A stretch of DNA of 64,000 bases, taken from positions 1-64,000 of the forward strand of contig JARKQJ010000248.1 in assembly GCA_029973955.1 (NCBI GenBank). Direction: 5' to 3'. The DNA comes from Paludibaculum sp. (GTDB taxonomy: Bacteria > Acidobacteriota > Terriglobia > Bryobacterales > Bryobacteraceae). The notes under the pieces are model-generated. The model was not told the origin of the DNA. It made no database searches and saw nothing but the letters and a program-made list of their open reading frames with translations. Each line of letters begins with the position of its first letter. Positions within the stretch are counted from its first letter, which is position 1. Positions 1 to 64,000 of this stretch are shown here, piece after piece. A program made the position numbers and the translations under genes.

Positions 1-46
1 CGCTAGTGTGTGTGTGGGGGGATTGGGGGGGATCTGGGCGGGTGGG

Positions 47-2482
47 CTAGCGGGGGGTGTGGTTGGGGCCGTTTGGGGCGGGGAGGGGGATGGATTCGGC
101 GCGGCCGCGGTAGCGGACCGGGCAGGTGGTGGCGGTGGCGGAGCGGATTTGGGCTTCGGCGAGGCGTCCTTCGGACCAGGTGAGGTCGATTTCGTAGCCG
201 CCGCGGGCGCGGAGACCCTTGACGGAGCCGCTGGGCCAGGCGGAGGGCAGCGCGGGGAGGAGGTGGACTTCGCCGTCGTGGCTCTGGAGGAGCATCTCGA
301 CGATGCCGGCGGCGCCGCCGAAGTTGCCGTCGATCTGGAACGGGGGGTGGGAGCAGAAGAGGTTGGGGAGGACGCCGCCGCGATCGTACTTCCCTTCGGC
401 GCTCTTGGCGGGTTGGAAGAGATTGTTGAGGAGCTTGTAGGCGTGGTCGCCGTCTTCGAGGCGGGCCCAGAAGCAGATCTTCCAGGCGCGGGACCAGCCG
501 GTGCCGCCGTCCCCGCGCAGTTCGAGGGTGCGGCGGGCGGCGGCGCAGAGGTTGGGATTCGAACGCGGCGTGATTTCGCGCCCGGGATGAAGCGGGAAGA
601 GGTGGGAGACGTGGCGGTGGGAGGGCTCGGCCTCATCGAAGTCCTCAGGCCACTCCTGGAGCTGGCCGCGCGCGCCCACCTGGTAGGGGAGGAGCTTGGG
701 GAGCTTGGCGCGCATTTCGGTGAGGAAGGGATCCTCGATGCCTAGGATTTTGGCAGCATCGAGGCAGTTGCGGAAGAGGTCGCGCGTGAGGGCGAGGTCC
801 ATGGTGGGCCCCATGCAGACGCCGGCGGTGTGTTTCTGGCCCTGGGCATCGAGGTAAATGAACCGATTTTCGGGCGAGTTGCCGGCTGCGGTGACGAGGC
901 GGCCCTGGCCATCGTCGATGAGCCAGTCTGAGAGGAACTCGGCGGCGCCCTTCATGACGGGGAAGGCCTCGGCGAGGAAGGCGCGGTCCTGGGTGAAGGC
1001 GTAATGCTCCCAAAGATGCTGGCAGAGCCAGGCGCCGCCCATGGGCCAGAAGGACGGCATGGCGTCGTTGTCGACAGGCTGGGCGCCGCGCCAGAGGGTG
1101 GTGTTGTGATGGGCCAACCAGCCGCGGCGCTTGTACATTTTGGTGGCGACTTCGCGGCCGCGGACGGAGAGCTCTTTGACCATGCGGAGCAGCGGCTCGG
1201 CGCAGTCGCTGAGATTGGCCGTCTCCATGGGCCAATAGTTCATCTGGGTGTTGATGTTGATGGTGTAGCCGCTGGCCCAGGGGGGGATGACCTGGGCGTT
1301 CCAGATGCCCTGGAGGTTGAGGGGTTCGGTGCCGGGCCGCGAGCCGGCGATGGCGAGGTAGCGGGCGTAGTGGAAGTAGAGAGCGGCGAGGGCGGGGTCC
1401 TGACCGTTTTCGAATCGAACGATGCGTTGGTCGGTGGGGAGTTGGGATTGCGGGGTGGGCTGGCCGAGATTGAGGGTGCAGCGGCGGTAGAGCTTGTGAT
1501 GGTCGGCCTCGTGTTGGGATTGGAGAGAAAAGCAGGTGGTTTCGGAGGCCTTGTGGAAGAGCTGATCGAGATCCAGCGGCTTGTGAGATGTGGAGGTGCC
1601 GAGGAGGAAGACGGCTTCCGAGGCGTGCTCGATGACGAGAGCGTCCTTTTCGAGCCGGAGTTCGCCGTTGGTGGAGTGGAGGTGGAGGCGGGCTTCGAAG
1701 CGCGTGCCGCGGCCGCCGATTTCCGCGCCGTAGAGGACCGTTTTGGCGCCTGGGCGGCGGGAGCCATCTTTGTTCCACAGCTCGGGGTATTTCCACTGTT
1801 CGTTGCGCTTCTCCACCCATTCGAGGGTGCGGCGGAGCGCGAAACCGGGCGCCTGGCCGCGCAGGCGGAGACCGCGAGGGAGAGTGTCGAGCGTGGCGGT
1901 GGGGTGGACGCTGGAGAGGCCGATGCGGAAGCTGAGGGCGGCAAAGCGGCTGGCGAGCAGGCGGAGGACGATCAACTGGTGCGGCTGGGAAGCGAAATAG
2001 TTTCGCTCAAAGGCGATGGCTCCGCACTTGTAGCGAACATTGACGCAGGCGTTGGAGAGATCGAGTTCGCGGGAGTATTCGGTGGGTAGTTCGGGGTGGT
2101 GGAATTTCAGGAAGAGATCGCCGCAAGGCTGATAGCAGGGCCAGGAGCGGCCGGTCCAGCGCCTGGACATGATGGCGGAGGCTTCGACGTACTGGCGGGC
2201 CTTGAGGAGCCTGACGACTTCATCGAAGTCGGCAGTGACGTCGAGGGGGAGGTCATCGACGCCGGGCGCGGAGGAGACGAGGGTGTCGTCGTTGAACTGG
2301 AGGTGCTCTTGCTCGATGCCGCCGAAGACCATGGCGCCCAAGCGGCCGTTGCCGATGGGGAGCGCTTCGTTCCAATCCGGCGCGGGCTGAGCGTACCAGA
2401 GGCGCTGGGCGGGATCGGGCGGAGCGGGCTCAGCCAGGGCGAGGGCGGCCTGGAGAAAAGCACGGCGGCTGGTCATTGTCAT
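47..2482 (-). CDS. Tat-exported GH95 family glycoside hydrolase (alpha-L-fucosidase type)
   Basis: This is an 811-residue exported glycosidase. A twin-arginine leader ([14 protein letters not shown]) opens the protein, so Tat export is likely. The segment [19 protein letters not shown] lies near residue 37 and is typical of the N-terminal beta-sandwich of GH95. LQGIWN followed by [19 protein letters not shown] is the family's hallmark in the (alpha/alpha)6 barrel. Family members remove terminal alpha-L-fucose or alpha-L-galactose from glycans. The length fits the family. The ATG at 2482 overlaps the stop of the upstream aldo/keto reductase (TGATG), and a second ATG lies two codons inside. It is the last gene of the gdhA-mutS-anmK-AKR run. 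The family call is firm, but the exact substrate is inferred. Confidence 0.9.
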
Positions 2483-3498
2483 CAGGCCCCGAGGTCCCAG
2501 CGGCGGAAGTAGAGCGCCTGGCGGGCGATGGGCAGCGTGCGGATTTCGAGATCCCGCATCTGGGCTTCGCTGAGGGGAGTGAAGCTGGAGGCGAGGGCGA
2601 CGTTCTGCTCGATCTGCGCGACGGTATCGACGCCGATGATAGTGGTGCTGACGGGCAGAGAGAGGTTGTAGGAGAGCGCCTCCTGAATGGTGAGGGTGCC
2701 GGGGCGGGAGGTGCGCATGCGTTCGGGCTGCTGCTCGGCGGGCGGAGGGGTCCAGGTGGAGAGGACGCGGCCGCGAGTAGCCACCTTCATGCCGATGATG
2801 CCGAGCTTCATCTGCTGGGCGGCGGGCAAGAGGTGTTCGATGAAGCTGAGGTAGTGGCGGTCCGCGGCGTTGACGGCCATGAGGATGGTGTCGAAGTTGA
2901 ACCTGCGGATGGCGGCGAGGAGGATGTTGGGCTCGTAGTGGCCGGTGACGCCGAGGAAGGTGGCCATGCCCTGTTCGCGGGCCTGGAGGAGGGCCTTGAG
3001 GGCGCCGTTGGGGGCGAAGATCTGATCGAACTCGTCCTGGCGCTGGAGGTTGTGGAGCTGCCAGAGGTCGAGGTGATCGGTATTCATGCTCTTGAGGGTG
3101 CGCTCGAGCAGGCGCATGGAGCCGTCGTAGGTGCGGTCAGCGGTTTTGGAGGTGATGAAGGCCTCTTTGCGGCGGGACTTCATGACGAGGCCGATGTGCT
3201 TTTCGCTGGTGCCGTTGCCATAGCCGGCGGCGGAATCGATGTAGTTGATGCCGAGATCGAGGGCGCGGTGGATAATGGCTTCGGATTCGGCTTCCTTGCC
3301 GGGGATTTCGAGTGTGGCCTGGCCGCCGAGAGAGAGGATTCCGACGCGGTAGCCGGTCTGCCCGAGGTTATGGGTGGGCATGGCCTGGAAGGTGCGCGGA
3401 TTGAAGGGGAGGGGGTGCTTGCCGCCGGGTGCGGGCGCTGCCGCGGCGGCGAGAGGCAGAGCGGCGGTGGATTGCAGGAACGTACGTCGGGTAGGCAT
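2482..3498 (-). CDS. Tat-exported aldo/keto reductase
   Basis: This 338-residue aldo/keto reductase has a twin-arginine leader ([20 protein letters not shown]). The (beta/alpha)8 fold is recognisable from [21 protein letters not shown] (catalytic Asp and Tyr), TSKTAD (catalytic Lys) and LDLWQLHNL (catalytic His). It therefore keeps the Asp-Tyr-Lys-His tetrad and should reduce or oxidise a carbonyl or sugar with NAD(P)H. A Tat leader on such an enzyme implies that it is exported with its cofactor bound. Its stop overlaps the start of the GH95 gene, which suggests coupled translation and a shared role in sugar processing. A similar protein lies at 54483-55442. The start was chosen at the leader; GGAG stands about 9 nt upstream. 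Confidence 0.88.
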
Positions 3499-3544
3499 GG
3501 GCGAATCTCCGGATTTGCCAATGATCTTACCGCGATGCGGGGGG

Positions 3545-4687
3545 CTATGGCTGGCAGATTTTGCCGAGGACGGCCGGATGTTTCGCGCCGGTGGCGGCGG
3601 GGAGGTTGGCGGGCCGGCCGTTGAGGGTTTCGTGGGCGAGGACGGCGAAGGCGATGGCCTCCTTGGCGTCGGCATCGATGCCGACAACCTCGCTGCGCAG
3701 GACTTCGGATTCGGGCAGTTCGGCGCGCAGGAAGCGGAGCAGAGTTTTGTTGTGAACGCCGCCGCCGGAGACGATGACCTGGGCGGGCGGGTCGTCCTCG
3801 CCGCCGGCGAAGCGGGTGATGCCTTCGGCGATGGCGGCGGCGGTGAAGTAAGTGGCTGTGGCGACGGTGTCGGCGGGAGAGAGATTGCGGGACAGCAGCG
3901 CGGCGACAAATTCGCGGCCGTACTGTTCGCGGCCGGCGGTTTTGGGCGGCTTCTGGCGGAAGAACTGATCGGTGAGGAGTTCGGCGACGATTTCGGGATG
4001 GACCATGCCTTCGGCGGCCATGGCGCCTGATTCGTCGTAGGTGCGCTCGCCGCCAGAGTAGTGGGCGATGAGCTGATCGACCACCATGTTGCCGGGACCG
4101 GTATCGAAGGCGACCACTTTTTCCGGCGGAGCGCCGGCGGGGATCCAGGTGATGTTGGCGATGCCGCCGATATTGAGGGCGACGCGCGATTCGTTTTCGC
4201 CGTGGAAGAGGAGGTAGTCGACGTAGGGGACGAGCGGCGCGCCTTTGCCACCGGCGGCGATGTCGGCGGGGCGGAAGTCAGAGACGACAGGGACGCCGGT
4301 GCGGGCGGCGAGGACGCTGCCATCGCCGATCTGGAACGTGGAGGCGATCCTGTGGCCGAGGACAGGGGCGGGGTCGCCTTCGTGATAGATGGTCTGGCCG
4401 TGGCAGCCGAGCACGGCGACGCCGGCGGGATCGACCTTGGCTTTTTTGCAGAGCTGCTGGAAGGCGGCGGCGTAGAGTTCGGGCAGGAGGAAATGGAGGC
4501 GGGCGATGTCGCGGGTATGGGTATCGCAGTTGGAGACGGCGAGCAGGGCGGCGCGAATCTCCGGCGGGTAGGGCCTGGAGTGGAAGGCGAGGGTTTGAAT
4601 GCCGTTGGAACTGATCTCGATGAGGGCCGCGTCGACGCCGTCGAGCGAGGTGCCGGACATGATGCCACCCGCCACAACTTTCTTCAT
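3545..4687 (-). CDS. anmK: anhydro-N-acetylmuramic acid kinase
   Basis: AnmK phosphorylates and hydrates 1,6-anhydro-N-acetylmuramic acid to MurNAc-6-phosphate in peptidoglycan recycling, in the cytoplasm. The 380-residue protein shows the family signatures GGIMSGTSLDGVDAALIE at residues 7-24, LNIGGIANITWIP, and FDTGPGNMVVDQL in the middle (phosphate and sugar-binding loops). VIVSGGGVHNKTLL near the C-terminus is the adenosine region. The length is normal for the family (about 370-390). It follows mutS by 22 nt on the same strand, and the aldo/keto reductase follows 46 nt later, so the genes are probably co-transcribed. Confidence 0.95.
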   Translation of the reverse strand: MKKVVAGGIMSGTSLDGVDAALIEISSNGIQTLAFHSRPYPPEIRAALLAVSNCDTHTRDIARLHFLLPELYAAAFQQLCKKAKVDPAGVAVLGCHGQTIYHEGDPAPVLGHRIASTFQIGDGSVLAARTGVPVVSDFRPADIAAGGKGAPLVPYVDYLLFHGENESRVALNIGGIANITWIPAGAPPEKVVAFDTGPGNMVVDQLIAHYSGGERTYDESGAMAAEGMVHPEIVAELLTDQFFRQKPPKTAGREQYGREFVAALLSRNLSPADTVATATYFTAAAIAEGITRFAGGEDDPPAQVIVSGGGVHNKTLLRFLRAELPESEVLRSEVVGIDADAKEAIAFAVLAHETLNGRPANLPAATGAKHPAVLGKICQP

Positions 4688-4709
4688 GACCTGTTCAACT
4701 CCTCTTTGA

Positions 4710-7325
4710 TTACCTTCTCAACTCGTCCTGCAACTCGCTGAGCAACTGAAGGGCTTCGATCGGTTTGAGGTTATCGATATCCAGGTCCCGGATGCGGTCG
4801 GCGATCTGATAGCCGACGGGCTCAAAGAGCTGGATCTGAAAGCTAGGCTCGGACCTGGTTTTGCGCTTGGGGCCCTCAAGTTCCTCACTGACAGTATGTT
4901 CCTTCGTTTCGTGGAGCGCCAGGATTTCGCGGGCGCGTTCGATGACGGGCATGGGGAGGGCGGCGAGGCGGGCGACCTCGATGCCGTAGCTCTTGTCGGC
5001 GGCGCCAGGCTCGACCTTGCGGAGGAAGATGACCTGGTCGCCGGCCTCTTTGACGGAGACGTGGAGGTTGCGAATGCCATCGAGCTTGCCGGCGAGTTCG
5101 GTGAGCTCGTGGTAGTGAGTGGCGAAGAGGGTGTAGGCGCCGATGCGGTCGTGGATGTGCTCGATGACAGCCCAGGCGAGGGCGAGGCCGTCGTAGGTGG
5201 CGGTGCCGCGGCCGATTTCGTCGAGGACGATGAGGGAGTTCCTGGTGGCGGTGTTGAGGATGACGGCCGTTTCGGTCATCTCGACCATGAAGGTGGAGCG
5301 GCCGCGGGCGAGGTTGTCGGAGGCGCCGATGCGGGTGAAGACGCGATCGACCAGAGGGAGCACGGCCTCGCGGGCGGGAACGAAGGAGCCCATCTGGGCG
5401 AGGATGGCGATGAGGGCGGCCTGGCGGAGATAGGTGGATTTGCCGCCCATGTTAGGGCCGGTGATGAGGGCGATGCGGTTCTGGCCGCGGTCGAGGTAGA
5501 GATCGTTGGCGATGAAGCGCTGGGCTTCGGCCTCGGTGAGCTTTTCGATGACGGGGTGGCGGCCGGCGACGATCCTGAGTTCGCCGGAATCGGAGAAGAC
5601 GGGGCGGACGTGGTCGCGGCCGGCGGCGGCCTGAGCGAGGGCGGCGTAGAGATCGGCCTCGGCGACGGCGGCGGCGGTGATGCGGATGCGTCCGGCGGCG
5701 GCAGCGGCGGCGGCGCGGACGTCGGCGAAGATGGTGCGCTCGAGTTCGAGGGCTTTGTCTTCGGCGTCGAGGACCTTGGCTTCGAGTTCCTTCAGTTCGG
5801 GGGTGGTGAAGCGTTCGGCGTTGACCAGGGTTTGCTTGCGCTCGTAGTCGGTGGGGGCGAGGTGGAGATTGGCCTTGGAGATCTCGATGTAGAAGCCGAA
5901 AACGTTGTTGAAGCGGACCTTGAGGGAGGCGATGCCGGTACGTTCGCGTTCGCGCTGTTCGACGGCGGCGATGATCTGGCGGGAGTTGCGGGCGAGGTGG
6001 CGGTATTCGTCGAGGCCGGGATGGTAGCCGGCGCGGATGACGCCGCCGTCGTTGAAGTTGACGGGGGGCTCGTCGGCGATGGCGGCGAGGATGAGATCGC
6101 GGACGTCGGCGACGTCGTCGAGTTGGGCGGTGACTTCGGAGAGGCGCTGAGGGGTGGCGGGCGCGATGAGGGTGCGGAGGTTGGGGATTTTGGCCAGTGT
6201 ACGGCCGAGGCCGGCGACATCGCGGGGGTTGGCGGTGCCGACGGTGATGCGGGAGAGGAGGCGCTCGAGGTCGAGCATGGTGGCGAGCAGTTCGCGGGAA
6301 CGGGTGCGCTCGATGGTGGCGGAGCGGAACCACTCGACGGCGTCGAGGCGGGCTTCGACTTCGGCGCGATCGAGGGAGGGGCGGAGGAGGCGGCGGCGGA
6401 GGAGGCGGCCGCCCATGCCGGTTTGGGTGAGATCGATGACGGAGAGGAGAGTGGAGTCGCGGCGTCCGTCGAGGTCGGCGGAGAACATGGGCTCGACGAG
6501 TTCGAGGTTGCGGACGGTGACGGCGTCGAGGAGCATGGCGCCGGCGCGGTCGAAGTAGGCGGGGCGGTCGAGGTGGTCGAGGGCGGATTTCTGGGTTTCG
6601 CGGAGATAGGAGAGGATGGCGCCGGCGGCGGAGACGGCGAGGCGGCGGTCGTGGAGGCCGCAGCCGTCGAGGGCGAGGAGGTGGAAGTGGTCCTTGATGA
6701 TCTGTTCGGCGTGATCGGCGGAGAAGGTCCAGGCCTCGACGGGAGTGGGGAGCCAGCGGCCGGTGGGGGCGTCATCCCCGATGTTGGGGGAGCCAGCGGG
6801 GGTGAGGAGTTCGCGGACATTGAGCTGTTCGAGGGCGGCGGCGAGTTCGGTGCGTTCGAGCTCGGTGGCACGGAATTCGCCGGTGGAGATGTCGACGTAG
6901 GCGAGGCCGGCGCGATCGGCCTTGAAGGTGGCGGCGGCGAGGTAGTTATTCTCGTGGGAACGGAGGAGGCCGGCTTCGGTGACGGTGCCGGGGGTGACGA
7001 TGCGGGTGATCTCGCGGCGAACGATCTTCTTGGTCTTGCTGGGGTCTTCCATCTGATCGCAGATGGCGACGCGGAAGCCCTTTTGAATGAGGCGGGCGAT
7101 GTAGCCTTCGACGGAGTGGGCGGGGACGCCGCACATGGGGACGGGCTCGCCCTTTTCCTTATTGCGGGAGGTGAGGGTGATTTCGAGTTCGCGCGCGGCG
7201 ACGACGGCGTCTTCGAAGAAGAGTTCGTAGAAATCACCGAGGCGGAAAAGCAGGAGTGCGTTGGGCGCCTGCTGCTTTGCCGCCTGATATTGCCGCATCA
7301 GCGGCGTGGAAGCTTCAACCGACAC
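4710..7325 (-). CDS. mutS: DNA mismatch repair protein MutS
   Basis: MutS recognises mismatches and recruits MutL. The 871 residues include the mismatch-binding motif GDFYELFFEDA near residue 31. The C-terminal ATPase has Walker A (GPNMGGKSTYLR), the RGRSTFMVEM segment, Walker B (LIVLDEIGRGTATYDG) and the TLFATHYHELTEL helix. The usual GRGTSTYDG appears as GRGTATYDG, a mild change. The start is a GTG that begins only 3 nt after the gdhA stop codon, with a weak AAAGA upstream, so translation may be coupled to gdhA. An internal ATG at codon 10 is a less likely start because homologues have a similar N-terminal extension. No mutL is in the window. Confidence 0.97.
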   Translation of the reverse strand: MSVEASTPLMRQYQAAKQQAPNALLLFRLGDFYELFFEDAVVAARELEITLTSRNKEKGEPVPMCGVPAHSVEGYIARLIQKGFRVAICDQMEDPSKTKKIVRREITRIVTPGTVTEAGLLRSHENNYLAAATFKADRAGLAYVDISTGEFRATELERTELAAALEQLNVRELLTPAGSPNIGDDAPTGRWLPTPVEAWTFSADHAEQIIKDHFHLLALDGCGLHDRRLAVSAAGAILSYLRETQKSALDHLDRPAYFDRAGAMLLDAVTVRNLELVEPMFSADLDGRRDSTLLSVIDLTQTGMGGRLLRRRLLRPSLDRAEVEARLDAVEWFRSATIERTRSRELLATMLDLERLLSRITVGTANPRDVAGLGRTLAKIPNLRTLIAPATPQRLSEVTAQLDDVADVRDLILAAIADEPPVNFNDGGVIRAGYHPGLDEYRHLARNSRQIIAAVEQRERERTGIASLKVRFNNVFGFYIEISKANLHLAPTDYERKQTLVNAERFTTPELKELEAKVLDAEDKALELERTIFADVRAAAAAAAGRIRITAAAVAEADLYAALAQAAAGRDHVRPVFSDSGELRIVAGRHPVIEKLTEAEAQRFIANDLYLDRGQNRIALITGPNMGGKSTYLRQAALIAILAQMGSFVPAREAVLPLVDRVFTRIGASDNLARGRSTFMVEMTETAVILNTATRNSLIVLDEIGRGTATYDGLALAWAVIEHIHDRIGAYTLFATHYHELTELAGKLDGIRNLHVSVKEAGDQVIFLRKVEPGAADKSYGIEVARLAALPMPVIERAREILALHETKEHTVSEELEGPKRKTRSEPSFQIQLFEPVGYQIADRIRDLDIDNLKPIEALQLLSELQDELRR

Positions 7326-7328
7326 TCT

Positions 7329-8618
<1,290 letters not shown>

Positions 8619-8639
8619 TTGAGAGAAACCTCCGACCCT

Positions 8640-8668
8640 ATTATCCTCATAGGTGATGCCCCCTGCAA
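8640..8668 (-). promoter_or_regulatory. candidate sigma70 promoter of gdhA
   Basis: Read on the minus strand, TTGCAG is followed after 17 nt by GATAAT (5 of 6 to the -10 consensus). The start point would lie near 8632, immediately before the GGAGG of gdhA, giving a leader of about 15 nt. The -35 box is weak, so this is a suggestion. Confidence 0.4.
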
Positions 8669-8706
8669 GTTTGAAATTAAAAGGGTTAAGCCGCCGAGCG
8701 GTGCTG

Positions 8707-9399
8707 ATGGCCGGTATCGCGAGCATACAGCACAACTTAGAGGTGGTGCTATTGAATGGAATTGAATTCCGGCATTGGAGGAATGGGGAGTCCGCGAGGC
8801 GGTTTTTGCGGATCCACGGGAATGAGGAGACGGCGCACGAGGCGCTGGTGCGAGTGCTGGAGAGCCAGAACGGGGAGGGTTGGAGCGTGACGTCGAAGAC
8901 GCGGATGGTGGAGGTGGCTGGGGGGAAGATCGATCCGAACCGGATGTGGTCGCGGGTGGGTGCGGAGAAGAGCTTGCGGGCGAACAACGCGGGGTGGGGC
9001 GCGGCGGAGTTGAAGAAGGCGCTGGACTGGCTGGATGGGGAGCGGCCGAAGGCACTGGAGGCGATGCTGCCGCCGAAGGGCGGATTGATGATCGCGCTGC
9101 ATAATAACGGGCCGGGGTATTCGGTGGAGACGGAGCAGCCGATTTCGCAGGCGGTGTCGCTGCCGCGGGCAGGAGAGCCGCACGAATTCTTTCTGGCGAC
9201 GGTGCGGAGCGACTACGAGATTCTGGCGGCGGGGCCGTACAACGCGGTGCTGCAGAGCGAAGCGGGGGGCGATGACGACGGGTCGCTTTCGCGGCTGTGC
9301 GCGGCGCGCGGAGTGCGGTATGTGAATCTGGAAGTGGCGCATGGGAAGGTGGAGACGCAGGTAGAGATGGTGCGGTGGCTGCTTCGTGCGTTGCCGTAG
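8707..9399 (+). CDS. putative zinc hydrolase resembling M14/AstE-AspA proteins
   Basis: I do not recognise a named family. The core has three landmarks in the order expected for zinc carboxypeptidase / aspartoacylase-like enzymes: RIHGNEETA (an HxxE zinc pair), KIDPNRMW (Asn-Arg carboxylate binder) and [11 protein letters not shown] (third zinc ligand His). A later Glu-rich part holds [10 protein letters not shown]. From this I infer a cytoplasmic metallo-hydrolase of about 215-230 residues with no signal peptide. The start is uncertain. The ATG at 8707 has no ribosome site, whereas AGAGGTGG at 8740-8747 could serve a start close to TTG 8752; GTG 8653 would also stay open. It is divergent from gdhA and ends 13 nt before the aquaporin gene, so the two are probably co-transcribed. 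Confidence 0.6.
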
Positions 9400-9412
9400 T
9401 ATGCTCTAGCGC

Positions 9413-10204
9413 ATGCGATCTTCACTTTGGGCAGAGTTGGCGGCGGAGTTCGTGGGGACAATGATCATCCTCATATTCGGTGGCGGGGTGTGCGCGATGG
9501 TGTCGTTGTTCGGGACGAACGTGCCAGGGGAGGTGGTGAGCGGGGGGTATACGAACATCACGATCGGGTGGGCGCTGGGGGTGGCGTTCGCGGCGTTCTG
9601 CACGATGCGGATCAGCGGGGCGCATCTGAATCCGGCGGTGACGCTGACGGTGGCGGCGTTCCGGGGATTTTCGTGGGCGAAGGTGGCGCCGTATTGCGTG
9701 GCGCAGGTGGCGGGCGGGTTTGCGGGGGCGGCGCTGGTCTATTTCAACTACCGGGAGGCGATCCACCGGTTTGACCCGGGGCTGGAGAAGACGGCTGGCG
9801 TGTTCACGACGTTTCCGGCGTTTCCGGACGTGCTTTCGGCGGGGTTTTTCGACCAGGTGATCGGGACGGCGCTGCTGATGTTCCTGATCTTCGCCTTGAC
9901 GGACGAGCGGAACTTCAAGCTGCCGCCGCATGCGGTGCCGTTCTGCGTGGGGTTGGTTGTATTGGTGATCGGGATCAGCTTCGGGAAGCTGCACGGGTAT
10001 GCGATCAATCCGGCGCGCGATCTGGGGCCGCGGCTGTTCACGATTCTGGCGGGGTATCCGCACAACGGGCTGACGGATGGGAGCGGGATCTGGTGGATTC
10101 CGATCGCCGGGCCGCTGGCGGGCGGACTAGTGGGCGGGGGGCTGTACGATCTGACGATCCGGCCGTTTCTGCCGCCGGCTGGTGAACCGAAGAGCGGCGA
10201 GTAA
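9413..10204 (+). CDS. MIP family channel, aquaglyceroporin type
   Basis: This 263-residue inner-membrane channel passes water or small polyols. It has six hydrophobic segments and both half-helix pore motifs: GAHLNPAVTL near residue 66 and YAINPARDLGPR near residue 199. The Asp after the second NPAR is characteristic of glycerol facilitators rather than strict water channels, so glycerol transport (GlpF-like) is the better guess. No glycerol kinase is nearby. The upstream gene ends 13 nt before the ATG. Confidence 0.92.
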   Translation: MRSSLWAELAAEFVGTMIILIFGGGVCAMVSLFGTNVPGEVVSGGYTNITIGWALGVAFAAFCTMRISGAHLNPAVTLTVAAFRGFSWAKVAPYCVAQVAGGFAGAALVYFNYREAIHRFDPGLEKTAGVFTTFPAFPDVLSAGFFDQVIGTALLMFLIFALTDERNFKLPPHAVPFCVGLVVLVIGISFGKLHGYAINPARDLGPRLFTILAGYPHNGLTDGSGIWWIPIAGPLAGGLVGGGLYDLTIRPFLPPAGEPKSGE

Positions 10205-10237
10205 GGCCGGGTATCATGGTGAGTGAGGGAGCAAGCC

Positions 10238-10756
10238 GTGATCTTTTCACTGAGTGAACTTGAACATCATCCGATTCTGTTTGACGTGACGTACGCTCCC
10301 GGCGAGATCGGCTTCAGCGAGGAGTTGCGGCAGAAGGGCGGGCTGCACGCCGCGGGTAAGGCGGAGTTGCTGCGGAACACGCTGGGGGAGGTGCGGATCC
10401 GGGGCCACGTGAAGGTGGAGCTGGAGACGGACTGCGACCGCTGCCTGGAGCCGGCGGCGATCGGCGTGGACAACGATTTTGATTTGTTTTACCGGCCGGT
10501 GGTGAAGACGTCGAGCCACGGCGAGGTGCATCTGGAAGAGGGCGAGATCGACATTTCGTTCTATGAAGGCGACAGCGTGGGGCTGCGGGACGCGCTGCGG
10601 GAGCACGTGTTGCTGAGCGTGCCGATGCAGAAGGTGTGCCGGGAGGGATGCAAGGGGCTGTGCCCGGAGTGCGGGGCGAATCTGAACGAGAAGAGTTGCG
10701 GGTGCGCGGCGCAGAGGGTGGACCCGCGGTTGACGGCGCTGAAAGACCTGAGTTGA
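10238..10756 (+). CDS. DUF177 (YceD-like) protein
   Basis: This 172-residue DUF177 protein belongs to the family found beside rpmF in most bacteria and linked to 23S rRNA or ribosome assembly. It shows the typical central DCDRCLEP segment and the C-terminal cysteine cluster CREGCKGLCPECGANLN followed by SCGC. GTG at 10238 was chosen because GAGGGA lies 7 nt upstream; an earlier GTG at 10223 has no such site. In most genomes rpmF follows directly, but here rpmF is 4.4 kb away, beyond an opposite-strand sigma/kinase block. Confidence 0.88.
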   Translation: MIFSLSELEHHPILFDVTYAPGEIGFSEELRQKGGLHAAGKAELLRNTLGEVRIRGHVKVELETDCDRCLEPAAIGVDNDFDLFYRPVVKTSSHGEVHLEEGEIDISFYEGDSVGLRDALREHVLLSVPMQKVCREGCKGLCPECGANLNEKSCGCAAQRVDPRLTALKDLS

Positions 10757-10757
10757 C

Positions 10758-10798
10758 GCCCCGCCGCCGGCCGCAAGGACCGGCCGGCGGCAAGGGGC
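10758..10798. terminator. strong GC hairpin between convergent genes
   Basis: A perfect 10-bp stem (10764-10773 with 10781-10790) closes a 7-nt loop, and GCCCC/GGGGC extends it at the base. It lies right after the DUF177 stop and 26 nt before the end of the convergent PEP-CTERM gene. There is no T run, so it could act from either side as an intrinsic-like terminator or transcript end. Confidence 0.55.
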
Positions 10799-10824
10799 AG
10801 TAATTCCACAGGACCGGACGAGTG

Positions 10825-11826
10825 CTAACGGGCGCGGCGAGTGCGCGCGGCGGCCAAGCCGAGAAGGCCTAGGCCGGCGAGTAGGCAGGAGGCGGGTTCA
10901 GGCACGGCACCCAAGGGGGGCTGGTTATCGCCGGAGAGGAAGACGCCGGAACTGGATGTCCAGGATAGGCCCTGCGGGTTGGGTCCGAAGGCGAAAGTGG
11001 CGGTGTTACCGAAGTTGCAGCTCGAGCCCGAACGGCAATCGACGTCGATCATGGCGTTGACCAGTACGCTGGTGATGCCGGCAGGGATGATGAGCGCGGA
11101 TTGGATGATGGCGCCGAGGTTGCCGCCTGTGGAGGTGTTGATGACCGTCCAGGTGGCACCGGAACCAAAGGGAATGCTGGCGTTGCTGAACATCTCGGTG
11201 TTGTATTGACCCCAGGCGGAGTGGAAGTTGGTGCGGAGGCCAGGGGTATCGCCGGGGGTGTTCTTGCCGATCAGCATGGCCTGATCATTGCCGGTGGCGT
11301 TGCTGATGTAGATCTGGCCGTAGGCGACTCCGCCCATGGAGTCGTAAGGGGTGACCATGAAGCCATCGATGGCATAGCTGAAGGGCAGTACGATGGACGA
11401 GCCGCTGGTATTGGAAAAGGTGACCATTTCGGTGAACTCGCCATGGGCGCCTCCCATGGGGGTGCCGAAGTTGTTGGGCCCTGAGGCGGCGTAGGAAGCG
11501 CGCACCTGGCCGGTGTTGAGAGTGGCCGCTGCGTAGGCGGTGCCGCTGAAGACGTTATCGCCAGCGCCGCCAGGCTGAGAGGCAGTGGCGGAGAGGCTGG
11601 TGACTGGAGTCCCGGTGGAGGTGGAACTGGTCCCACCGCCGTTGCCTGTGATATTGGTTTGGACGCCATTCTGGTTCACAAGGATCGACGAGCTGATGAC
11701 ATTCGGACCTTGATGGGCGGCGGCGCTGGCGGCGGCGCTGATGCCGATGGTAGCGGCGGAAATGGTGGAAGTCCAGAGCGCCGCCGCAATGCAGCAGAAG
11801 AGCAGCCCGGAACGAAGTTGTTTCAT
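10825..11826 (-). CDS. exported PEP-CTERM sorting-signal protein
   Basis: This 333-residue secreted protein has a signal peptide (MKQLRSGLLFCCIAAALW, cleavage near the ISA-A site) and a Ser/Thr/Gly/Asn-rich body. The end is classic PEP-CTERM: VPEPAS, a hydrophobic helix (LLAGLGLLGLAAA) and the basic tail RTRRAR. Such tails are recognised by an exosortase, which is not in this window, and cargo is usually surface- or matrix-associated. A good GAGGAGG stands about 8 nt upstream of the ATG. It lies downstream of the kinase and sigma genes on the same strand, after a gap of 101 nt. Confidence 0.9.
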   Translation of the reverse strand: MKQLRSGLLFCCIAAALWTSTISAATIGISAAASAAAHQGPNVISSSILVNQNGVQTNITGNGGGTSSTSTGTPVTSLSATASQPGGAGDNVFSGTAYAAATLNTGQVRASYAASGPNNFGTPMGGAHGEFTEMVTFSNTSGSSIVLPFSYAIDGFMVTPYDSMGGVAYGQIYISNATGNDQAMLIGKNTPGDTPGLRTNFHSAWGQYNTEMFSNASIPFGSGATWTVINTSTGGNLGAIIQSALIIPAGITSVLVNAMIDVDCRSGSSCNFGNTATFAFGPNPQGLSWTSSSGVFLSGDNQPPLGAVPEPASCLLAGLGLLGLAAARTRRAR

Positions 11827-11927
11827 GAAAGTTCCTCCTCTCGGTGAGCCGGGGTAGGCGGGAGTGCTGAAAATTGCATTCCGAAACCGGCTCTGTAGGA
11901 GAATTCGGAATCGGGCCCAGGAATGAC

Positions 11928-14354
11928 TCATCGGGCAGCGAGAGATTGTGCGAGCAAGTGGGCGTAGGGGAGATTGCGGCGGCGGGATTGATTGAACTGG
12001 AGGCTGCCGGCGAGGAGAGGCCGAGCGCCGTCGGGTCTGCCGAGGCCGGCCAGGGCCAGGCCCAGGATGGCCTGGCCGTCGTGGAGGCGGTAGTCGGCGG
12101 GATTGGGGCCGGGTCCGAGGGAGGTAAGCGCTTCGCGGGCGAGCACTTCGCACTCGGAGTAGCGTTTGAGGAGGCAGGAAGTGTAAGAGGCTGCGTGGAG
12201 GTTGGACCAGAGGAGGCTGCTGCCGGGCTGGGGGAAGGAGATGCGTTTGACGGCGAGGGCGCGGTGGGCGAGGGAGTAGGCTTCGTCGAGGCGGCCAAGG
12301 TCAGCGAGGCTGGCGGCCCAATGTGCCTGGCGAGTGGCGGTGACGGCGCTGCCGGCGCCGAAGATGCGCTCGGCGATGGCGCAGGATTCGCGGTGGGCGG
12401 ATTCGGCTTCGGCAAGTTGGCCGGAGTAGCGGTCGGCCAGGCCGAGAACGAGGAGGGAATCGCCGAGAGGGCCGGAAAGCCGGGGCTCGGAACGCTGGAT
12501 CTGGATGGCCTCGGCAAGGAGGCGGCGGGCTTGGGCGGGCTGGAAATCGACGGTGACGTGAAAGGTAGCCAGGAGGTAGAGGCAGAGGGCGCGGAGTGGG
12601 GCGCCAGTGGAGACGGGGAGGCTGCGGGCGATGGTAACGGCGTCCTGCAGGTAAGCGTGGAAGCGCGGATTGGCGGGCTCGAGGTAGCTGAGAGTGCGGG
12701 AAGTGCTGAGGAGAGTAAGCACGGCGTCCTCGTCGGAGAACTCGGCGCGGCGGGACTGATAGATCTGCAAGGACTGGAGAGAGTGGTTGAGCGCCTCGGC
12801 GCGGCGGAGTTGGAGGTAATCGACGTAGCCGAGGAGGGAGAGGAGGCGGGCGCGGAGGCCCCAGTGCTGGTTTTCGGGGAGGCGGCGAAGGGCTCGGAGG
12901 AGGACGACGCGGGCCTGGGGCATGTCACTTTGGGCGAGGTAGGCGTTGGCGAGGGAGAGATCGAGGCCGGAGGTGATGATGGGATCGGCGCCGAGTTCCT
13001 TTTCGACGCGGGGACTGGCGATTTCGAGGACATCGCGGACGGTCATTTCACGCCGGGCGGCGGCGTCGGTGGCGGAGAGTTCGAAGGTGGAGACGAGGAA
13101 ATCGCGGGCGGCGGCGGCGCGGGCGGCTTCGCGGCGGGCGGCGCGGGCCTGGATCTGGGAGTAAGCGGTGGCCGCGATGAGGGTGAGGAGGATGGAGAGG
13201 ACGGCGGCGGCGGCCCAGGCATAGCGGCGGAGGGCCTTTCCGGCGCGGTAGGTCCAACTGGGCGGATGGGCTTCGACGGGAGCGCCGTTGAGGTGGCGTT
13301 CGAGGTCGTCGGCGAGGCGGCCAGCGGAGCTGTAGCGCTGCATTGGATTTTCGGCAAGAGCCTTGGCGCAGATGGCTTCGAGGTCGCCGCGGAGTGCGGC
13401 GCGGAGAGGATTGGGAGAGGATGAGCGGGCGGCGGCGGATTCGGGGGTAGCACGGCGGGAGAGGGGGATGATCCCGGCTTGGCCGGCAGCGCGTTCGGCG
13501 ACGCCGAGGAGAGAGCGGCGATCGAGGAAGGGCCAATGGCCGGAGAGGATTTCGTAGAGGATGAGGCCGAGTGCGTAGATATCGCAAGAGACGGAGATGG
13601 ATTCGCCGCGGAGGCGCTCGGGACTGGCGTAGAGGGGAGTCAGGTGGCCGGTGCGGGCGAGTTCGGCGCCCTCTTCGACGATTTGGGCGGTGCCGAAATC
13701 GAGGAGCTTGATCTGGCCTTGGGGAGTGACGAGGACATTGGAGGGCTTGAGGTCGAGGTGGACGATGAGCTGATGGTGGGCCAGGGCGACGGCGCGGCAG
13801 ACCTCGAGGAAGAGGCGGAGGCGGGCGTGGAGGGGGAGGCGGTGATGGTCGCAGTATTCGGTGATGGGCTGGCCTTGGGCAAGCTCCATGACGAGGTAGG
13901 GGCGGTGGGAGGAGGACACGCCGGCGTCGAGGAAGCGGACAATGCCGGGGTGATTGAGGGAGGCCAGGATACGCTGCTCACGGACGAAGCGGGCGTGCTG
14001 GCCGGGGGTGGCGGAGGTGTCGTGGAAGAGTTTGACGGCGACCATCTGGCGGGATTCGTCGACGCTGCGGATTGCGCGGTAGACGGTGCTGGAGCCACCG
14101 CTGCCGATCATGTCCAGGAGTTGGATGCCGCGAATGGAGCCGGGGAACGGATCGGGGGAAGTGGCGGCAGGGCCGGGCAGATTGCAGCGTTCGGCCTCTT
14201 CCTCGGCCATGGCCTGGAGGAGAGCCAGGGTGTCGTGGCGGAGGGCAGGGTCGGGCTCAAGGCGCTGAAGCTCAAGGTGCCGCGCGGCGGCCGGGACGGC
14301 TTCAAGCAGCTCGCAAAGTTCCTGGATCCTCTGCCAACGCTGGCTGGGGGTCAT
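11928..14354 (-). CDS. membrane Ser/Thr protein kinase with C-terminal TPR-like repeats
   Basis: This 808-residue Hanks-type kinase is followed by one membrane helix and a long helical-repeat domain. Residues 1-70 form a helical N-terminus. The kinase domain has the glycine loop GSGGSSTV (84-91), VAVK lysine 108, catalytic loop HLDLKPSN (199-206) and DFG (219-221). The usual HRD is HLD, so this is a non-RD kinase. A membrane helix spans about 379-398, and residues 400-808 read as TPR-like helical pairs, probably outside the membrane. The start overlaps the stop of the sigma factor gene by 4 nt (ATGA), so the pair is translationally coupled. Sigma/kinase pairs of this kind are common in Acidobacteriota and Planctomycetes. 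Confidence 0.93.
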   Translation of the reverse strand: MTPSQRWQRIQELCELLEAVPAAARHLELQRLEPDPALRHDTLALLQAMAEEEAERCNLPGPAATSPDPFPGSIRGIQLLDMIGSGGSSTVYRAIRSVDESRQMVAVKLFHDTSATPGQHARFVREQRILASLNHPGIVRFLDAGVSSSHRPYLVMELAQGQPITEYCDHHRLPLHARLRLFLEVCRAVALAHHQLIVHLDLKPSNVLVTPQGQIKLLDFGTAQIVEEGAELARTGHLTPLYASPERLRGESISVSCDIYALGLILYEILSGHWPFLDRRSLLGVAERAAGQAGIIPLSRRATPESAAARSSSPNPLRAALRGDLEAICAKALAENPMQRYSSAGRLADDLERHLNGAPVEAHPPSWTYRAGKALRRYAWAAAAVLSILLTLIAATAYSQIQARAARREAARAAAARDFLVSTFELSATDAAARREMTVRDVLEIASPRVEKELGADPIITSGLDLSLANAYLAQSDMPQARVVLLRALRRLPENQHWGLRARLLSLLGYVDYLQLRRAEALNHSLQSLQIYQSRRAEFSDEDAVLTLLSTSRTLSYLEPANPRFHAYLQDAVTIARSLPVSTGAPLRALCLYLLATFHVTVDFQPAQARRLLAEAIQIQRSEPRLSGPLGDSLLVLGLADRYSGQLAEAESAHRESCAIAERIFGAGSAVTATRQAHWAASLADLGRLDEAYSLAHRALAVKRISFPQPGSSLLWSNLHAASYTSCLLKRYSECEVLAREALTSLGPGPNPADYRLHDGQAILGLALAGLGRPDGARPLLAGSLQFNQSRRRNLPYAHLLAQSLAAR

Positions 14355-14965
14355 ATTGTTGAATTCGGGTTTTGGGAGGAATCCGGCTCAGGGGCAGGTG
14401 TGCGGCCGGACTTCAGGCGCTGGTAGAGCCAGGCGCGGGCGAGCTTGACTTTGCGATCGACGGTGGCTTTGGAGAGGCCGGTCATGGCGGCGGTCTCTTC
14501 GGCGGTGCAGCCGATGAGGAAGCGGATGCCGAAGAGTTCGGCCTGCAGGCGGTCGAGGGCTTCGAGTTCGGCCAGGGCGCGATCGAGTTCCAGAACCTCC
14601 AGGCCGTTGGCGTCGATCCAGGGGAGTTCGTCGTGGAGTGGGATGCGCTGGAGGGCGCCGCCGCGCTTGCCGGCCTGGGATTGGCGGTAGTGATCGACGA
14701 GGGCGAAGCGGATGATGCGGGCGGCCATGGCGTAGAAGTGGCCGCGGCTCTCGATGCGGGCGGGCGGGCGGACAAGGAGCTTGAGGAAGAGTTCGCCGAC
14801 GACGGCAGTAGTTTGAAGGGTGATGGGGCGGCCCATGCGGCGGAGTTGAGACTGGGCGAGGGCGTGGAGCTGGGGGTAGACGAGGGGGGTGAGGCGGTCG
14901 AGGGCAGAAGAATCGCCGCGGGCCCATTCGTCGATGATGGTAGTGACATCAGAAGGGGGCGGCAT
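14351..14965 (-). CDS. ECF-type RNA polymerase sigma factor
   Basis: This 204-residue sigma factor belongs to the group often paired with Ser/Thr kinases in Acidobacteriota (TIGR02999-like). Region 2 is represented by LVYPQLHALAQSQLRR and GHFYAMAARIIRFALVDHYR. Region 4 ends with a helix-turn-helix, CTAEETAAMTGLSKATVDRKV. No classical anti-sigma gene is adjacent; instead the kinase overlaps its 3' end, so control by phosphorylation is plausible. The ATG has no visible Shine-Dalgarno sequence and an AT-rich leader, and a 12-bp palindrome sits just upstream. Confidence 0.92.
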   Translation of the reverse strand: MPPPSDVTTIIDEWARGDSSALDRLTPLVYPQLHALAQSQLRRMGRPITLQTTAVVGELFLKLLVRPPARIESRGHFYAMAARIIRFALVDHYRQSQAGKRGGALQRIPLHDELPWIDANGLEVLELDRALAELEALDRLQAELFGIRFLIGCTAEETAAMTGLSKATVDRKVKLARAWLYQRLKSGRTPAPEPDSSQNPNSTI

Positions 14966-14976
14966 TATGATTCATA

Positions 14977-14988
14977 CATTCTAGAATG
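14977..14988. promoter_or_regulatory. 12-bp palindrome upstream of the sigma factor gene
   Basis: CATTCTAGAATG is a perfect palindrome 11 bp upstream of the sigma start codon, inside a short AT-rich island that contrasts with the surrounding GC-rich DNA. On the minus strand it contains TAGAAT, a -10-like hexamer. It could be an operator, a promoter core, or both. Confidence 0.35.
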
Positions 14989-15064
14989 AATTGTTGTGAG
15001 ATGGACTTGAGAGGCAGGGGAGGAGGCGCGGAGGCGGGGTCGCAAACCCATGCGAGGGCTGAAG

Positions 15065-15094
15065 ATGACAGTGCGCATGGGGATCTATTACAAT
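15065..15094 (+). promoter_or_regulatory. sigma70-type promoter of rpmF-plsX
   Basis: ATGACA (5 of 6 to the -35 consensus) is separated by 18 nt from TACAAT (5 of 6 to the -10 consensus). Transcription would start near 15101, giving a leader of about 65 nt to rpmF. This independent promoter fits the loss of direct linkage to the DUF177 gene. Confidence 0.6.
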
Positions 15095-15164
15095 AGAGGA
15101 GTTATATTCGCCATTCCGGTTCCGGCTCCCGCAGCCAGCCGGTAGCCTCAACAGGAAGGAAGCC

Positions 15165-15347
15165 ATGCCGAATCCCAAACGACGCCACTCGAAGCGCCGC
15201 ACGTCCGCACGCCGCACTCACGACGCCCTCAGCCGGGCTGGGCTGAGCGAGTGCCCGAAGTGCCACGGAACCAAACTGCCTCACCGCGCCTGCCCGCACT
15301 GCGGGTGGTACAAGACGCGCGAAGTGATTGAAGTCGTTCAAGAATAG
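15165..15347 (+). CDS. rpmF: 50S ribosomal protein L32
   Basis: This 60-residue L32 begins MPNPKRRHSKRRTSARRTHD and carries a zinc ribbon with two CxxC pairs, CPKC and CPHC, spaced as in zinc-binding L32. AGGAAGGA lies just upstream of the ATG. plsX follows 39 nt downstream, the widely conserved rpmF-plsX arrangement that links ribosome supply to phospholipid synthesis. Confidence 0.97.
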   Translation: MPNPKRRHSKRRTSARRTHDALSRAGLSECPKCHGTKLPHRACPHCGWYKTREVIEVVQE

Positions 15348-15386
15348 CTCGACGAGACCGTTTTTCGCCAAGTCGCGCACCACTGA

Positions 15387-16415
15387 ATGCTGACCATCGC
15401 TGTGGATGCCATGGGGGGTGATCACGCCCCCGTCCCCGAGGTTCACGGGGCGGTTCGGGCCGCCAAAGAGCAGGACGTTGAAATCCTCCTGGTCGGACGC
15501 GAGGACCTCATCAAGGCAGAACTCGCCAAACACGACGGATGGAAGAAGCTGCCTCTGCGCATCGTCCACGCCAGCGAAGTGGTGACGATGGACGACAATC
15601 CGGCCAAGGCGTTGCGCACGAAGCGGGACTCGAGCATTCGAGTCGCTTCGAGGCTGGTAAGGGACGGCGAGGCCGACGGGCTGGTTTCGGCGGGCAACAC
15701 CGGCGCCGTGATGGCGATCTCCAAGACCGTGCTGGGGATGATTCCGGGCGTGGACCGTCCGGCGTTGGCGAACCCCTTCCCCACGATCAAAGGCAAGCCT
15801 GCCGTGATGGTGGATGTGGGCGCGAACGTCGATTCCGACGCCAAGATGCTTTCGCAGTTCGCGCTGATGGGCGACGTTTATTCGCGGCTGGTGTTCCACA
15901 CCGAGGCGCCGCGGGTGGGCATCCTGTCGATCGGCGAAGAAGAGCACAAGGGCAACGAGTTGACCAAGAGCGCTTCGGTGATTCTGCGGCAGCAATCGTT
16001 GAACTTCATCGGAAACGTGGAGGGGCGGGATCTCTACACGGGCCATGCGGATGTGATCGTCTGCGATGGGTTCATCGGCAACGTGGCGCTGAAGGTGAGC
16101 GAGGGGCTGGTGGAAGTGATCAAGCACCTGCTCAAGGAGTCGTTTGAATCGACGGTGGCCAGCAAGATCGGCTACGTTTTGAGCAAGCAGGCGCTGAAGG
16201 ACTTCCGCAGGCGGATGGATTACTCTGAGTATGGCGGCGCACCGTTATTGGGCGTAAAGGGCGTCGTTATCATCTGCCACGGGAGATCGAATGACAACGC
16301 CATCCGCAACGCCATCCGAGTCGCAACGGAGTCGGCTTCCGAACGGGTTAACGACCGGATTGAAGCCGAGATCCAACGCTGGTCCGCTCAGAACGGCAAC
16401 GCTTTGTTGCGCTAG
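15387..16415 (+). CDS. plsX: phosphate acyltransferase PlsX
   Basis: PlsX makes acyl-phosphate from acyl-ACP for phosphatidic acid synthesis at the membrane surface. The 342 residues show [12 protein letters not shown] at the N-terminus, [27 protein letters not shown], and the C-terminal [19 protein letters not shown], all family hallmarks. The length is typical. The last 125 nt also encode, in another frame, the N-terminus assigned to dsbD. Confidence 0.97.
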
Positions 16416-18309
16416 CTTCGCGCTATTCTGTTTCTCCCTTCCGGCGGTCGCGCAGAGACCATCTCCCGCACATTGGAGCGTCGAGCCCGAGGTGTCGAAA
16501 GCCGCGCCGGGCGGCGAGGTGACGCTGCAATTGAAGCTGAAGCTCGATGAGCCTTGGCACATGTACTCGCTGACCACGCCGAAGCCGGGTCCGACGGGCG
16601 GTCCGACGGCGACGACGATCAAGGTAGCGGAAGATCCGGCGGTGGCTTCCTACGAAGTGTACTTCCCTGCCCCGGCGAGCAAGTTCGATCCCAACTTCAA
16701 TCTGCAGACGGAGACGTACGAGAAAGAAGCTGCGTTCTGGGTGAAGGTGAAGCTGGCCTCCGGTGTGAAGGCGGGTCCGCTGGAACTGACGGTGCAGACG
16801 CGGTACCAGCTTTGCACGGAGAAGGAGTGCCTGCCTCCGAAGAAGGTTCCGGTGCCGGCGAAGGTGGAGGTGGCGGCGGGCGTGGCGGCGGCCGCGGCGG
16901 CGGCGATTCCGCCGGAGTACAAGCTGTTCCAGGTGGCGGCGGAGGGCGCGAAGCCGGCAGAGGGGGCGAGGCCGACAGAGGATGCGAAACCGGCGGCGGC
17001 GCGGCCGCAGGACCAGCCACTGGGGACGTTCCTGCTGGTGGCGTTTGGCTTCGGCCTGGCGGCGATCTTCACGCCCTGCGTCTTTCCGATGATCCCGATC
17101 ACGATGTCGTTCTTCCTGGGGCAAGGCAGCACGAGCCGGGGCGCGGCGGTGCGGCAGGCGTTGACGTTCTGCGTGGGAATCGTGGTGTTGTTTACGGCCA
17201 TCGGGTTTGGACTGAGCGCGGCGCTGGGTCCGTTCGCGGTGGTGCAGATGGCGTCGAGCCCGTGGGTGAACGGGGTGATCTGTGTGGTGTTCTTCGTGTT
17301 CGGGCTGAGCCTGCTGGGGGCGTTCGAGATCACGCTGCCGACGGGGCTGCTGACGAAGCTGAACATGGCATCGACGCGCGGCGGGCTGCTGGGCACGCTA
17401 TTGATGGGGCTGACGTTCTGCCTGGCTTCGTTCGCTTGCGTGGGTCCGTTCATGGGGACGCTGCTGGCGGCGTCGGTGGGCGGAGACCGGCTGCAACCGG
17501 TGCTGGGGATGCTGGCGTTTTCGACGGCGCTGTCGTCGCCGTTCTTCCTGCTGGCGCTGTTTCCGTCGTTTTTGCAGCGGCTGCCCCGCAGCGGCGGCTG
17601 GATGAGCCGGGTGAAGGTGGTGCTGGGGTTCCTGGTGCTGGCGGCGCTGCTGAAGTACCTTTCCAATATCGACCAGGTGCTGCAGTGGGGGCTGTTGACG
17701 CGGGAGCGTTTCCTGGCGCTGTGGGCCGTGCTGTTTGCGCTGCCGGGGCTGTACCTGCTGGGGCTGCTGCCGATGGAGGGAATCCGGCGGGATGAAGAGT
17801 TGAAGCCGGGGCGGCTCCTGGTGGCGATTGTGTTCCTTGGATTCGCTCTGAGCCTGGTACCGGGGATGTTCGGGGCCCGCCTGGGGGAGATCGAGGCTTA
17901 TATTCCCGCGCCGGCCGAAGGGAGTTCACTGGTTGGCGGTGGAGCGGCGGCTGCGCCGAAGTGGATGAAGAACGACTTCGACGGGGCGAAAGCGCGCGCC
18001 GCGGCCGAGAACAAGCCGATTCTGGTGGCGTTCACGGGCTATGCCTGCACGAACTGCCATTGGATGAAAGCGAACATGTTTCCGCGGCCGGAGATCGCGG
18101 AGGCGTTGGGCGGGTATGTGCTGGTGGAGCTGTACACCGACGGCACGGACGCGGCGAGCGAGAGCAACCAGTCGTTGCAGGACAAGCTGTTTCAGACGGT
18201 GGCGATTCCCTATTACGCCGTGTTGGACAGTTCCGGCAAGGTACTGGGGGCCTATCCGGGGCTGACGAAGGACTCGCGGGAGTTCCTGAAGTTTCTGAAG
18301 CGGAGTTAG
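16291..18309 (+). CDS. dsbD: thiol:disulfide interchange protein DsbD
   Basis: DsbD carries reducing power from cytoplasmic thioredoxin across the inner membrane. The order is signal segment ([18 protein letters not shown]), a periplasmic DsbD-alpha domain with the [13 protein letters not shown] cysteines, then a transmembrane core with [18 protein letters not shown] and [12 protein letters not shown]. The C-terminal thioredoxin-like domain has [10 protein letters not shown] (CxxC, about residues 586-589). The ATG at 16291 has a good GGGAG 6 nt upstream but lies 125 nt inside plsX and gives a long n-region before the signal. A TTG at 16360 would give a more usual leader. The gene ends tail to tail with fliJ, with interlocked stop codons. 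Confidence 0.92.
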
Positions 18310-18752
18310 GCGGGCCGCTCCCCCTCCCGCCAGCGGGCGATGACCAGTTCCGCAACGGCGCTCTCGGTTTCCTTGTCCACCTCCTGACGCCAGCCGGCGA
18401 GCTTCTTTTCCCGCAGGCGGTTCAGCGCCTCGACATCGCGCCGGGCGTCAAGCAGGAGTTGACGCTGTGTTTCGATGCGCTCGTTGAGCCGGGTGGAGGC
18501 GAGGCGGATCTGCTCGCGCTCCTGCTCTACCCAACGACGGAAGCCCTCCATGGCGGCGAGTTCCTCGAAGACGAGTACGGGCTTGGCGCGCAGATCCTGG
18601 CGGACGCCGAACTCCTGGCGATCGAGGAGGAGACGGCGCTGCTCCAGGGCCGTACGCTCACCGAGCAGGAGCATCATCTGGGACTGGGCGAGTTCCAGGC
18701 GCACCTGGCGGATCCCTCGCAGCTTCTCTAGCGGGAACTGGAACTTCTTCAT
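18306..18752 (-). CDS. fliJ: flagellar protein FliJ
   Basis: This 148-residue, almost fully helical and charged protein begins MKKFQFPLEKLRGIRQVRLE, as FliJ proteins do. FliJ is the coiled-coil stalk protein of the flagellar export ATPase and helps deliver chaperone complexes. Its ATG overlaps the fliI stop by 4 nt, and it is the last gene of the operon. Its TAA shares bases with the TAG of the convergent dsbD. The identification rests on position plus coiled-coil character, since FliJ sequences diverge widely. Confidence 0.85.
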   Translation of the reverse strand: MKKFQFPLEKLRGIRQVRLELAQSQMMLLLGERTALEQRRLLLDRQEFGVRQDLRAKPVLVFEELAAMEGFRRWVEQEREQIRLASTRLNERIETQRQLLLDARRDVEALNRLREKKLAGWRQEVDKETESAVAELVIARWREGERPA

Positions 18753-20098
18753 GACTGGCCTTTCCGGACGGCCGGGACGGCGCCGCAAAGCTCGGCCATG
18801 CGGGCGGCGGTGTCGGTGAGGTTCGAGCTTTCGTCGGGACGCTGGCGGAGGAAGGATTTCAGATGGTCCTCGACGCGGAGGGCATCGTCGAGGCGCGCGT
18901 TGGAGCCAGAGGTATAGGCGCCGATGCGGATGAGGTCTTCCGAAGACTGCAGGAGGGCGAGGGTTTCGCGGAGGCGATTGGCGCAGTCTTTCTGCTGCGG
19001 GCCGGCGACGCGGGAGGCGAGGCGGGAGACGGATTGGAGGATATCGATGGCGGGGTAGTGGCCGGCCTGGCCGAGGGCCCGGGAGAGGACAATGTGGCCG
19101 TCGAGGATGCCGCGGACGGCGTCGGCGATGGGCTCATTCATGTCGTCGCCTTCGACGAGGACGGTGAAGAAGCCGGTGATGGAGCCGCGGGTGAAGCGGC
19201 CGGCGCGCTCGAAGATGCGTGGGAGCATCTGGAAGACGCTGGGGGTGTAGCCCTTCTGGCTGGGCGGTTCGCCGGCGGCGAGGCCGATTTCGCGCTGGGC
19301 CATGGCGAGGCGGGTGACGGAGTCGGCGACGAGGAGGACGGACTTGCCCTGGTCGCGGAAGTACTCGGCGACGGCGAGGGCGACGAAGCAGGCGCGGACG
19401 CGGAGGGGCGAGGGGCGGTCTGAGGTGGCGACGACGAGGACGGACTTGCGCATGCCTTCGGGGCCGAGTTCGTGCTCGATGAAGTCGCGCACCTCGCGGT
19501 TGCGCTCGCCGACGAGGGCGAGGACGCAGACGTCGGCATCGTTGTTCTTGATGAGCGAGCCGAGGAGGGTGCTTTTGCCGACGCCGCTGCCGCCGAAGAT
19601 GCCGACGCGCTGGCCGCGGCCGCAGGTGAGGAAGCCGTCGATGGCGCGGACGCCGGTGCCGAGGACTTCGCGGATGGGCTCGCGTTCGAGCGGGCCGGGC
19701 GGGGTGGCGTAGATGTCGTAGCGGGCAGTGGCCTCGATGGGCGGACCGCCGTCCATGGGGCGGCCGAAGCCGTCGAGGACCCGGCCGAGGAGCGAGTCGC
19801 CCACGGCCACGCGCGCCTCGCCGCGGCGGGTAACGATGGTGTCGCCGAGCTGCAGGCCGGCGGTCTCTTCGAGCGGCATGGAGAGGACGCCGCCGTCCCG
19901 GAAGCCGATCACCTGCGTGCGGACCGGCGGGCCGCTCGGCCGCAGGATCTCGCAGAAATCGCCCAGGCCGGCGGCCGGACCGCGGGACTCGACGAGGAGG
20001 CCGGCGACCTTGGTGACCTGCCCGAAGCTGCGCACAGGGTCACTGGAGGCGAGGGCCTTCTCGAAATGCGCCAGATCGAACCAACTGGAAGCTGTCAT
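18749..20098 (-). CDS. fliI: flagellum-specific export ATPase FliI
   Basis: FliI is the hexameric ATPase of the flagellar type III export apparatus. The 449 residues carry GIFGGSGVGKSTLLGSL (Walker A) near residue 165, GERNREVRDFIEHELGPEG, VLLVADSVTRLAMAQREIGL (Walker B region) and GSITGFFTVLVEGDDMNEP, which match the FliI/F1-beta-like family. The start overlaps the end of fliH by 4 nt. Confidence 0.97.
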   Translation of the reverse strand: MTASSWFDLAHFEKALASSDPVRSFGQVTKVAGLLVESRGPAAGLGDFCEILRPSGPPVRTQVIGFRDGGVLSMPLEETAGLQLGDTIVTRRGEARVAVGDSLLGRVLDGFGRPMDGGPPIEATARYDIYATPPGPLEREPIREVLGTGVRAIDGFLTCGRGQRVGIFGGSGVGKSTLLGSLIKNNDADVCVLALVGERNREVRDFIEHELGPEGMRKSVLVVATSDRPSPLRVRACFVALAVAEYFRDQGKSVLLVADSVTRLAMAQREIGLAAGEPPSQKGYTPSVFQMLPRIFERAGRFTRGSITGFFTVLVEGDDMNEPIADAVRGILDGHIVLSRALGQAGHYPAIDILQSVSRLASRVAGPQQKDCANRLRETLALLQSSEDLIRIGAYTSGSNARLDDALRVEDHLKSFLRQRPDESSNLTDTAARMAELCGAVPAVRKGQS

Positions 20099-20787
20099 CG
20101 CCGGTTCCCTCCCGTCAGGATGTCCGTCAGGCCATGGCCGATCTCGTCGAGCTGAGTTTCGAGCGAGGCGTCGAGCGCGCCGCGGGTGGTTTCGACGATG
20201 ACGCCGCCGGGTTCGAGCGAGGCATCGACGCGCACCTCGATAGACTGCGGGGCGCCGAGGCCGGCGAGGTAGCCGCGGATCTGGTCGGCGTGCGAGGAGT
20301 GGGCCCTCACCACAGTGACTTCGCGCAGCGAGGTCTGTTCGAATGCCGCCTTGACGAGCCCGAGGACGGCCTCACGGTCCACCTGCATCTCGCGCCGCAG
20401 AATGCGGCGGGCGATGCTGAGGGAGAGGCTGACCACGTCGCGCTCGGCCTCCTGGCGAAGGCGGGGCTTCATGCCGGCGAGCATCTCGATGGATTGAGTC
20501 AACTGCCGCATGAGGCCCTCCAGTTCAGCGCGCGCCTCCTGGCGGCCTGCGGCCTTGCCCTCTTCGAAGGCGCGGCGGCGGATCTGCTCGGCTTCGGCAC
20601 GAAAGCGCTCCTCCGCGCGGGCGCGGTCCTCTTCGGCGGCGGCGTCATTGGGACGGGCGCGAACGTTGGCCAGCGCGGGAGGAGGCACGTCTTCGCGGAG
20701 GTCGGCGGGCAATGCCGCGCCCGCCCGGCGCCACTGGAACGGCTGGCAGGACTGCTCTTCGCCCGCTCGATGGATCTTCGACGCCAT
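20095..20787 (-). CDS. fliH: flagellar assembly protein FliH
   Basis: FliH is the peripheral stator that binds and inhibits FliI. The 230-residue protein has an Ala/Glu/Arg-rich coiled coil in the middle (RARAEERFRAEAEQIRRRAF, then KAAGRQEARAELEGL) and a C-terminal domain (SIARRILRREMQVDREAVLG, then VDASLEPGGVIVETTRGALD) typical of FliH/HrpE. It lies between fliG (3 nt away) and fliI (4-nt overlap), the conserved order. Confidence 0.9.
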   Translation of the reverse strand: MASKIHRAGEEQSCQPFQWRRAGAALPADLREDVPPPALANVRARPNDAAAEEDRARAEERFRAEAEQIRRRAFEEGKAAGRQEARAELEGLMRQLTQSIEMLAGMKPRLRQEAERDVVSLSLSIARRILRREMQVDREAVLGLVKAAFEQTSLREVTVVRAHSSHADQIRGYLAGLGAPQSIEVRVDASLEPGGVIVETTRGALDASLETQLDEIGHGLTDILTGGNRR

Positions 20788-20790
20788 GGG

Positions 20791-21831
20791 CTACACCACG
20801 TACTGTTCGCCGACGGTGCCCTTCAGGCTCAGCACGCCCTCGGCTTCCAACTGGCGCACGATGGAGATGATCTGCTGCTGCGCGGCCTCCACTTCCTTGA
20901 TCTTCACCGGGCCCAGGGCCTCCATGTCTTCCCGCAGCATCTCCGCGCCGCGCTGCGACATGCACTGCAGGAAGTGGCTCTTGAGCTGGTCGCTGGTGCC
21001 CTTCAGAGCGACGGTGAGGATCTTGCGGTCCACCCGGCCCAGGCACTCCTTGATGCCGTTCTGGTCGATCAACAGGAGGTCTTCGAAGACGAACATCAGG
21101 TGGCGGATCGTTTCGACCAGGTTCGGATCTTCGTTCTCGATCTTGTCGAGGATCTCCTTGCTGGTGGTGGAATCCAGGCGGTTGAACATCTCAGCCACGG
21201 CGCGGACGCCGCCGTAAGACTCGCGGCTGAGCTCGCCCAGGGCCTTCAGTTTCTGGCCGATGATGCCGGCGATTTTGGAGATGATGTCGGGCGAGATCTG
21301 GTCCAGGCTGGCCATGCGGAGCGCGACGTCGGCGCGAATCTCGGCGGGCAGGGAGAAGAGGAGACCGGCGGCCTGGCTGCTGCCGAGGTGGCTCAGGATG
21401 AGGGCGATGGTTTGCGGGTGCTCGCTGTGGATGAACTTGGCGAGCTGCTGCGGATCGGCTTTCTGGAGGGCGTCGAAACTGGCGGTTTCGTGTCCCAGCA
21501 GTTTGACGAGGCGGTCCAGGATCTTCTTGCCGTGGTCCGGGCCGAAGGCGCTGATGAGCATGCGGCGGGCGTACTCCAGGCCGCCTTTGAGAACGTAGTC
21601 CTGCGCCATGCTCATCTGGTAGAACTCGTTGAGGATGGCTTCGGCCTCCTCGCTGGTGATGGAGGGGATGCGGGCCACCTCTTTGCCGAGTTGCGCCACC
21701 TCGTCTTCGTCGAGGTGCTTCAGGACCTCGCCGCTCAGCTCCTCGCCCAGGGTCACCAGGAGGACGGCTGCTTTCTGCTGGCCGGAGTAGCGGGGGGCCA
21801 GGTCTTTTTCCGGGGTGGCGTTGGTAATCAC
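20791..21831 (-). CDS. fliG: flagellar motor switch protein FliG
   Basis: FliG is the rotor protein that couples the stator to the C-ring. The 346 residues include KAAVLLVTLGEELSGEVLKHL at the N-terminus, the middle-domain EHPQTIALILSHL motif, and C-terminal LLIDQNGIKECLGRVDRKIL with alternating charged residues for the MotA interface. The start is a GTG immediately after the fliF stop codon, with no base between them, so translation is probably coupled. No nearby in-frame ATG fits. Confidence 0.96.
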   Translation of the reverse strand: MITNATPEKDLAPRYSGQQKAAVLLVTLGEELSGEVLKHLDEDEVAQLGKEVARIPSITSEEAEAILNEFYQMSMAQDYVLKGGLEYARRMLISAFGPDHGKKILDRLVKLLGHETASFDALQKADPQQLAKFIHSEHPQTIALILSHLGSSQAAGLLFSLPAEIRADVALRMASLDQISPDIISKIAGIIGQKLKALGELSRESYGGVRAVAEMFNRLDSTTSKEILDKIENEDPNLVETIRHLMFVFEDLLLIDQNGIKECLGRVDRKILTVALKGTSDQLKSHFLQCMSQRGAEMLREDMEALGPVKIKEVEAAQQQIISIVRQLEAEGVLSLKGTVGEQYVV

Positions 21832-23547
21832 CTAGCGGCCCTCCGTGATCCAGGTGCGGATGAGTTGCGCGGTAGCGGCGGCGTCTTTCTTGGCCTGGTC
21901 CGAGATCACTTTCTTCAGCACCTCGGATTTCTTGGTCTGCGGAGGCAGTTGCAGCGACATCAGAGTTTCGTTTTCGAGCCTCTCCTGCTCCGCCCGATTC
22001 CGCTCCAGAACCTCGCGCGCCTTGTCTTCAAAACCCTTTTCACCGGCCTGGGACAACTGGCCGGCGGCAGCCTTGCCCGCGCCGAGCGCCGGGGTTCCAC
22101 CAGCCAGGGATGCGCCGGGGCCGTTCCTCTTCAGGAACATGCGGGCGACCAACCCCAGGATGAGCAAGAGGACGATTCCGAGCGCGGCCGCCGCGCCGAG
22201 GAGCACCGGCATCGGCGCCAGGTTGAGAATCGGCTTCAACCAGGGCCATGGCACCCAACCGCCGGGAGCGGGCTGGCGGGATGGCGACGCGCCTTCGGGC
22301 GGCTCGGCCTGTAGTGTGGCCTCAAACGGCAGGGTCTCCACCAGGATCTGGTCGCCGCGCTCCTGGGAGAAGCCGACCACCCCGGCGAGGACGTCCTTGA
22401 CGACTTTGAGGGTCTCCGGGCTGGGCGGCTCCAGCACGCGGCGGGCCTTGGCGCCGGAGCCTTCCCATCTCAGCTTCTGGTCGACGAGGACCGAGACCGA
22501 GACGCGGCGCACGTTGCCCTGCGGGAGTTTCAGGTGCTTCACCAGCCGGCTGGTCTGGTAGGTCGTATTTTCCGTCTTCCTGGAGACGCCTCCGGAACCG
22601 CCCGCGCCGCGCGGCACCGGCCGGGGCAGATTCGAACCGGTCCCGGGCACGCCGGCGGTGGAGGCCGCGCCGGAGATGTCCTCGGTGCGCTGGGAGGTGA
22701 CCATCACGGAGCGGTTGGGGTCGAACGACTCCTCGCTCTGCTCGCCGCTGGTGAAGTCGCACTCCACGTTGATGCCGGCGCGGTACTTTTCCTGTCCGAG
22801 CAGCGGATCGAGCGTGGTTCGGATCTTGGCGAGATACTCGCGCTCGATGCCCTGGCGGTAGTCGAGCATGGCGCTGGAGGCGCCCATCTCGGCGTCCTGC
22901 TGGAGCCGCGGGCGGCTGAGCAGGTTGCCGTTCATGTCGAGGATGGAGACGGCCTCGGGCGCCAGACCCTCCACGGCGCTGGCGGTGAGGTGCTGGATGG
23001 CGAGGACGTTTTGCGGCGAGAGCTTACTGCCCAGCTTCAACTTGATCATGACGCTGGCTTTGGCCGGCTGGCGGTTTTCGAGGTAGAGGGAGTCCTTGGC
23101 GAAGGTCACGTGGACGCGGGCGCGCTCCACCTCGCCCAGGCCCATGACGCTGCGCTCCAACTCGCCTTCGAGCGCCCGCCGGAAGTTCACATGCTCGGCG
23201 AAGTCCGTGGTGCCGAGGTTGGCTTTGTCGAAGAGTTCAAAGCCGATGCGTCCGGTGCGCGGCAGCCCGGCCGAGGCCATCTCCAACCTCAGTTCGGCCA
23301 CCCTGGCGGAGGGCACCAGCACGGCGCCGCCCTCGGCCACCTTGTACTCCACGTTCGAAGTTTTCAGCTTGGCGACCACGGCGCCGGCATCCTCGGCCGA
23401 GAGGTTTGTATAGAGCGGCTTGAGGTCGCGTTCCTTGTTCCACTGGACGCCGCCGTAGATCAATGCCACCACCAGCGCCGCGGCGAGGCCGAGCGTCAGC
23501 TTCTGACGCGTCGTCAGGCTGGCCAGCAATGACTTGATCTGATCCAT
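21832..23547 (-). CDS. fliF: flagellar MS-ring protein FliF
   Basis: FliF forms the membrane ring on which the basal body is built. The 571 residues have an N-terminal membrane helix (LTLGLAAALVVALIYGGVQW), a periplasmic ring-building part with LYTNLSAEDAGAVVAKLK and RVHVTFAKDSLY, and a second helix near residues 437-463 (ILNLAPMPVLLGAAAALGIV onward). The C-terminal cytoplasmic tail binds FliG. The size matches FliF. fliE lies 42 nt upstream. Confidence 0.96.
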   Translation of the reverse strand: MDQIKSLLASLTTRQKLTLGLAAALVVALIYGGVQWNKERDLKPLYTNLSAEDAGAVVAKLKTSNVEYKVAEGGAVLVPSARVAELRLEMASAGLPRTGRIGFELFDKANLGTTDFAEHVNFRRALEGELERSVMGLGEVERARVHVTFAKDSLYLENRQPAKASVMIKLKLGSKLSPQNVLAIQHLTASAVEGLAPEAVSILDMNGNLLSRPRLQQDAEMGASSAMLDYRQGIEREYLAKIRTTLDPLLGQEKYRAGINVECDFTSGEQSEESFDPNRSVMVTSQRTEDISGAASTAGVPGTGSNLPRPVPRGAGGSGGVSRKTENTTYQTSRLVKHLKLPQGNVRRVSVSVLVDQKLRWEGSGAKARRVLEPPSPETLKVVKDVLAGVVGFSQERGDQILVETLPFEATLQAEPPEGASPSRQPAPGGWVPWPWLKPILNLAPMPVLLGAAAALGIVLLLILGLVARMFLKRNGPGASLAGGTPALGAGKAAAGQLSQAGEKGFEDKAREVLERNRAEQERLENETLMSLQLPPQTKKSEVLKKVISDQAKKDAAATAQLIRTWITEGR

Positions 23548-23589
23548 GGTTGCTCCTTTTAACGCCGATGAGGCAAATGCCGGCCCGGC

Positions 23590-23883
23590 TTACAACTGCA
23601 TCCTCATGACTTCCTGATAGGCCTGCACGGCCTTGTTGCGCATCTGCAGCAGGAGGTCGAAAGCCAACTGCGCCTGCTGCTGTTCGAGCGCCACCTGGTG
23701 CAATTCGCCGCCTTCTCCGCTGAGAAACCGCCGGACTGTGGCGTCAGCCGAATTCTGCATGGAATTGACGGTCTCCACCGCTGAGGCCATGACGGATGAG
23801 AAGCCGCCGCTTTCGCCGCCGGAGGGCCGTACCTGCCCGATCTGCTCCGGCAGGCGGATGGGAGTGATACCGGAGATGGTCAT
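23590..23883 (-). CDS. fliE: flagellar hook-basal body protein FliE
   Basis: FliE joins the MS ring to the rod. The 97-residue protein ends with the family pattern ALEQQQAQLAFDLLLQMRNK followed by VQAYQEVMRMQL. It overlaps the end of flgC by 4 nt and precedes fliF, which is the usual order. Confidence 0.93.
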   Translation of the reverse strand: MTISGITPIRLPEQIGQVRPSGGESGGFSSVMASAVETVNSMQNSADATVRRFLSGEGGELHQVALEQQQAQLAFDLLLQMRNKAVQAYQEVMRMQL

Positions 23884-24317
23884 TTCATCAACTCGATGGA
23901 CTTGGCGATCATGTCTTTCACGGCCGAGAAGGCCGCCACGTTGGCCTGATAGCCGCGCGTGGCGCCCATCAGGTCCACCATCTCTTCCGCGGGGTTGATG
24001 CGCGGGTAGGCGACGTAGCCGCGCTCGTCGGCGTGCGGGTGGCCGGGTTGATAGCGCATGTCGGGATCGCGGGTGTCCTGCCGGACCTCACCGATCTCGA
24101 CACCCAGGTTGGCGGCCGACATTTCAGACTGAAACACCGCCGCGAAGGGCGATTCCTGCGAGGCGCTTTCGAAGACCACGTCGCGGCGGCGATAAGGGCC
24201 GCCTTCGGGCGTGCGCGTGGTCTCGGCATTGGCGAGGTTTTCCACCACCACCTGGGCGCGCTCGCGCTGGGCAGCCATGCCCGAGGCGCTGACGGACATG
24301 ACATTGAAGAGACTCAT
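23880..24317 (-). CDS. flgC: flagellar basal-body rod protein FlgC
   Basis: This 145-residue proximal rod protein starts MSLFNVMSVSASGMAAQRER and contains VVVENLANAETTRT, the rod-family ANxANxxT motif. The C-terminal coil GYVAYPRINPAEEMVDLMGA followed by RGYQANVAAF is conserved. AAAGGAG stands 8 nt upstream of the chosen ATG. It sits 16 nt after flgB. Confidence 0.96.
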   Translation of the reverse strand: MSLFNVMSVSASGMAAQRERAQVVVENLANAETTRTPEGGPYRRRDVVFESASQESPFAAVFQSEMSAANLGVEIGEVRQDTRDPDMRYQPGHPHADERGYVAYPRINPAEEMVDLMGATRGYQANVAAFSAVKDMIAKSIELMK

Positions 24318-24333
24318 CCGTGCACTCCTTTCG

Positions 24334-24666
24334 TCAACGACCCTCATCGATGGCCTTGCGGATGTCGCGCAGTTCACCGCGCAGCAGGTTCGACGCCACA
24401 TTGAAGCGCAAGGCGTTTTCCGCCAGCAACCGGGACTCGCGGTCCAGGCTGACGTTGTTGCCGTCGTTCTTCATCACCAGGCCGGTTGGCTCCACCACCT
24501 GGGGCGCGGCACCCGGAGCGAGCGACATGTACTCGAACTGGAAGTCGAGGTCTTTGGTGTGATAGCCAGGTGTGTCTACGTTGGCCAGGTTGGCGGCCAC
24601 CAGGCGCTGCCGCTGGGCCAGCAGGTCCATGTAGTGGCCGAGTTGGACACTCAGATCGGTGTGCAT
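24334..24666 (-). CDS. flgB: flagellar basal-body rod protein FlgB
   Basis: This 110-residue proximal rod protein is the first gene of the flagellar run flgB-flgC-fliE-fliF-fliG-fliH-fliI-fliJ. The rod signature RLVAANLANVDTPGYHTKDL follows an N-terminal amphipathic helix. It is somewhat shorter than typical FlgB (about 130). No clear Shine-Dalgarno sequence precedes the ATG. Confidence 0.93.
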   Translation of the reverse strand: MHTDLSVQLGHYMDLLAQRQRLVAANLANVDTPGYHTKDLDFQFEYMSLAPGAAPQVVEPTGLVMKNDGNNVSLDRESRLLAENALRFNVASNLLRGELRDIRKAIDEGR

Positions 24667-24681
24667 GCCGGTGAAGACACT

Positions 24682-24708
24682 TGCAGTTGGATCGCCAAGC
24701 TTATCGGA
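24682..24708 (-). promoter_or_regulatory. candidate flagellar-class promoter upstream of flgB
   Basis: Two overlapping flagellar promoter-like motifs read on the minus strand. TCCGATAA (24708-24701) is 7 of 8 to the sigma28 -10 box GCCGATAA and would start RNA near 24694, about 28 nt before flgB; its -35 is poor. TGGCGA-N5-CTGCA (24697-24682) has the GG/GC spacing of a sigma54 -24/-12 site but would start almost at the ATG. Neither is proven. Confidence 0.3.
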
Positions 24709-24780
24709 CGCAGGCAGGCGGCTATTGAATGACTATTTCTCGTTCAGGATGAACGAATTGGAGGGGGTAAGGGGAATTGA

Positions 24781-25194
24781 CTATTCCTCGTACATGGTCG
24801 GGTAAGCGCGTTTCATTTCGGAGGCTGTTTCATGCGCTGTGCCAATTTGGATCAGCTCGCCCTGTCCGATTCCGGGACACATCTGGCCGGTCTTTGCCCA
24901 CTCCCGCCGGGACTCGACGAGCTCCGGCCAGAACGGAAAGAGCCGGCACTGGGTGGGCTTGGCCGGGTGGATTTCGCAGCCGGATTCGGAAAGGAAGGGG
25001 CACTGGCGGAGGCGCGGTTTGCGGAGGCGGAGCAGGTGGCGGGTGCGGTAAACGTAGCGGCGTTCGAATTCGGCGGCGCTCAAGCCCAGGAAGCGGGCGG
25101 CCTGCCGGAGGTCTTTCTCCGTCAGGTAGACAAAGCCCCGCACGTCGCAGCAGCGGATGCAGCCGGGCTGACACTGGAAGCGCAAACCGTCCAT
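24781..25194 (-). CDS. YkgJ-family cysteine-cluster protein
   Basis: This 137-residue soluble protein has the metal-chelating cysteine pattern of the YkgJ/CxxCxxCC family: CQPGCIRCCDV near residues 8-18, then QCPFLSESGCEIHPAKPTQC in the middle and a later CPG. Such proteins are thought to bind zinc or an iron-sulphur cluster, and their role is unclear. It lies 114 nt upstream of flgB on the same strand and could share a transcript with the flagellar genes. The start at MDGLRF is chosen by family resemblance; the ribosome site is weak. Confidence 0.8.
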   Translation of the reverse strand: MDGLRFQCQPGCIRCCDVRGFVYLTEKDLRQAARFLGLSAAEFERRYVYRTRHLLRLRKPRLRQCPFLSESGCEIHPAKPTQCRLFPFWPELVESRREWAKTGQMCPGIGQGELIQIGTAHETASEMKRAYPTMYEE

Positions 25195-25350
25195 GTTTGA
25201 ACAGGATAGCAGGAGGGGCTCAGGGGCGAGGGGCAGCCTTCGCACTTGTGCCGGCCCGGCTGCCGGGATTATTCTGCATTGAGGGGCAGCCTCCTCATGT
25301 TGGAGGCCTCTTCCTCCGATGGATGTGTGAAAGGGGTAGGGAAACCGCGC

Positions 25351-26004
25351 ATGGCAGGCAGAGACGACGGCGAATTTGAACTGATATTGGGCAACAAGCA
25401 GCTTCTGAGCGTCTTGTTCATAGTCATAGTCCTCCTGGGCGTGTTCTTCGCCATGGGGTTCCTGGCCGGGCGCAGCACCGGCAGTTCCGTGGTGGCGAAG
25501 AAGGAAGGAGACCAGATCCCGATCTCAGTGGACGCCGCCAACACCCGTTCGGCCGAACCGCCGAGCCAGGCTCCGGCAGCCGAACCTGCGCCCCAGCAGC
25601 CGACCACCACGGCGGAGGTGGCGCCGCCGCCAGACCGGCCAGCGGACGCGGAGACCAAACCGGCGCCCGCGCCTCCCAAGCAGGCTCCGGCGCCCGAGCC
25701 CAAGGCGCCTCCGGCCAAGCAGGCTCCAGCCCCGGCCAAGCCCGCGGCGCCCGCCGGCACGTTCGTCCAGACCCCGCCGGCCGGCACTTATCTGCAGGTG
25801 GCCGCGGTGAAGCGGGCGGAGGCCGACGCGATGTTGTCCTTCATCAGCGAAAAGACGCGGCTGAGGGGCTACGTGACGCCTGTGCCGAAGTCGAGCGAAC
25901 TGTGCCGCGTGGTGCTGGGCCCGTTCAACAACGAAGAGATGGCCGCGGCGCGCAATATGCTGGGCGAGATCGGCATCAAGAGCCCGTACCCGGTAAAATA
26001 CTGA
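25351..26004 (+). CDS. membrane-anchored SPOR-domain protein
   Basis: This 217-residue protein has a short cytoplasmic N-terminus (MAGRDDGEFELILGNKQ), one membrane helix (about residues 18-40, LLSVLFIVIVLLGVFF onward) and a Pro/Ala/Lys-rich periplasmic linker of about 85 residues. The C-terminal SPOR domain starts at GTYLQVAAVKRAEADAML and includes LCRVVLGPFNNEEMAAARNM. SPOR domains bind denuded glycan strands at the division septum, so a cell-division role is likely. The start is set by the upstream GTAGGG and by the charged tail before the helix. Confidence 0.87.
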   Translation: MAGRDDGEFELILGNKQLLSVLFIVIVLLGVFFAMGFLAGRSTGSSVVAKKEGDQIPISVDAANTRSAEPPSQAPAAEPAPQQPTTTAEVAPPPDRPADAETKPAPAPPKQAPAPEPKAPPAKQAPAPAKPAAPAGTFVQTPPAGTYLQVAAVKRAEADAMLSFISEKTRLRGYVTPVPKSSELCRVVLGPFNNEEMAAARNMLGEIGIKSPYPVKY

Positions 26005-26010
26005 AGTCGG

Positions 26011-26039
26011 CCGCCGGCCGGTGGCAATCGAGCCGGCGG
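26011..26039. terminator. hairpin between the SPOR gene and lipA
   Basis: CCGCCGGC (26011-26018) pairs perfectly with GCCGGCGG (26032-26039) across a 13-nt loop, 6 nt after the SPOR stop and 7 nt before the lipA ATG. It lacks a T tract. It may attenuate read-through or shape the lipA translation start. Confidence 0.3.
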
Positions 26040-26046
26040 ACGCTTC

Positions 26047-26994
26047 ATGGACATGGACTCACTCGTTCAACTGGACGCACGTTGGCCCGGCCAAGGGAGC
26101 GCGAGGCTCCGGCCGCGCCTGCCTGAGTTTTTGCGCAAGCCGGAGACCAGCCACCTGGCGGTGCAGAGCCTCAAGAACGGCCTGCGGGCGAAGCATCTGC
26201 ACACGGTGTGCGAGTCGGCGCGCTGCCCGAACATGCACGAGTGTTTCCACCGCGGCGCGGCGACGTTCATGATCCTGGGCAACATCTGCACGCGCGGCTG
26301 CACGTTCTGCTCCGTGCCGAAGGGGTCGCCGGAGAAGCAGGAGATGCCGATCGACGCGGCGGAGCCGGAAAACGTGGCGCGCATGGCGGCCGAGATGCGG
26401 CTCTCCTATGTGGTGATCACGAGCGTAAACCGGGACGATCTGCCGGACGGCGGCTCGCGCCACTTCGCCGAAACGGTGCGACAGGTACGGCTGGCTCTGC
26501 CGGAGGCGCGGGTGGAAGTGCTCACGCCGGACTTCTGTGGAGACATGGACGCCGTGGCGCGCGTGCTGGATGCGGCGCCGCATGTCTTCAACCACAACAT
26601 GGAGACCGTGGAGCGGCTGTACCGCAAGGTGCGGCCGCAGGCGGATTACCAGCAGTCTCTCGACGTGCTGGCCTTCGCACGGCGGTACCGCCCGGCTTCG
26701 CTGGTAAAGAGCGGCGTGATGGTGGGACTGGGCGAGACGGAGGAAGAGGTAAACCAGCTGCTGCGTGACCTGCACGGCGCCGGCGCGCAGATTGCCACCA
26801 TCGGCCAGTACCTGCAACCGACGCGGCGCAACCTGGCGGTGGCTGAATACGTACCGCTGGAACGCTACGAGCGGTGGCGCATGTTTGGTGAGCAGGCGGG
26901 GCTCTCGAATGTCTTCGCCGGCCCGTTTGTGCGCTCCAGCTACATGGCGGACCAGGTGCATGAGCGCGCGGCCGCGGAGAGCGGCGCGGAATGA
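26047..26994 (+). CDS. lipA: lipoyl synthase
   Basis: LipA inserts two sulphur atoms into octanoyl-protein using radical SAM chemistry. Both iron-sulphur sites are present in the 315 residues: the auxiliary CESARCPNMHEC and the radical SAM CTRGCTFC (CX3CX2C) near residues 81-88. NHNMETVERLYRKVRPQADY and GLGETEEEVNQLL are family motifs, and a C-terminal RSSYMADQ provides the serine ligand. lnt starts within its last codons (4-nt overlap). Confidence 0.97.
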   Translation: MDMDSLVQLDARWPGQGSARLRPRLPEFLRKPETSHLAVQSLKNGLRAKHLHTVCESARCPNMHECFHRGAATFMILGNICTRGCTFCSVPKGSPEKQEMPIDAAEPENVARMAAEMRLSYVVITSVNRDDLPDGGSRHFAETVRQVRLALPEARVEVLTPDFCGDMDAVARVLDAAPHVFNHNMETVERLYRKVRPQADYQQSLDVLAFARRYRPASLVKSGVMVGLGETEEEVNQLLRDLHGAGAQIATIGQYLQPTRRNLAVAEYVPLERYERWRMFGEQAGLSNVFAGPFVRSSYMADQVHERAAAESGAE

Positions 26995-28475
26995 AGCTCT
27001 GGCAAATCTCGCTGGCCGGCTCCGTACTCACGGCCCTGTGCCTGGCCGCGCTCTTCCCGCCCGTGGATCTTCCGTATCTGGCGCCGATCGCGCTAGCGCC
27101 GCTGCTTTTCGCCGTGGCGCATCAGAAGCTGGGCAAAGAGCGGTTTTTGTGGGGCTGGCTGTCGGGGTTCCTCTATTGGGCGCTGGCGTGTTTCTGGATC
27201 AAGGACGTGCTGGCTTCCTATGGCGGGCTGAACACGCCGTTGAGCTGGCTGGCGCTGATCCTGTTCGCCGCCGCCAAGGGCCTGCACACGGCGGCGTTCG
27301 CTTGGCTGGCGGGCTTCGTGATGGCGCGGCCGTGGGCGATACCGGCGGTGGCGCTGCTGTGGACCGGGATCGAACGCACGCACTCGCCGCTGGGCTTTCC
27401 GTGGCTGATGCTGGGCAACGCGGGCATCTCCATGGGCGTGCCGCTGCGCCTGGCGCCGGTGCTGGGCGTCTACGGAGTCTCGTTTGTGTTCGCTTCCCTG
27501 GCCTGCGCCATCACGCTGGTGGCGCTGCGCCGCGACCGCAAGCACCTGGCCTGGCTGCTCTATCTGCCCTTCCTGATGCTGCTGCCGCCGGTGGCGCTGG
27601 ACCGCGCGCCGAAGGCGCAAGCCGTGGCCATGCAGATCAACGCCAGCGCGGATGCGGTGTGGAGCCAGGAAGAGGCCAACCGCGCGACGCGGCAGCTCGC
27701 CCTGCGGACGCTGGCGGAGGCGATGGACCCGGCCAAGCCCAAGCCGGCGCTGCTGCTGTGGCCCGAGGCGCCGGCTCCGTTCTACTACTACGACGACGCG
27801 AACTTCCGGATGCAGGTGACCGAGACGGCGCGGCTGGCCGGCGCGCCGCTGCTGTTTTCCGGCGTGGCCTACACGCCCGGGCGGGAGCCGCTGAATTCCG
27901 CCATTCTGCTGAGCGGCGAAGGCGCGCTGCTGGGCCGCTACGACAAGGCAAACCTGGTGCCCTTCGGCGAGTTCATCCCGCCGGGGTTTGGCTGGATCCA
28001 GAAGATCTCCTCGGAGGCGGGCAACTTTGCGCCGGGGCCGGGCGCGAAGAGCTTCCCCGCCGGGCAGCACACGCTGGGCACGTTCATCTGCTACGAATCC
28101 GCCTTTCCTCATTACGTGCGGCAGTTCGCGCGGAACGGCGCGGAGGTGCTCGTCAACCTCACCAACGACGGCTACTTCCGCGGCAGCTTCGGCCGCCGCC
28201 AGCACGTCCTGCTGGCGCGGATGCGCGCGGTGGAGAACGGCCGCTGGGTGCTGCGCCCGGCCAACGACGGCCTGACCGCCGCGATCGACCCCAGCGGCAG
28301 GCTGTGGGATGCGCTGCCTGAATTCCAGCGCGCCACGGGACGCCTGCGCTTCGCCTGGATCGCGGAGACGACGTTCTACAGCCGCAACGGCGACTGGTTC
28401 GCGTGGCTGGCGCTGGCCGCCGGACTGGGGCTGGCCGTGTGGTCGCAGGTCCCTTCGTACAAGCCACAGCGATAG
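26991..28475 (+). CDS. lnt: apolipoprotein N-acyltransferase
   Basis: Lnt adds the third acyl chain to lipoproteins in the inner membrane. The 494 residues begin with about six membrane helices and continue into a nitrilase-fold domain. The catalytic triad can be seen as LLWPEAPAPF (Glu), RYDKANLVPFGEFIP (Lys) and GTFICYESAFP (Cys). A final helix, WFAWLALAAGLGLAVW, closes the protein. Overlap with lipA indicates an operon. Confidence 0.96.
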   Translation: MKLWQISLAGSVLTALCLAALFPPVDLPYLAPIALAPLLFAVAHQKLGKERFLWGWLSGFLYWALACFWIKDVLASYGGLNTPLSWLALILFAAAKGLHTAAFAWLAGFVMARPWAIPAVALLWTGIERTHSPLGFPWLMLGNAGISMGVPLRLAPVLGVYGVSFVFASLACAITLVALRRDRKHLAWLLYLPFLMLLPPVALDRAPKAQAVAMQINASADAVWSQEEANRATRQLALRTLAEAMDPAKPKPALLLWPEAPAPFYYYDDANFRMQVTETARLAGAPLLFSGVAYTPGREPLNSAILLSGEGALLGRYDKANLVPFGEFIPPGFGWIQKISSEAGNFAPGPGAKSFPAGQHTLGTFICYESAFPHYVRQFARNGAEVLVNLTNDGYFRGSFGRRQHVLLARMRAVENGRWVLRPANDGLTAAIDPSGRLWDALPEFQRATGRLRFAWIAETTFYSRNGDWFAWLALAAGLGLAVWSQVPSYKPQR

Positions 28476-28487
28476 AATGAACGCGCT

Positions 28488-29570
28488 ATGATTCGCGCGC
28501 TGTTCCGCCTCTCCCTGCTGGCCACTGCGGCTGGATTCCTCGCGGCTCAACCCCTGCCGGTGCGCGGCATCCATCTATCCGCGCCCAAACCCGACGAGAT
28601 GGCGCTGGCGCTGCGCTTCATCTCGGAGTCGTTGCCCAAAGAGGGCGTGAATCTCCTGATCCTGGAGATCAACTACCGCTACCAGTTCGCGCGGCACCCG
28701 GAGGTGGCCGATGCGGACGCGCTCAGCGCGGACCAACTGCGGCAGCTCAGCCAGGCCGCCAAGGCGGCGGGCGTGCAACTGGTCCCGCTGATCAACCTGC
28801 TGGGGCATCAATCGTGGGCGAAAACGACGTTCGGCCTGCTGCGCTCCCATCCCGAGTTCGATGAGACGCCGGGGCTGTACCCGGACAACGCCAACATCTA
28901 TTGCCGCAGCTACTGCCCGCTGCACCCCGACATCCATCCGCTGCTGTTCGACCTGATCGACGAGGTGATGGACGCGACCGGCGCGCAGGCTTTCCACGCC
29001 GGCCTGGACGAGGTGTTTCTGCTGGGCGAGGACGCCTGCCCGCGCTGCAAGGGGCGAAACCGCGCCGAGCTGTTCGCCGGTGAGGTGAAAGCGGTGCGCG
29101 ATCACCTGGCGTCGCGGGGGCAGAAGTTGTGGATCTGGGCCGACCGGCTGATCGACGGCGAGACGACGGGCATCGGCAAGTGGGAGGCCAGCATGAACCA
29201 GACCGCTCCGGCACTGGCGCTGTTGCCGCGCGACGTGGTGCTGTGCGACTGGCACTATGAGGCGGCGCACCCCACGGCCACCAGCTTCGCGCTGGCGGGC
29301 TTCCAGGTGGTGAGTTCTCCGTGGCGCAGGCCGGCCGTGGCGCTGGGGCAACTGGCGCAGATCCGCGACGCGCGGGCACACTCCACGCCGCTGGTGCGCG
29401 ACCGCCTGCTGGGCATGCTGCATACGACGTGGGTCGGCTTCGGGCCGTTCGTCCGCGCCTACTTCGGCGAGGAGAAGAACCCTACGGCACAGGTGGCCGA
29501 AACAGTGCTCTGTTTTCGCGAACTCTATCGCGAACTGCGCGCAACTGGCGCTTTGGAGGCAGTCAAGTGA
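28488..29570 (+). CDS. exported GH20-like glycoside hydrolase
   Basis: This 360-residue exported protein has a signal peptide (LFRLSLLATAAGFLAAQ) and a TIM-barrel resembling the catalytic domain of GH20 beta-hexosaminidases. FHAGLDEVFL places the Asp-Glu pair at residues 174-175, as in the HxGGDE motif. The early VNLLILEINYRYQF strand and LVPLINLLGHQSW also fit. It is shorter than standard GH20 enzymes because the N-terminal domain is missing, so a catalytic-domain-only hydrolase is likely. It starts 12 nt after lnt and overlaps the next gene by 4 nt, so the two are probably one unit acting on the same glycan. Confidence 0.8.
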   Translation: MIRALFRLSLLATAAGFLAAQPLPVRGIHLSAPKPDEMALALRFISESLPKEGVNLLILEINYRYQFARHPEVADADALSADQLRQLSQAAKAAGVQLVPLINLLGHQSWAKTTFGLLRSHPEFDETPGLYPDNANIYCRSYCPLHPDIHPLLFDLIDEVMDATGAQAFHAGLDEVFLLGEDACPRCKGRNRAELFAGEVKAVRDHLASRGQKLWIWADRLIDGETTGIGKWEASMNQTAPALALLPRDVVLCDWHYEAAHPTATSFALAGFQVVSSPWRRPAVALGQLAQIRDARAHSTPLVRDRLLGMLHTTWVGFGPFVRAYFGEEKNPTAQVAETVLCFRELYRELRATGALEAVK

Positions 29571-31333
29571 ATCTATCGAGACGGCAATTTTCGTTTTCAG
29601 CGCTGGCGGCGGCGGCCCCGGCTTCCGATTGGACGAAGGCGCCGCCGCGGGCCATCGCCATGGACGGCAGCGCCGCCGCCGGGTGCCGCGTGGAACGGCG
29701 CTGGCAGGGCAAGCTGTGCCGCACCAAGGTGACCAACCGCGGCAAGAGCCCGGTGGCGCTGCGGGAGATCGTTCTCTTTGAAGGCAACCACGGCTGCGCG
29801 CCGGAGACGCCCATTTACGGCGAAGGCTTCACCATGCTGAGCCAGACCGGCGGGACCCTCGCCGCGCCGGTGGACATCGGCGGCTACACGGATCGCAAGC
29901 ACTACAGGATTCCGCAGCCGGAAGACGCAACTACCGTCTATAACCTGCTCTGCCTCTCGCCGGCCGGCCAGCCGCACGCCCTGCTCGCATTCACCTCGTC
30001 CCGCCGGTGGGCGGGCCGCTTCCATCTGCGGGCCGCGACGCTGCAGGTGACGGTGGATTGCGAAGGCCTCACGCTGGCGCCGGGCGAAAGCTGGGAGATG
30101 GAGGAGTTCTGCCGGCTGGAGGGTAACGACCGCGCGGCGCTGTTCGCCGAACTCGGCAACTTGCCTGCGGCGCATCACAAGCCGCAGCCGTGGCCCGCGC
30201 CGCCGGAGGGCTGGTGCTCCTGGTATTGCTTCGGACCGCGCGTCACCGCCAGGCAGGTGACCGACAACCTGGAGTGGATCGCCGGCAACGCGCCGTACCT
30301 GCGTTACATTCAGATCGACGACGGCTACCAGCCGGCGATGGGGGACTGGCTGGAAACGGGCTCGGCCTTTGGCGGCGACATCCGCACCGTGCTCGACCAG
30401 ATCCGCAAGCGCGGTTTTGAACCGGCGATCTGGGTGGCGCCGTTCATCGCGGAAGAGAAGTCCCACCTGTTCACACAACACCCGGACTGGTTCATGAAGG
30501 ACGCCGGAGGGCAGCCGCTGGCTTCGAACAAAGTGACCTTCGGCGGATGGCGGCGCGGGCCGTGGTACGCTCTCGACGGCACGCACCCCGGGGCACGGGA
30601 GTTTCTCCAGTCGCTCTTCCGCACGATGAACCGGGAATGGGGGGTCACGTACTTCAAGCTGGACGCCAACTTCTGGGGCGCGATGCACTCGGCGAAGCTG
30701 CACGACCCCAAGGCGACACGCGTAGAGGCCTACCGGCGCGGGATGGAGGCGGTGATCGCGGGCGCGGGCAAGAGTTTCATTCTGGGCTGCAACCATCCGA
30801 TGTGGCCTTCGCTGGGCGTGATCCACGGCTCGCGCTCCTCCGGGGACATCTCACGCCGCTGGAACACGGTGAAGAAGGTGGCGGGAGAGAACCTGCATCG
30901 CGCGTGGCAGAACCAGGTGCTGTGGTGGAACGATCCGGACGCGCTGGTGCTGATGGGCACGCTGCCGGAGAATGAGTTCCTGTTCCACGCCGCGGCGACC
31001 TACGCCACAGGGGGAATGCTGCTTTCCGGCGACGACCTGACGCGCATCTCACCGGAACGCAAGGCGCTGCTGGACAAATTGCGGCCTACGCACCGCGCGG
31101 CGCAGTTCACGCCCGATCTGCAGACCGGGCGTATGCAACTCGACGGCAGGGAGATGCTGTTCGCTCTCAACTGGGACGAGGCACCGGCGGCCCGCCAATT
31201 CACACTGCCGGCGCGCGAGTGCCGGCTGACGGACTATTTCAGTGGAGCCGGGCTCGGCACGCACCGCGGGATTTACCGGATCGAATCCCTTCCGGCACGT
31301 TCGGCGCGCGTGATCGAGGTCCGGCCCCTGTAG
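29567..31333 (+). CDS. Tat-exported GH36-like alpha-galactosidase family enzyme
   Basis: This 588-residue protein starts with a twin-arginine-like leader (NLSRRQFSFSALAAAAPA). A beta-sandwich N-domain precedes a clan GH-D barrel starting at EGWCSWYCFGPRV. YIQIDDGYQPAMGDW is a hallmark. The likely nucleophile is Asp366 in YFKLDANFW and the acid/base Asp427 in RSSGDIS. Enzymes of this clan cleave alpha-galactosides, sometimes other alpha-linked sugars. The start is a GTG inside GTGA, overlapping the stop of the GH20-like gene, with GGAGG 7 nt upstream; longer upstream frames lack the leader. The substrate is not determinable from sequence. Confidence 0.87.
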   Translation: MNLSRRQFSFSALAAAAPASDWTKAPPRAIAMDGSAAAGCRVERRWQGKLCRTKVTNRGKSPVALREIVLFEGNHGCAPETPIYGEGFTMLSQTGGTLAAPVDIGGYTDRKHYRIPQPEDATTVYNLLCLSPAGQPHALLAFTSSRRWAGRFHLRAATLQVTVDCEGLTLAPGESWEMEEFCRLEGNDRAALFAELGNLPAAHHKPQPWPAPPEGWCSWYCFGPRVTARQVTDNLEWIAGNAPYLRYIQIDDGYQPAMGDWLETGSAFGGDIRTVLDQIRKRGFEPAIWVAPFIAEEKSHLFTQHPDWFMKDAGGQPLASNKVTFGGWRRGPWYALDGTHPGAREFLQSLFRTMNREWGVTYFKLDANFWGAMHSAKLHDPKATRVEAYRRGMEAVIAGAGKSFILGCNHPMWPSLGVIHGSRSSGDISRRWNTVKKVAGENLHRAWQNQVLWWNDPDALVLMGTLPENEFLFHAAATYATGGMLLSGDDLTRISPERKALLDKLRPTHRAAQFTPDLQTGRMQLDGREMLFALNWDEAPAARQFTLPARECRLTDYFSGAGLGTHRGIYRIESLPARSARVIEVRPL

Positions 31334-31344
31334 GAGCGAAGCGG

Positions 31345-31842
31345 CTAATCGGCGGCCGGCGCGCCGCCGGTTTCGCCCTGGCCGTAGGACTGCAGCACGA
31401 GGTAGGAAGGGCCGAAGCGTTTCACGTTGTCCAGTTGTTTTTCGAACTGGTCGTAGTGGGTCTCTTCGTCCTTCACCAGTTGCTCGAAGATCTGCTTGGA
31501 GGCGGAGTCAGCCAAAGCGGCGCACTTCAATGCCGCCTGGTTGTAGCTGATAACGCCTTCCTCTTCCATGGCCATCGCCTTGGCGAGCACGGCTTCCGCG
31601 TCGATGATCTTCTCCACGGGGCCGGCGGGCACCATTTCGACGTCACCCTTCAGGAAGAGAATGCGCTCCGCCAGAAGTTCCACATGCCCCATCTCCATGA
31701 TGGCGACCCGTTTGAACAGCATGGAGAGCGGACCGAAACCCTGATCGTCCAGATGGAAATGGAAGTACATGTACTGGTGGACGGCCTGCAATTCGTCAGC
31801 TACAGCTTGATTGAGTAGTTGAATGCTTTCGGTGCGATTCAT
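31345..31842 (-). CDS. bfr: bacterioferritin-like ferritin
   Basis: This 165-residue four-helix ferritin stores iron. Diiron ligands are visible as DELQAVHQYMYF, EMGHVELLAERILFLKG, MEEEGVISYNQA and DEETHYDQFEKQL. The EM pair before GHVE corresponds to the haem-ligand methionine of bacterioferritin, so haem binding is possible. The C-terminal tail (SYGQGETGGAPAAD) is a short extension. It is convergent with the GH36-like gene (11 nt apart) and divergent from the sensor kinase. Confidence 0.9.
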   Translation of the reverse strand: MNRTESIQLLNQAVADELQAVHQYMYFHFHLDDQGFGPLSMLFKRVAIMEMGHVELLAERILFLKGDVEMVPAGPVEKIIDAEAVLAKAMAMEEEGVISYNQAALKCAALADSASKQIFEQLVKDEETHYDQFEKQLDNVKRFGPSYLVLQSYGQGETGGAPAAD

Positions 31843-31860
31843 AGTTTGGGCTCTGAAAAG

Positions 31861-31889
31861 ATGATTGCACTATCGACTGGCCGTGACAA
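31861..31889 (-). promoter_or_regulatory. candidate promoter of bfr
   Basis: On the minus strand, TTGTCA (5 of 6 to the -35 consensus) and AATCAT (4 of 6) are separated by 17 nt. The leader to bfr would be about 10-12 nt. No convincing iron-box was seen. Confidence 0.35.
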
Positions 31890-31910
31890 CCCGTCTTCCG
31901 CGGTGCAAGG

Positions 31911-31936
31911 CCGGATGCTCTGGCCGGATGCTCTGG
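31911..31936. repeat. perfect tandem duplication of 13 bp
   Basis: CCGGATGCTCTGG occurs twice head to tail in the bfr/sensor-kinase divergent intergenic region. It could be a slippage product or a doubled binding site between the two promoters. Confidence 0.6.
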
Positions 31937-32000
31937 CGATGTGCCGCGGGATGGTTGAGCTGTAGAATGGTTCCAGACCGACGGGCGGAAAGGGAGACGG

Positions 32001-34721
32001 TTGAAGCGTAGTACTGTTCTTTGGATCTGCGGGATCACCGCACTCGCCCTGGCGGCGTCACTCCTCTTGTGGCCGAAGCCGGTGGAGAATCGTGTCTATC
32101 GCATCGGTTGGCAGGATGATCCGCCGAACATGTTCACCGGCTCGGATGGCCAGTCGCATGGCCTGGGGCCGGACCTGATCGCTGAAGCCGCTCGCCGCCG
32201 TGGAATCCGTCTGGAGTGGGTGTATTGTCCGGATAGTGCCGACGACGCCATTCGATCCGGCAAGGTGGAGATGTGGCCGCTGCTCAGCGTCCTGCCGGAC
32301 CGGCTGTCCTACGTTCACTTCTCGCGCCCGTACTTCCGCAACTTCCTCACGCTGGTGGTTCTGGCCGATTCGCCGTTGAAGTCGGTGGCGGATATCGGCG
32401 GCAAGCGCGTCGGGCACCAGGCGCTGCGCATCAACTACGACCGCGTGAACACGTTCGTCCCCAAGGTGACCGGGGTGCCGCACCACAACGTCCAGGAGGG
32501 TCTCGCGCAATTGAGATCCGGCATGATCGACGTTCTGATGGTGGGCGAGCTGAAGCTCGTATCGGCGCTGATGGATCGGGACGGCGAGTCCAGTGTGGGC
32601 CTGCGGACGCTGCCGTCGGATCTGCCCGCGGCCGAGTTAGCCGTGGGCGGGGCTTTCGATGCCGCTCCGGCTGTCGATGCCTTGCGGGATGAGATCGAAA
32701 AAATGTCGCTCGACGGCACGGTGGACCGTCTCCTCTATGACCATGGCGTGATCACGCGCCGGGAGATTACGGATCTCACCGCCATCGTCCACACCACCAG
32801 GCAGGTGCGCCGGCTGGCGTTCGCGCTGGGAATCGCAGCATGCCTGGCGTTGTTGGGAGCAGCACTGGCGCTGGCCTACCGGCGTCAGCGCAACAGCGCC
32901 AGAGTGGCGGAAATTGCCCGGCGCAACGCCGAACGCGACCTGCGCAATGTGACGAACTCACTCACGGACATGGTGCTGGCGTTCGACATGAATCGCCGGT
33001 TGCTCTACGCCAATCCGACCCTGGAACGGCTGACCGGGTATTCAGCAGAGGAGCTTCGCCAAGCTGGTTTCATCCCGTGGTGCCACCCGGAAGACGCGGC
33101 CAGAATGATGGCACACTGGGATGCGCTCTACGTGGCACAGGAGTTTTCGGGCGAGTCCTACCGGCTGGTGCGCAAGGACGGGCAGATCCGGCAAATGCTC
33201 GCCGCCTGGGGCCCGATCCTGGACGAGAAGGGCGTCCAAATCGGAGTGCGCGGCTCGGAACGCGACATTACGGACCTCACCGAGGCGCTGTCGGAGATGC
33301 GGCTGCTGGCTGCCGCTGTCGCCCAGGCGACCGACGCCGTGGTGATCACTGACCGGGCTGGCATCATCCAGTACGTCAATCCGGCGTTCGAGCGGGTTTC
33401 CGGCTATTCGGCGGCCGAGGTGCTGGGCGGCAATCCCAGGCTGCTCAAGAGCGGCGCGCACGATAGCGCCTACTACGGCGCGATGTGGAAGTGCCTGCTC
33501 GCAGGACGGTCCTGGACCGGCCAGCTCACGAACCGCCGCAAAGATGGGTCGCTGTTCACCGAGCACTGCACCATTTCACCGGTCTTCAACGAGCAGGGGC
33601 GCATCGAGCGCTATATCGCAGTGAAGAAGGACATTACCCAGGAACTGGCCCTGGAGGAGCAGGTCCGCCAGGCTCAGAAGATGGAGTCGATCGGCAAGCT
33701 CGCCGGCGGTGTCGCCCACGACTTCAACAACCTGTTGACCGTGATCTCCGGCAACGCTCAGTTGGCGCAACGGCACCTGGCCGCGGAAAGCCCCGCCATG
33801 CAGCGTCTGCATCGAGTGGTGGAAGCGGCCGACCGCGCCGCCGACCTGACGCGCCAACTGCTGGCCTTTGGCCGCAAACAGCCCGCTCAGCCGGAGTTGC
33901 TGGACCTCGCCTCTGTTGTGCTGCGCATGGAGCCGGTCCTCTCCAGTCTCACCGGCGACAACATCCCGATCCGGTTTGAATTCGATCCCGGCACGCCGCC
34001 CGTCCTGATGGACCGGTCGCATCTTCAGCAGGTGCTGATGAACCTCGCGGTCAACGCCCGGGACGCGATGGAGGACGGCGGCTCGCTGACCATCCGGACC
34101 ACCCGCAAGGACGGTTTTGCCATCCTCGAAGTGCTGGACACGGGGCATGGGATCGACCCCGCGATCGCCGACCGGATCTTCGAGCCCTTCTACTCCACCA
34201 AGGAGCCCGGCCGCGGCACCGGCCTTGGCCTGGCTGTGGTTTACGGCATCGTCACCCAATCCGGCGGGCGAATCCAGGTGGATTCGCAGCCCGGCAAGGG
34301 CACCCGCTTCTCCGTCCAACTGCCGGCCGGCAGCGGCGAGGTTTCCACCCAGCCGGCCGGCGCCCCCGCCATGCCGGCGCAGACTCAGGCCACGCTGCTG
34401 CTGGTGGAGGATCAGCCCGAAGTTCGCTCCTATATCGCCGAAGTCCTGCGCATTTACCGCTACCGGGTGAACGAGGCGGAGGACGGCGTTTCCGCCCTCA
34501 ATCTGGCGCGCTCCCTGAGTTCATTGGACATCCTACTGACGGATCTCTCCATGCCCGGCATGAATGGCGCCGAACTGGCCCGTGAGGTGCTTCGCGTCCA
34601 TCCCGGAGCCGCCGTGCTTTGCATGAGCGGCTTCGCGGGAGAAGTGCCGGCGGGAGAGTTTCCCCTGCTTCAGAAGCCGTTTTCGCCCGACGCGCTCATC
34701 CGTGCGTTGAATCGACTCTGA
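32001..34721 (+). CDS. hybrid sensor histidine kinase with periplasmic solute-binding sensor
   Basis: This 906-residue sensor has an N-terminal helix (residues 10-23), then a family 3 solute-binding-like domain (about 28-255, RIGWQDDPPNMF, GPDLIAEAARRRGI, ADIGGKRVGHQA). A second membrane helix (about 270-292) follows, then two PAS domains (DMNRRLLYANPTLERLTGYS; GIIQYVNPAFERVSGYSAAE). The HisKA motif KLAGGVAHDFNNLLTVI has its His near residue 573, the ATPase has VNARDAMEDGG and GTGLGLAVVYG, and the C-terminal receiver has phospho-acceptor Asp near 848 (LLTDLSMPGMNG). The start is TTG with AAGGGAG upstream. No separate response regulator is adjacent. It probably senses a small amino-acid-like or organic ligand. 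Confidence 0.92.
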   Translation: MKRSTVLWICGITALALAASLLLWPKPVENRVYRIGWQDDPPNMFTGSDGQSHGLGPDLIAEAARRRGIRLEWVYCPDSADDAIRSGKVEMWPLLSVLPDRLSYVHFSRPYFRNFLTLVVLADSPLKSVADIGGKRVGHQALRINYDRVNTFVPKVTGVPHHNVQEGLAQLRSGMIDVLMVGELKLVSALMDRDGESSVGLRTLPSDLPAAELAVGGAFDAAPAVDALRDEIEKMSLDGTVDRLLYDHGVITRREITDLTAIVHTTRQVRRLAFALGIAACLALLGAALALAYRRQRNSARVAEIARRNAERDLRNVTNSLTDMVLAFDMNRRLLYANPTLERLTGYSAEELRQAGFIPWCHPEDAARMMAHWDALYVAQEFSGESYRLVRKDGQIRQMLAAWGPILDEKGVQIGVRGSERDITDLTEALSEMRLLAAAVAQATDAVVITDRAGIIQYVNPAFERVSGYSAAEVLGGNPRLLKSGAHDSAYYGAMWKCLLAGRSWTGQLTNRRKDGSLFTEHCTISPVFNEQGRIERYIAVKKDITQELALEEQVRQAQKMESIGKLAGGVAHDFNNLLTVISGNAQLAQRHLAAESPAMQRLHRVVEAADRAADLTRQLLAFGRKQPAQPELLDLASVVLRMEPVLSSLTGDNIPIRFEFDPGTPPVLMDRSHLQQVLMNLAVNARDAMEDGGSLTIRTTRKDGFAILEVLDTGHGIDPAIADRIFEPFYSTKEPGRGTGLGLAVVYGIVTQSGGRIQVDSQPGKGTRFSVQLPAGSGEVSTQPAGAPAMPAQTQATLLLVEDQPEVRSYIAEVLRIYRYRVNEAEDGVSALNLARSLSSLDILLTDLSMPGMNGAELAREVLRVHPGAAVLCMSGFAGEVPAGEFPLLQKPFSPDALIRALNRL

Positions 34722-34780
34722 CGCGAAGCGGCCGGACCGGTCTCTTTCCTGGCGGCAATTGCACTTTGCCGACCACGGTG

Positions 34781-34810
34781 TTGCCCGCCAGAGTATTGGT
34801 CCGCTATACT
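34781..34810 (+). promoter_or_regulatory. promoter of tRNA-Lys
   Basis: TTGCCC and TATACT (5 of 6 to the -10 consensus) are separated by 18 nt. The start point falls near 34817, about 15 nt before the tRNA. Confidence 0.5.
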
Positions 34811-34831
34811 GGAAACTAGCTGTAAGGGAAT

Positions 34832-34907
<76 letters not shown>

Positions 34908-35357
34908 TCTCCTTCCGGCCTCCCGCCTTTCGTCTCTCTCCAAACAGCCTCAGGACGGGCAGTTCTGCGCCTGCGCAGCTTCTTCCCCTGCCAATCCAGC
35001 GCCATGAAAACACACGGTTCCGCTCGAACATTGTGCCCCATTGGTCCGCCCGGGCCTCTCCGAATTTGGGGCGCGTTATGACTTCTTCCGCTTGGATCCA
35101 CCCTTTCCCGAGTGCGCGCTGAGATCCTGAAGGGCACGGATAAACCAGCACGCGGAAGCCACGAACAAGAGAAACACGATGAGGGTGACCACGGACATCC
35201 ATCGGATGGAAGGGGGCTTCTTCAACAGTCGAGATGATCGCTTAGAACCGGAGTCACATGGGTACTGTACTAAGGCACTTACAGGGCATGCCTCTTCGCT
35301 GGATGGGGTGCCGGATGGGGTGTTGCGGACCGCATTCGCTGCCCGCATTCTGGAAGC
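34908..35357. other. 450-bp stretch with no certain gene
   Basis: Between the tRNA and the next plus-strand gene I find only a possible small minus-strand membrane peptide gene (listed separately). No tRNA terminator, repeat or further RNA could be identified. Both strands hold open frames, but these look like ordinary GC-rich noise. Confidence 0.5.
35076..35198 (-). CDS. possible small membrane peptide
   Basis: The putative 40-residue peptide has a strong membrane helix (VVTLIVFLLFVASACWFI) followed by a basic tail ending GGSKRKKS. A longer in-frame start would add LLKKPPSIRW, a positively charged segment before the helix. No ribosome site is convincing and no family is recognised. The single clean helix and flanking charges are the only support. 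Confidence 0.3.
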   Translation of the reverse strand: MSVVTLIVFLLFVASACWFIRALQDLSAHSGKGGSKRKKS

Positions 35358-35687
35358 ATGAACCAAGTTGCCGCCTCCGCGCCCTCGTCCCGGACAATCC
35401 ACCTGCTGCTGGCTGCCATCGTGGCCTTGCTGGCAGTCATCGCGCTACGCCCCCTGCTCGAGCCGGCTCTGATCGCCCGGGCCGAAACCCGCTTCGAGTA
35501 CGTACAGGTCCTATCGACGAATTGGATGCGCAACGGCCGCCCCGGCATCCTGCTCATGGACCGCCGCAACGGCAACGTCTGGTATATGGCCACGCAGACG
35601 GACCGCGGCCCCGGCCTGGGCGATCCTCAGTTCATAGTCCGGGTGCCATTCGAGAAGCTCGACCAGGCGCCCGCCGGGCAGCAGTGA
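35358..35687 (+). CDS. small exported or membrane-anchored protein of unknown function
   Basis: This 109-residue protein has an N-terminal membrane helix (TIHLLLAAIVALLAVIAL, about residues 13-30) and a short soluble domain containing FEYVQVLSTNWMRNGRPGIL and DRRNGNVWYMATQ. The soluble part looks like a small beta-structured module (GILLMDRRNGNVWYM). No family is recognised. It ends just 1 nt before the stop of the convergent ADOP gene. Confidence 0.6.
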   Translation: MNQVAASAPSSRTIHLLLAAIVALLAVIALRPLLEPALIARAETRFEYVQVLSTNWMRNGRPGILLMDRRNGNVWYMATQTDRGPGLGDPQFIVRVPFEKLDQAPAGQQ

Positions 35688-35688
35688 A

Positions 35689-38103
35689 TCAATCGGCCCG
35701 CAGGGCTTCGGCCGGATCCACCTGCATCACACGGCGTGCCGGCAGATAGCTGGCCAATGCCGCGCTGCACAGGAGAACCGCGGCAATGGCGGCGTAGGTG
35801 GCGGGATCCACCGGCTCCACGCCATACAGGAAGCTCTTCAACAGCCGTGAGAGTGCAGCGGCGGCGGCGCAGCCGGCGGCCACTCCGGCAAGCGTGAGCG
35901 CCAACCCGCGCGCCACGACGCCGGCCAGCAACTTGTGGGGAGCGGCGCCCAGCGCCATGCGCAACGCGAACTCCGGACGGCTCTGACCGACGGAATAGGC
36001 GAGCACGCCGTAGAGCCCCAGCGCCGCCAACAGAACCGCCAGGCCGGCAAAGACGCCCAGCAGCAGCCCGTGCCTCCGGCGCTGGACCACCTCCCGGTCG
36101 AGGATCTCCTCCATGGTCAGGACATCCACCACCGGCTGTTCCGGATCCACGCTCCAGATGGCCCGCCTGACGGCGCCCGCAATGCTTGCCGGGGGCACTC
36201 CTGTATGGATCGCCAGGGAACTGGGGTGGAATCCGGCCTGCAAGGAGGAGACGTAGAACTCCGGCTTGGCAGGCCCATCCAGCCTCTCCTGCCGGATGTC
36301 CTTTACGATGCCGACGACCTCGGCGGAGACTTCCTTGCTGAAGATCAGGCGCCTGCCGAGCGGGTCCAGTCCGGGCCAAAGTTCGCGGGCCAGCGCCTGG
36401 TTGACCAGCGCCACGCGCGGTGCGCCATCGGCATCGGATTCGGCCAGTTCGCGGCCCCGCGCCAGCGTCATGCCCATCGCCTGAAAATAGCCGGGACCGG
36501 CCACCCGCGCGCGGCTCTGCACGCGGTCGCGCTCAGAGCGGCCGTCGGCATTCACTGAGGTGATGTCGCCCTTGAAAGCGATGGGCAGGTGATTCGTGAA
36601 GCCGGCCGAGAGGACTCCGGGAATGGCGCGGATGCGTCCCAGAACCTCGCGCTGCCAGGTAGCGATCTCGACCGGCGTGGGCCGCGATTCTCCCCGGCGG
36701 GGCGCCTCTGCCGTCAACAGGTTTTCGGTCCGGAAGCCGGTCTCCTCTCCGCGGACCCGGACGAAAGTCTGAATGAGCAGCGCCGCGCCCGTGGCCAGCG
36801 TGAAGGCCAGGGCTACCTGCGAACCGGCCAGCAGGAGCCGGGTGAGGTTGGAGTGCGCCGCGGTGAGAGTTCGGGAGCCGCTCTTCAGCGATTCGATCAG
36901 GTCGAGCCTCCGGACGTGCCACAGCGGAATGAGGCTGAAGACGATAGCCACGGCGATCGACAGCCCGGCTGTGTACGCCAGCACCCGCCCATCGATCGCC
37001 AGGGATTGCAGACCCGCCATGTCGCCCGGCGCGAAGTTCGCCAGAAACCGGAACGTCGTGCGAGCCAGCAACAGGCCCAGCGCGCCGCCGGAGACCGTCA
37101 CCAGCAGGCTTTCGCAGAAAAACTGCCGCACCAGCACCCAGCCGCCCGCGCCCAGGGCACGGCGCAGCACTACTTCTCTGCCGCGGCTGGCCGCACGGGT
37201 CAATAAGAGGTTCGCCAGGTTCGAGCAGGCAATCAGCAGAACCAGCGCCACGGTAGCCAACAGCAGCAGGAACAGCCTCCGGCTCTCCCGCACGAAGTGC
37301 TCGCGCAACGGCGCCACGAAGGCGCCAACTTTCTCGTTGGTTCCGGGATACTCCCTGGCAAGAGCTTGCCCGATGGAGTGAATTTCGGCGTCGGCCTGCG
37401 CCAGCGTTACACCGGACTTCAGACGGCCGATCACCATCCAGTTATGCCGCCCTCGATCACTCCACTGCTGGGGCGTGTAGGAGGCGCCCAGCGGGGTCCA
37501 GAGATCACCGAGCTTGCGGAGGTATTGGGATGGAGGCTCCGTTCCAGCCGCCAGCACGCCCACCACCGTGTACTGCTCCTGATCCAGCCGGATCTGCTTC
37601 CCGATGACCGCTGGATCCGCCAGGAACCGCCGCCGCCAGAAGCCCTCACTCAGCACGGCTACCTTCGGCGCGGTCGGCTGGTCGTCCTCTTCCCGGAAGA
37701 CACGCCCCAGAAGCGGCCTCGTGCGCAACGCCTGGAAGACCCCGGCGGTCACATCCGCACCTCTCACCAACTCCGCCTCCCCCTCTCCCGTCAATCGATA
37801 CCGGCGAGTTTCGAGTCCGCCCATGCGCTCAAACGATGTGGCACGGTCCCTCCAATCGGCGAAGTTCGCCGGAGAAACGGGGCTGTCGTCCAACCCGAAA
37901 AATGGCGCGCTCTCCCAAATCAGCACCAGCCGATCCGGCTGCTCGTACGGCAGCGGCCGCAGAAACACGGCGTTCAAAAGCGAGAAGACCGCTGAATTGG
38001 CGCCGATGCCCAGCGCCAGGGTCAGAACGGAGACGACGGTGAAGGCCGGTGACTTGGCGAGGGAGCGCGCGCCGCGGCGAAGCTCGGTGAGCAACGTGGA
38101 CAT
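35689..38103 (-). CDS. ADOP-type ABC transporter permease (duplicated MacB/FtsX)
   Basis: This 804-residue inner-membrane permease belongs to the acidobacterial duplicated orphan permease group: two copies of the MacB periplasmic core plus FtsX domain fused in one chain. The first unit starts SPAFTVVSVLTLALGIGANS, then ADVTAGVFQALRTRPLLGRV and three helices around LLLLATVALVLLIACSNLAN. The second has VAGPGYFQAMGMTLARGREL and the C-terminal helix set after GVFAGLAVLLAALGLYGVLA, ending YLPARRVMQVDPAEALRAD. No ATPase gene is adjacent, as is usual for this group. The exported substrate is unknown. A PadR regulator, often upstream, is absent here. Confidence 0.95.
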   Translation of the reverse strand: MSTLLTELRRGARSLAKSPAFTVVSVLTLALGIGANSAVFSLLNAVFLRPLPYEQPDRLVLIWESAPFFGLDDSPVSPANFADWRDRATSFERMGGLETRRYRLTGEGEAELVRGADVTAGVFQALRTRPLLGRVFREEDDQPTAPKVAVLSEGFWRRRFLADPAVIGKQIRLDQEQYTVVGVLAAGTEPPSQYLRKLGDLWTPLGASYTPQQWSDRGRHNWMVIGRLKSGVTLAQADAEIHSIGQALAREYPGTNEKVGAFVAPLREHFVRESRRLFLLLLATVALVLLIACSNLANLLLTRAASRGREVVLRRALGAGGWVLVRQFFCESLLVTVSGGALGLLLARTTFRFLANFAPGDMAGLQSLAIDGRVLAYTAGLSIAVAIVFSLIPLWHVRRLDLIESLKSGSRTLTAAHSNLTRLLLAGSQVALAFTLATGAALLIQTFVRVRGEETGFRTENLLTAEAPRRGESRPTPVEIATWQREVLGRIRAIPGVLSAGFTNHLPIAFKGDITSVNADGRSERDRVQSRARVAGPGYFQAMGMTLARGRELAESDADGAPRVALVNQALARELWPGLDPLGRRLIFSKEVSAEVVGIVKDIRQERLDGPAKPEFYVSSLQAGFHPSSLAIHTGVPPASIAGAVRRAIWSVDPEQPVVDVLTMEEILDREVVQRRRHGLLLGVFAGLAVLLAALGLYGVLAYSVGQSRPEFALRMALGAAPHKLLAGVVARGLALTLAGVAAGCAAAAALSRLLKSFLYGVEPVDPATYAAIAAVLLCSAALASYLPARRVMQVDPAEALRAD

Positions 38104-38205
38104 GCCATTTCGGACGCCTCACTCTGAAAAAAGTCCCTGTAAACTCTTCGCCGGCTTCCATCCCCGGCGCCAGGGTGGAAACCTCCCGCCCAGCCCGGCA
38201 CTCCA

Positions 38206-39018
38206 ATGGGCATGGCTCTCTCTCAATTTCCGCGTCTTGCGCTCCCGCTAGTGCTTGCTGTGGCTTTGCCGGTTTTGGCTCAGCCACAGGACGCCTCGTC
38301 CTTCCCACCGCAAGGTTTGCAACTCCAATTGGAGCAGGCCTTCGTCCAGGGTGCGGCGATCAACGTACCGAAGGAGCCGGCGGTCCGCATCCGCTTCGAC
38401 GCCGACGGCAGCGTCTCCGGACAGGGCCCGATTAACCTCTATCGCGGCCATGTTCAATGGAATGGCGACGGCTCGTTCGCCTGGCAAGGGCCCGGCCTGT
38501 TCACCACGCGCCGCGCAGGTCCGCAGGAACTCATGGAGTTCGAATCCAATTACCTGCGAGCCCTGGAGGGGACTTCGCATCTGGAATTCACGGGTAGTAC
38601 GTTGACGCTGTCCTCGGAGACCGGCGAGATCCGGCTGGTCTACTCCACTGTTGCGCCCAAGCAGGCCATCGCCCCGTGGCTCGGGCGGCCTCTGGTTTTG
38701 AAGGAGTTTCGCAGCGCGGGAAAGGCCGTCTCACTGCCCACCCAGCCGAAACTGGAAATCACGCTGGCGGCCGACGGCGCCTGTGCCGGATTCTCCGGCG
38801 TCAACCGCTTTTCCGGCACGTGCACGATCTCGGAAACGGGCCAGTTCCACGCTGGTCTCCTCGCATCCACGATGATGGCAGGGCCGCCGGAACTGGCCGC
38901 ACTGGAATCCGCCTTCCAGATGGCGCTGGCTGCGATTACCAAGATACAGGCGAGTGACGGCGCCCTCCGATTCACCGACGAATCCGGCCAGACCTCACTC
39001 ACCTGGGAACCGCGTTAG
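38206..39018 (+). CDS. exported protein with two META-like domains
   Basis: This 270-residue exported protein has a signal peptide (LALPLVLAVALPVLAQ). Two related modules follow. The first runs from about residue 48 (RIRFDADGSVSGQGPINLYR, LTLSSETGEIRLVY). The second runs from about 150 (WLGRPLVLKEF, LEITLAADGACAGFSGVNRF, STMMAGPPELAALESAFQMA) and is a textbook META/HslJ fold. META domains occur in envelope and heat-shock-linked lipoproteins. Either ATG 38206 or ATG 38212 may be the start. The last 24 nt overlap the convergent zinc-finger gene. Confidence 0.83.
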   Translation: MGMALSQFPRLALPLVLAVALPVLAQPQDASSFPPQGLQLQLEQAFVQGAAINVPKEPAVRIRFDADGSVSGQGPINLYRGHVQWNGDGSFAWQGPGLFTTRRAGPQELMEFESNYLRALEGTSHLEFTGSTLTLSSETGEIRLVYSTVAPKQAIAPWLGRPLVLKEFRSAGKAVSLPTQPKLEITLAADGACAGFSGVNRFSGTCTISETGQFHAGLLASTMMAGPPELAALESAFQMALAAITKIQASDGALRFTDESGQTSLTWEPR

Positions 39019-39267
39019 CCACCCGGGCGCTTCCGGATCGGCCCGCCGGAGGCCCGTGTGATCCGCCGGGCATCCCATTTCTGATTCCAGCCTCAACAAG
39101 GCGGCGCGGAGCGTATCGATATACTCCAGCGCCGCCTGTGCCCTGTTCAGACATACCGGACAATTCAACAGGTGCCGCTCGATCGGAGCCAGTTCGCTGC
39201 TGGTCGCCCGCCCCAGGCAGTAGAGCTCCAACTCGTCGTCTTCTATATGTATGGCGCCGGTCTTCAT
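38995..39267 (-). CDS. small zinc-finger (zf-HC2-like) protein
   Basis: This 90-residue soluble protein has the anti-sigma-type zinc motif: DDELELYCLGRATSSELAPI then ERHLLNCPVCLNRA (HxxxCxxC). It lacks a membrane helix and no sigma gene is adjacent, so it is an orphan of the zf-HC2 type rather than a standard membrane anti-sigma factor. GGGAG lies 7 nt upstream of the ATG. Its 3' end overlaps the convergent META gene. Confidence 0.75.
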   Translation of the reverse strand: MKTGAIHIEDDELELYCLGRATSSELAPIERHLLNCPVCLNRAQAALEYIDTLRAALLRLESEMGCPADHTGLRRADPEAPGWLTRFPGE

Positions 39268-39357
39268 CCTGCAACTCCCTTATCGGCCCTCCCTGGTTCA
39301 ACTTGCAGGAACTTCCGCCCCCCTCCGCGCGATATACTGGCCGCAAGTACTCGTAAC

Positions 39358-40680
39358 GTGGAATTGGACCCGATAGCACCAGCAGGGCATCTCTCTGCCC
39401 GTCCGCTTGGCTTGAGTCACGCCTGGATTCTGTGCGTGCTCATTCTTGCGGCCGCCATTCCTTATCTCCCCTTCGCCTCCCTGCCGCCGCTGCAGGACGA
39501 CTACGGCCATGTCGAACTGGCCCGCCAGTATGGTCCGCCCTCCGGCTGGTGCGCGCTGCTCCACGATCCGCTCTACCGCTGTCGCTCCACCTCGCTGGTC
39601 GCCACCTGGATGACGCTGCGGTTGTTCGGCCTCTCCTACCTGGCATTCCACCTCTCGGCGATCCTGCTGCATGCCGTCAACGCCTGCCTCCTCTATTCCC
39701 TGGGCGTCAGCCGCTTCATCGGCTGGCGCGTTTCCGCCGCCGCGGGGTTCTTTTTCGCCGTCCGGGAACGGCACCACGAAGCCGTCATCTGGTATGCCTC
39801 GCTGCACGAACTGTTCGTCTTCGCCTTTGTCCTCCTCGCGATCCTTGCCTGGATCCGGTGGCTGGAAGGCGGTTCCCGCTGGTGGTGGCTGGCCACGGCC
39901 ATGTTGTGGTGCTTAGCGTTGGCTTCGAAGGAATCCGCCGTAATCCTCACGGGTCTTCTGCCGGCCTTCTCCCTGCTGTATGGCCGGCGCGGCCCGGCCG
40001 TCTTCGTGCCCTTCGTCCTGGGCGTAATTTCCACAGCCGCTTACTTCCTGGCAGCCCAGGCGCAGAGCAGCCAACACCAGCACTTCAGCGACGGCACCTT
40101 CGTGTTCGGCTTCCACTTCCTGACGGTGTTAGCCAACAGCGCCGCCCGCGGCATGTGGATCTGGGGCGCGCTCAGCCTGCTGGTCCTCTGGTGGAATCGC
40201 GCGACTGTGCCTTGGCGGACCGCCATCCTGGCCGCCTGTTGGTTCCTCATGAGCATGCTGCCGTATGCCTTCCTCAGCTACATGCCGAGGATCCCCTCGC
40301 GCCACCACTACCTGGCCTCCGCCGGCGCGGCGATTCTGCTGGCGCTCGCCTTGAATGTCCTGCTGCCCCGCCTGAAACGCCCGGCCTGGACCGCCACGCT
40401 AATTCTCTCGGCGTTCTTCGCTCACAACTGCACCTACCTCTGGTATTCCAAACTGCCTCAGTTCGAGGCCCGCGCGGAGCTGCTGGAAGGCCTGCTCCGC
40501 ATGGTTCGCCAGAATCCCGGCCGGCCGGTCTACGTCCGTTGCCAGGAGGTGCTGATCAACGAAGCGAGGCTCGCTGTCCGCGAACGCCTCCGCCTGGAGG
40601 ACGGGCAGATCCGGCTGACAAACCAGCCCGCTCCGGACGCCGTTGAATACGATTGCCCGGCCCCACCCCCCGCCCACTAA
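39358..40680 (+). CDS. polytopic membrane protein resembling GT-C glycosyltransferases
   Basis: This 440-residue integral membrane protein has about ten hydrophobic helices. After the first helix comes LPPLQDDYGHVELARQYG, with an acidic DDY in the first loop, as in lipid-sugar-dependent GT-C transferases of the ArnT/PMT type. The C-terminal ~80 residues are soluble (FEARAELLEGLLRMVRQNPG and onward). From this I infer a membrane glycosyltransferase or sugar-modifying enzyme; the donor and acceptor are unknown. GTG at 39358 was selected because the in-frame region before it overlaps the divergent gene and lacks helices; a TATACT -10-like box stands at 39333-39338. Confidence 0.7.
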   Translation: MELDPIAPAGHLSARPLGLSHAWILCVLILAAAIPYLPFASLPPLQDDYGHVELARQYGPPSGWCALLHDPLYRCRSTSLVATWMTLRLFGLSYLAFHLSAILLHAVNACLLYSLGVSRFIGWRVSAAAGFFFAVRERHHEAVIWYASLHELFVFAFVLLAILAWIRWLEGGSRWWWLATAMLWCLALASKESAVILTGLLPAFSLLYGRRGPAVFVPFVLGVISTAAYFLAAQAQSSQHQHFSDGTFVFGFHFLTVLANSAARGMWIWGALSLLVLWWNRATVPWRTAILAACWFLMSMLPYAFLSYMPRIPSRHHYLASAGAAILLALALNVLLPRLKRPAWTATLILSAFFAHNCTYLWYSKLPQFEARAELLEGLLRMVRQNPGRPVYVRCQEVLINEARLAVRERLRLEDGQIRLTNQPAPDAVEYDCPAPPPAH

Positions 40681-40764
40681 GGTTTTAGTAACAGAACCAC
40701 CTCTATCCGAATTGGGACTTAGGTTCGATGGCCGGGCACCCACTGTGCGGGTTCTAATCGCGGT

Positions 40765-41055
40765 ATGAGCAGTATCGATGAACGCCGCGAGGAGAACAGA
40801 CAGCGGATCGACAGCCCCGCATACCTTTGCTGGCAGGGCGAGCGAGGCGCAGTGGAGGTGAAAGCGAAGGCCTTCAATCTGAACGGCTCCGGTGTCGCCG
40901 TGCGGCTTCACTCGCCGCTTCAGGAGGGCCAGATCCTGTGGTGCGCCGTGCCTTCCTTCGGCATCTATGCCCGCGCCCGCGTAGCGCATACCAGCGGCCT
41001 GCTCTTCCGCAGCGCTGGCCTGGAATTCCTTGCCAGCGGCTGGGCGACGGACTGA
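40765..41055 (+). CDS. PilZ-domain protein
   Basis: This 96-residue single-domain protein has the c-di-GMP binding elements of PilZ: ENRQRIDSP (RxxxR-like) and FNLNGSGVAVRL (a variant of D/NxSxxG), then a beta-barrel with EGQILWCAVP and YARARVAHTSG. The second arginine of RxxxR is present. Binding of c-di-GMP is likely but unproven. It lies 84 nt after the membrane glycosyltransferase-like gene and may regulate it. Confidence 0.78.
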   Translation: MSSIDERREENRQRIDSPAYLCWQGERGAVEVKAKAFNLNGSGVAVRLHSPLQEGQILWCAVPSFGIYARARVAHTSGLLFRSAGLEFLASGWATD

Positions 41056-41086
41056 CCGGCTGCACACCGCCCTCGCTGCAAGAACT

Positions 41087-41137
41087 GGAGCCCGCCGCCC
41101 GCACCGGCGCTGGCGCCAGGCGAGGAGTGCGGGCTCC
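41087..41137. terminator. long-loop hairpin between convergent genes
   Basis: GGAGCCCGC (41087-41095) and GCGGGCTCC (41129-41137) are perfect inverted repeats around a 33-nt loop, which itself contains a CTGGCGCCAG palindrome. CTTTGTT follows. It separates the PilZ gene from the convergent alcohol dehydrogenase gene. Confidence 0.4.
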
Positions 41138-41169
41138 CTTTGTTCCAGACGTCCGGCGGCCGTCCTGCG

Positions 41170-42228
41170 TTATTCCACCTTCAGCGAAGCCATGTCGATG
41201 GAGAAGCGGTACTTCACGTCCGACCTCGTCATGCGCTCATAGGCCTCGTTGATCTTCTGAATTGGAATCACCTCGACGTCGGCCGTGATGTTATGCGCGC
41301 CGCAGAAGTCCAGCATCTCCTGAGTTTCGGCCAGGCCGCCGATGGGCGAGCCTGAGACGCTCTTGCGGCCGAAGATGAGGCCGAACGAGTTCAGGGCAAG
41401 GGGCTTTTCGGGCGCACCCACCAGCGTCATGTTGCCGTCGCGGGCCAGCAGGTGGATGTAGGCGTTGATGTCATGCTGGGCGGACACGGCGTCCAGGATG
41501 AAGTTGAAGCTGAAAGCGTGGCGCTGCATTTCATTGGCGTTCCGGGAGATCACCACTTCGTCGGCGCCCAGCCGCAGAGCGTCCTCTTTCTTCGATTCCG
41601 AGGTGGTGAAGACTACGACATGCGCGCCCAGAGCGTGCGCGAACTTCACGCCCATGTGACCCAGGCCGCCCAGCCCGACAACGCCCACCTTCTGGCCCTT
41701 GCCCACGTTCCAATGGCGCAGCGGCGAGTATGTGGTGATGCCCGCGCAGAGCAGCGGCGCGGCGCCGGCCAGGTTGAGGTTTCCAGGCACGCGCACGACA
41801 AAGTGCTCGTCCACCACCACGCTGTCGGAGTACCCGCCGTAGGTCACGCCGCCCAGGTGCTTGTCGGGGGCGTTGTAGGTGAGCACGCTGTTCGGACAGA
41901 ACTGCTCCAACCCTTGCTGGCAAGCTGGGCAAGTGCGGTCGGAATCAACCAGGCAGCCCACTCCCGCCAGGTCGCCCACTTTGAACCTGGTGACGCCGGA
42001 GCCGACCTTCGCCACGCGGCCCACGATTTCGTGGCCCGGCACGCAGGGATACACGGTCGGCATCACGCTGTTCCACTCGTCTCGCACCTGGTGCAGGTCG
42101 GAATGGCAGACGCCGCAATAGAGAATTTCAATCTGAACGTCCTTCGCCGTGGGCTCGCGGCGCTGGATGGTGGTGTATGCCAGCCGGCTGGCTGCGCTGG
42201 ACGCGCCGTAGGCTATCGCTTGATACAT
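41170..42228 (-). CDS. zinc-dependent NAD(P) alcohol dehydrogenase (YahK/cinnamyl-alcohol type)
   Basis: This 352-residue medium-chain dehydrogenase has catalytic zinc ligands in YCGVCHSDLHQV and VPGHEIVGRV, and the cofactor fold VGVVGLGGLGHMGVKFA. It should reduce aldehydes, with NADPH suggested by the subfamily. The structural zinc lobe reads VDSDRTCPACQQGLEQFC: the first of the four usual cysteines is Asp, so the lobe may use Asp as a ligand or bind zinc weakly. It lies downstream of the aldo/keto reductase on the same strand, 51 nt away, and both are probably controlled by the divergent AraC regulator. Confidence 0.93.
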   Translation of the reverse strand: MYQAIAYGASSAASRLAYTTIQRREPTAKDVQIEILYCGVCHSDLHQVRDEWNSVMPTVYPCVPGHEIVGRVAKVGSGVTRFKVGDLAGVGCLVDSDRTCPACQQGLEQFCPNSVLTYNAPDKHLGGVTYGGYSDSVVVDEHFVVRVPGNLNLAGAAPLLCAGITTYSPLRHWNVGKGQKVGVVGLGGLGHMGVKFAHALGAHVVVFTTSESKKEDALRLGADEVVISRNANEMQRHAFSFNFILDAVSAQHDINAYIHLLARDGNMTLVGAPEKPLALNSFGLIFGRKSVSGSPIGGLAETQEMLDFCGAHNITADVEVIPIQKINEAYERMTRSDVKYRFSIDMASLKVE

Positions 42229-42279
42229 AGGTGCTTCCTCCTAAGGAATGACTCTGAAAACTGATCTGGTCTCCACCGG

Positions 42280-43311
<1,032 letters not shown>

Positions 43312-43449
43312 CTAAGGAGAACCGCCGGCGGAGCGGTATCCCGATTCTTCCGAATCCTTGCCTATTTCTCTGGCATCGGGTGAAATCACTTCCCCCGGCA
43401 GCGCTCCGGATTTACGCTGGATGTAGAGAATTCCATAAGAAGAGATGCC

Positions 43450-44367
43450 ATGTCCCTGACTCACCTGCAAGCCGAGCTGATTCGCAAGATTTCCTCCGCC
43501 GTGGGGAAGGAAGAGAATCTGGCAACCGCGATTCCGGGCCTCTCCTTCCACCGCCGCACCGCCTGCACCGAGCCCTGCTCCGCCAGCTATGAGCCCAGCA
43601 TCGCCGTCATCGTCCAAGGCCGCAAGAGCGTGGAGCTCGGCCAGAAGACCTTCATCTATGACTCCTCGCGTTACCTGCTCACCTCGCTCGACCTCCCTAC
43701 GGTGAGCCATATCATCGAAGCCAGCGAGGCGAAACCCTGGCTGGCGTTGCTGCTCAAGCTGGACATGGAGGTGGTCCGCGAACTGCTCAGCCGTGGCGAG
43801 TTTCGGCCCCTGGCGCCGGCCCCCGGCGGCACCGCCATGGCCACCGCCCGCGTGACACCCGAGCTTCTGAACGCCTGCAACCGGCTGCTGGACCTGCTCC
43901 CCACGCCTGGCGATATCCCGTTCCTGAGCAGCCTGATCCAGCGTGAGATCATCTACCGCGTGCTGCGGGGCGAGGCCGGCGCGCGCCTGCGCTCCGTCGC
44001 CACGCTGGGCGACCAGAGCCAGCGAACCGCCAAAGCCGTGGCCTGGATCAAGAGCAACTACGCCCAACCCCTGCGCGTGGACGATCTGGCGGACCTGGCC
44101 GGCATGGGCGTCTCCACGCTGCACCACCATTTTCGTGCGCTCACCGCCATGAGCCCGCTGCAATATCAGAAGCAGATCCGGCTGCACGAGGCGCGCAACC
44201 GCATGCTGGCCGGCGGAGTGGACGCGGCCACTGCGGCTTATGAGGTCGGCTATGAAAGCCCCAGCCAGTTCAATCGCGAATACAGCCGTTTCTTCGGCCA
44301 GCCGCCGATGCGTGACATCCGCGGCCTGCGCGCCTCCGGCGCGGTGGCGGACGACTCCAGGATCTGA
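43450..44367 (+). CDS. AraC family transcriptional regulator
   Basis: This 305-residue regulator has an N-terminal AraC-N cupin-like domain (SYEPSIAVIVQGRKSVELGQ, SLDLPTVSHIIEAS) and a C-terminal double helix-turn-helix (LRVDDLADLAGMGVSTLHHH, then ATAAYEVGYESPSQFNREYS, FFGQPPMRDIR). The AraC-N subgroup is typically found beside reductase genes and activates them in response to aldehydes or related electrophiles. It is divergent from the aldo/keto reductase and alcohol dehydrogenase, so these are probable targets. Confidence 0.93.
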   Translation: MSLTHLQAELIRKISSAVGKEENLATAIPGLSFHRRTACTEPCSASYEPSIAVIVQGRKSVELGQKTFIYDSSRYLLTSLDLPTVSHIIEASEAKPWLALLLKLDMEVVRELLSRGEFRPLAPAPGGTAMATARVTPELLNACNRLLDLLPTPGDIPFLSSLIQREIIYRVLRGEAGARLRSVATLGDQSQRTAKAVAWIKSNYAQPLRVDDLADLAGMGVSTLHHHFRALTAMSPLQYQKQIRLHEARNRMLAGGVDAATAAYEVGYESPSQFNREYSRFFGQPPMRDIRGLRASGAVADDSRI

Positions 44368-44426
44368 GCCTGCTGGAACTTCTGTTGGACCGGGACATCG
44401 CGATATCCTGACCTAAGAAACCCGCA

Positions 44427-45527
44427 ATGAAAGTTGTCTCCCAGGATTGGTCCAAACTCCGCGTCTTCCCGCTCGCCGAGCGTAAGAGCCTCACTTCCGT
44501 AGAACAGATTCTCTGCTCACCCGATAGCGCTCCGCCGGCCTTGAGCGACGAAGCCGCCCGCCATGCCGACGCCTGCGCGGAGAAGGTCCGCGCCGCTCGC
44601 GCGCGTGGCGCGGGCGTCATTCTCATGTACGGCGCGCACCTGCTGCGCAACGGCGCGGCGCCCATTCTCGACCGGATGATGCAACAGGGCTGGCTCACGC
44701 ACCTGGCCACCAACGGCGCCGGCACTATCCATGATTGGGAGTATTCCTGGTTCGGCCGCAGCACGGAGAGCGTCCGCGAAAACGTCGCCACCGGCACCTT
44801 CGGCGCCTGGCATGAGACAGCCTGGAACATCCACCTGGCACTGTTCGCCGGCGGCCTGCGCGGCGAGGGCTATGGCGTCTCCCTGGGCCGTTACATCGAG
44901 GAAGATGGCACCACGCTGCCCACCCGCGAGGAGCTCGCCGCTCAGATCGCCGCCGACCCCGGCCACCCACTCACCTCCGCGCGCGCGGACTTGCTGCAGG
45001 GCATCCTGCGGAACGGGGTCCCCGAGGGCGCAACACGAATCGAGCACAAGTGGAAGCACGCCTCGATTGTCGCCGCGGCGTTCCGGCACCACCTGCCCAT
45101 GACCGTCCACCCCGGCATCGGCTACGACATCATCGTCAACCACCCGGTCTACAGCGGCGCCGCCGTCGGCCGTGCCGCGGCCCGCGACTTCCGGCTCTTC
45201 AGCGATTCCGTGGAGACCCTCGAAGGCGGCGTGACACTGGCAGTCGGCTCCGCCATCATGGCGCCGCAGGTCTTCGAAAAGAGCCTCAGCGCGGTCAACA
45301 ACCTGCGCCTCGGCGCCGGACGGCCCACCGTCAGCGGCCACTCCATCTATGTCGTCGATCTGCAGGACGGAGGTCAGTGGGATTGGACTCAGGGCGAACC
45401 GCCCAAGACCAACGCCGCCTACTACCTGCGCTTCTGCAAGAGCTTCTCGCGGATGGGCGGCGAGATGCACTACGCCCAATGCGACAACGCCGCCTTCATC
45501 CACAACCTCTACGCGCGTCTGCAGTAG
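44427..45527 (+). CDS. deoxyhypusine-synthase-like conserved protein
   Basis: This 366-residue soluble protein has a Rossmann-like core. The segments GAGVILMYGAHLLRNGAAPI, THLATNGAGTIHDWEYSWFG and MTVHPGIGYDIIVNHP recall bacterial deoxyhypusine-synthase-like proteins, but this is a resemblance I recall rather than a search result. Conserved His, Asn and Gly clusters suggest an NAD-binding enzyme. Hypusine is not known in bacteria, so another amine or a small-molecule reaction is expected. It starts 59 nt after the AraC gene on the same strand. Confidence 0.55.
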   Translation: MKVVSQDWSKLRVFPLAERKSLTSVEQILCSPDSAPPALSDEAARHADACAEKVRAARARGAGVILMYGAHLLRNGAAPILDRMMQQGWLTHLATNGAGTIHDWEYSWFGRSTESVRENVATGTFGAWHETAWNIHLALFAGGLRGEGYGVSLGRYIEEDGTTLPTREELAAQIAADPGHPLTSARADLLQGILRNGVPEGATRIEHKWKHASIVAAAFRHHLPMTVHPGIGYDIIVNHPVYSGAAVGRAAARDFRLFSDSVETLEGGVTLAVGSAIMAPQVFEKSLSAVNNLRLGAGRPTVSGHSIYVVDLQDGGQWDWTQGEPPKTNAAYYLRFCKSFSRMGGEMHYAQCDNAAFIHNLYARLQ

Positions 45528-45537
45528 GCGCCGCCGG

Positions 45538-45936
45538 CTAGTTCAACTTCGATTTCAACTGCCTGACAAACTGTGCCGCCACCGCTTTGCGGCCGGCGTC
45601 GTCGGTAGTCCACTTGAAGTCGTACTTCAGCATGGTCTTCTTCGTCTTCGAGTCCATCACTTCCAGAGTCGTGTCCTCCGTTCGCCCAGTGTTCTTGCGG
45701 TACAGCACCTCCGCGTGGAACGAGGTGAACTTCTTGCCCAGGATGACCTTCAAATCCGGATGCTCGGCCTCTTCGATGAACTCGATCGGCAACTCCTCCG
45801 CTGCCGCCGCTTTTTCGATGTAGGCTTCCAGGCCGCCCATCTGGTTGAGGAATACCGTCTTCCGGCCTTCCGCCGCCGCGGGCAATGCAAGCCCGATTCC
45901 AACCACAAGTGTCAACAGCGCATGAGTTCGTCTCAT
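45538..45936 (-). CDS. small exported protein, family shared with 48723-49121
   Basis: This 132-residue exported protein has a signal peptide (ALLTLVVGIGLALPAAA). The C-terminal half reads AEVLYRKNTGRTEDTTLEV followed by DSKTKKTMLKYDFKWTTDD and ends FVRQLKSKL. The same skeleton (LYxKxTGR...TxLE...D...DF...F...K) occurs in the 132-residue protein at 48723-49121, so the two are paralogues. I know no named family. It is probably periplasmic or secreted. The start at MRRTHALL places a GGGAG very close to the ATG. Confidence 0.7.
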   Translation of the reverse strand: MRRTHALLTLVVGIGLALPAAAEGRKTVFLNQMGGLEAYIEKAAAAEELPIEFIEEAEHPDLKVILGKKFTSFHAEVLYRKNTGRTEDTTLEVMDSKTKKTMLKYDFKWTTDDAGRKAVAAQFVRQLKSKLN

Positions 45937-45970
45937 CACTCCCTTGGATTCCGGATCGGGGCGCGCTGTT

Positions 45971-47392
45971 TCAAAATCTGCCGAACTCGAGTACACGCTT
46001 GCGAAACTCCGGGGCACCACGCATCGCCTCCAGGTAGCGCCGCTCCTCACTGCCCTGCTTGGCCGCCGCTAACGCCGGCGGCAATCCGAACCCGCCCCGG
46101 CCCGCCGCGCTGGTGCCCAGCGTCCGCAGCCTGAAGTGATCCCACTCCCGCCCGCCCGTCCCCGGAAACGCATACGCCATGGGCGCGGCCACCAGCTTCC
46201 TGAGCGTGCCCAGCGGGGTCTTCGCACCGGGCTTCCTCGCCAGCCGGCGCTCTTCCTTCTCCGCCAACGATGCCACCGCCTCGCTCGCGGGCCGGAACCC
46301 CAGCTTCCGGTAGAACCACCACGCCCCGGACTGCAAACCCTCCTCGTTTTCGTGCCCCAACTGGTAGGGGTCCACCACGAAGCATGTCACCCCCAGCACC
46401 TGCCGCATCGCCTGCACGATCTTCGCATAGAGGTAGGCCGTCTCCCCGGCCCGGAACGTGTAATAGAGATTGAAGCCCGCCTCCATCCGCTCAAATAGGG
46501 AGAGCCCTTCGAAATAGCCTACGGGCACGCCGTTCTTCCACAACGACATGGCATGATATGCCCGCAACGGGAGCCGCCACTCCGGCACCACGCCCGACAG
46601 AAAAAAACACAGCCCACGGCCGGCGTCGATCGAGTAGACGTGTTTCGGATCGCCCCAGGTGAAGCCGTGCAACTCGCGGTAGCGCACCGCCGAAGTATCG
46701 CGCGCCAGCGCCAGCACCGTCCGGCCGCACTTCTGATCCAATCGCTTCACTGGCAGAGGCGGCAGCTTCGGGATCTCATCGAGGGAGGCGTCCCGCCGGG
46801 TCAACAACGCCCCGTCGTGAGGAAAGAGATGCCTGCACGGCAACCGCATCAGCGTCCGGCTTGCCGTCGACTGCCCAAACTCCCAGCGCAGCGGCAACTG
46901 CAGCGAGTCGTATCGAACGGCCTGCTCGCGTTCACTCCCATAGCGCTTCGCAATCGCCCTCAGCAGCCAATCCAACTCCGAGCGCCGCCCGGCGGCGGCG
47001 CGCACCCACTCGTCGTAGGGCACGTGCGCCTCCACTTGCGCATCCTCGTCGCACCATGGCAGCAACTCAGGCAGCAGCCGGCCGAACGGCTCCTGACTCT
47101 CGTAGGCGTCCCAGGCGATGGAGACCGCCGCGCCATGCGTCCGCGCCAGGTGCCGCGCCACGCCGTAGCTGAACACCGCGGTCATCCCGGACCCGGCCAT
47201 GCCGCACGTCTCCGCCTCTTCCAGTTCGCTCAAGTCTTCCCCGCCCTGCCTGCGCACGGCCACTTGCTCGCCCAGTTTCATTAGTTCGGCGTCGGCGGCC
47301 AGCGCCTCTTCCTCGCTCTTCGGATACGCCCGGCGGAAGAGCAGTTCTTCATGCCGGCGGGGCAGTTCAGAAGCGTTCCACGCTCTCACCAT
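45971..47392 (-). CDS. conserved protein with a GNAT-like C-terminal part
   Basis: This 473-residue cytoplasmic protein has no leader. The N-terminal part (MVRAWNASELPRRHEELLFR) is helical, with RYDSLQLPLRWEFGQSTASR in the middle. From about residue 270 a GNAT-like fold is suggested: VGYFEGLSLFERMEAGFNLY, ETAYLYAKIVQAMRQVLGVT, then GAWWFYRKLGFRPAS, the usual last motif of acetyltransferases. This suggests an acyltransferase-related function, but no family name can be given. It is followed by the small exported protein gene 34 nt downstream. Confidence 0.6.
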   Translation of the reverse strand: MVRAWNASELPRRHEELLFRRAYPKSEEEALAADAELMKLGEQVAVRRQGGEDLSELEEAETCGMAGSGMTAVFSYGVARHLARTHGAAVSIAWDAYESQEPFGRLLPELLPWCDEDAQVEAHVPYDEWVRAAAGRRSELDWLLRAIAKRYGSEREQAVRYDSLQLPLRWEFGQSTASRTLMRLPCRHLFPHDGALLTRRDASLDEIPKLPPLPVKRLDQKCGRTVLALARDTSAVRYRELHGFTWGDPKHVYSIDAGRGLCFFLSGVVPEWRLPLRAYHAMSLWKNGVPVGYFEGLSLFERMEAGFNLYYTFRAGETAYLYAKIVQAMRQVLGVTCFVVDPYQLGHENEEGLQSGAWWFYRKLGFRPASEAVASLAEKEERRLARKPGAKTPLGTLRKLVAAPMAYAFPGTGGREWDHFRLRTLGTSAAGRGGFGLPPALAAAKQGSEERRYLEAMRGAPEFRKRVLEFGRF

Positions 47393-47414
47393 GGCCCGCC
47401 ATTGTAGCAGCCTG

Positions 47415-48656
47415 CTAGATCTTCGGCAGTTCGTAGCCCTTGCGGCGCGGACGCGAGAGGAACTTGTTCGCTTCCTCGTCGTTCACGAAGCGCTCCGCCT
47501 TGGGATCCCACTGCAGTTTCCGGTTCAGATCGCGGCAGATGGTGATCAGGTGGCACAGCGACGTCGAGCGGTGGCCGATCTCCACGTCCGCGTTCGGCCG
47601 CTTCCTGGTCCGGATGCACTCCAGGAAGTTCTCCAGGTGCCACTTATCCTCACCCGGGCCCTCCGGCGTATCGGCCGGCTTGTCCTTGATGAGGCTGCCC
47701 GGGTTGGCTCCCAGCGATCCGCGCTTGATCTCCAGCGAACCCTTCTCGCCGAAGAAGATCGCCCCCAGGTCGGAGTGGTCCGGACGCTTGGCGCCCGTGC
47801 ACTTCAGCACCGTGCCGGAGGCATAGCGCATCATCACCGGCGTCTCTTCGGGCCGGTCTTCCGGCGGACGTCCTTCCAGCCAGAACTCCACCGGGCCCGT
47901 CTCATCCGTACCCAACGCACACTGGACCTGGTCCAGCGCATGCGTGCCCCAGCCGGACACGCCCCAGCTCTGCCCGCCGTCGTCGTAGTCCCACCACCAG
48001 GACCAGCGCAGGTGCAGGTCCGGATGATACGGGCGCAACTCCGTCTGGTTGCACCACATGTCCCAATCGAGCCCTTCCGGCACCGGCTGCGCCGGCTTGG
48101 GCGTCCACTTCTTCGGCGGTTCGAAATTGCACGCCACCACTTCGTGGACCTTACCCAACCCGCCCTCGCGCACGAACTTGCTCGCCCAGGCGTTGATCGG
48201 GATCGAGCGCTGCTGCGTGCCGGTCTGAAGAACGCGGTTGTACTTCCGCACCGCGCGCTCCAGCACACGCCCCTCTTCCACGGTGAGGGTCAACGGCTTC
48301 TCCGCGTAGACGTCCAGCCCCGCCTGCAATGCGTGGATCGCGATCAGCACCCGTGCGTGCGTCGTCGTCTCCACGAAGGTCGCGTCCAGCTTCGCCTTGT
48401 CCAGCATCTTCCGGTAGTCCTGGTAGTGCACCGCGGACTTGTACGACGGCCGGATCTCAGCCGCCCGGACGCACTGCGACAGGTTGCAGTCGCAGAAGGC
48501 ATCGAATGTCGCGTTGGGAAACTCCTCGTTCTTCAGCAGCCAGCGGGCCCGGCCCCCCAGGCCGATCACACCCAGGCGAATCCGGTCGTTTGCTCCGAAA
48601 ACTCTCGTCGCGGCTGCTGCAGTGAGCGCACCTTGGAAGAAATGACGGCGGTTCAT
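47415..48656 (-). CDS. Tat-exported Gfo/Idh/MocA family oxidoreductase
   Basis: This 413-residue sugar oxidoreductase has a twin-arginine leader (NRRHFFQGALTAAAATRVFG). The NAD-binding fold begins IRLGVIGLGGRARWLL, and VYAEKPLTLTVEEG (EKP) is the classic catalytic Lys motif. The C-terminal domain has GWGTHALDQVQ, with the catalytic His. Exported Gfo/Idh proteins carry tightly bound cofactor. With a DUF1080 gene 3.4 kb away, oxidation of a sugar at C3 is a reasonable guess. The start was chosen at MNRRHFF to retain the leader. Confidence 0.9.
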   Translation of the reverse strand: MNRRHFFQGALTAAAATRVFGANDRIRLGVIGLGGRARWLLKNEEFPNATFDAFCDCNLSQCVRAAEIRPSYKSAVHYQDYRKMLDKAKLDATFVETTTHARVLIAIHALQAGLDVYAEKPLTLTVEEGRVLERAVRKYNRVLQTGTQQRSIPINAWASKFVREGGLGKVHEVVACNFEPPKKWTPKPAQPVPEGLDWDMWCNQTELRPYHPDLHLRWSWWWDYDDGGQSWGVSGWGTHALDQVQCALGTDETGPVEFWLEGRPPEDRPEETPVMMRYASGTVLKCTGAKRPDHSDLGAIFFGEKGSLEIKRGSLGANPGSLIKDKPADTPEGPGEDKWHLENFLECIRTRKRPNADVEIGHRSTSLCHLITICRDLNRKLQWDPKAERFVNDEEANKFLSRPRRKGYELPKI

Positions 48657-48722
48657 GACGTTCGCTAACCTATCGAGGGCCATCAGGCGGTGTCAAGGGC
48701 GGCCTCTCTCACCCTGACCCGG

Positions 48723-49121
48723 CTACGGCGTCGCCAGATGCTGCTTCACCTTCTCGATGAACTGGAACGCCGCGCGCCGACGGACCAATTCGTCGGACGA
48801 CATCGGAAAATCCAGCGACACCACAACGCGCTTCTCTTCCGTGTCCCAAAACTCCAGACGGGTGCAATCCCGCCGCCCCGTGGACTTCTGATACAGCGTC
48901 AGCGACTCGCGCGACTGGAATTTCGGCAGTAGAAAGATCCGGAATCGGGAACGCTCGCCGGAGGGGAGTAAAGTCACCGGCTTCCCGTAGTATTCCACCG
49001 CCTCCTGAATCAACGGCTCCATCGCCCAGAGTCGCTCTTTTGTGGCGGTGAGCGCGTGATCCACGCCAAAAACGGGGGCAATGATGATCAGCGCTACACC
49101 ACACAATGCAGCAGGTCTCAT
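48723..49121 (-). CDS. small exported protein, paralogue of 45538-45936
   Basis: This protein is 132 residues, exactly the length of its paralogue. A signal peptide (MRPAALCGVALIIIAPVF) precedes a domain with LTLYQKSTGRRDCTRLEFWD and VVSLDFPMSSDELVRRRAAF, the same order of residues as the first copy. Start ATG 49121 is preferred over TTG 49130 because it gives equal lengths. Function is unknown. It lies 66 nt upstream of the Gfo/Idh gene on the same strand. Confidence 0.68.
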   Translation of the reverse strand: MRPAALCGVALIIIAPVFGVDHALTATKERLWAMEPLIQEAVEYYGKPVTLLPSGERSRFRIFLLPKFQSRESLTLYQKSTGRRDCTRLEFWDTEEKRVVVSLDFPMSSDELVRRRAAFQFIEKVKQHLATP

Positions 49122-49229
49122 CACCTTCAACCTAACTACTTTCAGACCTGAAACGCAATCACGGAATCGCCCGGCTCAGGCTCCGGGTATCATCGGGAGC
49201 GGATATCATCAGGAATTGTCCCGGCTGCC

Positions 49230-52055
49230 ATGGCCCAACTCACCCCGCTCCTCGCCCTAGCCGCGCTCCTCGGCGCTCCGGCCCTCGCCGCCGGCCCACT
49301 CGACTTCGGCCTCCAGGAGTACCGCAAAGCCCTCGAAGCCCGCGGGCTGAAACCCGAAGCCTATCCGGTCCTCCCCGAATACTCCATGGTGCTGCCCCAC
49401 GACGGCTTCTCCATCATGGGCAATCTCATCCGCGGCGGCAGCCAGCGCGGCATCATGTATGGTCTGCTCGAAGCCGCGGCCCAGATCCGCCGCCAGGGCC
49501 GCCTCTCGCCCGCCAAAGTGGAGCCGGCCACGCAAATGCGCGGCATCCGCCGTTTCCTCCACAACGCCGACCTGGAACAGGCCTGGTATCACGACCGCGA
49601 CTACTGGCAGGCCTTCTTCCAGATGCTCGCCCGCAATCGCTTCAACCGCTTCAACCTCGTCTTCGCCCACCAGACCGCCTACCTCGCCCCGCCATACCCC
49701 TTCCTCGTCAGCGTCCCCGAATTCCCTCAAGTCCGCGCCCGCGGCCTCTCCGAACACGACCGCGAGCGCAACCTCTCCACCCTCCGCTACATCTCACAGA
49801 CCGCCGCCGACTACGGCATCGACTTCACCCTCGGCGTCTGGGAGCACGACATTCAGAAGGGCATGACACCCAGCGTCGACGGGCTCAACCCCGACAACCT
49901 CGGCCCCTACTCTTACTCCGCCCTCAAAATGATCCTAGCCGCCTGCCCCTCCATCCGCAGCGTGCAGATGCGCACCAACTCCGAATCCGGCATCCCCTCC
50001 GAGCGGCAGGTGGAGTTCTACCGTGATTACGTTTTCAAAGCCCTCAAAGACTCCGGCCGCCTCGTTCAACTCGACCTCCGCGGCTGGCTCATGCAGTCGG
50101 GCCTGCTCGAAGCCGCCGTCCACTCCGGCGTCCCGCTCCGTCTCTCCAGCAAATACTGGGCCGAGGATCTCGGCCGCCCCTACCCGCCCCCCGAAACCTG
50201 GCCCAACTACTCCTTCCTCAACTTCCTGGAGAAGCCTGGCGTCTCCGAACGCACCCGCCAGTGGGGCTTCTATTGGGAACTTTGGGGCCTTGGCTCCCAT
50301 CGCCTGCTGTTGTGGGGCGACCCCGATTACGTCCGCCGCGCCGTGCCCACTTTCTCCATGAGCGGCGCCGAAGGCTTCGAGATCGATCCGCCCCTGGCCC
50401 AGAAGGGCTTCGGCAACCGCCCCGGCGTGTGGGGCATCTTCGAGGAAAGCCAACAACAGCGCGTCTTCTGGAAATACGAGTTCGAGCGCTACTGGCTCTT
50501 CTACCTGCTCTGGGGCCGCCTCTCCTACAACCCGGCGGAACCCGACCGCCTCTGGACCGACGAGTTCAAAACACGCTTCGGCGCAGCCGCCGCCGATGTG
50601 GAGCAGGCCGTCCGCTCCGCCAGCAAAGTCCTCAACGAGATCGTCGCCGTCCACCTCGCCGATCCCAACATGTACATCTGGCCCGAGATCAATCCGGGCG
50701 GACTGATCGACTCCTACGCCGACGTCCGCCCCAGCGACTTCCGCATGATTGCCGGCTTCACTGAGAACGCGCTCAACCGGGTCAACGGAACCGCCTCCGC
50801 CAAGCAGCGCCCCAGCGAGACCTCGGAGCGCCTCCACGCCTGGGCGCTGGAAACCGAGCAGGCCGTCGAGCGCGCGCAGAAGACCCTCGGCGATCAGCAC
50901 CGCGAATGGCTCGGCACGCGGCCCGATCTCGACGTTCTCGCCCTCCTCGCCCGCTTCCACGGCCGACGTCAGATGGCCGCCGACGGTCTCGCCTGGTTCC
51001 AGGCCACCGGAGACTTCAATGCGCTCCTCCCCGCGCGCCGCGAAATCCTCGGTGCTCAGCGCCTGTGGCAGCAGCTCGTCAAACTCACCACCGGCCTCTA
51101 TCCCGAAAACATGGCCTTCGGCCCCGACGACACCGGCCACTGGAAAGACAAGCTGCCCTACCTCGATCACGACCTGAAAGCCATCGACAGCCGCATCGCC
51201 CTCTTTGAGAAGCACGGCGGATTCGTCAAGGGCTTCGACTTCGGCGCGGCCGTCGCGACGCCACGCCCCGGCAGTTACAATCGGAACGCTTCGGTGGTCT
51301 CCAACACCGTCGAACCGGGATTTAGCGCAGTCGCCCCGGATTCGGCCTTCTCCGAGAAGACCGGCTGGGGCTGGCTCTCCACGGAACCGCGCCAGTCCAC
51401 TGCCCTCCCGCTCACCCCCTACGCCGAAGTCCGCGCCGTCAGTTCCACGCCCACCCACCTGCCGCCCAACGTCCTGCTGGCCGACTCCATCTCCGGCACG
51501 GGCCCGCAGATCTTCCGCATCCTCACCCCCGACGGCCCTTACCGTGCCGTCCTCCTTAAGCCAAATGGCGACGCCCTCACCCTCAATCTCGAAGCCCGCA
51601 GCGGCACGCTCGACGTCCCCATGCCCGATGGCCCCTGGCAGTTCAGCGGACTCCTGCTCACCGGAGGACCGCCCCCCGCCCCCGTGAACCGCTGGCCCCG
51701 CCCCGTCGCCAAGCCCGCTTTCACCCATCACGCCCCCGCGCACGCCATCGCCGCCCGGCCCTTGACGCTCGAGCTCCAGCTCTGGCCTCCGGCCCAGATC
51801 AGGACCGTCCGCCTCCACTACCGCCCGCTCAATCAGCTCGCCGCCTGGAAGACCATCGACGCTGCGCCGCAAAGCGCCCGCTTCACCATCCCCGCCGCCG
51901 AAGTGGACGCCCGCTGGGATCTCCAGTACTACTTCGAAATCCTCAACACCGAAGGCACCGGCTGGTTTCTGCCCGACCCGCGCGTCGCCACGCCCTATCA
52001 CGTCGTCTCCGTCGATGTCGATGCCACCCCGCCGCCCGTCGAGCCTCCGCAGTGA
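49230..52055 (+). CDS. large exported putative glycoside hydrolase, unassigned family
   Basis: This 941-residue exported protein begins with a signal peptide (LLALAALLGAPALAAG). An N-terminal region with RGIMYGLLEAAAQIRRQGRL resembles the alpha-glucuronidase / GH20-type N-domains. It leads into a TIM-barrel-like stretch (DYWQAFFQMLARNRFNRFNL, YISQTAADYGIDFTLGVWEH, SVQMRTNSESGIPSERQVEF, LLLWGDPDYV). The C-terminal 250 residues are beta-rich, possibly carbohydrate-binding. Acidic residues are plentiful in the barrel, but the catalytic pair cannot be assigned by eye. The next gene (DUF1080) starts 12 nt after its stop, so the two may work together on one substrate. Confidence 0.6.
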   Translation: MAQLTPLLALAALLGAPALAAGPLDFGLQEYRKALEARGLKPEAYPVLPEYSMVLPHDGFSIMGNLIRGGSQRGIMYGLLEAAAQIRRQGRLSPAKVEPATQMRGIRRFLHNADLEQAWYHDRDYWQAFFQMLARNRFNRFNLVFAHQTAYLAPPYPFLVSVPEFPQVRARGLSEHDRERNLSTLRYISQTAADYGIDFTLGVWEHDIQKGMTPSVDGLNPDNLGPYSYSALKMILAACPSIRSVQMRTNSESGIPSERQVEFYRDYVFKALKDSGRLVQLDLRGWLMQSGLLEAAVHSGVPLRLSSKYWAEDLGRPYPPPETWPNYSFLNFLEKPGVSERTRQWGFYWELWGLGSHRLLLWGDPDYVRRAVPTFSMSGAEGFEIDPPLAQKGFGNRPGVWGIFEESQQQRVFWKYEFERYWLFYLLWGRLSYNPAEPDRLWTDEFKTRFGAAAADVEQAVRSASKVLNEIVAVHLADPNMYIWPEINPGGLIDSYADVRPSDFRMIAGFTENALNRVNGTASAKQRPSETSERLHAWALETEQAVERAQKTLGDQHREWLGTRPDLDVLALLARFHGRRQMAADGLAWFQATGDFNALLPARREILGAQRLWQQLVKLTTGLYPENMAFGPDDTGHWKDKLPYLDHDLKAIDSRIALFEKHGGFVKGFDFGAAVATPRPGSYNRNASVVSNTVEPGFSAVAPDSAFSEKTGWGWLSTEPRQSTALPLTPYAEVRAVSSTPTHLPPNVLLADSISGTGPQIFRILTPDGPYRAVLLKPNGDALTLNLEARSGTLDVPMPDGPWQFSGLLLTGGPPPAPVNRWPRPVAKPAFTHHAPAHAIAARPLTLELQLWPPAQIRTVRLHYRPLNQLAAWKTIDAAPQSARFTIPAAEVDARWDLQYYFEILNTEGTGWFLPDPRVATPYHVVSVDVDATPPPVEPPQ

Positions 52056-52067
52056 AATAATAGCCGC

Positions 52068-52820
52068 ATGAAGCGCGCTGCCATTCTCCTCGCCGCCTTT
52101 GCCCTTGTAGCCTCCGCACAGGACGCGCCCTACCTCATCCAACCCGGCTGGTCTCCTCTGCTCAACGGCAAGGACCTCACCGGCTGGCATGCCATGGACG
52201 CCACCAAGCCTCATGAATGGGTGGCCGCCCGCGGCATCCGCTTCGATCGCATGTACTCGCCCAAAGCCCTCTCCTTCACCGGCGATTCCGGCGACCGCAT
52301 GATCAACGGCAAGAACGGCAAGACCCAGAACTTCGTCACCGATCAGAAATTCGGCGACATCGAGCTCTACATCGAGTTCATGATCCCGCGCGGCGCCAAC
52401 TCCGGCGTCTACCTCCACGGCCTCTACGAAATCCAGATCCTCGACAGCTTCGGCATCGCCGACCTCACCACCGGAGACTGCGGCGCCGTCTACCACGAGT
52501 GGGTCAACGGCAAACCCAGGAACGGCGCCGTGCCCCGCGTCAACGTCGAAAAGAACGCCGGCGAGTGGCAGGCCTATCACATCTGGTTCCGCGCCCCGCG
52601 CTTTGACGCCGCCGACAAGAAGATCGAAAACGCCCGCTTCCTGCGAGTCATGTTCAACGGCGTCATGATCCACGACAACGTCGAAGTGCCCAACCCCACG
52701 CGCGCCCACATGGACCTCCCCGAAGCCGCCACGAACCCCATCATGCTCCAGGGCGACCACGGCCCCGTCGCCTTCCGCAACATCTACTGGCGCCCCATCG
52801 GCGAACTCCCCGAGCGGTAA
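52068..52820 (+). CDS. exported DUF1080 (3-keto-disaccharide hydrolase) protein
   Basis: This 250-residue exported protein has a signal peptide (AAILLAAFALVASAQ). The DUF1080 signature is clear: PLLNGKDLTGWHAMD near residue 30, FGDIELYIEFMIPRGANSGV, LHGLYEIQILDSFG and the C-terminal PIMLQGDHGPVAFRNIYWRP. Members include hydrolases of 3-keto-glycosides with a LamG-like fold. It begins 12 nt after the 941-residue protein and precedes the cyclase-family gene by 17 nt. Confidence 0.9.
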   Translation: MKRAAILLAAFALVASAQDAPYLIQPGWSPLLNGKDLTGWHAMDATKPHEWVAARGIRFDRMYSPKALSFTGDSGDRMINGKNGKTQNFVTDQKFGDIELYIEFMIPRGANSGVYLHGLYEIQILDSFGIADLTTGDCGAVYHEWVNGKPRNGAVPRVNVEKNAGEWQAYHIWFRAPRFDAADKKIENARFLRVMFNGVMIHDNVEVPNPTRAHMDLPEAATNPIMLQGDHGPVAFRNIYWRPIGELPER

Positions 52821-52837
52821 TCCCAGAGCGTCCACCA

Positions 52838-53482
52838 ATGTCCTGGATCGACATCTCCACGCCGCTCGCCTCCGGTATGCTCGTCTGGCCCGGCGACGAT
52901 CCCGTCACCGTGCAGCAGACCATGTTCATCGAAGCAGGTGACCCCTACAACCTCACTCGACTCGCCATGAGCGCCCACACCGGCACTCACATCGATGCCC
53001 CGCGCCACTTCCTCCCGAACGGCGCGGGCATGGAAGCCATGCCGCTCGCCCTCATGTCCGGCCCCGCGCTTGTCATCAACGTCGACGACCCGCGGGCCGT
53101 TCGCGCCCATCACATCCCCTCCCATCTCCCGCCCGGCGCGCGCATCCTCTTCCGAACCCGCAACTCCACGCATCACCTCACACAGCCCGATTTCGCCGAG
53201 GAGTTCGTCTTCATCGAGCGCGCAGCCGCCGAGGCCCTCGCCGCCGCCGGCGCCGCCCTGGTCGGCATCGACTACCTCTCCGTCGGCGGCTTTCACGAAG
53301 ACCCGCGCGAGACCCACGAGATCCTGCTCCGCGCGGGGATCTGGATCGTCGAGGGGCTGCGCCTGGCGCACGTCCCACCTGGACCGTGCGAATTGCTCTG
53401 CCTGCCGATCCTCCTCCCAGGCTCTGACGGCGCGCCGGCCCGCGCCCTGCTGCGCCCATCCCGCGATCATGCTTCGACGTAG
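52838..53482 (+). CDS. cyclase family metal-dependent hydrolase (kynurenine-formamidase-like)
   Basis: This 214-residue cytoplasmic protein belongs to the cyclase/formamidase superfamily. The metal-binding motif SAHTGTHIDAPRHFLPNG (HxGTHxDxPxH) sits near residues 47-64, and the N-terminal IDISTPLASGMLVWPGD is typical. Possible substrates include N-formyl amides or cyclic esters, and no kynurenine gene is nearby. The nucleoside hydrolase gene starts inside its last 14 nt. Confidence 0.87.
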   Translation: MSWIDISTPLASGMLVWPGDDPVTVQQTMFIEAGDPYNLTRLAMSAHTGTHIDAPRHFLPNGAGMEAMPLALMSGPALVINVDDPRAVRAHHIPSHLPPGARILFRTRNSTHHLTQPDFAEEFVFIERAAAEALAAAGAALVGIDYLSVGGFHEDPRETHEILLRAGIWIVEGLRLAHVPPGPCELLCLPILLPGSDGAPARALLRPSRDHAST

Positions 53483-54470
53483 CTTCCTCGCCAGCCCTGC
53501 CGCCGTCTTCGCCGCGCCCGCGCCGCGTCCCCTCATCTTCGACACTGACATCGGCGCCGATGTCGACGATGCCATCGCCCTCGCCATCCTCGCTCATTCC
53601 CCCGAAATCCGCCTCGCCGGAGTCACCACGGTATTTCAGAACACCCGCCGACGCGCGCAATATGCCAGCCGCATGCTCGAAGCCCTGCGCGTGACCGGCG
53701 TCCCCTGCTTCGCCGGTTGCCCCTTTCCCCTCGCTGCGCGCCCCTCCACGCCCGCCTACCGCGGCGGCGAAGAGAAACTGCGCCAGCTCCGCCTTGCTAC
53801 CGAAGGTCCGGAAGAAGATCTCTCCGCCGCCCCGCCCATCTCTCCCCAACACGCCGTCGATTTCATCCTCGAAGCCACCCGCGCTCCCAACGGCCCCCGC
53901 CACCTCCTTCTCGTTGGCCCGCAAACAAACCTCGCGCTCGCGCTTCTCAAAGATCCCTCGCTGGCAGACCGCCTCGATACCGTCACCCTCATGGGCTACG
54001 ACTTCCGCAAATTCATCGACCCCTACAACGTCGGCAACGACCTCGTCGCCGCCCGCCACGTCCTCGCCTCCGGCATCCCTCTGCGCGTCCTGCCCGTGGA
54101 GATCGGCATTGACAACCAGATGGACGCCGCCGAATACGAGCGCTGCCTCCAAAGCCAGTGCCCGCACATGAAGCTCCTCGCCGCCGCCATGCGCCGCTGG
54201 GTCCAACTCGTCCGCGCCCGGCCCGGCAACCCGATCCCAGACTATCTCCCCAGACCGTACGACTCGCTCGCCGCCCTCACCATCACGCACCCCCATCTCT
54301 TCACATGGAAGCGCGGGACCATTCGGCTCGAACCGGGCGACGCGCCCTTCCAAACCCATCACACCTTCACTGAATCCCCCGCCGGCCCCCACCAGATCGT
54401 CACCGCACTCGACCGCGAAAAGGTGAAGGCGCTCCACATGGAGCGCCTCCTGTCCTGCGAATCCGTGTGA
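53469..54470 (+). CDS. exported nucleoside hydrolase (IunH family)
   Basis: This 333-residue nucleoside hydrolase cleaves the N-glycosidic bond of ribonucleosides. RPLIFDTDIGADVDDAIALA places the catalytic and calcium-binding Asp cluster at residues 25, 27, 31, 33 and 34. LLLVGPQTNLALALL and VTLMGYDFRKFIDPYNVGND are further family motifs. A twin-arginine-like start, LRRSFLASPAAVFAAP, suggests export. The ATG overlaps the preceding gene by 14 nt. Base preference cannot be judged from sequence. Confidence 0.9.
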   Translation: MLRRSFLASPAAVFAAPAPRPLIFDTDIGADVDDAIALAILAHSPEIRLAGVTTVFQNTRRRAQYASRMLEALRVTGVPCFAGCPFPLAARPSTPAYRGGEEKLRQLRLATEGPEEDLSAAPPISPQHAVDFILEATRAPNGPRHLLLVGPQTNLALALLKDPSLADRLDTVTLMGYDFRKFIDPYNVGNDLVAARHVLASGIPLRVLPVEIGIDNQMDAAEYERCLQSQCPHMKLLAAAMRRWVQLVRARPGNPIPDYLPRPYDSLAALTITHPHLFTWKRGTIRLEPGDAPFQTHHTFTESPAGPHQIVTALDREKVKALHMERLLSCESV

Positions 54471-54482
54471 ACGGCTTGAAGG

Positions 54483-55442
54483 CTACACCGCCTCCCCATC
54501 CCGGTGCATCCGCACCCCGCTCTTCCCTTCCGGCCTCTTGTACTTCTCGATCTTCGAACCCGTCTCCCCCTGCTTCGTCTTGTGCAGCAGCACGCTGATC
54601 TCCTGCTTCGAGAGCTTCTTCAGCGTCTTCAGCACCAGCACGTTGTCCTCCAGTTGCCCCGTCGTCTGCACCCCGGAAACCAGCGTGTCGATGTCCTGGC
54701 TCCACGTGAACCGCAGACAATCCTCGATCTTCGCCACGTTGCTCTTCGTGATCGACCCCATCGCGTTCGACTTCATCGCCAGCACGCCCAGCCCCTTCTT
54801 CCGCGCCTCCGGCAGCACGTTCGTGATGAAGCTCAGATAGTGCGGATCGATCAGGTTGATCGGCATCTGCACCGTCTCCCACGCATCTGTCGCCGCCAGC
54901 AGCCGCAGGTGGATCGCCGGGTCCCGGTGCCCCGTAAACCCGATGTGCCGGACCTTCCCTTCCTTCTTCGCCTTCACAAACGCTTCCAGCGATCCGTTCG
55001 GCCCCAGAATCTGGTCCACCTCGGACTGTTCGCTCACCTGGTGGCATTGCCACAGATCCAGGTAGTCCGTCTTCATCCGCTTCAGTTGCTCTTCCAGCAG
55101 CTTCATCGCCCCGTCGCGCGAGTAGTTCTCGCACTTCGTCATCAGCATCACCTTCTGCCGCCGTCCGCCGGCCAGCGCGCGCCCGTACACCTCATCGCTC
55201 TTGCCCTTGTGGTACAGGTTTGCGCTATCGAAGAAGTTTACGCCCAGGTCCATCGCGCGGTGAATGATGCGCGTGGCCATCTCCTCGCCTTCCACCAGCA
55301 TGTGGTAACCGCCCACTACGAAACGAGACACCTGCAGCCCGCTCTTGCCCAATGTCGCCATCGGCATCGGCGTGTCCGCCAGGATCTTCATGCGAGCTCC
55401 TGCGCTCAATGCCGCCGCCTGCAGAAATGTCCGTCTCTCCAT
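54483..55442 (-). CDS. Tat-type aldo/keto reductase
   Basis: This 319-residue aldo/keto reductase starts with MERRTFLQAAALSAGA, a twin-arginine-like leader without a long hydrophobic core, so export is less certain than for the similar protein at 2482-3498. FFDSANLYHKGKSDEVYG (Asp, Tyr), MTKCENYS (Lys) and DLWQCHQVS (His) complete the tetrad. GGGAGG lies 8 nt upstream of the ATG. It is convergent with the nucleoside hydrolase (12 nt) and divergent from the HtrA-like gene. Confidence 0.88.
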   Translation of the reverse strand: MERRTFLQAAALSAGARMKILADTPMPMATLGKSGLQVSRFVVGGYHMLVEGEEMATRIIHRAMDLGVNFFDSANLYHKGKSDEVYGRALAGGRRQKVMLMTKCENYSRDGAMKLLEEQLKRMKTDYLDLWQCHQVSEQSEVDQILGPNGSLEAFVKAKKEGKVRHIGFTGHRDPAIHLRLLAATDAWETVQMPINLIDPHYLSFITNVLPEARKKGLGVLAMKSNAMGSITKSNVAKIEDCLRFTWSQDIDTLVSGVQTTGQLEDNVLVLKTLKKLSKQEISVLLHKTKQGETGSKIEKYKRPEGKSGVRMHRDGEAV

Positions 55443-55510
55443 CTCGCTGACCCTCCCAATGAAGTTAGTGCTACTCAACGGATAGAATAAAGCAATTCGG
55501 GGACTCTTTC

Positions 55511-56923
<1,413 letters not shown>

Positions 56924-56926
56924 GGT

Positions 56927-58990
56927 ATGCCGTTCCGCTCGCTCCTGGCCTTCTTCTTTCTAGCCTCGGCCGCCCACGCCCAATTCACCATCGAACAGGC
57001 CCTTTCGTCCGCCTTCCCCTGGGAGATCGCCTCTGCCCCACGCGCCAATCGCGTCGCCTGGGTCGTCTCCGGAAACGGCGATTGGAACGTCTGGCTCGCC
57101 GAGGGTCCCGCTTACCAGGGCCGGCCCGCCACCGCCTTCCAGGGCGGTGACGGCCAGGAGATCTCCGAACTCGCCTGGTCCGGGAACGGCGAACGGCTGC
57201 TCTTCACCCGCGGCAGCGGCGGCGGCCGCTCCGGCGAGTCTCCCAATCCCAACTCGAACGTGAACGGCGCCGAACAGGCCGTCTGGCTCCTCGAATGGAA
57301 TGGCGCCGCCCCGCGCCGCCTGGGCGAGGGCCGCACACCGCTCTTCACGCCCGACGGCAAACGCGCCCTCTGGCTCCGCGGCGGCAACGTCTGGTCTGCC
57401 GATCTCACCTCGGACGCCAAACCCGCCATTCTCTTCCGCGCCCGCGGCTCGGCCTCCGATCTCGCCCTCTCCCCTGACGGCGCCCTGCTCGCCTTCACCT
57501 CCACCCGTAGCGACCACTCCTTCATCGGCGTCTACAGCTTCTCCGCCAAAGTCATCACCTGGCTCGATCCCTCCACCGACAAAGACGCCCTCCCCGCCTG
57601 GTCCCCGGACGGCAAGTCCATCGCCTTCCTCCGCATCCTCTCCGAGCGGACTTCCCTGCCCCACGGCGCCCGCCGCAGCGGCTCTCCCTGGTCGCTCCGC
57701 GTCGCCGACGCCGCCACCGGAGCCGCCCGCGAAGTCTTTCGCGCCGAACCAGGCCCCGGCAGCGTCTTCCAGCCTGTGGCCGCCGGGCCATCGCTCCTCT
57801 GGGCCGCCAACGGCTTCCTGGTCTTCCCGTGGGAGAAGACCAACTGGAAGCTCCTCTACGCCGTTCCGGCGGCTGGCGGCCCGGCCCGCCTGCTCACGCC
57901 CGGCGAGTTCGAAGTTGAGTTCGTCGAGCCCGCTCCTGATCGCAACTCGCTGATCGTGGCATCCAACCAGGGCGACATCGACCGCAGGCACCTCTGGCGC
58001 GTCTCCATCGACAAATCCTCCGTCTCCCCCATCACCCGGGGCAACGGCATCGAATGGGCGCCCGCTTCACTCTCGGATGGCAACCTCGCCTTGCTCCGCT
58101 CCGACGCACGCCAACCCGCTCGCGCCGCCATCCTCTCCGCCAACGGCGCCTTCCGCGACCTCGCCCCGGAACTCATCCCCGCCGGCTTCCCCTCCAGCCA
58201 GTTCGTCGTCCCGCAAGCCGTGAAATACTCCGCCCCGGACGGCCTGGAAATCCCCGCCCAACTCTTCCTCCCGCCCGGCATCAAGCCCGGGGAACGCCGG
58301 CCCGCCATCGTCTTCATCCACGGCGGCAGCCGGCGCCAGATGCTGCTCGGCTGGAGTCCGATGTTCTACTACCACAACGCTTACGGCTTCAATCAGTACC
58401 TGGCCAGCCGCGGCTATGTCGTGCTCTCCATCAACTACCGCTCCGGCACGGGCTACGGCATGGCGTTCCGGGAAGCCCTCAACTACGGTCCCACCGGCGC
58501 ATCGGAGTTCCAGGATGTGCTCGGCGCCGGGCTCTACCTGCGCTCCCGCCCGGACGTTCTACCCAACCAGATCGGCCTCTGGGGCGGCTCCTGGGGGGGC
58601 TACCTCACCGCCCTGGGCCTCGCCCGCGCCTCCGGTCTCTTCGCCGCCGGCGTCGATCTCCACGGCGTCCACGAGTGGGTCCGCGACATCCAGGACACCC
58701 GCCCCGGCGCCGCTCAGTTGAAGGAGGACTACCTCCGCCGCGCCTGGGACTCCTCGCCCATGTCCAGCCTCGACGGCTGGAAATCTCCCGTCCTCTTCAT
58801 CCACGGCGACGACGACCGCAGCGTCATCTTCAACCAGACCGTGCAGCTCGTCGAAGAACTCCGCAAACGCAACGTCGACTACGAACTCCTGGTCTTCCCC
58901 GACGAAGTCCACGACTTCCTCCTGCAAAAAAACTGGCTGCGCGCCTACCAGGCCGCAGCCAGCTTCTTCGATCGGAAATTGAAGCCGTAA
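56927..58990 (+). CDS. exported S9 family prolyl-oligopeptidase-like peptidase
   Basis: This 687-residue exported peptidase has a signal peptide (LLAFFFLASAAHAQ), then a beta-propeller with WD-like repeats (LAWSGNGERLLFTRG, LSPDGALLAFTSTR, PAWSPDGKSIAFLR). The alpha/beta hydrolase domain starts near residue 430: FIHGGSRRQM is the oxyanion region, and the nucleophile Ser is in GLWGGSWGGYLTAL. Asp is in IHGDDDRSV and His in FPDEVHDFL. Dipeptidyl-peptidase-type cleavage of short peptides is expected. It starts 3 nt after the HtrA-like gene. Confidence 0.94.
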   Translation: MPFRSLLAFFFLASAAHAQFTIEQALSSAFPWEIASAPRANRVAWVVSGNGDWNVWLAEGPAYQGRPATAFQGGDGQEISELAWSGNGERLLFTRGSGGGRSGESPNPNSNVNGAEQAVWLLEWNGAAPRRLGEGRTPLFTPDGKRALWLRGGNVWSADLTSDAKPAILFRARGSASDLALSPDGALLAFTSTRSDHSFIGVYSFSAKVITWLDPSTDKDALPAWSPDGKSIAFLRILSERTSLPHGARRSGSPWSLRVADAATGAAREVFRAEPGPGSVFQPVAAGPSLLWAANGFLVFPWEKTNWKLLYAVPAAGGPARLLTPGEFEVEFVEPAPDRNSLIVASNQGDIDRRHLWRVSIDKSSVSPITRGNGIEWAPASLSDGNLALLRSDARQPARAAILSANGAFRDLAPELIPAGFPSSQFVVPQAVKYSAPDGLEIPAQLFLPPGIKPGERRPAIVFIHGGSRRQMLLGWSPMFYYHNAYGFNQYLASRGYVVLSINYRSGTGYGMAFREALNYGPTGASEFQDVLGAGLYLRSRPDVLPNQIGLWGGSWGGYLTALGLARASGLFAAGVDLHGVHEWVRDIQDTRPGAAQLKEDYLRRAWDSSPMSSLDGWKSPVLFIHGDDDRSVIFNQTVQLVEELRKRNVDYELLVFPDEVHDFLLQKNWLRAYQAAASFFDRKLKP

Positions 58991-58993
58991 CCC

Positions 58994-59524
58994 TTAGTGC
59001 ATCATCACCGGAATCGATGCCTCTGCATCCGACCACGCGATCGTCAGCACGCCCTTGTTGCCGCCACCTGCCTGCACGCTGATGGTCAACTGCTCTACCG
59101 GCGCCGTCAGCTTCTTGGCGGTCATCTTCACTCGCCCCAGGTCCTGCTTCTCGTCGTAATTGTAGGCGCCCCACTGCTTCGCCACCTTGTTCAGGATCAA
59201 AGTCCACTCCTTCGGCCCGGGAATCGTAAACAGCGAATAGGTCCCGGCCGGCACGTGCAGCGAGCCCAGCATCACGTCCCCTTCCGTGGTGAACGTCGTC
59301 GCGTCATCGGCGCCCGTCCGCCACACCTTCCCGTAAGGCGCCAGCGTCCCTTCCCACACATTGCGCCCCTTCACATAAGGACGTCCATAGGTAATCGTGA
59401 TCGCTTTCCCGCCCACGACGCCCTTGGTTGTCTCGTGCGGGCTCGCCGGCTTCTTCGCGTCCTGCGCCATTACCGCGCCGGTAAGAAGCCCCATTCCCAT
59501 CAGTGCAACCAGCATTCTCTTCAT
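58994..59524 (-). CDS. exported DUF2911 protein
   Basis: This 176-residue exported protein has a signal peptide (LVALMGMGLLTGAVMAQ). The DUF2911 pattern is clear: ITITYGRPYVKGRNVWEGTL, VWRTGADDATTFTTEGDV and PAGTYSLFTIPGPKEWTLIL. These proteins are widespread in Bacteroidota and Acidobacteriota and have no known activity. It is convergent with the S9 gene (3 nt apart). A purine-rich GGAAAGGGAA lies upstream of the start. Confidence 0.9.
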   Translation of the reverse strand: MKRMLVALMGMGLLTGAVMAQDAKKPASPHETTKGVVGGKAITITYGRPYVKGRNVWEGTLAPYGKVWRTGADDATTFTTEGDVMLGSLHVPAGTYSLFTIPGPKEWTLILNKVAKQWGAYNYDEKQDLGRVKMTAKKLTAPVEQLTISVQAGGGNKGVLTIAWSDAEASIPVMMH

Positions 59525-59811
59525 TTCGTCTGTTCCCTTTCCTCGAGATTCCCTACGATACCTCAGAAGAGGCCACGGCGCACTTCCGGCGCGCCTTCCT
59601 TCCCATCTTTGGATGCCCACCCGGCCCTGCTCGATGCCCGAATCTCCGGCGCTCCCGACTTGCCTCAGCAGCCTGCCTGCAAACATGGTTAGAATAGGAT
59701 TCACACGCAGGGTATTGCCCGGCGTGGTGAGTCATCAGTGTCCGGAACCCGCCCGCGCTTGGCCTCCGGATGCGCGTGGCGTCCGGATCAAGGAGCAGAG
59801 AGGAAACCTCG

Positions 59812-60096
59812 ATGGGTGAAGCACTAGGAATGGTGGAATGCCGTGGTCTTGTCTCCATGGTGGAGGCCGCCGATGCGATGGTTAAAGCCGCCAAGGTGAC
59901 CCTGGTCGGCTGGGAAAAGATCGGTTCGGGCTACGTGACCGCGCTCGTTCGCGGCGATGTCGCCGCCGTTCGCGCCGCCACTGACGCCGGCGCCGCCGCC
60001 GCCCGCCGCGTTGGCGAACTCGTCGCCGTCCACGTCATCCCGCGCCCGCACCCCAGCCTGGAAGACGTCCTGCCGATCGGCAAGTCCTCCAAGTAA
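59812..60096 (+). CDS. microcompartment shell protein, BMC-H (PduA/EutM type)
   Basis: This 94-residue hexameric shell protein is nearly canonical. [20 protein letters not shown] opens the fold, [20 protein letters not shown] contains the pore loop Gly38-Ser39-Gly40 with Tyr41 next to it, and [20 protein letters not shown] ends the domain. AGAGAGG lies 8 nt upstream. It starts a four-gene shell cassette with three pentamer genes and is followed by the first of them after 21 nt. No aldehyde dehydrogenase, aldolase or cofactor enzyme is adjacent, so the cargo is unknown. Confidence 0.96.
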
Positions 60097-60117
60097 GGCC
60101 GGGACAGGTCCAGCACC

Positions 60118-60396
60118 ATGACGCTAGGACGCGTCGTCGGAAGCATCGTCGCCACCCGCAAGGATCCGCGGCTCGAAGGTCATAAACTGCTTATCGTCAA
60201 GCCCGTTACTCCCGACGGCAAGGATGAGGCCGGTTATCTCATCGCTGTCGATACTGTCAGCGCCGGGTTCCGGGAACTCGTCATCACCGTCGCCGGCTCC
60301 AGCGCCCGCATGGCCGACGGGTGCAAGGATAAGCCCGTCGATTGCGTCATCGTCGGCATCGTCGACGGTATCTCCATCGACGACGCACGGCCCTAG
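60118..60396 (+). CDS. microcompartment vertex protein, BMC-P (EutN/CcmL type), copy 1
   Basis: This 92-residue pentamer protein begins MTLGRVVGSIVATRKDPRLE, contains HKLLIVKPVTPDGKDEAGYL and ends IVGIVDGISI. The usual GAGxG loop after the central strand reads VSAGFRELV, a departure from the canonical form. Pentamers cap the vertices of microcompartments. It is the first of three different copies in a row. Confidence 0.94.
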   Translation: MTLGRVVGSIVATRKDPRLEGHKLLIVKPVTPDGKDEAGYLIAVDTVSAGFRELVITVAGSSARMADGCKDKPVDCVIVGIVDGISIDDARP

Positions 60397-60406
60397 GTCC
60401 AACATC

Positions 60407-60694
60407 ATGCAGCTCGGAAGAGTCATCGGCCGGGTTTGGTCCAGCGTCAAGAACCGCGGGCTCACCTCCCAGCGGCTGCTCATCGTTCAGCCGCTCAAGG
60501 CGGATCTCACCGCCTCCGGCCGCACTCTCATCTGCACGGATTGCACCGGCGCGGGAGCCGGCGAACTCATCTATTGGGTCCGCGGCCGCGAGGCCTCGTT
60601 CCCTTTCACTCCCGAAGACGTCGCCAGCGACGCCACCATCGTCGGAATCGTCGATGAGGTCAACATCGCAAAAAAGAAGGCGCCGTCATGTTGA
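60407..60694 (+). CDS. microcompartment vertex protein, BMC-P, copy 2
   Basis: This 95-residue pentamer protein starts MQLGRVIGRVWSSVKNRGL, with LLIVQPLKADL and the canonical TGAGAGELIYWVRG loop. It has three cysteines (43, 46 and 95), including CTDC next to the loop, which the other two copies lack. This could matter for redox or metal behaviour in the vertex. It begins 10 nt after copy 1. Confidence 0.93.
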   Translation: MQLGRVIGRVWSSVKNRGLTSQRLLIVQPLKADLTASGRTLICTDCTGAGAGELIYWVRGREASFPFTPEDVASDATIVGIVDEVNIAKKKAPSC

Positions 60695-61050
60695 TTGCCC
60701 GCGTCGTCGGCGACATCACCTCCACCTGCAAGCACCCCTCGCACGAGGGCAAGAAGATCCTGCTCGTTCAACCCCTCGATCTCGACGGCTCCGAGCGCGG
60801 CAACCCCGTCGTCGCCGTCGATAGCGTCAACGCCGGCGCCGGAGACCGTGTCCTGCTCGTGCAGGATGGTTTCGCCGCCTTCACCTCCGTCGGCCACAAA
60901 CTCGCTCCGCTCGACGCCGCCGTCATCGGCATCATCGATCGAGTGGACTTACTCCCGGAAGTCGTCCCCGCTGTCGCTGCGCCCGCCCCCTCGCCGGCTC
61001 CCCCGGCCCCCCTTCCTCCGAAGAAGCAGAACAAGAAGAAGAATCCCTAA
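60688..61050 (+). CDS. microcompartment vertex protein, BMC-P, copy 3 with Pro/Lys tail
   Basis: This 120-residue pentamer protein overlaps copy 2 by 7 nt. The core (MLIARVVGDITSTCKHPSHE, KILLVQPLDLDGSERG, VNAGAGDRVLLVQ, IGIIDRVDLL) is normal. From about residue 90 a Pro/Ala-rich tail runs into a Lys/Asn-rich end (PPKKQNKKKNP), about 30 residues beyond the usual length. The tail is encoded opposite the last 102 nt of the convergent membrane gene. Confidence 0.93.
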   Translation: MLIARVVGDITSTCKHPSHEGKKILLVQPLDLDGSERGNPVVAVDSVNAGAGDRVLLVQDGFAAFTSVGHKLAPLDAAVIGIIDRVDLLPEVVPAVAAPAPSPAPPAPLPPKKQNKKKNP

Positions 61051-61608
61051 TCCCGCCACGGCCGCCTCAAACGTGCTGAAGGCCACGTGCAACGCCCCAA
61101 ATTGCTGGCGCGCCGCCTCCGCTCCCTGCGCACTGTACATCACCCGCCCCGTCTCCACAATCCGCGGAATCAGCAGGAAATGGATCGCCAGCGACAACAC
61201 CAGCATGCCCGCCGAAATCCCCAGAATCGTCTTCCGCACCGTCGTGAAGAACAACAGCAGGAAGCAAAGGACCCCGCTTAGAATCAACTGCACCATCCCC
61301 CAGCTCTCGAACATCAGCCGGTTCGCCTCCCCCACCTGGTAGCGCAGCACCTCCCGCAGCGTGTTCTCTCCCAGCAGCTTCAGCGCCTTGATGAATGCCG
61401 GAGGAGACACCTGCAACGCGCTGTCGACCGACCGGAACGCCGCCGGCGCCACCAGCACCAGCATCATCGCCGCCCCCAGCCACGCCGCCACAAGCACCGC
61501 GCAGAGCCGCCGGACCACCGATGCCGCCTCATCCCCGGCTACCCTCAGCCTCCCGCTGCTCCTTCTGCGCCCGCTCTCGATCTTCTCGGAATCAAGTGGA
61601 TTCGACAT
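60949..61608 (-). CDS. DUF4149-like integral membrane protein
   Basis: This 219-residue membrane protein has about four helices: LCAVLVAAWLGAAMMLVLVA, MVQLILSGVLCFLLLFF, TILGISAGMLVLSLAIHFLL and VAGLGILLLVLLL. VAAWLGAAMMLVLVAPAAF followed by SALQVSPPAFIKA resembles DUF4149 proteins. An Arg/Lys-rich N-terminus and a Gly/Arg-rich C-terminus flank the core. The start at MSNPLDSEKIE is preferred to an earlier codon. The last 102 nt are antisense to the tail of BMC-P copy 3. Confidence 0.78.
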   Translation of the reverse strand: MSNPLDSEKIESGRRRSSGRLRVAGDEAASVVRRLCAVLVAAWLGAAMMLVLVAPAAFRSVDSALQVSPPAFIKALKLLGENTLREVLRYQVGEANRLMFESWGMVQLILSGVLCFLLLFFTTVRKTILGISAGMLVLSLAIHFLLIPRIVETGRVMYSAQGAEAARQQFGALHVAFSTFEAAVAGLGILLLVLLLRRKGGRGSRRGGGRSDSGDDFRE

Positions 61609-61902
61609 CTCGCCAACTCGCTCCCTTTCTTCGCACAAGAATTCATCTTAATCCACGCTCCCTCGGCCAAGTCCACCACGAAGGTACGCCCGCCCGCGGC
61701 GGTCGCCGCCTCCCCGCCCCAAGCCACGGGACATCCTGATCCGCAACGCCCCCGCCCGCCTCTAAACCCGCCTCCCTCCTCCACTTGCCGCCGTTCTCTC
61801 TTTCGGGCCGGCTCCAGCCGCTTCCCCCCCGCGCTGGGCACATTCCAGGCCCTCGCATCCCCCCGCTGCCTGATTCTCTTTCAATCCACCCCACACCGCA
61901 GG

Positions 61903-61931
61903 TTGACAAGCCCCACAGGCTCCGCTATATT
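61903..61931 (+). promoter_or_regulatory. sigma70 promoter of rpsA
   Basis: A perfect TTGACA is separated by 17 nt from TATATT (5 of 6 to the -10 consensus), and transcription would begin near 61938. This is the closest match to a housekeeping promoter in the window. A second -10-like TAGAAT lies at 61962-61967 without a good -35. Confidence 0.75.
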
Positions 61932-61988
61932 TCTGAAGTGTCGCACTTTCAATAATTTGTGTAGAATATTGGAAGCCGGCCAGCACCG

Positions 61989-62028
61989 CCGGATGTGGAC
62001 TCATCCGGGAGAGCGTCCGTGCTCTCCC
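61989..62028 (+). promoter_or_regulatory. overlapping hairpins in the rpsA 5' leader
   Basis: CCGGAT (61989-61994) pairs with ATCCGG (62003-62008). GGGAGAGC (62007-62014) pairs perfectly with GCTCTCCC (62021-62028) around a 6-nt loop. The two helices share bases 62007-62008, so they compete at the junction. S1 regulates its own translation through leader structure in Escherichia coli, so a similar role is possible here. Confidence 0.45.
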
Positions 62029-62119
62029 CGTTGATCGCTTTCAGAGCGCGGGATTTTCTTCCGTGCCACTGATCGCCCCGCACCGTGAGTGCAACTTGAG
62101 GCGTTTTGGAGACTGGGGC

Positions 62120-64000
62120 ATGACAAGCAACCCGGACGACCGCCCGGTGGACCTGCCCGCCGGCGGCGAAGAAAATTACGAGCAGCTTCTCGACGACTAT
62201 AGCCACCTGGCCCCGCCCACCGAGGGCGAGGTCCTCGCGGGCCATGTGCTTCAGGTGACCCCCAAGGGCGTCATCGTCGATGTCGGCATGAAGCAGGAGG
62301 GCATTGTCCCCATCGAGCAGGTGGCCGGCCCCGATGGCTCCGTCCAGGTCCAGCCTGGCGACACCATCGACGTCATGGTCGACCGGCGCCGCGAGATTGA
62401 GGGCTACATCGCCCTCTCTCATGAACGCGCCAGCCGCATCCGCGCCTGGGACACCCTCGATAAGGCCTTCCACGAAAGCCTCCTCCTCAGCGGACGCGTC
62501 CTCGGCCGCGTCAAGGGCGGCCTCAGCGTCGATGTCGGCGTCGTCGCCTTCATGCCTTCCACCCAGGTGGATGTCCGCCCACTCCATAACCTCGACGCCT
62601 TCATCGGCCAGGACATCGCCGTCAAGGTCATCAAGCTCAACCGCCGCCGCAATAACGTCGTCGTCAGCCGCAAGGCCGCCATGGAAGACGAAGTCGCGTC
62701 CCGCAAGGGCGCCTTGCTCGACCACCTCCACGAGGGCGACCTCGTCACCGGCGTCGTCAAAAATCTCACCGACTACGGCGCCTTCGTCGACCTCGGCGGC
62801 ATCGACGGCCTCCTCCATGTCTCCGACATGTCCTACGGCCGCGTCGCCCACCCCTCCAACATCCTCCAGGTCGGCCAGGAGATCACCGTCCGCGTCATGA
62901 AGTTCGACAAGGACAAGGAGCGCATCTCCCTCGGCCTCAAACAGGTCGCCCCCGACCCCTGGGACACCATCCACGACCGCTACGCCGAGGGCATGAGCGT
63001 GGTGGGCCGCATCGTCAGCGTCACCGACTACGGCGCCTTCGTCGAACTCGAAGCCGGCGTCGAGGGCCTCATCCATATCTCCGAGATGACCTGGTCCCGC
63101 CGCATGAAGCACCCCTCCAAGGTCGTGCACGTCGGCGACTCCGTCGAAAGCGTCGTCCTCGAGGTCAAGCCCAAGGAACGCCGCATCTCCCTCGGCATCA
63201 AACAGCTCGAAGCCGATCCCTGGACTACCGTCGATACCCGCTACGCCATCGGCAGCGTCGTCGAGGGCCGCGTCCGCAAACTCGCCGACTTCGGCGCTTT
63301 CATCGAGATCGAAGAGGGCATCGACGGCCTTGTCCATATCTCCGACCTCTGCTGGAACAAGCGCGTCCAGCACCCCTCCGAGGTCCTCAAGAAAGGCCAG
63401 ATCGTCCAGGCCGTCATCCTCAATATCGATTCCCCCAATCGCCGCCTCTCCCTCGGCATCAAACAGCTTCAACCCGACGCCTGGGAGACCTTCTTCCAGG
63501 CCCATCAGGTCGGCGATACCGTCACCGGCAAACCCTCCCGCGTCGTCAACTTCGGCATCTTCGTCGAACTCACCACCGGGGTCGAGGGCCTCTGTCATAA
63601 CTCCGAACTGCCCGCCGATCTCCGCTCCCCCGGCGTCACTCTCACCCTCGGCGAGGACTATCGCTTCAAGATCATCAAGATGAACGCGGCCGAAAAGCGC
63701 ATCGGCCTCACCCTCTTGAGTCCCGAATCGGAAGCCGAACGCCGCCGCCTCGGAGACTACCAGCGCCAGGCGGCCCAAGCCACCCAGCAGATGGAGGTCG
63801 CCCTCCAGCCGCCGGCGGAAGCCCCGCCGGCCTCTGAGTCGGCTCCCACCGCCGAACCCGCTCCCGAAGAAAACGCACACCAGGAAGCGGAGCCGGCTCC
63901 TCCCGCCACGCCCGCGGACGCTCCCCCGGAGGCTCCTCCAGCCGAATCCGAGCCTCACACGGAACCAGATTCTAACGCGACCTCAGAACAGGAACAGTGA
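62120..64000 (+). CDS. rpsA: 30S ribosomal protein S1
   Basis: This 626-residue S1 binds mRNA on the small subunit. Six S1 repeats are visible, starting at GEVLAGHVLQVTPKGVIVDV, SGRVLGRVKGGLSVDVG, TGVVKNLTDYGAFVDLGG, GRIVSVTDYGAFVELEAG, GRVRKLADFGAFIEIEEG and GKPSRVVNFGIFVELTTG. A FMPSTQVDVRP motif sits in repeat 2. From about residue 560 a Pro/Ala/Glu-rich acidic tail of about 65 residues extends to the stop. The start at MTSNPDD is preferred over an upstream in-frame ATG because GGAG lies 9 nt upstream. The gene ends with TGA at the last base of the window. Confidence 0.96.
   Translation: MTSNPDDRPVDLPAGGEENYEQLLDDYSHLAPPTEGEVLAGHVLQVTPKGVIVDVGMKQEGIVPIEQVAGPDGSVQVQPGDTIDVMVDRRREIEGYIALSHERASRIRAWDTLDKAFHESLLLSGRVLGRVKGGLSVDVGVVAFMPSTQVDVRPLHNLDAFIGQDIAVKVIKLNRRRNNVVVSRKAAMEDEVASRKGALLDHLHEGDLVTGVVKNLTDYGAFVDLGGIDGLLHVSDMSYGRVAHPSNILQVGQEITVRVMKFDKDKERISLGLKQVAPDPWDTIHDRYAEGMSVVGRIVSVTDYGAFVELEAGVEGLIHISEMTWSRRMKHPSKVVHVGDSVESVVLEVKPKERRISLGIKQLEADPWTTVDTRYAIGSVVEGRVRKLADFGAFIEIEEGIDGLVHISDLCWNKRVQHPSEVLKKGQIVQAVILNIDSPNRRLSLGIKQLQPDAWETFFQAHQVGDTVTGKPSRVVNFGIFVELTTGVEGLCHNSELPADLRSPGVTLTLGEDYRFKIIKMNAAEKRIGLTLLSPESEAERRRLGDYQRQAAQATQQMEVALQPPAEAPPASESAPTAEPAPEENAHQEAEPAPPATPADAPPEAPPAESEPHTEPDSNATSEQEQ

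Follow-up and report, generated by a model that had tools for sequence, protein, structure and literature searches.

The closest described relatives of the locus reported here are microcompartments of the ACI type, which PMC8217296 characterizes by a class II aldolase with an encapsulation peptide, a hydroxyacid dehydrogenase, a triplet of BMC-P pentamer genes, at least one BMC-H hexamer gene, and an aldehyde dehydrogenase (AldDH) encoded on a satellite locus. According to the same source, the ACI AldDH is phylogenetically similar to that of MIC3 only, the type occurs mainly in Subdivisions 4 and 6, and its function is left open. Further points of comparison are FRAG loci (PMC8217296), PVM and PVM-like loci (PMC4207490, PMC8217296), and the PduS/PduT pair of propanediol compartments, which serves as an electron path and in which a PduT cysteine coordinates a 4Fe-4S cluster (PMC4207490). 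No earlier account of Bryobacterales microcompartments was recognized among the literature matches listed.

The window, by which we mean the whole 64,000-nt stretch of DNA that was analyzed, encodes four shell proteins in a tight cassette on the plus strand. An EutM-like BMC-H gene (59812-60096; 94 aa; PF00936, E = 7.8e-30), which passes the NCBIfam EutM model PRK15474 (139.8 bits; cut-off 133), is followed by the BMC-P genes P1 (60118-60396; 92 aa; PF03319, E = 1.1e-28), P2 (60407-60694; 95 aa; PF03319, E = 3.2e-24), and P3 (60688-61050; 120 aa; PF03319, E = 1e-25), the last with a Pro/Ala-rich C-terminal extension. All four reading frames are open and all four Pfam matches are well above their cut-offs. 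An earlier note on this DNA had described this gene content together with spacings of 21 and 10 nt and a 7-nt overlap of P2 and P3, all of which proved exact. Its account of the flanks as encoding exported proteases (an HtrA-like protease and an S9 peptidase), a DUF2911 protein, and S1 was also borne out.

Upstream, the DUF2911 gene (58994-59515, minus strand; PF11138, E = 1.9e-50) is separated from the BMC-H gene by a slot (59516-59811) that, judged by synteny with the congeneric genome G026, is the position of a class II aldolase in relatives and is empty here. Downstream, a gene for a likely membrane protein (60949-61638, minus strand; start uncertain) converges on P3 and overlaps its 3' end; a Pfam search assigned its product to no family. 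Both genes were used as synteny markers, the DUF2911 flank being common to the window, G026, G060, and G039, and the DUF2911 protein is not thought to belong to the organelle. The cassette lies ~60 kb into a 72-kb contig and 11 kb from the contig end, and its neighborhood is therefore not cut. Promoter and terminator scans returned nothing. Elsewhere in the window, a zinc alcohol dehydrogenase gene (41170-42228, minus strand) lies ~17.6 kb from the cassette with no sign of a link, and the regions 18306-20098 and 23590-24666 (-) resemble by eye the flagellar genes FliJ/FliI and FliE/FlgC/FlgB.

Profile searches of the whole assembly (a 6.5-Mb draft in 282 contigs, 94.5% complete with 6% contamination) recovered three PF03319 matches, all in the window, and six PF00936 matches on four contigs. 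Neither a BMC-T nor a cargo-type enzyme was seen among the genes beside the cassette, as the earlier note had observed, but its description of a microcompartment with no enzymes fails at the level of the genome: two BMC-T genes, a second BMC-H gene, and three enzyme genes lie on three other contigs, each of which carries an additional shell gene beside the gene of an enzyme that is its likely partner. On contig C46, BMC-H is followed by a 607-aa CoA-acylating-type AldDH, a 162-aa protein, and a RecJ-type gene, the last called from domains shown in the relative G022. On contig C245, the gene for a 337-aa protein of the DHDPS family overlaps the start of a 206-aa BMC-T gene, and on contig C223 a 428-aa RnfC/PduS-like flavoprotein precedes a 183-aa PduT-like BMC-T. 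The genome-wide look for an aldehyde dehydrogenase and an aldolase that the note had advised was productive, with each found beside a shell gene. A second locus with a full shell of its own, which the note had named as counting against its view, was not recovered, pentamer genes being found solely in the window. Genomes of the same genus carry all three of the enzyme loci at graded identity (in G070, G026, and G060, respectively: AldDH, 79, 74, and 72%; DHDPS-type, 84, 79, and 69%; RnfC-type, 86, 85, and 80%), which argues against contamination as their source. The note had also suggested a satellite shell locus with its enzymes elsewhere. That the enzymes are encoded elsewhere is supported, but because a main locus is defined in PMC8217296 as BMC-H plus BMC-P, it is the cassette that counts as the main locus, and the term satellite applies to the loci with the enzymes.

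The best NCBIfam models for the AldDH (L010:2626-4449) were those of bifunctional acetaldehyde-CoA/alcohol dehydrogenase and of acetaldehyde dehydrogenase, both under their cut-offs. Residues ~455-607 include a long linker rich in Pro and Ala, within which a helix-like motif recurs, and several relatives carry a Cys-Gly-Cys-type stretch in this part of the protein. The C-terminal module (FVCEADVREA...IVTPAARD) is conserved and has no usable Pfam match; we assume that it resembles the N-terminus of EutQ. The 162-aa protein between AldDH and RecJ (L010:2134-2622) is kept in much of the order and matched no Pfam family and no PDB fold with E < 0.4. In profile searches of the genome, PduL (PF06130) had no match, and the Pta/Ptb family (PF01515) had three matches, none of them on the shell-locus contigs.

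The cassette shares with the ACI type a BMC-P triplet with BMC-H and an AldDH on a satellite (C46, beside BMC-H), and in most relatives BMC-H is immediately preceded by a class II aldolase that carries a C-terminal tail. It differs from that type in two respects: its loci encode neither this aldolase nor the hydroxyacid dehydrogenase, and two additional loci each pair a BMC-T with an enzyme, of the DHDPS type in one and the RnfC type in the other. In G026, a 261-aa class II aldolase (L074:8121-8906; PF00596, E = 5.4e-46) occupies the slot, and aldolases of ~260 aa directly precede BMC-H in G022, G042, G007, and G019 as well. Orthologs of this enzyme, PF00596 with a C-terminal encapsulation-type peptide, are linked to the cassette in 50 of the 61 order genomes with PF03319; 49 have both on one contig, and in G071, counted among the 50, the cassette is at a contig edge and the aldolase on another contig. 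A degraded aldolase remnant upstream of BMC-H was considered and dropped, since matches in 59481-59830 of the window were at chance level only (best E = 0.083). The sole class II aldolase match in the rest of the assembly shows 33% identity, and the enzyme is also absent in G060 (3 contigs), G039, and G049 (both assembled in 1 contig); in these three genomes no match exceeds 35-36% identity.

The same layout was detected across the phylum, where PF03319 occurs in 87 of 199 genomes sampled. Among 18 PF03319 regions read from outside the order, 14 had the arrangement aldolase-H-P1-P2-P3, one had aldolase-H-P1, and three (L329, L330, L335) had other layouts; compared with the order studied here, their aldolases are 40-50% and their BMC-H 78-90% identical. 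A 2-hydroxyacid dehydrogenase of one family lies nearby in 7 of the 18, whereas tblastn with two proteins from ACI regions found no hydroxyacid dehydrogenase (PF00389/PF02826) in the window, in L010-L013, or in 8 further regions of the order that contain the cassette. The empty slot and the ACI layout in relatives and the phylum lead us to read the cassette as an ACI main locus minus its aldolase, and we call it ACI-derived rather than ACI because the locus lacks two defining features, a class II aldolase and a hydroxyacid dehydrogenase.

The four loci also recall FRAG systems in having shell genes at several distant places (four contigs here), a BMC-P triplet, and few adjoining enzymes. However, FRAG loci are grouped by shell composition and are reported from other phyla (PMC8217296), whereas here each satellite has a partner enzyme and the ancestor was likely ACI. 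The likeness to planctomycete (PVM) loci that the earlier note had drawn is superficial, and it is to the ACI layout of Acidobacteria that the cassette stands closest. Several pentamers and the logic of an aldolase plus an AldDH are shared, but PVM, as described in PMC4207490 and PMC8217296, is one locus that includes a class II aldolase and, in most cases, a DeoR regulator, whereas neither is found at the cassette and the AldDH is on another contig. Loci that are PVM-like or of other kinds were observed in G060 (L078), G016 (L171), and G038 (L093), with long class II aldolases, DeoR regulators, PduL or acetate kinase-like genes in varied sets; L078 encodes a long class II aldolase, a DeoR regulator, an AldDH, and an extra BMC-H, apart from the cassette of G060.

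Synteny of the cassette, which the note had proposed comparing in relatives, is kept. Within the order, PF03319 was identified in 61 of 100 genomes, with exactly three copies in 60 of these 61, and PF00936 in 64 of 100; 39 genomes lack PF03319 and 36 lack both families. P1 is 89-96% and BMC-H 94-100% identical within the genus. An AldDH of at least 51% identity is encoded in 56 of the 61 genomes with PF03319 versus 2 of the 39 others, and BMC-H precedes it in all nine genomes read (in G019 as taken from coordinates). Named records among the AldDH matches listed were mostly Bryobacterales, Bryobacteraceae, Candidatus Solibacter, Candidatus Sulfopaludibacter, and unspecified Acidobacteria; this preponderance of Bryobacterales differs from the Subdivisions 4 and 6 that PMC8217296 gives as the main source of ACI. 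Two records titled Arcobacter sp. and Acidimicrobiia (L177, L188) have Bryobacterales-like AldDH loci, and their names are probably wrong. A single contig carries both the cassette and the AldDH locus in 5 of 8 genomes of genus g9, with the two BMC-H genes ~6 kb apart; the arrangement was read directly in G022, L201, L204, L219, and L226, of which the last three are probably the same records as G092, G090, and G022. The number of PF00936 domains equals two, plus two with the DHDPS-type gene and two with the RnfC-type gene, in 53 of the 61 genomes, with five above this prediction (G060, G016, G093, G038, G065) and three one short of it (G074, G004, G035).

The DHDPS-type protein has 19 close orthologs in the order (at least 59% identity, the protein itself included), all of them encoded next to a BMC-T and all with a linker and tail at the C-terminus, whereas three distant paralogs (31-33%) have neither. 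Matches to solved relatives stop at or before residue 305 of 337, and the structural model comprises a barrel like DHDPS/NAL folds (E = 1.3e-21), a linker, and a separate C-terminal helix that is modeled at low confidence (pLDDT ~45). When this tail was compared with that of the class II aldolase, an equal or better score arose in 9 of 3,000 shuffles; the score is reached by 35 of 1,303 called proteins, of which 31 are class II aldolases and one is an AldDH, the remaining three being of other kinds. The linker repeat of the AldDH resembles the class II tail (13 of 3,000 shuffles) and only weakly the DHDPS-type tail (288 of 3,000). Hydrophobic moments of the tails did not exceed those of shuffles, and this measure was dropped as a test for encapsulation peptides. 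Lys163, Tyr136, Ser47, Gly49, and Glu50 are kept in all eight aligned orthologs. Phe141, which follows the YNxP motif, is invariant in the same eight, and the active-site arginine of DapA is lacking; we take Phe141 to match the DHDPS arginine that follows this motif (E. coli numbering). Phenylalanine at the arginine position suggests that the protein may be a pyruvate-type aldolase rather than a DHDPS. A DHDPS-family enzyme as microcompartment cargo was not recognized in the literature listings, and an entry in the supplements of PMC8217296 is possible.

The DHDPS-type gene with its BMC-T occurs in all nine order genomes, out of 59 bearing the cassette, that lack the class II aldolase (G000, G060, G070, G016, and five of genus g11), versus 8 of the 50 that have it (Fisher p = 1.9e-6, kinship ignored). 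Inclusion of G038 and G065, which have a different kind of PF03319 locus and both encode the DHDPS-type gene (G038 read directly, G065 judged from coordinates), gives 11 of 11 versus 8 of 50 (p = 1.8e-7, kinship ignored). A tree of AldDH from 47 genomes indicates about three losses of the aldolase. In 46 of them, the tree count comes to 3 changes for aldolase loss and 5 for the DHDPS-type gene; 9 genomes have lost the aldolase and have the DHDPS-type gene, 8 have both, 29 have the aldolase only, and none lacks both. A kinship-aware test of loss against the DHDPS-type gene had three independent pairs only. With about three events, too few for a kinship correction, the association is suggestive only.

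The RnfC-type gene is present in 28 of 100 order genomes at 62% identity or more, and in two more at 43-44%. It adjoins a PduT-like BMC-T in 29 of the 30 loci, and all 29 have the motif ICSGK in the pore loop of the first domain. The cysteine of this motif aligns with the PduT cysteine (PDB 3n79 and 3pac, by sequence). The present pair has the PduS/PduT arrangement, an RnfC-like flavoprotein beside a tandem BMC-T with a pore-loop cysteine. We take the aligned residue to be the one that coordinates the cluster in PduT. The pair differs from that of propanediol compartments in standing alone on its own contig, with no diol dehydratase noticed adjoining, and the Fe-S cluster is putative here (compare PMC4207490).

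Aldolase genes persist in genomes that lack a shell. Of the 36 order genomes without either shell family, 20 encode an ortholog of the class II aldolase at 55% identity or more, and in 17 of these 20 the tail was examined: 14 retain it, whereas G075, G055, and G061 have lost it. Such a tail is therefore not proof of encapsulation, and its retention implies either some shell-free use or slow decay. The finding that cargo can be condensed by encapsulation peptides even when no shell is present (PMC12339742) would fit this pattern. Among 16 shell-free loci, 8 have the aldolase immediately next to the homolog of the downstream membrane protein gene, and these loci look as if the shell genes alone were removed. 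Loci of this shell-free kind (L154-L169, L173) encode class II aldolases that mostly keep the encapsulation-type tail, and no shell gene was detected in their genomes.

Collectively, these observations suggest, with a probability that we put at roughly 0.6, that the genome encodes one ACI-derived metabolosome at four loci, with the cassette as its main locus, in which the class II aldolase was lost and an aldolase of the DHDPS/NAL family, with a BMC-T and a similar tail, took over. This is probably a known class of organelle in an unusual state: dispersed over four loci, derived from ACI, and with its signature aldolase lost and exchanged. The ancestor would have been an ACI locus with the class II aldolase beside BMC-H and three BMC-P and an AldDH on a satellite. 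After loss of the aldolase gene in this lineage, a Schiff-base-lysine aldolase with its own BMC-T and a similar tail would have become the new aldehyde-making enzyme, within a shell presumably closed by two BMC-H, two BMC-T, and the pentamers. The predicted chemistry would be cleavage of a 2-keto-3-deoxy acid to pyruvate and an aldehyde, followed by conversion of the aldehyde to acyl-CoA and NADH by the CoA-acylating-type AldDH, and electrons may leave through the RnfC/PduS-like flavoprotein and the pore cysteine of the PduT-like BMC-T. A DHDPS/NAL-type aldolase as likely cargo makes 2-keto-3-deoxy acids a testable class of substrate, with the acids derived from fucose and rhamnose among the candidates.

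The same four loci could instead form one metabolosome that gained a second input in the DHDPS-type aldolase, the loss of the class II aldolase being unrelated. Coexistence of the two enzymes in 8 of the 50 aldolase-keeping genomes, including G026 of the same genus, is what this would predict; we nonetheless consider it unlikely, given that none of the 61 PF03319 genomes lacks both aldolases and that the tails of the two enzymes resemble each other. It is more doubtful still that the cassette is the remnant of a decaying ACI compartment, left after loss of the signature enzyme while the other shell-enzyme pairs serve other ends. The slot in the window is indeed vacant, and relatives lack the shell families (PF03319 in 39 of 100 genomes, both in 36) with an aldolase ortholog persisting in 20 of these 36, but four open shell genes, with P1 and BMC-H highly identical within the genus, speak against decay, as does retention of the reduced gene set in five genomes of g11, of which two are assembled in a single contig.

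A PVM-like fucose or rhamnose compartment with its cargo elsewhere is very improbable. The three pentamers, eight GH95 matches in the genome, and the role in carbohydrate use that PMC8217296 proposes for ACI on the strength of its class II aldolase are consistent with it, and the GH95 fucosidase gene that the earlier note had taken as a speculative hint is real, but lies on the minus strand at 47-2476. GH95 genes occur in 42 of the 61 PF03319 genomes versus 12 of the 39 others (Fisher p = 2.3e-4, kinship ignored); they are, however, absent in 19 of those 61, and the PVM-like layout of G060 is separate from the cassette and was seen at none of the four loci of the genome studied here.

Under the reading of an exchanged aldolase, a broader proposal, which we hold tentatively and at somewhat below even odds, is that the signature class II aldolase was exchanged for an unrelated pyruvate-type aldolase with the same kind of tail and its own BMC-T while the shell was kept, with old-only, both, and new-only states alive in one order. 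Elsewhere in the order the reverse loss would have occurred, the shell disappearing and the tailed aldolase remaining, often beside the flanking membrane protein gene and possibly as a shell-free condensate. The function of ACI is left open in PMC8217296. Lineages that keep, exchange, or lose single parts at one site offer a natural series for working out which components are needed for the organelle and what fuel it uses, and tailed aldolases in genomes without shell genes offer a test of encapsulation-type peptides acting alone. Compact loci with a related AldDH of 45-50% identity, BMC-H, BMC-P, and PduL were observed in Brevibacillus, Paenibacillus, Pseudogracilibacillus, and Sporosarcina (L234, L237, L240, L242, L244, L247).
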